From positions 1 to 25,111 of the forward strand of contig LJUY01000040.1 of the NCBI GenBank assembly GCA_001304015.1: a DNA stretch of 25,111 nucleotides. The letters are read 5' to 3'. The notes under the pieces were generated by a model. That model did not search any database. It saw only the letters and a list, made by a program, of their open reading frames with translations, and was not told where the DNA came from. Origin of the DNA: a candidate division Zixibacteria bacterium SM23_81 (GTDB lineage: Bacteria; SM23-81). Both the position numbers and the translations under genes were made by a program. Below, piece by piece: positions 1-25,111 of this stretch; positions within the stretch are counted from its first letter, which is position 1, and each line of letters starts with the position of its first letter.

Positions 1-981
1 TACAGCACCTTCTTGGGAACTGTTGATGTCGATGGGGGCAATGGCATCGCCGTGGACAGCGCCGGGAATGCTTACGTAACCGGATGGACTTGGGCATCTG
101 GATCATCCACTTTTCCCACCACTTTGGGGGCTTTTGATACCACGCACAACGGCCACGACGATGTTTTTGTGACCAAGCTCAATCCGACAGGCAGTGCTCT
201 TATCTATGGCACTTTTCTGGGAGGGTCGTGGATCGAGAATGGATTGGACATCGCCGTAGATGGCTCAGGCAGCGCATACGTGACTGGGTATACAGCTTCG
301 TCCGACTTTCCCACTACAGCTGGGGCTTTCGATGGTACACATAATGGCGACAAGGATCTCTTTGTGGCCAAGTTGAACCTGGAAGGCTATCCCGTTCCCA
401 TCGTGCTAGCCAGCTTCGTGGCCGCTGGCGGCCAGGACTGCATCATCCTCGATTGGGTCACCGCATCGGAGATCAACTGCCACATGTGGGAAATCTATCG
501 CTGTGAGCGGGCAGATGGCGAATATGTCAGGGTTGGGAATTTGACCGGTCGTGGATCCACAGAGAAAGAGCAGACTTACAGATGGGTGGACCGAGGGGTA
601 ATTGTTGGAGTGCCGTACTTCTATAAGCTGAGACAGGTGGATTTCGAGGGAAGCTCAACTTGGTCGTCTGTCGTCTCCGCCACTGCCAGCTCTGCGATGC
701 CCAAAACCTACGTTCTCCGCCAGAACTACCCCAATCCCTTCAATGCGAACACCGAGATTCGCTATCAGATCCCCGAGGATGGCCATGTGGTGCTGATTAT
801 CTTCAACACTCTGGGCCAGGAGGTGCGGACCCTGGTGGATGTCGAGCAAGAGTCAGGTGGATATTCTGTCCTCTGGGATGGACGGGATGACCTCGGTCAT
901 GTGGTGTCAAGCGGTTTGTATTTCTGCCGATTAAAGGTGGGTGAATTCAGTAAGACTATAAAAATGGTGCTTGCTAAGTAA
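1..981 (+). CDS. SBBP beta-propeller repeat protein with C-terminal sorting domain (5' partial)
   Basis: The reading frame is open from base 1, so the gene starts upstream of the window; 326 residues are visible. Two SBBP-type repeats fill about residues 1-125: each carries IAVD.(S/G)G.AYVTG, then FPTT.GAFD.THNG..D.FV.KLN. In the family these repeats form extracellular beta-propellers. An Fn3-like domain follows (about 132-232; ASFVAAGGQD, WEIYRC, YFYKLRQVDF). The end is a FlgD-like/type A sorting domain (about 240-326; NYPNPFN, GQEVRTLVD, SGLYFCRLK, ending IKMVLAK), which in Bacteroidota-like bacteria directs export by the type IX system. The likely role is a secreted or surface protein; its ligand cannot be told. 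The last 195 residues closely resemble the end of the protease at 4432-6378. A terminator follows at once. Confidence 0.9.
   Translation, partial: YSTFLGTVDVDGGNGIAVDSAGNAYVTGWTWASGSSTFPTTLGAFDTTHNGHDDVFVTKLNPTGSALIYGTFLGGSWIENGLDIAVDGSGSAYVTGYTASSDFPTTAGAFDGTHNGDKDLFVAKLNLEGYPVPIVLASFVAAGGQDCIILDWVTASEINCHMWEIYRCERADGEYVRVGNLTGRGSTEKEQTYRWVDRGVIVGVPYFYKLRQVDFEGSSTWSSVVSATASSAMPKTYVLRQNYPNPFNANTEIRYQIPEDGHVVLIIFNTLGQEVRTLVDVEQESGGYSVLWDGRDDLGHVVSSGLYFCRLKVGEFSKTIKMVLAK
394..978 (+). repeat. C-terminal Fn3-like + sorting module, copy 1
   Basis: This codes for the last 195 residues of the SBBP protein. It matches the module at 5794-6375 almost end to end, including GGQD, WEIYRC, YRWVDR, YFYKL.QVDF, QNYPNPFNA, GQEVRTLVD, SGLYFCRLK and IKMVL. 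By eye more than half of the residues are identical. Confidence 0.8.
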
Positions 982-1005
982 TAATAACGCACCTGAGAGA
1001 ACAAG

Positions 1006-1035
1006 AGGCCCTTCGGGCAATCCGGAGGGCTTTTT
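1006..1035 (+). terminator. Rho-independent terminator after the SBBP protein gene
   Basis: The left arm (1006-1014, with one bulged G) pairs with GGAGGGCT at 1024-1031, and the hairpin runs into TTTTT. It lies 25 bases after the stop codon at 981. Confidence 0.75.
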
Positions 1036-1255
1036 GATTCAGGATAAGTCACTTCTCAGGGAGGTTATAGTATATCTGTCTGGTGCTCTGCTATAAAAGT
1101 GATAGGGACGTGCCATAGGGATAGAGAGTTGATACAGAGGAAGGTCTAAGAGGGCACAACATGAATTGGTGTGCCGGTACGTGTCTATTGTGATGAAGGG
1201 AAGACACTCCCCATATCTATAAGCACGTGAGGAGTTTCAGTTAGGGAAATATTCC

Positions 1256-1284
1256 TTGACAAGATAACCTCAGTCTGATAGAAT
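1256..1284 (+). promoter_or_regulatory. Sigma70-type promoter for the glycoside hydrolase gene
   Basis: A perfect -35 box TTGACA (1256-1261) and a -10 box TAGAAT (1279-1284) are separated by exactly 17 bases. Transcription would start near 1291, giving a leader of about 160 bases. Confidence 0.7.
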
Positions 1285-1449
1285 GAAGATAGAGAGGAGA
1301 ATCTTTTTCCAACTTCTGAAGCAGTATGAGATTTCCATAAGATCGCTGGATCAGAGATGATGCCCTTCTCAAGTGAAGGGACCATGACCGTGGCTCGTCA
1401 CTTTCGTTTTGTTTCAAAAAGTGCCAACTTGAGAAATTCGAGGACCAAG

Positions 1450-4185
1450 ATGAGCGATCAGCAAGCTCGGCTATGCAAACACACAGTTTTCGTATTCATC
1501 GCTTTCATGATGGCTCTTCCCGTGGGGTCGGCGCTGTTGGCCCAACCGAACATCGGCAACGTCACCATTAATCCTAACCCTGTAGGTCGCTACGAGAAGA
1601 TGGAGTTGACGGTTGATCTCACCGCCAGCTATGCCAATCCCTTCGACCCCGAGGATGTCGACCTTTGGGCGGTCTTCACCTCCCCCAGCTCGGTGGACTG
1701 GCATGTGAATGGCTTTTGGGATGGGACGCATTGGAAAATACGGTTTGCCGCCAGGGACACCGGATCGTGGAACTATACCGTTTATGGGGACGACGGAACG
1801 GGTCAGGACAGCACAAATCCGGGAACTTTCATCTGCCAGCCCTCCGCCCAGCGCGGCTGGCTGCGTCTCTCGATGGCAGATCCTCGCTATCTTCAACACG
1901 ACGACGGCACTTCCTTCTTGGGCATTGGCCAATGTCGGTGTTGGGATCTCGGAGCCGTGCCGGACATCTTCTCCGATATACAGGCTCACGGAATGAACAT
2001 CCTGGTCTATTGGATGCCTAGCTGGGATAATATGTTGGTCACACTGGATACAGGATATGACTTTTACGATATGCATCACGCCGCCAGTATCGACACCGTG
2101 GTGGAGAAGTGTGAGCAACATGACATTTATCTGGTTCTTACCATCTGGAATCACGACGAACTCAGAGGCGCTGGCCATCCCTGGCCGAGGAAATATTTTG
2201 ACGACTTCAATCCCTTTCATGATCTGTCGGATGCGACGGGATTCATGTCTGACTCGACCTCATGGGCGTATCAGGAGAGGCTCTATCGTTACATCATCGC
2301 CAGATGGGGGTACTCCCGAGCCATCGGACTGTGGCAGACCATCTGCGAGATCGATGGCACGACCAATTTCTATAATAACGATGCCGCTACCGATCCATGG
2401 CACAGCGGAATCAACGATTTTTTCAAAAACAACGATCCCTTCGGTCACCCGACCACGGCTTCTAAATCTGCCGGCAGCATATGGAATTGGTCTTATGGTT
2501 TTAGCATTATGGACTTACCACAGGTCCATGTGTATGAAGACGGCGTCGGGATTTCGAACACCATTGCGTCACAGACGAGAATCCTCTGGGATAGCCATGA
2601 AAAGCCGAGCTTCATCGGCGAATTCGGCGCCCAGTTGGGAACAGCGCCGACGACAAAGCACTTTCACGATGGAATCTGGGCCGGCCTCGCCGCCGGAGGA
2701 GCCATCGCCCCCCTGGATTGGAATGACGGAGGCGATTGGGGGGATTTGACGCCCGAGATGTACGACCACGGTAAGTATCTGGCCGATTTTGTCTTCGGCC
2801 TACCCTTTGATCAGTTAGGTCTGGAGGCCTGCTCTCTTTCGATGGCTGAGGAGTTCGAGGCATGGGGCATGTTGGGGGACGAGCTGGGATTTTTATGGAT
2901 TCAGGACACAAGCCCCGGCGAGGTCAACTCCGGGGCGACCATAGGCCTCTCCGGATTGTCTCTGGGACAGTGGTCTTTCGACTGGTACGACACATGGACT
3001 GGGAAGTGCCTGCCGGAACAAATGGTGGAATCCCCCTCCGATGGGTTCATCACCGTGACCATCCCTGACTTCACCAATGATATCGCCTGCCGTTTGGCTG
3101 AGGTTGGCGGGATCGGTCAGAAAGTCGTTCCCCTGAGCCCTATAGGAGATGTGACCACCTGGCCGGATACGCCCTACCGGTGGAAGGACATCGCCGACCA
3201 TATTTACGCCCAGGCTTATCAAGATAGCTTCTCCTACGACCAGCCGCGGGTGATGGTGGCGTACAATTCGTACGATTCGACATTCACCGGTCGTTTGACC
3301 GCTTTTGGATTGAAGCCCAACTTCGCCTACCAGATGAAGCTGGTGGGCAAGCCTACGAAACAGTGGGGAGATGACGGCTGCGACCAATCCAACGAGTATA
3401 TCGGGTATGAGGGACGCTGGTGGCGGGAGCAACCCAATCCTGGCAATACCGACGATGCCGATTACGAGGCCCACAAGGACGATTCCACTTACATCTTCGT
3501 GGGATATCTGCTGTTCGACTATTTCGCCACGGACGAATATGGCATGGCAGAGAAGGAGTTTGCACTGGAAAGCAGCTATCACGTGCTATGGAACACGGTG
3601 ATTAATTCCCGTCCTCCGGGTCCTCACGATTCGTCCATCAGCACCCATTGGGTCACGGCCTGGGGGTATAATCCCGCCTATGATACGACGCTGACCCCCG
3701 GGGAGGTGGGCCTCTATGCCGAATGGGAACCCGGCAGGGACCTGCCCGGCGAGGTGGTTTTGCCGCCTTGGATGTACAACGTGCAGCTCATCCTCACCGA
3801 GGAGAGCTTTCATCAGAGCGGACTGGGTGGATACTGGGCGGGGGCCATGGGATGTGATACGACGTTTTTCAGCATCCCTGGAACCGTTGAGGCGCCGAAG
3901 GTCACCTCCATCTCATCTGCGGTCGGCGCCATCCAGATTCAATTCCAGTGGACCCCCATCAGCGATGCGAGATATAACGTCTATCGGGGCACCAATCCAA
4001 GTTTTACACCGGGCACTCCGTTGGCCAAAGATCTGGCCGATCCCAACTATACTGACGGTGATCCAGGTATCGTGGGCGATCCCAATGTCAATTATTATTA
4101 CGCGGTCACCGCTGTGGTAGGTGGTATCGAGTCTTCACCGTCGGACTGCGTGGGGGAGTTCGACATCGAGATGCTGAGCGAGTAG
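1450..4185 (+). CDS. Secreted DUF5060 / apiosidase-like glycoside hydrolase with C-terminal Fn3-like domain
   Basis: A predicted extracellular sugar-cleaving enzyme of 911 residues. The start at 1450 is preferred because GAGGA sits five bases upstream and the protein then begins with a clean signal peptide (hydrophobic about 11-31, ending SALLAQ). Start codons at 1357 and 1384 are possible. Residues about 35-130 resemble the DUF5060 beta-sandwich. About 140-450 look like a TIM-barrel hydrolase of the DUF4038/apiosidase-like kind (FLGIGQCRCW; TIWNHDEL). E300 (WQTICEID) and E391 (FIGEFGA) are the likely acid/base and nucleophile by clan GH-A pattern. Residues about 570-810 form a domain I cannot name, rich in Trp, Tyr and Asp. 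Residues 813-900 look like Fn3. Unlike its two neighbours it has no sorting domain. The family is fairly sure; the substrate is unknown. Confidence 0.85.
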   Translation: MSDQQARLCKHTVFVFIAFMMALPVGSALLAQPNIGNVTINPNPVGRYEKMELTVDLTASYANPFDPEDVDLWAVFTSPSSVDWHVNGFWDGTHWKIRFAARDTGSWNYTVYGDDGTGQDSTNPGTFICQPSAQRGWLRLSMADPRYLQHDDGTSFLGIGQCRCWDLGAVPDIFSDIQAHGMNILVYWMPSWDNMLVTLDTGYDFYDMHHAASIDTVVEKCEQHDIYLVLTIWNHDELRGAGHPWPRKYFDDFNPFHDLSDATGFMSDSTSWAYQERLYRYIIARWGYSRAIGLWQTICEIDGTTNFYNNDAATDPWHSGINDFFKNNDPFGHPTTASKSAGSIWNWSYGFSIMDLPQVHVYEDGVGISNTIASQTRILWDSHEKPSFIGEFGAQLGTAPTTKHFHDGIWAGLAAGGAIAPLDWNDGGDWGDLTPEMYDHGKYLADFVFGLPFDQLGLEACSLSMAEEFEAWGMLGDELGFLWIQDTSPGEVNSGATIGLSGLSLGQWSFDWYDTWTGKCLPEQMVESPSDGFITVTIPDFTNDIACRLAEVGGIGQKVVPLSPIGDVTTWPDTPYRWKDIADHIYAQAYQDSFSYDQPRVMVAYNSYDSTFTGRLTAFGLKPNFAYQMKLVGKPTKQWGDDGCDQSNEYIGYEGRWWREQPNPGNTDDADYEAHKDDSTYIFVGYLLFDYFATDEYGMAEKEFALESSYHVLWNTVINSRPPGPHDSSISTHWVTAWGYNPAYDTTLTPGEVGLYAEWEPGRDLPGEVVLPPWMYNVQLILTEESFHQSGLGGYWAGAMGCDTTFFSIPGTVEAPKVTSISSAVGAIQIQFQWTPISDARYNVYRGTNPSFTPGTPLAKDLADPNYTDGDPGIVGDPNVNYYYAVTAVVGGIESSPSDCVGEFDIEMLSE

Positions 4186-4341
4186 GCAAAGGAAGTGTTG
4201 CTTGGCGAAAGTTTTGATGAGAGTCATGTTCAGATGAAGACAGAGTCTTTTTATGAACCCAGGATTCCAGGTTTCCCGATTTCAGGACCGAGGCGATCCT
4301 ATACATCTCTTTTCTGCACAATAAAATACAGAAAAACTTCC

Positions 4342-4370
4342 TTGACAAACAGGTCCAGTGCTCATACTAT
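4342..4370 (+). promoter_or_regulatory. Sigma70-type promoter for the subtilase gene
   Basis: TTGACA (4342-4347), a 17-base spacer and TACTAT (4365-4370). The preceding bases, TTCC, match those before the 1256 promoter. Transcription would start near 4377, about 55 bases before the start codon. Confidence 0.7.
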
Positions 4371-4431
4371 AAGGACAGGACTGTGATCTTTATTCTGGTA
4401 GCTGGTCAATCGGGTTCAAGGGGGCTTCTGT

Positions 4432-6378
4432 ATGAATTGGAAGACGAAAATCTGCCTGCTCATCTGGTTGCTGGTGGCCTTTGCGATTCCATCGGTGGCC
4501 CGCGAGCTTCAATACGTCCAAGGTCAGATCATCGTCAAGTTCACGCCAGAAGTGGGTCAAAGAATTGCTCACAAGCAAGGTGGGGTGACATCCGTGGGCC
4601 TGGCCTCACTGGACCGAAGGATGGAAAGATACGGTGTCTATGAGATGGGGCAGATATTTCCGCATAAGGAATCTGAGCTGGATTTGATCTATCAGCTGGA
4701 TTTCAGTGATCAATATGACGCCAGGGAGGTGGCCACAGATTTCGCCCGGGACAGGCATGTGCTGTATGCGGAACCCCGTCCTATCCATCGGCTGTGTGAT
4801 GAGCCCAACGACATGTCCTATGTGAACGGTCTGCAATGGTATCTGAACACGGTCAATGCGCCGGAAGCATGGGACATCACCCATGGGGATAGCGCAGTGA
4901 TCATCGGGATTGTGGATTCGGGTGTGGACTGGGATCATCCGGATCTGGCGGACAACATCTGGTTCAATTCTGGTGAGGACGTGAACGGGGATGGACGTTT
5001 CACGGCCATTGATTGGAACGGCGTCGACGATGACGGCAATGGTTTTGTCGATGACTGGCATGGTTGGGATTTTGGTGGGATGACTATTCCTGATAACAAT
5101 CCCGATGAGGGTGAGCCCGTTCACGGCACTCATGTTGCCGGGATAGCCGCGGCGGTAACGGATAATGTGTTGGGTGTTGCTGGCATGTCCTGGAACTGCA
5201 CCATCATGCCGGTGAAGGTCTCCCGGACCCCTTATGATGGCATTCGTTATGGCTATGAGGGAATTCAATATGCTGCTGACAACGGTGCCGATGTCATCAC
5301 GCTCTGTTGGGGGCACTCCGGTGGTTTACCCAGCCAATTCGAGCAGGAGATCATCGACAGCGCCTTTGCCAAAGGAGCGATTTTAGTGGCCTCAGCCGGC
5401 AATGATCCCCCCACCGCACCGCCGGACACGTGCCCCTTGTATTACCCAGCTTGGTATAACCACGTCACCGCTGTAGCCGCAACTGACTCGAATGACAATG
5501 CTTTTAGCTGGACCTTTTATGGAAGTTGGGTGGACGTCTCAGCCCCCGGCGCGCCGATCTACAACGCTTGGTGGAATGACACTTACACTATGCTTGGCGG
5601 AACGAGTCTGTCTGGAGCTCTGGTGGCTGGGTTAGCCGGTCTGCTCAAATCGGTAGAGCCCCATGTGAACAGCGACGAGTTCGAGACCAGGATGCAGACC
5701 ACCTCTGATGACATCGACAGGTTGAATCCTAGCTATGAAGGCTGGCTTGGTGGGGGGCGGCTCAACGCATACCGAGCGCTGGGTGCGGCGGTCCCCGTCT
5801 CGTTGACACACTTCGAGGCCATCGGCGGTCAGGATTTGGTCACATTGAATTGGGTCTCTGCCTCAGAGGTGAGTTGCCATCGGTGGGAGATCTATCGCTG
5901 TGTGAAAGAAGAAGGCGAATACGCTAAAATCGGGGAGCTCCCTGGCTGTGGAACCTCGGAGTCAGGGCATATCTACCGCTGGGTCGATCGACAGGTGACC
6001 ACTGGGATGACCTACTTCTATAAGCTGAAACAGGTGGACTTCGACGGCGGCACAACGTGGTCACAGGTCGCCTCCGCCACTGTCAGTTCTGCCGTGCCCC
6101 AGGTCTGTTCTCTCAATCAGAACTATCCCAATCCTTTTAATGCTTTCACAAAAATTGGTTACCAGATTCCAAAAGATGGCCCTGTGTCACTGAAAGTCTT
6201 CAACATCTCGGGCCAGGAAGTGCGAACCCTGGTGGATTCTGAGCGAGTGATAGGTGAGTATGAAGTTCTCTGGAACGGTCGTAATACCGAAGATCATGAT
6301 ATGGCCAGTGGATTGTATTTCTGCCGGCTGAAAGCTGGGGATTACAGGAAGGTCATCAAGATGGTGCTGGTGAGGTGA
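4432..6378 (+). CDS. Secreted subtilisin-like (S8) serine protease with C-terminal sorting domain
   Basis: A secreted serine endopeptidase of 648 residues. It has a signal peptide (1-24, ending PSVA) and an N-terminal inhibitor-like propeptide (about 27-115; GQIIVKFTPE, then VLYAEP). The S8 catalytic domain covers about 140-455. The triad is visible: D162 (GIVDSGVDWDHPDL), H231 (HGTHVAG) and S392 (GTSLSG), with oxyanion N324 (ASAGND). The usual GTSMA is GTSLS here. An Asp-rich insert (about 183-208; DVNGDG, DDDGNGFVDD) looks like a calcium-binding loop common in this subgroup. An Fn3-like region (about 455-560) and a type A sorting domain (about 567-648; NYPNPFN, GQEVRTLVD, SGLYFCRLK) follow and nearly repeat the end of the gene at 1-981. 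AGGGGG lies upstream of the ATG. The role could be nutrient proteolysis or processing of other exported proteins. Confidence 0.95.
   Translation: MNWKTKICLLIWLLVAFAIPSVARELQYVQGQIIVKFTPEVGQRIAHKQGGVTSVGLASLDRRMERYGVYEMGQIFPHKESELDLIYQLDFSDQYDAREVATDFARDRHVLYAEPRPIHRLCDEPNDMSYVNGLQWYLNTVNAPEAWDITHGDSAVIIGIVDSGVDWDHPDLADNIWFNSGEDVNGDGRFTAIDWNGVDDDGNGFVDDWHGWDFGGMTIPDNNPDEGEPVHGTHVAGIAAAVTDNVLGVAGMSWNCTIMPVKVSRTPYDGIRYGYEGIQYAADNGADVITLCWGHSGGLPSQFEQEIIDSAFAKGAILVASAGNDPPTAPPDTCPLYYPAWYNHVTAVAATDSNDNAFSWTFYGSWVDVSAPGAPIYNAWWNDTYTMLGGTSLSGALVAGLAGLLKSVEPHVNSDEFETRMQTTSDDIDRLNPSYEGWLGGGRLNAYRALGAAVPVSLTHFEAIGGQDLVTLNWVSASEVSCHRWEIYRCVKEEGEYAKIGELPGCGTSESGHIYRWVDRQVTTGMTYFYKLKQVDFDGGTTWSQVASATVSSAVPQVCSLNQNYPNPFNAFTKIGYQIPKDGPVSLKVFNISGQEVRTLVDSERVIGEYEVLWNGRNTEDHDMASGLYFCRLKAGDYRKVIKMVLVR
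5794..6375 (+). repeat. C-terminal Fn3-like + sorting module, copy 2
   Basis: This codes for the last 194 residues of the subtilase and is the partner of the module at 394-978. The two copies keep the same order and length with no large gap, so they look like one mobile domain unit attached to two unrelated N-terminal parts. Confidence 0.8.
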
Positions 6379-6403
6379 GTTTAGATCTTCTTTAAGGATG
6401 AGA

Positions 6404-6439
6404 AGAGTCCTCCTGGAGATTGGGGAGGGTCTTTTCTTT
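6404..6439 (+). terminator. Rho-independent terminator after the subtilase gene
   Basis: AGA(G)TCCTCC at 6404-6413 pairs with GGAGGGTCT at 6424-6432, followed by the T-rich tract CTTTTCTTT. It resembles the terminator at 1006-1035. Confidence 0.65.
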
Positions 6440-6442
6440 ATG

Positions 6443-6499
6443 TGTCATTCTGGAGGTCAGAGCCTGAGCGTAAGCGGCAGGGATCACCTCAGAATGACA
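6443..6499. repeat. Imperfect inverted repeat (REP/MITE-like)
   Basis: TGTCATTCTGGAGGT (6443-6457) and ACCTCAGAATGACA (6486-6499) are inverted copies differing by one extra G. They enclose 28 bases containing GAGCGTAAGCGG. Intergenic palindromes of the GTCATTCTG...CAGAATGAC kind are typical dispersed non-coding repeats. From about 6505 to 6600 follow degenerate short repeats built on GATTCCCG and GAATCCTT. No gene is visible between 6379 and 6677. Confidence 0.6.
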
Positions 6500-6617
6500 A
6501 GCCTGTTTGGTTTTTCCCGATTCCCGGTTTTTTCCCGAGTCTCCGGTCTCGATTCGCGATCCCCGATTCCCTTTTCCTCTCGAATCCTTGAATCCTTGGG
6601 CCCTTTCTTTACAAGAC

Positions 6618-6648
6618 AAAAAAGCCACGAGCATTGCCCGTGGCTTTT
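6618..6648 (-). terminator. Strong, probably bidirectional terminator for the leftward membrane protein gene
   Basis: AAAAGCCACG (6620-6629) and CGTGGCTTTT (6639-6648) form a perfect 10-bp stem with a nine-base loop. Read on the minus strand, the stem is followed by a T run (A6 at 6618-6623 on the plus strand). It is 30 bases past the stop of the 6678-7874 gene and could also stop rightward transcription. Confidence 0.85.
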
Positions 6649-6677
6649 ATTCTCAAAGTTGAACAAACACCTTAAGG

Positions 6678-7874
6678 TTACTTCTTCTTTTCACCCTTCT
6701 GCGGCTTCTCCTCCTTGGCTTTCTCCTTTTTCTCCTCCGCAGGAGGGGCTTTCTCCTCTTTTTCCTCTACCTTCGCTTCCTCTATCTTTTCTTCTTCCTC
6801 ATCTTCCCGTTCCAGGAGATTCTCGTCGTCCTTTCTCTTCCTCAAGATAAGGTAAATGAGGGTTTGGCCAGCTGACCAGATGGACAAACCATAAGAGATG
6901 ACAAACCCGAAGATCAAGACCAGGAAAATGCCCATGATGAATGCGGCCACCGATTCAGCCCTTTGCAAGGTCACAGGGGAGGGCATATAGCTGGTCATGG
7001 CTGCCAGCTTGCCGCACCACAACCCCTTAGACCAGAGGGACCAGATAGCCCATTTTGTTGGCAACCAGTTGATAGCCACCATGGCCATATTGTGCAACTT
7101 GGGTCCCATGGTCCACCCGCATACCACGTAGACGAGTTTTAAAGCCCAATAGCTGAAGGACCCCAATACATACACCCCGGCGATGGTGATGGCCCCCAGG
7201 AGCACGTCGTAAACCACGAAACGCCAGGTTTGGCTCCAAATGCTGGAGAAGAACTGAATCATGGTCTCAAAGGAGTCCTCCCGGGCGGTAGCCACGATGG
7301 CCGGCCCCAAGATAATTCCCACACCAAAGACGACAGCCAGAAAAACCAGGAAAAGGGCGACACCAAAGATGGGGATGCTTAAAAGGGCGAATCCTAACTC
7401 TCCAACATAGGGAATTTTGCCCAAAAGCCCGATGATAATTCCGCACACCAGCAGAAAAACGACTATGGCAATCACCATGAGCGGAGAGAGAATGACTGCC
7501 TTCCAATTTTTACCCACGAATCCAAGGGCCTCGCGGGCGGTATAGAAGTCGTCCCCTTTTAGCTGTTGGTAGGTCACCTTGGCGGCAGCCGTGCTGTAGA
7601 CTAGCCACATGATGACAAAGAAGACGAGACCCGCCACGTATAGCACCCAGCCATACCAGGGTAACGTGCTGGCCACTATGGTGGGAAACAGACGATAGGA
7701 GGCCCAGTTGGCTGCGAAACCGATGCCGCTTGCAATAAGCGCGATGTATGTGAGAATGGCGTATCCGATATAACCTATGAGCAACCCCAAGAATTGAAGC
7801 CCGATCTTCTTGCCGCTAAAGCCGAAACGAGCTGCTCGGAAGATATCTCGGAAGTCGAAATAGAGTTTGACCAT
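6678..7874 (-). CDS. Multi-pass membrane protein with Lys/Glu-rich cytoplasmic tail, function unknown
   Basis: 398 residues with roughly six to eight hydrophobic segments, for example about 27-54, 75-96, 128-152 and 160-195. I do not recognise a named family with confidence. The last 55 residues are almost only Glu, Lys, Asp, Ala and Pro (EDEEEEKIEEAKVEEKEEK and similar) and are probably disordered. A polar stretch (about 100-122, YQQLKGDDFYTAREALGFVG) and a repeat of the idea near the middle (IVATAREDSFETMIQFFSS) recall membrane proteins with paired DUF-like halves. The ATG at 7874 has a GGGGGG tract just upstream; the GTG directly before it (7877) is too close to that site. It is the only leftward gene here and stands alone between its terminator and the divergent symporter gene. 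Confidence 0.85.
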   Translation of the reverse strand: MVKLYFDFRDIFRAARFGFSGKKIGLQFLGLLIGYIGYAILTYIALIASGIGFAANWASYRLFPTIVASTLPWYGWVLYVAGLVFFVIMWLVYSTAAAKVTYQQLKGDDFYTAREALGFVGKNWKAVILSPLMVIAIVVFLLVCGIIIGLLGKIPYVGELGFALLSIPIFGVALFLVFLAVVFGVGIILGPAIVATAREDSFETMIQFFSSIWSQTWRFVVYDVLLGAITIAGVYVLGSFSYWALKLVYVVCGWTMGPKLHNMAMVAINWLPTKWAIWSLWSKGLWCGKLAAMTSYMPSPVTLQRAESVAAFIMGIFLVLIFGFVISYGLSIWSAGQTLIYLILRKRKDDENLLEREDEEEEKIEEAKVEEKEEKAPPAEEKKEKAKEEKPQKGEKKK

Positions 7875-8013
7875 CACGCCCCCCTTTCAGTGGTTCAATC
7901 TGAACTTTGGTGCATTTTCGCATCTTGCGTCAAATATTAACGAATTTTGGGGCTTCTGTCAATAAAAAAATTTCCCCGCCTTTTAAAAAAGTCCTCCTTG
8001 CTGAAAATTTTGA

Positions 8014-8041
8014 TTGACATCGCAGGATAAAATGATATTAT
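8014..8041 (+). promoter_or_regulatory. Sigma70-type promoter for the SNF symporter gene
   Basis: TTGACA (8014-8019), a 16-base spacer and TATTAT (8036-8041), in an AT-rich divergent intergenic region. Transcription would start about 60 bases before the ATG at 8111. Confidence 0.65.
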
Positions 8042-8110
8042 CCTTAAAATTGATTTAACAATTTGAAGAATGGCGACTTCACATCTTTTTACCATTGGGA
8101 GGAGACGAGA

Positions 8111-9736
8111 ATGGCTGAAAAGAGAGATCGATGGGACAGCAGAACCGGATTCGTTATGGCCGCCATAGGGTCGGCTGTCGGGCTGGGGAATGTATGGCGG
8201 TTTCCGTATATCTGCTATAAAAACGGAGGCGGTGCCTTTCTTATCCCCTATCTCGTGGCCCTATTGACGGCCGGCATCCCCTTGCTGATCCTGGAATACG
8301 CTCTGGGTCATAAGATGCAGGCCGGGGCGCCAAAATCCTTTGAGAATGTCTCGGAAAAAAGTGGATATGTCGGCTGGTGGGCTGTGTTTGCTGGCTTCGG
8401 CATCGTCACCTATTATGCGGTCATCATGGCCTGGTGCTTCGGGTATCTGATCCATTCCCTGAGTGTTGCCTGGGGTACCAACGCAGAGTCTTTTTTCCAC
8501 GGCGCATTTCTCCAACTTTCATCGGGACCGGGCGATTTAGGGTCCATCCGGTGGCCTGTGTTGGCCGGCCTGGCGGCCACCTGGATCAGCATCCTGCTGA
8601 TCATCCACAGAGGGGTCAAGAGTGTGGGCAAGGTGGTCCTGGTCACCGTGCCCCTGCCGCTCCTCCTGTTGGTCATCATGGTCATCCGCGGCGTCACCCT
8701 GCCGGGGGCGGCCGAGGGGCTGCGCTACTATCTGACCCCAAATTTCGAGGCTCTCACCGATCCCAACGTCTGGCTGGCCGCCTACGGCCAAATCTTCTTC
8801 ACCCTGACCATCGGCTTCGGGGTGATGATCGCCTATGCCAGCTATTTGCCCAAGAAATCCGATATCTCCAACAATGCCTTCATCACCGGACTAGTGAACT
8901 GCGGCACCAGCTTTCTGGCCGGATTCGCCGTGTTCAGCACTCTGGGCTACCTGGCCTACATCACCGGCAAGGATGTGGGCGATGTGGTCAGCAGCGGAAT
9001 TTCGCTGGCCTTTATCACCTATCCGACGATGATCAGACTGCTGCCCTTCGGAGCCTCCATTTTCGGGCTTATCTTTTTTCTGATGCTGTTGACCCTGGGC
9101 ATTGACTCCGCCTTCTCGCTGGTGGAGGCGGCGGTAGCTGCCGGTCGGGATCGCTGGAAGATCTCCCGAAAGGCCGTCAACCTGTTCACCTGCGGCGTGG
9201 CATTCATTCTGGGTCTGATCTTCTGCACGGAGGCGGGGCTCTACTGGCTGGACATCGTCGATCACTTCATCAACAACTTCGGCTTGGTTCTGATAGGTCT
9301 CTTCGAGTGCCTGGTTATCGGCTACGTGTTTGGCACCAGGAAGATGCGGGAGTACATCAACTCCGTCTCGGAAATCAGGCTGGGGGTTTGGTGGGATTGG
9401 CTCATCAAGGTGATCGTGCCCATCATCCTGGTCATCACTGTGGTGATGAGCACCGTGAACTTGCTCAGAGTGCCCTATGGGAACTATCCCCAGTGGGCGC
9501 TGGTTATCGGTGGGTGGGGCGTGGCTCTGCTCATACTGGCCCTGGCCCTGTTAGCCAACAGGAGATGGCTGCCCCTGGGCATTTTGCTGGCCATCGTGTG
9601 TCTCATCGCTCTGGGCGCCCTAACCTCAGGAGCCATAGCCATGGCCGTCTTCGGCTGTCTGGTGCTCTATGGTGGATTGCTTCTCTGTTTGCGCCGGACG
9701 TTGAGGAAGAAGGATATAGACGAATGGAAGGATTAG
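8111..9736 (+). CDS. Sodium:neurotransmitter symporter (SNF/NSS) family transporter
   Basis: A sodium-coupled inner-membrane transporter of 541 residues, the size of bacterial LeuT-type proteins. The hallmark of the first helix is at residues 17-33 (AAIGSAVGLGNVWRFPY), where LeuT binds sodium and substrate around a broken helix. The rest is a series of about 12 hydrophobic segments, including LTIGFGVMIAYASYLPK and TLGIDSAFSLVEA, which match the conserved TM6 and TM8 regions of the family. Bacterial members usually carry amino acids; the substrate here cannot be read off. The start at 8111 has GGGAGGAG six bases upstream; the frame extends to 8063 without a comparable site. It appears monocistronic. 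Confidence 0.95.
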   Translation: MAEKRDRWDSRTGFVMAAIGSAVGLGNVWRFPYICYKNGGGAFLIPYLVALLTAGIPLLILEYALGHKMQAGAPKSFENVSEKSGYVGWWAVFAGFGIVTYYAVIMAWCFGYLIHSLSVAWGTNAESFFHGAFLQLSSGPGDLGSIRWPVLAGLAATWISILLIIHRGVKSVGKVVLVTVPLPLLLLVIMVIRGVTLPGAAEGLRYYLTPNFEALTDPNVWLAAYGQIFFTLTIGFGVMIAYASYLPKKSDISNNAFITGLVNCGTSFLAGFAVFSTLGYLAYITGKDVGDVVSSGISLAFITYPTMIRLLPFGASIFGLIFFLMLLTLGIDSAFSLVEAAVAAGRDRWKISRKAVNLFTCGVAFILGLIFCTEAGLYWLDIVDHFINNFGLVLIGLFECLVIGYVFGTRKMREYINSVSEIRLGVWWDWLIKVIVPIILVITVVMSTVNLLRVPYGNYPQWALVIGGWGVALLILALALLANRRWLPLGILLAIVCLIALGALTSGAIAMAVFGCLVLYGGLLLCLRRTLRKKDIDEWKD

Positions 9737-9864
9737 AAATATTGCGTTTGTAGGACGAGTTGAGAGAGTTTTGAGAGTTCAGAGATTTTAGATAAAATGG
9801 CAATAGCAATGGCAATGAGAGGCCAGTAAGAGCAGGAAGTCTAGGGGTGGAGTTCTCATGGCAC

Positions 9865-9930
9865 GATTAACGATCACCGAGCAACGATTACCGAACACAC
9901 CGATCATTGATTACCGATTAACGCAACGCA
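9865..9930. repeat. Degenerate short repeats built on CGATTA / ACCGAT
   Basis: ACGATTAACGATCACCGAG is followed by variants such as ACGATTACCGA, ACCGATCATTGATTACCG and ATTAACG. Copies are irregular in length and spacing, so this looks like slippage-derived low-complexity DNA rather than an ordered array. Confidence 0.5.
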
Positions 9931-10123
9931 TCTCGACACCGACAAATGTGCTTCGAGCTTCAACAGAGTTGAGATGACCTGGTCGGTAATCGCAGCAGTA
10001 CGACCAGTGATATGATGATTCGATAAACGAAAGACGATAGACGAAGACCATTACCCGCGTCAACGCCAATAGGCGATTTCCGAAAGTCGTGATTTTCGTA
10101 GGAGGGATTTCCTGACCTCGACG

Positions 10124-10147
10124 CCGCAGAGGCAGGAGCCTCTGCGG
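10124..10147. repeat. Perfect 10-bp inverted repeat
   Basis: CCGCAGAGGC (10124-10133), the loop AGGA and GCCTCTGCGG (10138-10147). There is no T run, so it is not an ordinary terminator. Confidence 0.7.
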
Positions 10148-10189
10148 GACAGGTGAGATATGGCGCCATGTAATGTGGAAGAGGTGAGA

Positions 10190-10222
10190 AACCCCCCGCG
10201 GATTTCAAATCCGCGGGGGGTT
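10190..10222. repeat. Perfect 16-bp inverted repeat with one-base centre
   Basis: The arm at 10190-10205 (AACCCCCCGCGGATTT) is exactly complementary to 10207-10222 around a single C. It would form a very stable, GC-rich cruciform or RNA hairpin. It is about 450 bases after the symporter gene and has no T tract. Confidence 0.75.
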
Positions 10223-10290
10223 CAAATAAGGAGAGGACTACTTGAAACTATCTAGCATGGCGGGGCTTCATTCGGATTAATATGATTTTG

Positions 10291-10312
10291 GGGGCTCAAT
10301 ATATTGAGCCCC
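10291..10312. repeat. Perfect 22-base palindrome
   Basis: GGGGCTCAATA followed directly by TATTGAGCCCC. It lies 38 bases upstream of the lepB -35 box. It could be an operator-like site or a dispersed repeat. Confidence 0.65.
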
Positions 10313-10349
10313 TACAACCATACCCCTAAGGCGTTCACCAGGAATTAAG

Positions 10350-10378
10350 TTGACATTTCTAAATTCAGACGCTATTTT
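10350..10378 (+). promoter_or_regulatory. Sigma70-type promoter for lepB
   Basis: TTGACA (10350-10355), a 17-base spacer and TATTTT (10373-10378). Transcription would begin near 10385, leaving a leader of about 155 bases with palindromes at 10400-10413 and 10442-10457. Confidence 0.65.
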
Positions 10379-10540
10379 ATGCCGAAGTATGTTCCAATGG
10401 CGGCGTACGCCGCTTTTCTAAATGCTGAGAAATGGGAAAACCCCTCCCCTTGGAGGGACGTCTTAAAATAAACACAAATATGAAGTGTTTTTAACCATAC
10501 CTTGGCTCAAGATTTCGGCGATCCCAGAAGGAGTCTGTCC

Positions 10541-11233
10541 ATGGCCCGAGCGATGCGGAAAAAATCGAAGTTCAGAGAATATGTTGAGGTTATCGTCATC
10601 AGCGTTGTGTTAGCCCTCATCGTGAGAACTTACATTGTCCAGGCCTTCAGAATTCCCTCAGGGTCCATGGAAGATACCCTTCTGGTGGGAGATTTTCTCT
10701 TAGTCAGCAAGTTCATCTATCGGTTCACCGATCCGAAACCAGGCGATATCATAGTGTTCAAGTATCCTCAGGATCTGAAACGCGATTTCATCAAACGATG
10801 TGTGGCCATCGAGGGTCAGACGGTCCAGATTATCGACAAAGTGCTTTATATCGATGGCAAATCTGTTGCCAATCCGCCCCAGAGCAAATTTGTTGATCCC
10901 AAAACATACGCCAGCGACCTGAGCACTCGGGATAATTTGGGCCCGGTGAAAGTGCCTCCGGGCCATCTCTTCATGATGGGTGACAACCGGGACAACAGTC
11001 GCGACAGCCGCTACTGGGGTTTTCTGGACAAACGACTGATCAAGGGGAAGGCCTTCATCTTATATTGGTCATGGAAACGTCTGCCCGGGGATCCTGAGTT
11101 GTCTAAGTGGGAAGGTGCGATTTTTAGAGCCCTGCCAAGGTTCGTTTTCTCGTTTTTCAGGGTGTTGGTCTTCGATATCGTCCGTAGCCCGTGGAGAATT
11201 CGGTGGAATCGTATCGGCCATCTCATCCACTAA
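10541..11233 (+). CDS. lepB: Signal peptidase I
   Basis: A membrane-anchored endopeptidase that cleaves signal peptides from exported proteins on the outer face of the inner membrane; 230 residues. One N-terminal transmembrane helix (about 15-33) precedes the catalytic region. The Ser/Lys dyad is clear: S42 in RIPSGSM and K85 in FIKRC. The conserved box GDNRDNSRDSRYWG follows. The start is set at the ATG at 10541 because AAGGAG sits seven bases upstream (10528-10533); an in-frame TTG at 10502 lacks a good site. The C-terminal 40 residues are basic and aromatic (RFVFSFFRVLVFDIV), so a second membrane-associated segment is possible. The many secreted proteins encoded at 1-6378 would be natural substrates. 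A terminator follows. Confidence 0.96.
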   Translation: MARAMRKKSKFREYVEVIVISVVLALIVRTYIVQAFRIPSGSMEDTLLVGDFLLVSKFIYRFTDPKPGDIIVFKYPQDLKRDFIKRCVAIEGQTVQIIDKVLYIDGKSVANPPQSKFVDPKTYASDLSTRDNLGPVKVPPGHLFMMGDNRDNSRDSRYWGFLDKRLIKGKAFILYWSWKRLPGDPELSKWEGAIFRALPRFVFSFFRVLVFDIVRSPWRIRWNRIGHLIH

Positions 11234-11278
11234 AGAGTCTATTTCCATATTTTTGCGCGTGGAACTCGCGCTTCTTCC

Positions 11279-11315
11279 AAATGGCTGGCCGGAAATGAAA
11301 CCGCCAGCCATTTTT
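11279..11315 (+). terminator. Rho-independent terminator after lepB
   Basis: AAATGGCTGGC (11279-11289) pairs perfectly with GCCAGCCATTT (11303-11313), with T5 at 11311-11315. Confidence 0.85.
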
Positions 11316-11370
11316 ATAGGTCATGAAGTGGCCGAAGTTCAACCAGGACCTTTCCGGCTGTAAAACTCGC

Positions 11371-11399
11371 TTGACTTGCATCTGGTTTGTGGTTATTTT
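11371..11399 (+). promoter_or_regulatory. Sigma70-type promoter for the sirtuin gene
   Basis: TTGACT (11371-11376), a 17-base spacer and TATTTT (11394-11399). The start codon is at 11418, so the leader would be very short (about 12 bases). Confidence 0.6.
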
Positions 11400-11417
11400 T
11401 CTAAGTTTGGGGGCACA

Positions 11418-12170
11418 ATGACCGAAAACAGCTTATTTTCCAACGAGTTTTTGAGAAAAATGAAATCTGCCAAATCTGTGGCGGTGCTCACTGGAGCTGG
11501 TATATCGGCCGAAAGTGGTGTGCCCACTTTCCGCGGCGAGGAGGGACTCTGGAAGAAGTTTAAACCCGAGGAGTTGGCCACTGTTGACGCTTTCCTGAGT
11601 AATCCTAAACTGGTCTGGGAGTGGTATCGGCATCGTCGACAGATACTCAAAGAGGTTAAACCCAACGCAGGCCATTTGGCTCTTCGAGACCTGGAGGAGA
11701 AGTTCGAGAAGTTCACCCTCATCACTCAAAATATCGATGGACTCCATCAGAGGGCGGGGAGCCGCCGGGTGGTGGAACTTCACGGCAACATTCGCCGCAA
11801 CCGCTGTCAGAACTGCGGCAGGATCTACCAGGACGTGAGCCTCGAGGAAAGAGAAAAGCCGCCCACCTGTACGTGCCATGGTCTCTTACGACCAGATGTA
11901 GTCTGGTTCGGTGAGTCCCTGCCCCCCGAGGCTATAGACCAGGCTTTCTATGCGGCAGCCCATTGTGATGTCTTTCTTAGCGTAGGCACCTCGGCGGTGG
12001 TTTATCCTGCCGCATACCTTCCTCTGATTGCCCTGCAGTACCTCGCTTACGTGGTGGAGTTTAACATCGAGCCAACAGCAATCTCTCACCAAGTAAGTGA
12101 GTTCATCCAAGGCAAGACGGGGCAGGTTTTACCCCAGCTGGTGAAGATGATGGGGCCAGGGACGTCGTGA
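11418..12170 (+). CDS. cobB: NAD-dependent protein deacylase, sirtuin (CobB type)
   Basis: A cytoplasmic enzyme that removes acyl groups from lysines using NAD; 250 residues, the usual length of a bacterial CobB. Visible motifs are the NAD-binding GAGISAESGVPTFRG (26-40), TQNIDGLH (103-110), catalytic H122 (VELHGN) and GTSAVVYPAA. The zinc site is C130-x2-C133 and C151-x-C153. Y70 and R73 (WYRHR) match the Tyr/Arg pair that lets class III sirtuins such as SIRT5 and E. coli CobB bind succinyl or malonyl lysine, so desuccinylase activity is likely. The ATG at 11418 follows a GGGGG tract; an in-frame TTG at 11376 lies inside the predicted promoter. Flanked by terminator and spacer, it is probably transcribed alone or with the next gene. 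Confidence 0.95.
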   Translation: MTENSLFSNEFLRKMKSAKSVAVLTGAGISAESGVPTFRGEEGLWKKFKPEELATVDAFLSNPKLVWEWYRHRRQILKEVKPNAGHLALRDLEEKFEKFTLITQNIDGLHQRAGSRRVVELHGNIRRNRCQNCGRIYQDVSLEEREKPPTCTCHGLLRPDVVWFGESLPPEAIDQAFYAAAHCDVFLSVGTSAVVYPAAYLPLIALQYLAYVVEFNIEPTAISHQVSEFIQGKTGQVLPQLVKMMGPGTS

Positions 12171-12335
12171 TAGGTTGTAGGGTTGGGGAAAGCTAAATTG
12201 TGACAGCGCTGTTCAGCAGACCCACATCGCTGCTGGCAATCCCACCGCCCGAAGAGGAAACACGAATAAGCTCAAGATAAGTAAGTTGGTGCCAGACGAT
12301 GATTGGCCGCCACACACGTGCCAACGGATTCATAC

Positions 12336-12341
12336 GGAGGG
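12336..12341 (+). promoter_or_regulatory. Ribosome binding site that supports a TTG start
   Basis: GGAGGG five bases before TTG 12347. Together with the resulting 18-residue lipoprotein signal it argues for the TTG over the ATG at 12299. Confidence 0.6.
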
Positions 12342-12346
12342 CTTCC

Positions 12347-14182
12347 TTGAGACGACTCGTCTTCATATCCGCTGTCCTGATCCTGTCCTTGCTGAGCTGC
12401 GCCTACTATAACACTTTCTATAACGCCAAAAAGCAGTTCAACAGCGCGGAGAAATCTGCGGCCAAGAACGCTCCTGGCACTGCAATCACCAGCAGCCAAA
12501 GGGATCTCTATGAGCAGTCCATCAAGAAGGCCTCCAAGGTGCTCACCTTTCATCCCAACAGCAAATATGTGGATGATGCTCTCTTCCTCATGGGCAAAGC
12601 ATATTTTCGCATGGAGGAGCTTGGCAAAGCCCGGCGCAAGTTCGAGGAGCTTTTGGCCAATTATCCCCAGAGCAAGTTTCGCTGGGAGGCCTATTATCTG
12701 TTGGGCACTGTCCTGTACTATATGGACGAGGTACCCAAAGCGAGAGATGCCCTGAGCGCCGTCATCGATCCCGCCAGGAAAAACCGCTGGGCCGATGATG
12801 CTCACTTTCTCATGGGAGAGATGGCTCTCGATAACGGTGATTACCAGTTGGCCTTACAGGAATATTCCAAAGTGGCCGAGGATTATCCCGACAGCGAGCT
12901 CAGATCAGAGGCCATGTTCGTCATCGGAGAGAGCTATTTCAAGCTGAAGAATTACCGCGAAGCTCTGACCGCTTTTCAAGAGGCAAACCGGTATGAACTC
13001 GTGGGGCAGAGGCGCTACGAGATTGAGCTCCGCATAGGCGAATGCTACCGACAGTTAAACGAGCATCAGAAGGCTCTGGAGACTTTCGAACGACTGGCTC
13101 GTTCCGATCGCTATGTGGACCACCTGCCAGAGATCCGTCTTCAAATATCGGAGGTACATTTTCTCATGGGAGACACATCGCAAGCTATTCAAGAGTACCA
13201 CAATATCGTTAAAAAAAGCCCCCAGACCAAGGAAGCCGCTTGGGCGTATTATCAGCTGGGCTTGATTCATATGAACAGCTTTGACGACATGGTGAAGGCG
13301 AAAGAATATTTCGATAAAAGCAGCTCAGAATCGTCTCAGTCTGAGGCGGCCAAACTAGCCTCCTTGAGGGGGAACCAGATTAAAAAGCTGGAGGAATACC
13401 AGCAGAAGGTGGCTCTTCCGGACAGTCTCCAGGATTCAGAGGCGCGTTTCGCCTTGGCGGAAGTTTATCTGTTGGATGTGAACTGGCCTGATTCGGCCCT
13501 GGTGTATTACCAGAGCGTAGTCGAGCTTACACCTCTCAGCAAGTATGCTCCCCGCTCTGCCTATGCAGCAGCCTGGATTGTGGAGAACGTCTTAGGTGAC
13601 ACGGCCAGAAGCCGGGAGATGTACCAGGGTCTCATCGCCTCCTACCCCTTCTCTCCAAGCGCTCAGACAGCTCGAGAGAGACTGGGCCAGCCGGCTGCGG
13701 TCGACAGCAATATGCAAAATGTCGCTGAGCGCTTCCGCGAGGCAGAGGACTTGTTGTTAAAGGGGAGCGATGTGGACGGAGCCCTGGCTCTGTATAGTCA
13801 AATTGTCACGGACTTTCCCCATAGTCCCTATGCTCCTAAGGCCGGATGTGCCCTCGCCTGGACCCTAGAATACCTGAAGGCCGATCCCGACTCGGCGATG
13901 GCCATCTTCAAGCAATTGGCTCAAGAGTATCCCGATTCTGAGTGTGCCCTCCTGGCGCAGAGGAAAATCGCCTCGTTATCGACCGAGGTTTCCCAAGACA
14001 CGGCAGCTGTGTTTTCAGCGGACACGACCAGCGTCGCCTCGACTGATACAACTGAACAGGCTCCGGCTATAGAGGAACCTGAGAAGGTGGAAAGTGAGAG
14101 TCCCGAGGAGGAGGACGCTGATCTGGACAAGGAGGAGCTGGAATTTGATGAGCCGGGAGGGATTCCGACTAAAGAACAATGA
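12347..14182 (+). CDS. TPR-repeat outer-membrane-type lipoprotein
   Basis: A 611-residue lipoprotein made mostly of tetratricopeptide repeats, a scaffold for protein-protein contacts. With the TTG start at 12347 (GGAGGG five bases upstream) the protein opens with an 18-residue lipoprotein signal ending LSLLSC, with lipid-bearing C18. An upstream ATG at 12299 adds 16 residues and has no clear binding site. After CAYYNTFYNAKKQF come many TPR units with P-x-S and YPDSE spacing, for example KVLTFHPNSKYVDDALFLMG, LLANYPQSKF and VAEDYPDSEL. They resemble BamD/CpoB (YbgF)-like repeats. The last 60 residues are Ser/Thr and then Glu/Asp rich and probably disordered. The exact role is unknown; a part in outer-membrane or envelope assembly is an inference. 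pyrK starts 10 bases after its stop. Confidence 0.88.
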   Translation: MRRLVFISAVLILSLLSCAYYNTFYNAKKQFNSAEKSAAKNAPGTAITSSQRDLYEQSIKKASKVLTFHPNSKYVDDALFLMGKAYFRMEELGKARRKFEELLANYPQSKFRWEAYYLLGTVLYYMDEVPKARDALSAVIDPARKNRWADDAHFLMGEMALDNGDYQLALQEYSKVAEDYPDSELRSEAMFVIGESYFKLKNYREALTAFQEANRYELVGQRRYEIELRIGECYRQLNEHQKALETFERLARSDRYVDHLPEIRLQISEVHFLMGDTSQAIQEYHNIVKKSPQTKEAAWAYYQLGLIHMNSFDDMVKAKEYFDKSSSESSQSEAAKLASLRGNQIKKLEEYQQKVALPDSLQDSEARFALAEVYLLDVNWPDSALVYYQSVVELTPLSKYAPRSAYAAAWIVENVLGDTARSREMYQGLIASYPFSPSAQTARERLGQPAAVDSNMQNVAERFREAEDLLLKGSDVDGALALYSQIVTDFPHSPYAPKAGCALAWTLEYLKADPDSAMAIFKQLAQEYPDSECALLAQRKIASLSTEVSQDTAAVFSADTTSVASTDTTEQAPAIEEPEKVESESPEEEDADLDKEELEFDEPGGIPTKEQ

Positions 14183-14192
14183 AGGTTCTCCT

Positions 14193-14996
14193 GTGATCCA
14201 GCAGAAAGCTCCTGTAATCACCAAAGAGGAGATTGCTGCCGGTGTGTTCCTAGTGGGAGTCAAAAGCCCTCAGATAACGATGCATGCTCAGCCGGGACAA
14301 TTTCTGCACGTTCGCGTTGGACAGGGTCCAGAGCCTCTGCTACGCCGTCCCTTGAGCATCTTCCAAGTAGATCGTAAGAGGGGGGTATTGAGCCTTTTAT
14401 TCCGAGTGGCAGGCAAGGGCACGAACTTGCTGAGCCGGAGGAGACTCGGGGAGGATTTGGACCTTGTGGGTCCCTTGGGTCAGGGCTTTGACGTTCCTTC
14501 GGGAACGCGCACGGCTTTGATAGTAGCTGGAGGATTGGGGGTGGCCCCCCTTTTTTTTCTGGCTCAAGATCTGGTGCGGAGAGGGATCTCCATTCATTTT
14601 CTGATGGGAGCCAGGTGCCAAGATCAGCTTCTGTGCCGGGATCAGTTACAGGCTTTGAGCAGCCATTTGCAGGTTTCCACAGACGACGGCAGCGATGGCT
14701 TTCCCGGCCTGGTCACACAGTTGTTAGAGGAGTTTCTCCGCCGGGAGAACCTTGATTCTGGGTCCACCTTGATCTGCTCCGCTGGACCTGAAGCCATGTT
14801 GGCCAAGGTGGCTTCCCTGGCCTGCCAATTTGGGATTCCTGGCCAGATTTCCATGGAGCGAAATATGGCCTGCGGCTTGGGGGCGTGTCTGGGCTGCGTC
14901 GTTCTGTGTCGCTCTCGTGAAAGGGTTCAGACGTATCGTCGGGTTTGTGTGGACGGCCCGGTGTTCAGGCTGGAGGAGGTTGTCTTCGGGGAGTGA
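14193..14996 (+). CDS. pyrK: Dihydroorotate dehydrogenase electron transfer subunit
   Basis: The FAD and 2Fe-2S subunit that passes electrons from PyrD to NAD in class 1B dihydroorotate dehydrogenase (fourth step of UMP synthesis). At 267 residues it has the usual length. The FAD-binding motif RRPLSIF is at 51-57, the nucleotide-binding GGLGVAP at 113-119, and the cluster ligands C227, C232, C235 and C252 have the typical C-x4-C-x2-C-x16-C pattern (MACGLGACLGC). The GTG at 14193 is preferred because GAAGG is seven bases upstream and the protein then begins MIQQKAPVI like its relatives; an ATG at 14148 would overlap the TPR gene by 35 bases. Its partner pyrD is nearly 4 kb away, with transporter and methyltransferase genes between. 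Confidence 0.93.
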   Translation: MIQQKAPVITKEEIAAGVFLVGVKSPQITMHAQPGQFLHVRVGQGPEPLLRRPLSIFQVDRKRGVLSLLFRVAGKGTNLLSRRRLGEDLDLVGPLGQGFDVPSGTRTALIVAGGLGVAPLFFLAQDLVRRGISIHFLMGARCQDQLLCRDQLQALSSHLQVSTDDGSDGFPGLVTQLLEEFLRRENLDSGSTLICSAGPEAMLAKVASLACQFGIPGQISMERNMACGLGACLGCVVLCRSRERVQTYRRVCVDGPVFRLEEVVFGE

Positions 14997-15214
14997 AGCC
15001 ACAGGTTGCCAGGGTTTTTCAGAGACAGAGCAATCCCGGGTTGGATGGCCATCCTCCTGGTTTCCCCCTCGACTCCCAGGGCATGACTGGGCATGGTCCT
15101 AAAGGCCCAAATTATCGGCGATTTCCCTCGAGGGAAGCCCTTCGTTCTGACAAAATTCACGGTCACCTGTCAACACCCCTGGCATCTCAAATGCTTGCTT
15201 CCCATGCGAAACAG

Positions 15215-16162
15215 ATGAGAGCGAAGAGCGCCATTGTCCTGATCTTATTTGTCGCGCTCAACTCCATTTGGAGCTGTTCTAAACCTCCGCCTTTTGGGGA
15301 TAAGATCAAAGTGGCGGCCAGTATATTTCCCCTGGCAGACATCGTCAGAAATGTTGGGGGAGATCTGGTTGAGGTGGAGGTGCTCATTCCCCCGGGAGCC
15401 AGCCCTCATGTCTTCGAGCCCACCCCTGAGGCTTTTCGCAAATTTGCCCAAACACGGTTGTTCGTCATGGTGGGAGCCGGTCTGGAATTCTGGGCACAGA
15501 AACTGATCACCGCCACCGCCGGAGAGGATCTAGTGGTGGTCAGAGCGATTGACGGCGTTCACCTACTCAGGGTGGACGAAAATCACCCTGCGCTTCAAAA
15601 ACATCAGGCCGAAGACCGTGAGGTCCCGCATGAGGGAGACGAACACCAAGGGAGCAATCCGCACGTTTGGCTCGACCCGCTGGTGGTCGAATCACTGGCC
15701 CAGCGCATCGCGTTGGCCCTAATAGAACTAAGTCCAGAACATGCTCAGGATCTTCGTCAGCGCCTTGACCGATACTTGGAAAAGTTAAATGATCTGGATG
15801 AGACCATTCGAGAGACGGTGAGGCAGTTCCCAAACAAGGAGTTCGTGGCTTTTCATCCGGCATGGAGCTATTTTGCCAGAAGGTATGGTCTGGTGGAGGT
15901 GGCGGTGATCCAGCAGTCGCCAGGGCGTGAGCCTACTCCGAAAGACCTCCAAAAGATCATTCAAGCTATCGAGGATTACGGGATCAAAGCGGTCTTCGCC
16001 GAACCACAGCTTAATCCCAGCGCTGCCTCGGCCATCGCCTCTGAGGCCGGTGTTAAAGTGCTCTTTTTGGACCCTTTAGGCGGACCTGACCTTCTCGGAC
16101 GAGATTCCTATATCGGCCTTATGGACTACAACCTGGAGATTATGAGGGAGGCCATGCTGTGA
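15215..16162 (+). CDS. Zinc/manganese ABC transporter substrate-binding lipoprotein (ZnuA-like)
   Basis: A periplasmic metal-binding lipoprotein of the cluster A-I (ZnuA/TroA) family, 315 residues. The signal peptide ends at SIWSC, so C21 would be lipidated. Metal ligands expected for the fold are visible: H65 (GASPHVFEP), H150 (NPHVWLDP), H214 (FHPAWSYF) and D286 (LFLDPLG). A His- and acid-rich loop (about 124-149; HPALQKHQAEDREVPHEGDE) just before the second ligand is typical of zinc-specific members. ATG codons at 15191 and 15083 are alternatives; none has a strong ribosome site, and 15215 gives the most usual lipoprotein signal. Its stop overlaps the ATPase start by four bases (GTGA), so the three transporter genes form one operon. 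Confidence 0.92.
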   Translation: MRAKSAIVLILFVALNSIWSCSKPPPFGDKIKVAASIFPLADIVRNVGGDLVEVEVLIPPGASPHVFEPTPEAFRKFAQTRLFVMVGAGLEFWAQKLITATAGEDLVVVRAIDGVHLLRVDENHPALQKHQAEDREVPHEGDEHQGSNPHVWLDPLVVESLAQRIALALIELSPEHAQDLRQRLDRYLEKLNDLDETIRETVRQFPNKEFVAFHPAWSYFARRYGLVEVAVIQQSPGREPTPKDLQKIIQAIEDYGIKAVFAEPQLNPSAASAIASEAGVKVLFLDPLGGPDLLGRDSYIGLMDYNLEIMREAML

Positions 16163-16938
16163 GTGAGTCTGTGGTCGAAATCAAAGACCTATGGGTGTCT
16201 CTAGGTCACGATTTTATCCTTCGGGAAATCAATTTGGAAATTCACAGGGGGACATTTCTGGGATTCATCGGCCCCAATGGTGGCGGCAAAACTACACTGT
16301 TGCAGGTCATTCTGGGCTTGATTAAGCCCAACAGGGGAGAGGTACGGGTTTTTGGCCGTCCTCCGGGACACCATAAAAACAAGGGCCTCATAGGGTACGT
16401 GCCGCAGAGGGCCTTTGCTGATCTGAGCTTCCCGGTGTCTGTGTTCGACGTGGTGATGATGGGGCGGTACTCCAAGATAGGGCTGTGGCATAAGGCCACA
16501 ATTGAAGATCGACGCCAGGTGCTGGAGATATTGGAGGCTGTGGAGATGGCTCATCTACGGGATCGACCCATCGGGCACCTCTCCGGAGGAGAGCAGCAGC
16601 GTGTGTTCATCGCCCAAGCACTGGCCAGCAAGCCCCAGATGCTGTTGCTGGACGAGCCCACCTCCGGGATAGATAGCAAAGCCCAGGGAGCTTTTTATGG
16701 ACTTCTGGGCAGACTAAGAAAAGAGCTCTCTCTGACCATGGTCTTGGTCTCGCACGACATCGGGGCTGTTCCCTATCACACCGATGAAATTGCCTGCCTC
16801 AATCAGAGGCTCCACCTTCACGGAAAGTCCACCGAGGTGCTGGATGGCAATGGACTGAAAAAGGTTTACGGCTGCGAGGTGGAGATGTTGGTACACGGTA
16901 AAATCCCCCATCGAGTTATCGGAGAGCATCGTGATTGA
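16159..16938 (+). CDS. Zinc/manganese ABC transporter ATP-binding protein (ZnuC-like)
   Basis: The cytoplasmic ATPase that powers the metal importer, 259 residues. Walker A is GPNGGGKTT (38-46), the ABC signature LSGGEQQR (141-148), Walker B LLLDEP (162-167) and the switch histidine H199 (SHD). The Q-loop is in YVPQRAF (80-86). The GTG start lies within the last codons of the binding-protein gene (four-base overlap), and the end overlaps the permease gene by eight bases, which points to translational coupling. The C-terminal extension after the H-loop (ACLNQRLHLHGK) matches this metal-importer group. Confidence 0.94.
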   Translation: MSESVVEIKDLWVSLGHDFILREINLEIHRGTFLGFIGPNGGGKTTLLQVILGLIKPNRGEVRVFGRPPGHHKNKGLIGYVPQRAFADLSFPVSVFDVVMMGRYSKIGLWHKATIEDRRQVLEILEAVEMAHLRDRPIGHLSGGEQQRVFIAQALASKPQMLLLDEPTSGIDSKAQGAFYGLLGRLRKELSLTMVLVSHDIGAVPYHTDEIACLNQRLHLHGKSTEVLDGNGLKKVYGCEVEMLVHGKIPHRVIGEHRD

Positions 16939-17740
16939 ACCTTTCCAGCTTGGATTTATGCAGCGGGCATTGATGGGTGGTGTCCTCATCGCCTGCTTGT
17001 GTTCTCTGTTCTCCGTCTTCGTTCTTCTGAAGCGCCTCTCCTTCATCGGGGTGGGAATCTCACACTCTGCCTTCGGGGGTGTGGCCCTGGGTTTTCTGCT
17101 GGGGATGAACCCGACCGTAACGGCCATCCTTTTCTCCGGGGCCATCGCCTTGTTGATTGGTTTCATCAACCGTCAGGGGAAACTGCACGAGGACACGGCT
17201 ATCGGGATTTTCTTCGCCCTGACCATGGCTCTGGGCATCGTCTTCATCGGGCTCTCGCGTCGCTATAACGTGGACCTCTTTGGGTATCTGTTTGGCAACA
17301 TTCTGGCCATCACCCGAGGCGACTTGGTGCTGATGCTGGTGTTGGCTCCTCTGGTTTTCGCGCTGGTCATTTCACTTTTCAAAGAGCTTCTTTTCCTCAG
17401 TTTTGATGAGCAAGTGGCCCAGGTGAGTGGAGTGGCCGTATCTCCCGTTTACTATGTCTTCTTGCTGTCCATGGCCGTCACCATCATCATTGCTATTAAG
17501 CTCATCGGCATCGTCTTGGTTTCGGCCCTTTTGGTGCTCCCAGCCGCCACCGCCCGCCAACTCACGCACAACTATCGGAGTCTGGTTCTTTACTCGGTGG
17601 TCATCGGGGTGATCTCCACCATAGCCGGACTGATTCTGTCTTACAAGTTGAACCTGGCCTCAGGGGCGACCATAGTGCTTTTCGCGGGAATGTTGTTCTT
17701 CGCCTCATTGCTCTATGCCCGGCTGAAGGAAGGTCGATGA
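16931..17740 (+). CDS. Zinc/manganese ABC transporter permease (ZnuB-like, ABC-3 family)
   Basis: An inner-membrane channel subunit of 269 residues, with about eight hydrophobic segments. Features of ABC-3 permeases are ISHSAFGGVALGFLLG (about 43-58), DTAIGIFFALTMALGIVFI and the loop IGIVLVSALLVLPAATARQL near the end. A GTG start is used, overlapping the ATPase stop region. It is the last gene of the operon; a terminator follows within 65 bases. The metal could be zinc, manganese or iron; the His-rich loop of the binding protein favours zinc. Confidence 0.94.
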   Translation: MIEPFQLGFMQRALMGGVLIACLCSLFSVFVLLKRLSFIGVGISHSAFGGVALGFLLGMNPTVTAILFSGAIALLIGFINRQGKLHEDTAIGIFFALTMALGIVFIGLSRRYNVDLFGYLFGNILAITRGDLVLMLVLAPLVFALVISLFKELLFLSFDEQVAQVSGVAVSPVYYVFLLSMAVTIIIAIKLIGIVLVSALLVLPAATARQLTHNYRSLVLYSVVIGVISTIAGLILSYKLNLASGATIVLFAGMLFFASLLYARLKEGR

Positions 17741-17781
17741 TCGGTTTTGCTCAAATATCGATTCAGAGCAAAAGAGAATAT

Positions 17782-17804
17782 GACCTCAGGAGAGGTCTTT
17801 TTTT
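17782..17804 (+). terminator. Rho-independent terminator of the metal transporter operon
   Basis: GACCTC (17782-17787), the loop AGGA and GAGGTC (17792-17797), followed by seven T. A textbook small terminator 40 bases past the permease stop. Confidence 0.85.
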
Positions 17805-17823
17805 ATGCTTACGTCAGAAATCC

Positions 17824-17852
17824 TTGACATGTGGTCTCGAATGGACTAAAAT
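17824..17852 (+). promoter_or_regulatory. Sigma70-type promoter for the methyltransferase gene
   Basis: TTGACA (17824-17829), a 17-base spacer and TAAAAT (17847-17852), directly after the preceding terminator. Leader of about 85 bases. Confidence 0.7.
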
Positions 17853-17944
17853 GGACGTAGTTGTAAAGTTGACTTCGTCAATTACCCTATATCTCGACCA
17901 GTGTGGCGCGTTCAACCAAGGCGTTTCTTCTTCTGGAGAGGTTT

Positions 17945-18691
17945 ATGAAGACATGGCACGAAGATGACGAGTTTTGGCGAACCATGGCTCCGGCTTTGTT
18001 TGCCCGAAGGCACTGGGAAGACGCCTCCCTGGAGGTCGACGGAGTGCTCCGACTTACTGAGATCCCCGCGGGATCTCGTGTGCTGGACCTATGTTGTGGA
18101 CCCGGACGGCACAGCCTGGAGCTGGCCCGACGGGGTTTCCAAGTGACAGCGGTGGATCGAAACACAGAGTATTTGGATCGTGCCAAGATCCAGGCTGAAA
18201 AAGAGGCTTTGGAGATCGAGTTCGTCCAAGAAGATATGCGCCGCTTTCGGAGGTCTTCCGCTTTTCACCTGGCCTTGAACCTGTATACGTCATTTGGATA
18301 CTTCGAGGATCCCCAGGAAGATCTGCAAGTTGCCGAAAACTTGTCTGCTTCCCTGAAGTCCGGCGGAAAACTGATAATGGAGATGATGGGCCGTGAAGTC
18401 TTGGCCAGGATCTTCCGGGAGCGAGACTGGCGACACACCGATGAAGGGGATTTTCTCCTGGAGGAACGCCAAATTTCTCCGGATTGGACTTGGATGGAAA
18501 ACAAGTGGATATTGATCAAAAATCAAAAGATAAGAGCCTTTCAGCTGTCCCTACGACTGTATGGTGCCTCGGACTTGGCCCAGCTGTTACGGGAATCGGG
18601 TTTTCCAGATGTGAGGCAGTTTGGCAGCTTGCAGGGCACACCCTATGACCACACGGCCAAGCGCTTGGTGATTCTGGCGGTCAAACAGTAA
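17945..18691 (+). CDS. Class I SAM-dependent methyltransferase
   Basis: A cytoplasmic Rossmann-fold methyltransferase of 248 residues. Motif I is VLDLCCGPGRHSLELARRG (46-64), and D71 (VTAVDRN) should bind the ribose of S-adenosylmethionine. Motif II/III lies around FVQEDMRRF and LALNLYTSFGYF. The post-core region (GTPYDHTAKRLVILAVKQ) ends the last beta-strand. The substrate cannot be deduced; small molecule, quinone-like and protein targets are all possible in this broad family. The ATG at 17945 has GGAGAGG three bases upstream; the open frame extends to 17903 without better support. It has its own promoter and may be transcribed with pyrD, which starts 113 bases downstream. Confidence 0.88.
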   Translation: MKTWHEDDEFWRTMAPALFARRHWEDASLEVDGVLRLTEIPAGSRVLDLCCGPGRHSLELARRGFQVTAVDRNTEYLDRAKIQAEKEALEIEFVQEDMRRFRRSSAFHLALNLYTSFGYFEDPQEDLQVAENLSASLKSGGKLIMEMMGREVLARIFRERDWRHTDEGDFLLEERQISPDWTWMENKWILIKNQKIRAFQLSLRLYGASDLAQLLRESGFPDVRQFGSLQGTPYDHTAKRLVILAVKQ

Positions 18692-18804
18692 CAAACGGTG
18701 CCTTGTTCTGATTGAGAAACCTTTAGGGGTGAAATGAATAGGAAGTTAAAAAAGTGGAATCCCTGCAGGGACGGAGGGCTACTAGTTTTGCTGAGGAGAC
18801 TTTA

Positions 18805-19725
18805 ATGGTCGATCTGTCCATCGAAATGGGAAGTCTGCGCCTAAAAAATCCCGTTCTGGTCGCTTCGGGAACCTACGGGTGGGGCCAGGAATACAGAAGG
18901 TTGCTTGATCCTGACCTGTTGGGAGGATTGATCACCAAGGCCGTAACGCTGCATCCCCGGGAGGGGAATCCGCCCCCTCGGATTGTCGAGACAAGCTGCG
19001 GGCTGCTCAATTCCATCGGCTTAGCCAACGTGGGGGTTGAGGCCTTTATTCGGGAAAAGCTACCCTTTCTGCAATCGGTGAAGACAGCCGTGATCGTCAA
19101 TGTGGCCGGCAGCACTCTTGAGGAATATGTGGAGGTGGTCAACCGTTTGGAGGAGCATTCGGGCATCGATGCGCTGGAGATCAATATTTCCTGTCCCAAT
19201 GTCAAGGAGGGTGGGATGATCTTCGGCTGCGATCCTCAATCGGCCTGCCGTCTGCTCTCGGCGGTCAGGAAGGTCACCCAGCGGTTCCTCATCGCGAAGC
19301 TCTCTCCCAACGTGACGGACATCGCCACTATCGCCCACAGTGCCGTGGATGCTGGGATGGAGGCCATTTCCTTGATCAACACATTGGTGGGTATGGCTAT
19401 CGATGTGAACACCGGGAGACCTCGGCTCTCCACCGTAACCGGGGGTCTATCAGGGCCAGCCATAAAGCCAGTAGCTCTGGCCATGGTCTGGAAGGTGGCT
19501 CAGAAAGTCTCCCTTCCGGTCATCGGGGTGGGAGGGATTATGACCACCGAGGATGCCATGGAGTTCCTTTTGGCCGGAGCCTGCGCCGTACAGGTGGGCA
19601 CCGCAAATTTCGTCAACCCACAGGCTCCCCTGAGGATTATCGAGGGGCTCGAAGAGGTCTGCTCTCGGCGGGGATTGAGAAGCATTCGGGAGCTTGTGGG
19701 TCAGGTTGAGGCGGCTGATGGATAG
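18805..19725 (+). CDS. pyrD: Dihydroorotate dehydrogenase, class 1B catalytic subunit
   Basis: Oxidises dihydroorotate to orotate with FMN in the cytoplasm; 306 residues. The class 1 catalytic cysteine is C130 in EINISCPN, and the FMN-phosphate region is VIGVGGIMTTEDAMEFLLAGA followed by VQVGTAN. The substrate-binding stretch GLLNSIGLAN (66-75) and KLSPNVTDI are conserved. The pattern EGGMIFGCDP matches class 1B enzymes, which need PyrK, and pyrK is present at 14193. The ATG at 18805 has GAGGAG six bases upstream; the frame opens earlier, at 18754. Confidence 0.95.
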   Translation: MVDLSIEMGSLRLKNPVLVASGTYGWGQEYRRLLDPDLLGGLITKAVTLHPREGNPPPRIVETSCGLLNSIGLANVGVEAFIREKLPFLQSVKTAVIVNVAGSTLEEYVEVVNRLEEHSGIDALEINISCPNVKEGGMIFGCDPQSACRLLSAVRKVTQRFLIAKLSPNVTDIATIAHSAVDAGMEAISLINTLVGMAIDVNTGRPRLSTVTGGLSGPAIKPVALAMVWKVAQKVSLPVIGVGGIMTTEDAMEFLLAGACAVQVGTANFVNPQAPLRIIEGLEEVCSRRGLRSIRELVGQVEAADG

Positions 19726-19808
19726 ACTGGCCAGTGAGAGGTGAGCATGGGAATTCATGATGAGGTTAAAGCTGAAGACTGGCAAGGCGAACCTGCCGAG
19801 GTGAGAAA

Positions 19809-20240
19809 ATGAGATGTTATTGGCCTGGACACCTTGGGATCATGTTGTTACTCTTGACCTTGATGAGCTGCACTCCCTCTCCCCGATACACCAGCGCTAA
19901 GCGCCCTCCGGAGGAGAGTCCAGCTGAGAATCCGAAGCAAGAACAAGAGGGAATCTCCTCTTACTACGGGGCGGAGTTCCATGGCCGTCAGACTGCAAAC
20001 GGTGAGATTTACAACATGTACGCCATGACCGCTGCCCACCGAACTCTGCCATTCAACACTTGGCTCTTGGTCACCAATCTGGACAACGGCAAGCAAGTGA
20101 CAGTCCGTATTAACGATCGAGGACCTTTTGCCAAGGGCAGGATCATCGACCTCTCTTATGGAGCAGCCCAGAAGATTGGCATAGTAGGTTCAGGAACGGC
20201 CAAGGTGAGGCTGGAAGTGCTGGAGTTGGGGGGGCAGTAG
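19809..20240 (+). CDS. RlpA-like septal ring lipoprotein with double-psi beta-barrel
   Basis: A 143-residue lipoprotein. The signal ends LTLMSC, so C21 would be lipidated. After a Pro/Glu linker (about 22-48), residues 49-140 form the double-psi beta-barrel of RlpA: SSYYGAEFHGRQTANGE, TAAHRTLPFNT, VTNLDNGKQVTVRINDRGPF and RIIDLSYGAAQKIG. Some RlpA proteins are lytic transglycosylases acting on naked glycan strands at division sites. There is no C-terminal SPOR domain, so septal targeting is uncertain. GAGGTGAG precedes the ATG. It sits 83 bases after pyrD with no visible promoter, so it may be read through from pyrD. Confidence 0.93.
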   Translation: MRCYWPGHLGIMLLLLTLMSCTPSPRYTSAKRPPEESPAENPKQEQEGISSYYGAEFHGRQTANGEIYNMYAMTAAHRTLPFNTWLLVTNLDNGKQVTVRINDRGPFAKGRIIDLSYGAAQKIGIVGSGTAKVRLEVLELGGQ

Positions 20241-20275
20241 GGACACCAGGCAGGGTGCAAAGTGAAAAATGCAAA

Positions 20276-20632
20276 ATGTGAAAGAATGACCTATCAGATC
20301 GACTACTGGACTTCTCAGCGAAGGTCATCCAGATAGTAGCTAAATTGAGGAATACAGCACCTGGGCGTCATATCTGTAATCAATTGATGCGATAAGGAAC
20401 TCCAGCAGGCGCTGACTACGAAGAAGCATGCGCTGCGGGGAGCTGGGCGGATTTCATACACAAAATGTAGGTGGTCTTAAAAGAATTGCGCGAATCATCT
20501 TACTGGTTGCATTTGATCAGAAAAACGGGCTCTGTTCCTAAAGAAGATAGAAAGCTTGCGGAACTTATGCTGGAATCAATGGAATTGACGAATATCGCGG
20601 CGAAATCGATTGCTACAGCAAAGAGAAGTTAA
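20276..20632 (+). pseudogene. Four-helix-bundle protein (23S rRNA intervening-sequence family), three in-frame stops
   Basis: One reading frame of 118 codons, with no frameshift, spells a typical member of this small family (about 115-120 residues). Visible blocks are NDLSDRLLDFSAKVIQIVAK, then NTAPGRHICNQLMR, GTPAGADYEEACAAGSWADF, IHKM, VVLKELRESSYWLHLIRK and ELMLESMELTNIAAKSI, ending TAKRS. Stops interrupt it: TGA right after the ATG (20279-20281), TAA where the family has Ser of RSGTSP (20393-20395; TCA to TAA is one change), and TAG after DFIHKM (20468-20470), where Lys is expected. Lost Ser/Asn positions (GTPAGADY for the usual GTSPAANY) also show decay. The native function of the family is unclear. 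Three different stops in 118 codons argue against recoding. Confidence 0.8.
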
Positions 20633-20670
20633 TTTTTCACTTTTCATTTTTCACTTTTCATTTTTCATTT
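20633..20670. repeat. Tandem 14-mer, two exact copies plus a partial
   Basis: TTTTTCACTTTTCA occurs at 20633-20646 and 20647-20660, followed by TTTTTCATTT. Its inverted form appears at 20257-20284 on the other side of the pseudogene. Confidence 0.75.
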
Positions 20671-20682
20671 GGTTATGTTTCA

Positions 20683-21495
20683 ATGACTTTTACAAAAAAA
20701 CTCATCCAGGCTTCACGAACAAACAACTCTTTGCTCTGCGTGGGGCTGGACGTGGATCTGGATCGAGTCCCACCATTTCTTCTAGCCGAAAAAGATGTTG
20801 TAGGAGCATTCAACCGGGCCATCATCGAGGCCACCGCCGATCTGGTCTGCGCCTACAAACCCAATGTGGCTTTCTACGAAGCTCTTGGTGAGAGGGGGTG
20901 GCGCGCGCTTCACAAGACCCGTCGATACGTGCCTAAAGAGATCCCCATCATCGCCGATGCCAAGCGGGGTGACATTGGCAACACGGCCCGGATGTATGCC
21001 AAGGCCTTTTTCGAGGATATGGATTTCGATGCCATCACCGTGAATCCCTATATGGGCTTCGACGCCGTGGAACCCTTTGTGAAGTTTGGCGACAAGTGCG
21101 CTTTCGTCCTCTGCCTGACATCTAATCCCAGCGCCGAGGAATTTCAGCGATTCTCGATAAATAAGCGTCCCCTCTTCCTTGAGGTGGCCCATAAGGTGGT
21201 AGCTTGGAGTCAGCACGGCTCATGTGGTTTGGTGGTGGGCGCCACCCAGGCCGGTGATCTGAAACGGGTCCGTGAGGTTGCCCCCCAATTACCCATATTG
21301 ATCCCCGGGGTGGGCGCCCAGGGCGGCGATCTGGCTGCGGCCGTGCGAGATGGCGTGAACGAATCTGGCGAGTTGGCCATCATAAACGTATCCCGATCCA
21401 TCCTCTACGCCTCGGCAGAGAGGGATTTTGCCCATCGTGCCCGCCAGGAAGCCATGAGGCTTCGGGACGAGATCAACAGACATCGCGGCGGGTAA
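20683..21495 (+). CDS. pyrF: Orotidine 5'-phosphate decarboxylase
   Basis: Converts OMP to UMP, the last step of de novo pyrimidine synthesis; 270 residues, the longer form (type 2) of the enzyme. The catalytic Asp-x-Lys-x-x-Asp array is at 92-97 in DAKRGDIGNTA; GLDVDLDRVP (21-30) and YKPNVAFYEALG (58-69) bind substrate. The phosphate-binding region is VVGATQ and IPGVGAQGGD. The ATG at 20683 has no recognisable ribosome site in the 20 bases before it, which are T-rich; the IVS-like element ends only 12 bases upstream and may have replaced the original leader. pyrE starts 24 bases after the stop. Confidence 0.95.
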   Translation: MTFTKKLIQASRTNNSLLCVGLDVDLDRVPPFLLAEKDVVGAFNRAIIEATADLVCAYKPNVAFYEALGERGWRALHKTRRYVPKEIPIIADAKRGDIGNTARMYAKAFFEDMDFDAITVNPYMGFDAVEPFVKFGDKCAFVLCLTSNPSAEEFQRFSINKRPLFLEVAHKVVAWSQHGSCGLVVGATQAGDLKRVREVAPQLPILIPGVGAQGGDLAAAVRDGVNESGELAIINVSRSILYASAERDFAHRARQEAMRLRDEINRHRGG

Positions 21496-21519
21496 TATAT
21501 TTCTTTTTGGAGGGTATCA

Positions 21520-22101
21520 GTGCTCGCGCAAGAGGAAATTCAGCGAATATTTCGGGAGACTGGGGCCTTGCTGTCGGGTCACTTTCTGCTCTCCTCTGGC
21601 CTGCACAGTCCGGTCTATTTTCAGTGTGCTCTGGTCTTACAATATCCTCAACACGCCGAGCATCTCGGAGCCGAGCTGGCCGCTCGATTCCGGGATGATG
21701 GGGTGGATTTGGTCATCTCCCCGGCTGTGGGGGGAATCGTGGTGGGACAGGAGGTGGGACGTGCCCTGGGGGTTCGTGCCATCTTCGCCGAGCGAGAATC
21801 CGGCCAGATGAGCCTGCGTCGAGGGTTTCACATTGAGCGGGGGGAGCGAGCTCTGGTTGTTGAGGACGTGATCACCACAGGTGGTTCCACCGAAGAGGTG
21901 ATGAGGCTGGTGGAGAAGTGGGAGGGGCGGGTAACAGGTGTGGGTGCGTTGGTGGACCGGAGCGTGGGTGCCCTCACTTGGGATGTTCCCGTGAAGAGTC
22001 TGACGAAATTGGACGTCATGGTTTATGCTCCCGAGGAATGTCCCCTATGTCGGGATAAGATACCTGTGATAAAACCGGGCAGTCGTGAGCGGAATTTATG
22101 A
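21520..22101 (+). CDS. pyrE: Orotate phosphoribosyltransferase
   Basis: Joins orotate to PRPP to make OMP, one step before PyrF; 193 residues, usual length. The PRPP-binding loop ALVVEDVITTGGSTEE is at 111-126, the flexible-loop lysine region is ERESGQMSLRRGF (91-103), and SGLHSPVYF (26-34) is the N-terminal substrate motif. The C-terminal EECPLCRDKIPVIKPGSR is common in this subgroup. A GTG start at 21520 is well supported by GGAGGG five bases upstream. It is probably translated from the same message as pyrF, whose stop is 24 bases upstream. Confidence 0.95.
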   Translation: MLAQEEIQRIFRETGALLSGHFLLSSGLHSPVYFQCALVLQYPQHAEHLGAELAARFRDDGVDLVISPAVGGIVVGQEVGRALGVRAIFAERESGQMSLRRGFHIERGERALVVEDVITTGGSTEEVMRLVEKWEGRVTGVGALVDRSVGALTWDVPVKSLTKLDVMVYAPEECPLCRDKIPVIKPGSRERNL

Positions 22102-22366
22102 TAGAGGATGGCGATTTGCGTTTGTCGGCATCGAGGCTCGTAACGTCAGTCGTAAATCGAAACTCGTTCTTTCTCTTGGCTTTGTAGTAACCCCCTCGAG
22201 GAACCCACTTCGACAGACGATTGTCGTAGTGAGCTTCGAGACCGCAAAACGATTCACGAGTCTCGCTAACAGTAGTACAGAGCCACTCCTTGATCTCAGC
22301 TGTGAGCTCTTAACCACCACCAAGCCCTAAATCTCATCCATCGTCCCTGAGCCCTTTAGGTCACTC

Positions 22367-23431
22367 ATGATCACCATCGACGGTTCCTATGGTGAAGGCG
22401 GAGGCCAGATTCTGAGAACCAGCCTGGCCATCTCCTCCGTTCTTGGCCAAGAGTTAGAGATCGTCAACATCCGAGCCAGACGGAAAAAATCCGGGCTGAT
22501 GCCGCAACATCTAACGGCCTGCCGAGCCGTAGCCGACATCACCGAGGGGAAACTGGAAGGAGCACAACTGGAGTCAACCAAACTGCGTTATTTTCCAAAA
22601 GTCGCCCAGCCCGGACGATATCGTTTCGACGTCAGCCAGGTTAAATCCAGCGCCGGCTCCACCGGAATGATCTTTCAAACCATCCTGCCGGTTTTAGCCC
22701 TGGCCCAGGGCAGCTCTGAGGTCACTCTTTTGGGGGGCACTCACACCCCGTGGAGTCCACCCATCGATTATCTACAAGAGGTCTTTCTTTTGGCCATAGC
22801 CCGGCTGGGCTTCCGGGCACAGCTCTCTTGTGAGCGGTGGGGCTGGTATCCCCGGGGTGGGGGCGTCGTGCGCGGACGAGTGGAGCCAGCACGCCGGGTT
22901 TCGGGCTGCGACTTCTCAGAGCGTGGCTCGCGACTCTCCCTGTTGGGGCTTTCTGTCGTCTCCCGTTTGCCCCTGAGCATCGCCCAGCGCCAGCGTGATC
23001 AGGCCCTCAGAGGGCTTCACAGAGAGGGATTGTCCGCCGACATCGAGGTCTCAGAGGTGCCCTCTGTGGCCCCGGGCACTTTCATCATCCTGTTGGCCAG
23101 GTTCGAGAAAATCACCGCGGGCTTCAGCGCTTTGGGCAGACGGGGAAAGCCAGCTGAGACCGTCGCCGACGAGGCCGTTGCTGAGATGCTGGCTTACTTA
23201 CGTGCTCCGGGGGCCGTTGATCCTCATCTGGCCGATCAGCTGGTGCTGTATATGACACTGGCTCATGGTGTCTCCCGGCTCACCACCACCTCCATCTCCG
23301 GGCATCTATTAACCAACGTCTGGGTGTTGGAACAGTTTCTGCCGGGCCGGCTGATAGTGGAGGGCAATGAGGGCGAAGCTGGCGCCGTCGTCGTGAAGGG
23401 CATCGGCCTTCCCGGAGACCGTGCAGCGTGA
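22367..23431 (+). CDS. rtcA: RNA 3'-terminal phosphate cyclase
   Basis: Uses ATP to turn RNA 3'-phosphate ends into 2',3'-cyclic phosphates; 354 residues, the family length. It begins with the hallmark IDGSYGEGGGQILRTSLA (4-21). RARRKKSGLMPQHLTA, QVKSSAGSTGMIFQTILP and GGTHTPWSPPIDYL are strongly conserved. The nucleophile that becomes adenylylated should be H313 in SGHLLTNVWVLEQFLP. The C-terminal half includes the small inserted domain (about 180-275). In many bacteria rtcA sits beside rtcB and rtcR; neither is seen here. No strong Shine-Dalgarno is visible before the ATG. The preceding 265 bases hold no gene that I can support. Confidence 0.95.
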   Translation: MITIDGSYGEGGGQILRTSLAISSVLGQELEIVNIRARRKKSGLMPQHLTACRAVADITEGKLEGAQLESTKLRYFPKVAQPGRYRFDVSQVKSSAGSTGMIFQTILPVLALAQGSSEVTLLGGTHTPWSPPIDYLQEVFLLAIARLGFRAQLSCERWGWYPRGGGVVRGRVEPARRVSGCDFSERGSRLSLLGLSVVSRLPLSIAQRQRDQALRGLHREGLSADIEVSEVPSVAPGTFIILLARFEKITAGFSALGRRGKPAETVADEAVAEMLAYLRAPGAVDPHLADQLVLYMTLAHGVSRLTTTSISGHLLTNVWVLEQFLPGRLIVEGNEGEAGAVVVKGIGLPGDRAA

Positions 23432-23562
23432 TACGTGTGGCCTGGCGACCCTGGTATGATGACTTTTTCCACCATTATTAAAACCACGCAACACACAAGA
23501 CGCAACTGATTCACATGTGACCTCTATGATTCATACGTGAGGTTTTTGGAGGAACTTGACAG

Positions 23563-24855
23563 GTGTCTTTGCCTATTCATCCCAAAGCTTTAGTCTTGAC
23601 CATTTTCTGCGGCGTATACCTGTTTTTAATCCTCAGCCGACGACATCGAGCCCTGGCCTTGTGGATAGGAGTGGTCCTCCTACTCATCTTCGGGAGGACC
23701 TCCGTGGCCAATCTGGTCTCGGACATCAACTGGAACGTCATCGGCATCTTCGCCGGTACCCTGGTGATCGCGGAGCTGTTCATCCACTCCAGGGTCCCGG
23801 CCCGGCTGGCTGCTATTTTAGTGGATCGCTCTGCCACGGTAGGTATCGCTGTGCTCTGGATCTGCGCGCTGACCAGCTTTATCTCGGCGTTTGTGGAAAA
23901 TGTGGCCACCGTGCTCATCGTAGCCCCCATCGCCCTGGAATTGTCTCGTCGGCTGAAGGTCTCCCCGGTGAGCTTTCTCATCGCCCTGGCCATTTCCTCC
24001 AACTTGCAAGGCACTGCGACACTCATTGGAGATCCCCCCAGTATGATCCTGGCGGGTTACCAGAAGATGTCCTTCAATGATTTCATCTTTCTTCATGGAA
24101 AACCCGGCATTTTCTTTGCTGTGCAGCTGGGCGCGTTGTTCTCATTTGTGGTGCTGTACTATATTTTTCGCAGGTTCAACCAGCCCATTCAGAAGATCCC
24201 GGTGGAGCCAGTGGAGAGCTGGGGCCCCACGGCACTCTTAGCCCTGATGGTGGTTGGCCTGGCCACGGCTTCATTCCTGGACCCGGGTTTTCGATACCTG
24301 GGTGGAGCGGTTTGCCTCGTCTTTGGAGCGATAGGCCTCTTTTTCCAGTATCTGAGGGACCGCAGGGAGGGCCGGTATCGCTGCCGTCAGGTGTTAAGAG
24401 GATATGATCTGGAGACGACCTTCTTTCTGGCGGGCATTTTCGTCATGGTGGGGGCCCTAGCTCGGATTGGCCTTATCGATGACTTGGCCGGGGTCATCAA
24501 GTCCCTTACCGGGAATCGACCTTTTTGGGCCTATACCGTCATCGTGTGGGCGTCGGTCCTGTTCTCCGCCTTTGTGGATAACGTGCCCTATCTGACGGCC
24601 ATGATTCCCGTGGCCGCCGTGCTGTCCCAGGGGCTCAGCATCCCGCCTCAGCTTCTCGTTTTTGGCCTGCTCATTGGTTCATGTCTGGGCGGCAACATTA
24701 CCCCCATTGGGGCCTCTGCCAACATCGTCTCGGTCGGCCTGTTGCGTCGAGAGGGATATCACGTGTCCTTTTGGGAATTTGTCAGGATTGGCCTGCCCTT
24801 CACTTTGGCTGCCACCATGGGCAGCTATTTGTTCGTCCTCTGGATCTGGGGGTAA
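23563..24855 (+). CDS. ArsB/NhaD-type ion transporter (SLC13-like permease)
   Basis: A 430-residue inner-membrane transporter of the ion transporter superfamily, with about 11-12 hydrophobic segments. The two inverted halves carry paired motifs: SAFVENVATV (108-117) and SAFVDNVPYLTAM in the second half; SSNLQGTATLIGDPPSMIL (145-163) and GGNITPIGASANIV near the end. These hairpin motifs are shared by ArsB arsenite pumps, NhaD sodium/proton antiporters and related tyrosine/citrate-type permeases. No arsenic resistance genes are nearby, so a sodium/proton or organic-anion role is at least as likely. The GTG start at 23563 has GGAGGA nine bases upstream. Confidence 0.88.
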   Translation: MSLPIHPKALVLTIFCGVYLFLILSRRHRALALWIGVVLLLIFGRTSVANLVSDINWNVIGIFAGTLVIAELFIHSRVPARLAAILVDRSATVGIAVLWICALTSFISAFVENVATVLIVAPIALELSRRLKVSPVSFLIALAISSNLQGTATLIGDPPSMILAGYQKMSFNDFIFLHGKPGIFFAVQLGALFSFVVLYYIFRRFNQPIQKIPVEPVESWGPTALLALMVVGLATASFLDPGFRYLGGAVCLVFGAIGLFFQYLRDRREGRYRCRQVLRGYDLETTFFLAGIFVMVGALARIGLIDDLAGVIKSLTGNRPFWAYTVIVWASVLFSAFVDNVPYLTAMIPVAAVLSQGLSIPPQLLVFGLLIGSCLGGNITPIGASANIVSVGLLRREGYHVSFWEFVRIGLPFTLAATMGSYLFVLWIWG

Positions 24856-24861
24856 AATTAC

Positions 24862-24890
24862 TTGACAAGCTCATCTTGATACGTTAATTT
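24862..24890 (+). promoter_or_regulatory. Sigma70-type promoter for the nucleotide-sugar dehydrogenase gene
   Basis: TTGACA (24862-24867), a 17-base spacer and TAATTT (24885-24890), seven bases after the transporter stop. Leader of about 40 bases. Confidence 0.6.
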
Positions 24891-24935
24891 GGAAATTCAT
24901 GTTTTGAATATTGCGCCCAGTTTTTTGGAGGAACC

Positions 24936-25111
24936 ATGAGAAAAATCTGTATGGTTGGAACCGGTTATGTGGGATTGGTCACTGGGACCTGTTTGGCCGA
25001 CTTTGGCAACGAGGTAATCTGTGTCGACGTGAATGATGATAAAATTGCCACTCTAAACGAGGGGAATATCCCGTTTTACGAGCCAGGGCTGAGGGAGTTG
25101 GTGGGGCGCAA
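24936..25111 (+). CDS. UDP-glucose/GDP-mannose dehydrogenase family protein (3' partial)
   Basis: The first 58 codons of a gene that runs off the window. [20 protein letters not shown] is the N-terminal NAD-binding Rossmann motif (GxGYVGL) of UDP-glucose 6-dehydrogenase and relatives; [15 protein letters not shown] supplies the acidic residue that binds the NAD ribose, and [10 protein letters not shown] is the next conserved block. Such enzymes make UDP-glucuronate or similar sugars for capsule or exopolysaccharide. UDP-glucose dehydrogenase is the most likely identity. GGAGGA lies just before the ATG at 24936. Confidence 0.92.

Follow-up and report, generated by a model that had tools for sequence, protein, structure and literature searches.

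A decayed gene between inverted heptamer arrays in a Zixibacteria genome resembles a small mobile element recurring across bacterial phyla

We analyzed a stretch of 25,111 nucleotides of a Zixibacteria genome (the window). Between its rlpA-like and pyrF genes lies what is probably a small mobile element of ~400-450 bp, represented by a dead copy and made of one IVP gene and two inverted short-period arms. The gene-in-hairpin design is found again in bacteria of different phyla, where it behaves like a small mobile element of a kind not described before. The architecture, its generality and the inward G polarity of the arms were observed directly, as were insertion of the unit at one clean site and its reduction, at one site, to a truncated or a gene-less form.

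The decayed IVP gene (four helix bundle, TIGR02436/PF05635) lies at 20276..20632 on the plus strand, as located by profile matches, translation and a homologue on contig C59. An earlier note had described a frame of 118 codons interrupted by three stops. Translation of the frame from 20273 agreed, with TGA at 20279-20281, TAA at 20393-20395 and TAG at 20468-20470, and with a normal terminal TAA at 20630-20632. The family assignment made there also held in the profile search, which gave 35.4 bits for PF05635 (cut-off 33.8) and, with stops written as X, 58.5 bits for TIGR02436 (cut-off 24).

The left arm (20256..20283, plus strand) is an array of ~7 bp period, TGCAAAGTGAAAAATGCAAAATGTGAAA, detected by repeat search and by TRF (period 7 at 20256-20278). 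Its G-rich strand is directed inward, and the start codon of the IVP gene lies within its repeat. The right arm (20629..20670, minus strand) is a 7-mer array of ATTTTTC and ACTTTTC that has the opposite orientation to the left arm and is stronger than it; it was also found by TRF and repeat search. TRF reported it with period 7 (5.6 copies, score 64) and period 14 (score 72). The tandem 14-mer noticed earlier at the right end is present, but it is in fact a 7-mer array covering 20632-20670. Together the arms are inverted AAAATGA/AAAGTGA arrays, 82% complementary across 28 nt (20256-20283 against 20633-20660), as expected from the AT-rich inverted flanks that had been noticed, and the window copy thus has terminal inverted repeats around an open reading frame. 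Its flanks scored 20 for inverted matches, with p = 0.003 relative to Markov shuffles of the same flanks. Allowing up to one mismatch, AAGTGAAAAATG occurs four times in the window, every time at the IVP unit, compared with 0.12 expected.

Upstream of the unit is a gene for an rlpA-like lipoprotein (DPBB_1; 19809..20240, plus strand; Pfam 94.7 bits). Downstream is pyrF, for OMP decarboxylase (20683..21495, plus strand; Pfam 115.5 bits), and the unit sits inside a pyrD-rlpA-pyrF-pyrE cluster. We found no 23S rRNA location: an Rfam search gave no match in the window, nor in any of 20 other IVP loci.

Contig C59, from the same bin, has an intact IVP gene (L007) at the rlpA-pyrF position, with arms similar to those of the window. 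Set against this intact gene at the same locus, the internal stops mark the window copy as dead, in accordance with the earlier reading. The IVP proteins of C59 and of the window's contig (C44) are 70% identical over 108 codons. The C59 homologue scored 81.2 bits with TIGR02436 and 57 bits with PF05635 and matched the solved structure 2rld (E 7e-16), and L002, a sister copy in the genome, matched 2gsc (XCC0516; E 3e-27). These matches, obtained by sequence comparison only, point to a four-helix bundle fold. dS between C59 and C44 is about 0.6-1.6 at rlpA, IVP and pyrF, and C59 evidently derives from a second, related organism, judging by its sequence. The same insertion occupies the same place on both contigs and is thus older than the divergence of the two organisms; of these copies, the one on C44 alone is dead. 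The bin of the source genome (G000) has a contamination of 4%; the C59 loci in it are L007 and L079, with dS of about 1 at pyrF.

The source genome has eight PF05635 places, C44 and C59 included. Most of them have inverted arrays, each with its own unit; the units (lengths in brackets) are GGATTCAA (8), GAGATTC (7), GAGTTAGGC (9), GATCGGT (7) and GCCATT (6). The expectation of further copies sharing the window's flanks failed, as neither the exact repeat nor the flanks occur elsewhere in the source genome: the architecture is common and the repeat sequence is not. A search for an empty rlpA-pyrF gap in four relatives (G001-G004), also proposed beforehand, yielded none because gene order is not kept there. 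In G002-G004 pyrF lies elsewhere, in a different context, and in G001 pyrF was not found. The presence of IVP is patchy, at 19 of 41 related genomes. One genome, G011, gave 19 weak partial PF05635 matches (L026, L038 and others), many of them in close pairs on opposite strands, and these are possibly a related but distinct family.

Across 110 IVP loci from many phyla, the majority are bracketed by inverted short-period arrays. The arm unit differs from copy to copy, with period 7 dominant, followed by 8, 9 and 6. At each locus both arms have a common unit, inverted and oriented inward. At 45 loci from the source and other genomes, the inverted-match score was 21.4 for true pairs and 11.6 when flanks were swapped between loci. 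Among 117 control small ORFs of the source genome the highest inverted score was 17 and the 99th percentile 15.8; 77% of 44 IVP loci exceeded that percentile (p = 8e-14). An independent set of 68 named GTDB loci, chosen by protein pattern only, scored 22.3 for true and 11.9 for swapped flanks, with 44 loci above the 95th percentile of the swapped ones. This set covers Proteobacteria, Bacteroidota, Nitrospirota, Planctomycetota, Chloroflexota, Acidobacteriota, Firmicutes and candidate phyla. All 14 plasmid loci inspected had inverted arms, some of them perfect, such as AATTCGC (Nostoc L106) and GTAGGGA (L111). The fold-back ends first proposed for the window are therefore a feature of most loci in many phyla, compared with both small-gene and mismatched controls.

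About one quarter of the IVP loci have no clear arms. Direct flank similarity was raised too (18.2, compared with 22.0 inverted; inverted wins at 83 loci and direct at 23), which indicates that some loci have nested or mixed arrays. The G-rich strand runs inward (G > C from the outer end to the inner) in 76 of 84 loci (p = 5e-15). Close orthologous pairs carry an identical unit, and in one orthologous pair (L001/L018) the arms changed together. Fixed inverted repeats common to all copies, as in MITEs and insertion sequences, were not found among these loci, where the unit is copy-specific.

On plasmids of cyanobacteria we found filled and empty versions of one site. The IVP unit is present in Trichormus (L109) and Scytonema (L117); gene and arms are both missing from Nostoc linckia, Tolypothrix PCC 7601 and N. 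carneum (L114-L116; 97-98% identical). The empty site reads AAAAAGTAATTAACAAAT in three records. In the two filled records, GTAAT is followed by AAATCAGAATTC at the left junction and TTCTTCTTT is followed by GTAATTAAC at the right. The empty site has one GTAAT and the filled site has one at either end, a target duplication of 4-5 bases, (G)TAAT. Precise insertion with a target-site duplication, the generic mark of a transposable element, was thus observed at one clean site, which is not the window's locus. Elsewhere the GTAAT site contains a truncated IVP gene (Nostoc C052, L118) or a gene-less hairpin (Brasilonema, L119). The claim that the unit moves as an insertion with fold-back ends gained from this empty and filled site and its duplication; the part that did not stand is the shared sequence, as copies have a design in common and not a repeat.

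Other sites gave further comparisons. The nrdB-nrdA site carries a unit in L111 and none in Calothrix L120; TTAG is likely duplicated at the filled site, and the pair is suggestive of insertion with duplication. When empty, cas1 and cas2 are separated by 2 bp or overlap by 1 bp (L211, L212), and in L100 and L103 an IVP unit lies between them. On Nostoc plasmids (L106/L121/L122) a DNA cytosine methyltransferase gene, intact in L123, has the unit where ~380 bp of its sequence should be; both leftover ends of the interrupted gene are still annotated. For the IVP copy of G003, the corresponding site in G002 retains a right-arm relic alone. Apparent paralogues on two Calothrix plasmids turned out to be the same context. 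Copying of the arm unit from the target was hinted at by CAATTCG at the methyltransferase site and was dropped, as the other sites gave no such hint.

Short-period arrays also occur with no IVP gene. In the window, 9757..9930 contains arrays of GAGTTGAGA (9-mer), GCAATG (6-mer) and ACGATTACCG (7-mer), the units of which are those of the arms of L003, L005 and L004, and 6511..6600 contains arrays of CGATTCCC and GAATCCTT, with units like those of the arms of L001 and L002. Both are probable solo relics. Thus the units in IVP-free gaps of the window partly recur as arms of IVP copies in other parts of the genome. The gap at 10021-10051 is a further intergenic short-period array in which there is no IVP gene. 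In 715 kb of the source genome, sampled as stretches, we counted 44 period-7 arrays scoring at least 40, compared with 0 in Markov sequence. These are largely intergenic, include gene-less hairpins, and the gene-less arrays outnumber the IVP copies. Neighboring solo arrays show the inward-G polarity in 18 pairs versus 4.

The number of gene-less arrays and the existence of array-rich gaps lacking IVP could mean that heptamer arrays are older, as simple-sequence repeats or regulatory sites, and that the arms are no part of the element but its target, IVP genes having entered an array or the space between two. Some solo arrays, moreover, have a unit exactly equal to an IVP arm of their own genome. 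We consider this quite unlikely. The closest empty sites (L114-L116 and L120) are free of arrays, so gene and arms arrived together, and each locus has one unit in both arms, inverted and inward. In addition, IVP-free genomes are almost without heptamer arrays: in a blind sampling of 33 other genomes, there were 27 non-coding period-7 arrays in 96 kb from 13 IVP-bearing genomes and 3 in 89 kb from 20 IVP-free genomes (p = 1e-5), and those 3 were all AT-simple. The similarity of solo arrays to IVP arms is slightly greater within a genome than between genomes (p = 0.03), a difference that is not significant when G000 is left out. Plain AT-rich slippage was rejected as a source of the heptamer arrays, since they are nearly absent from IVP-free genomes and many are GC-rich.

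A second alternative is an RNA-level element like the 23S rRNA intervening sequence (IVS). The arms would pair in the transcript, RNase III would excise the insert and make it harmless, and RNA pairing would keep the arms alike. The Coxiella 23S IVS has the same gene family and layout: RNase III cuts its terminal inverted repeats, and the ORF occupies the loop that they enclose (PMC4990558). In the predicted RNA of the window the arms likewise pair and enclose the gene as a loop, and IVP copies are situated in operons. We nevertheless regard this alternative as unlikely. Mismatches in the arms show no excess of G-U pairs in the sense RNA (141 vs 148), the element folds as RNA no better than shuffles do (z -0.78 for the window and -1.45 for L106), and cyanobacteria have some copies that run antisense to the operon around them. 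Because G-U bias is lacking and RNA folds are of ordinary stability, we prefer an element that folds back at the DNA level.

We compared intact IVP pairs at informative distances. dN/dS was 0.06, 0.06 and 0.23, showing that the IVP protein is under lasting purifying selection. IVP genes are co-directional with both neighbors in 64 of 93 cases and antisense to both in 7 of 93; for control small ORFs the numbers are 67 and 16 of 100, so that the co-directional share is similar and antisense cases are rarer among IVP genes. Mostly co-directional genes are as expected for a gene with no promoter of its own. The junctions wzm/wzt, cas1/cas2, accB/accC and DUF1156/Swt1, several of them named from translated gene ends, recur in unrelated lineages. 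IVP copies between wzm and wzt as read (polysaccharide ABC transporter permease and ATPase) are L133, L135, L136, L139 and L142, from Bacteroidota and one Desulfuromonadales genome. Copies between or beside cas1 and cas2 are L100, L103, L112 and L184, from several cyanobacteria and one Nitrospirae genome. Between genes reading as accB and accC, Luteimonas L124 has an IVP gene with GGGAATC arms, which is the unit known from the intergenic repeats of Xanthomonas (PMC4692102).

The 23S rRNA IVP has been listed among associations of the CRISPR adaptation module (PMC10910872). Our cas1-IVP-cas2 copies are consistent with that association, which may reflect insertion hot spots. PADLOC models gave no match to two IVP proteins, and a tblastn search of 50,697 phage records found no phage carrier of IVP.

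Purifying selection and the same junctions in unrelated lineages would also suit an ordinary host gene in operons, for example an assembly or expression modulator, with the arms as operon-internal hairpins for mRNA processing. This is very unlikely in view of the patchy presence noted above and of close relatives with empty operons. It also sits poorly with antisense copies, the copy inside a methyltransferase gene, decayed copies and a repeat that differs per copy.

A mobile element recognized by its fold-back ends therefore remains our preferred reading, and its cycle might run as follows. The mobility process would recognize the fold-back arms through their structure or period rather than a fixed sequence. 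The IVP protein, a relative of Avd, would bind the arms and recruit host enzymes that cut and copy. To our knowledge IVP has no catalytic fold, and neither a transposase nor a reverse transcriptase was identified as the mover of the unit. Slippage would make the arms drift while copying between them preserves complementarity, and the repeat would thereby become unique to each copy. Insertion between co-transcribed genes would let the host operon express the promoter-less gene. Gene-less hairpins and solo heptamer arrays would be non-autonomous or relic forms.

The protein family, the IVS elements and the heptamer repeats are each known (PMC4990558, PMC4692102, PMC4679880). In the openly licensed literature searched, we found no report linking IVP genes to inverted short-period arms or to heptamer repeats. 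Two long-standing orphans appear to be parts of one thing: the very common annotation 'four helix bundle protein / S23' and the heptamer repeats scattered through many genomes. We suggest tentatively, at slightly less than an even chance, that IVP genes with inverted short-period arms make up a separate, phylum-wide class of minimal mobile elements, with ends recognized by periodic or fold-back structure rather than by sequence, and that 23S rRNA intervening sequences as well as the orphan heptamer repeats of Xanthomonas, cyanobacteria and others stem from this class. If true, this would explain the origin of those intervening sequences, give intergenic heptamer hairpins a common origin and suggest a mode of transposition in which any repeat sequence can serve in the ends.

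In outline the unit is like REP/RAYT (TnpA-REP) REPtrons, in which a single small gene is flanked by short inverted repeats and many gene-less copies are scattered intergenically. However, IVP is not a Y1 transposase, and no fixed sequence defines the tandem arrays of its arms. A second comparison is with Avd, the accessory protein of DGRs, which acts with a reverse transcriptase on template RNA. The PF05635 family resembles Avd (PMC10053308), and the two are homologous. Unlike in DGRs, no RVT_1 (reverse transcriptase) was found in the source genome (92.6% complete), which leaves a DGR-like cycle in cis unsupported.

The 23S rRNA IVS with an S23/IVP ORF, known from Coxiella and Leptospira, has long been suspected to be a mobile-element remnant (PMC4990558). 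It shares with the present unit the protein family and an ORF between terminal inverted repeats able to form a stem. In contrast, the present unit lies outside rRNA, between protein genes, and its arms are tandem 6-9-mers with a copy-specific unit, which nothing indicates to be maintained at the RNA level. Heptameric intergenic repeats have been described in Xanthomonas (GGGAATC) and Nostoc (GGGGATT) (PMC4692102) and in Beggiatoaceae (TAACTGA) (PMC4679880). These and the cyanobacterial STRR heptamers have the period and intergenic placement of our arrays, but the repeats in both reports were described alone and unconnected to IVP genes, and one of the reports states that they have no general association with mobile elements (PMC4692102). 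The Xanthomonas GGGAATC repeat, described as a G-quadruplex repeat, forms 70-75 convergent inverted pairs (PMC4692102), and these fit the inward-G polarity of the IVP arms.
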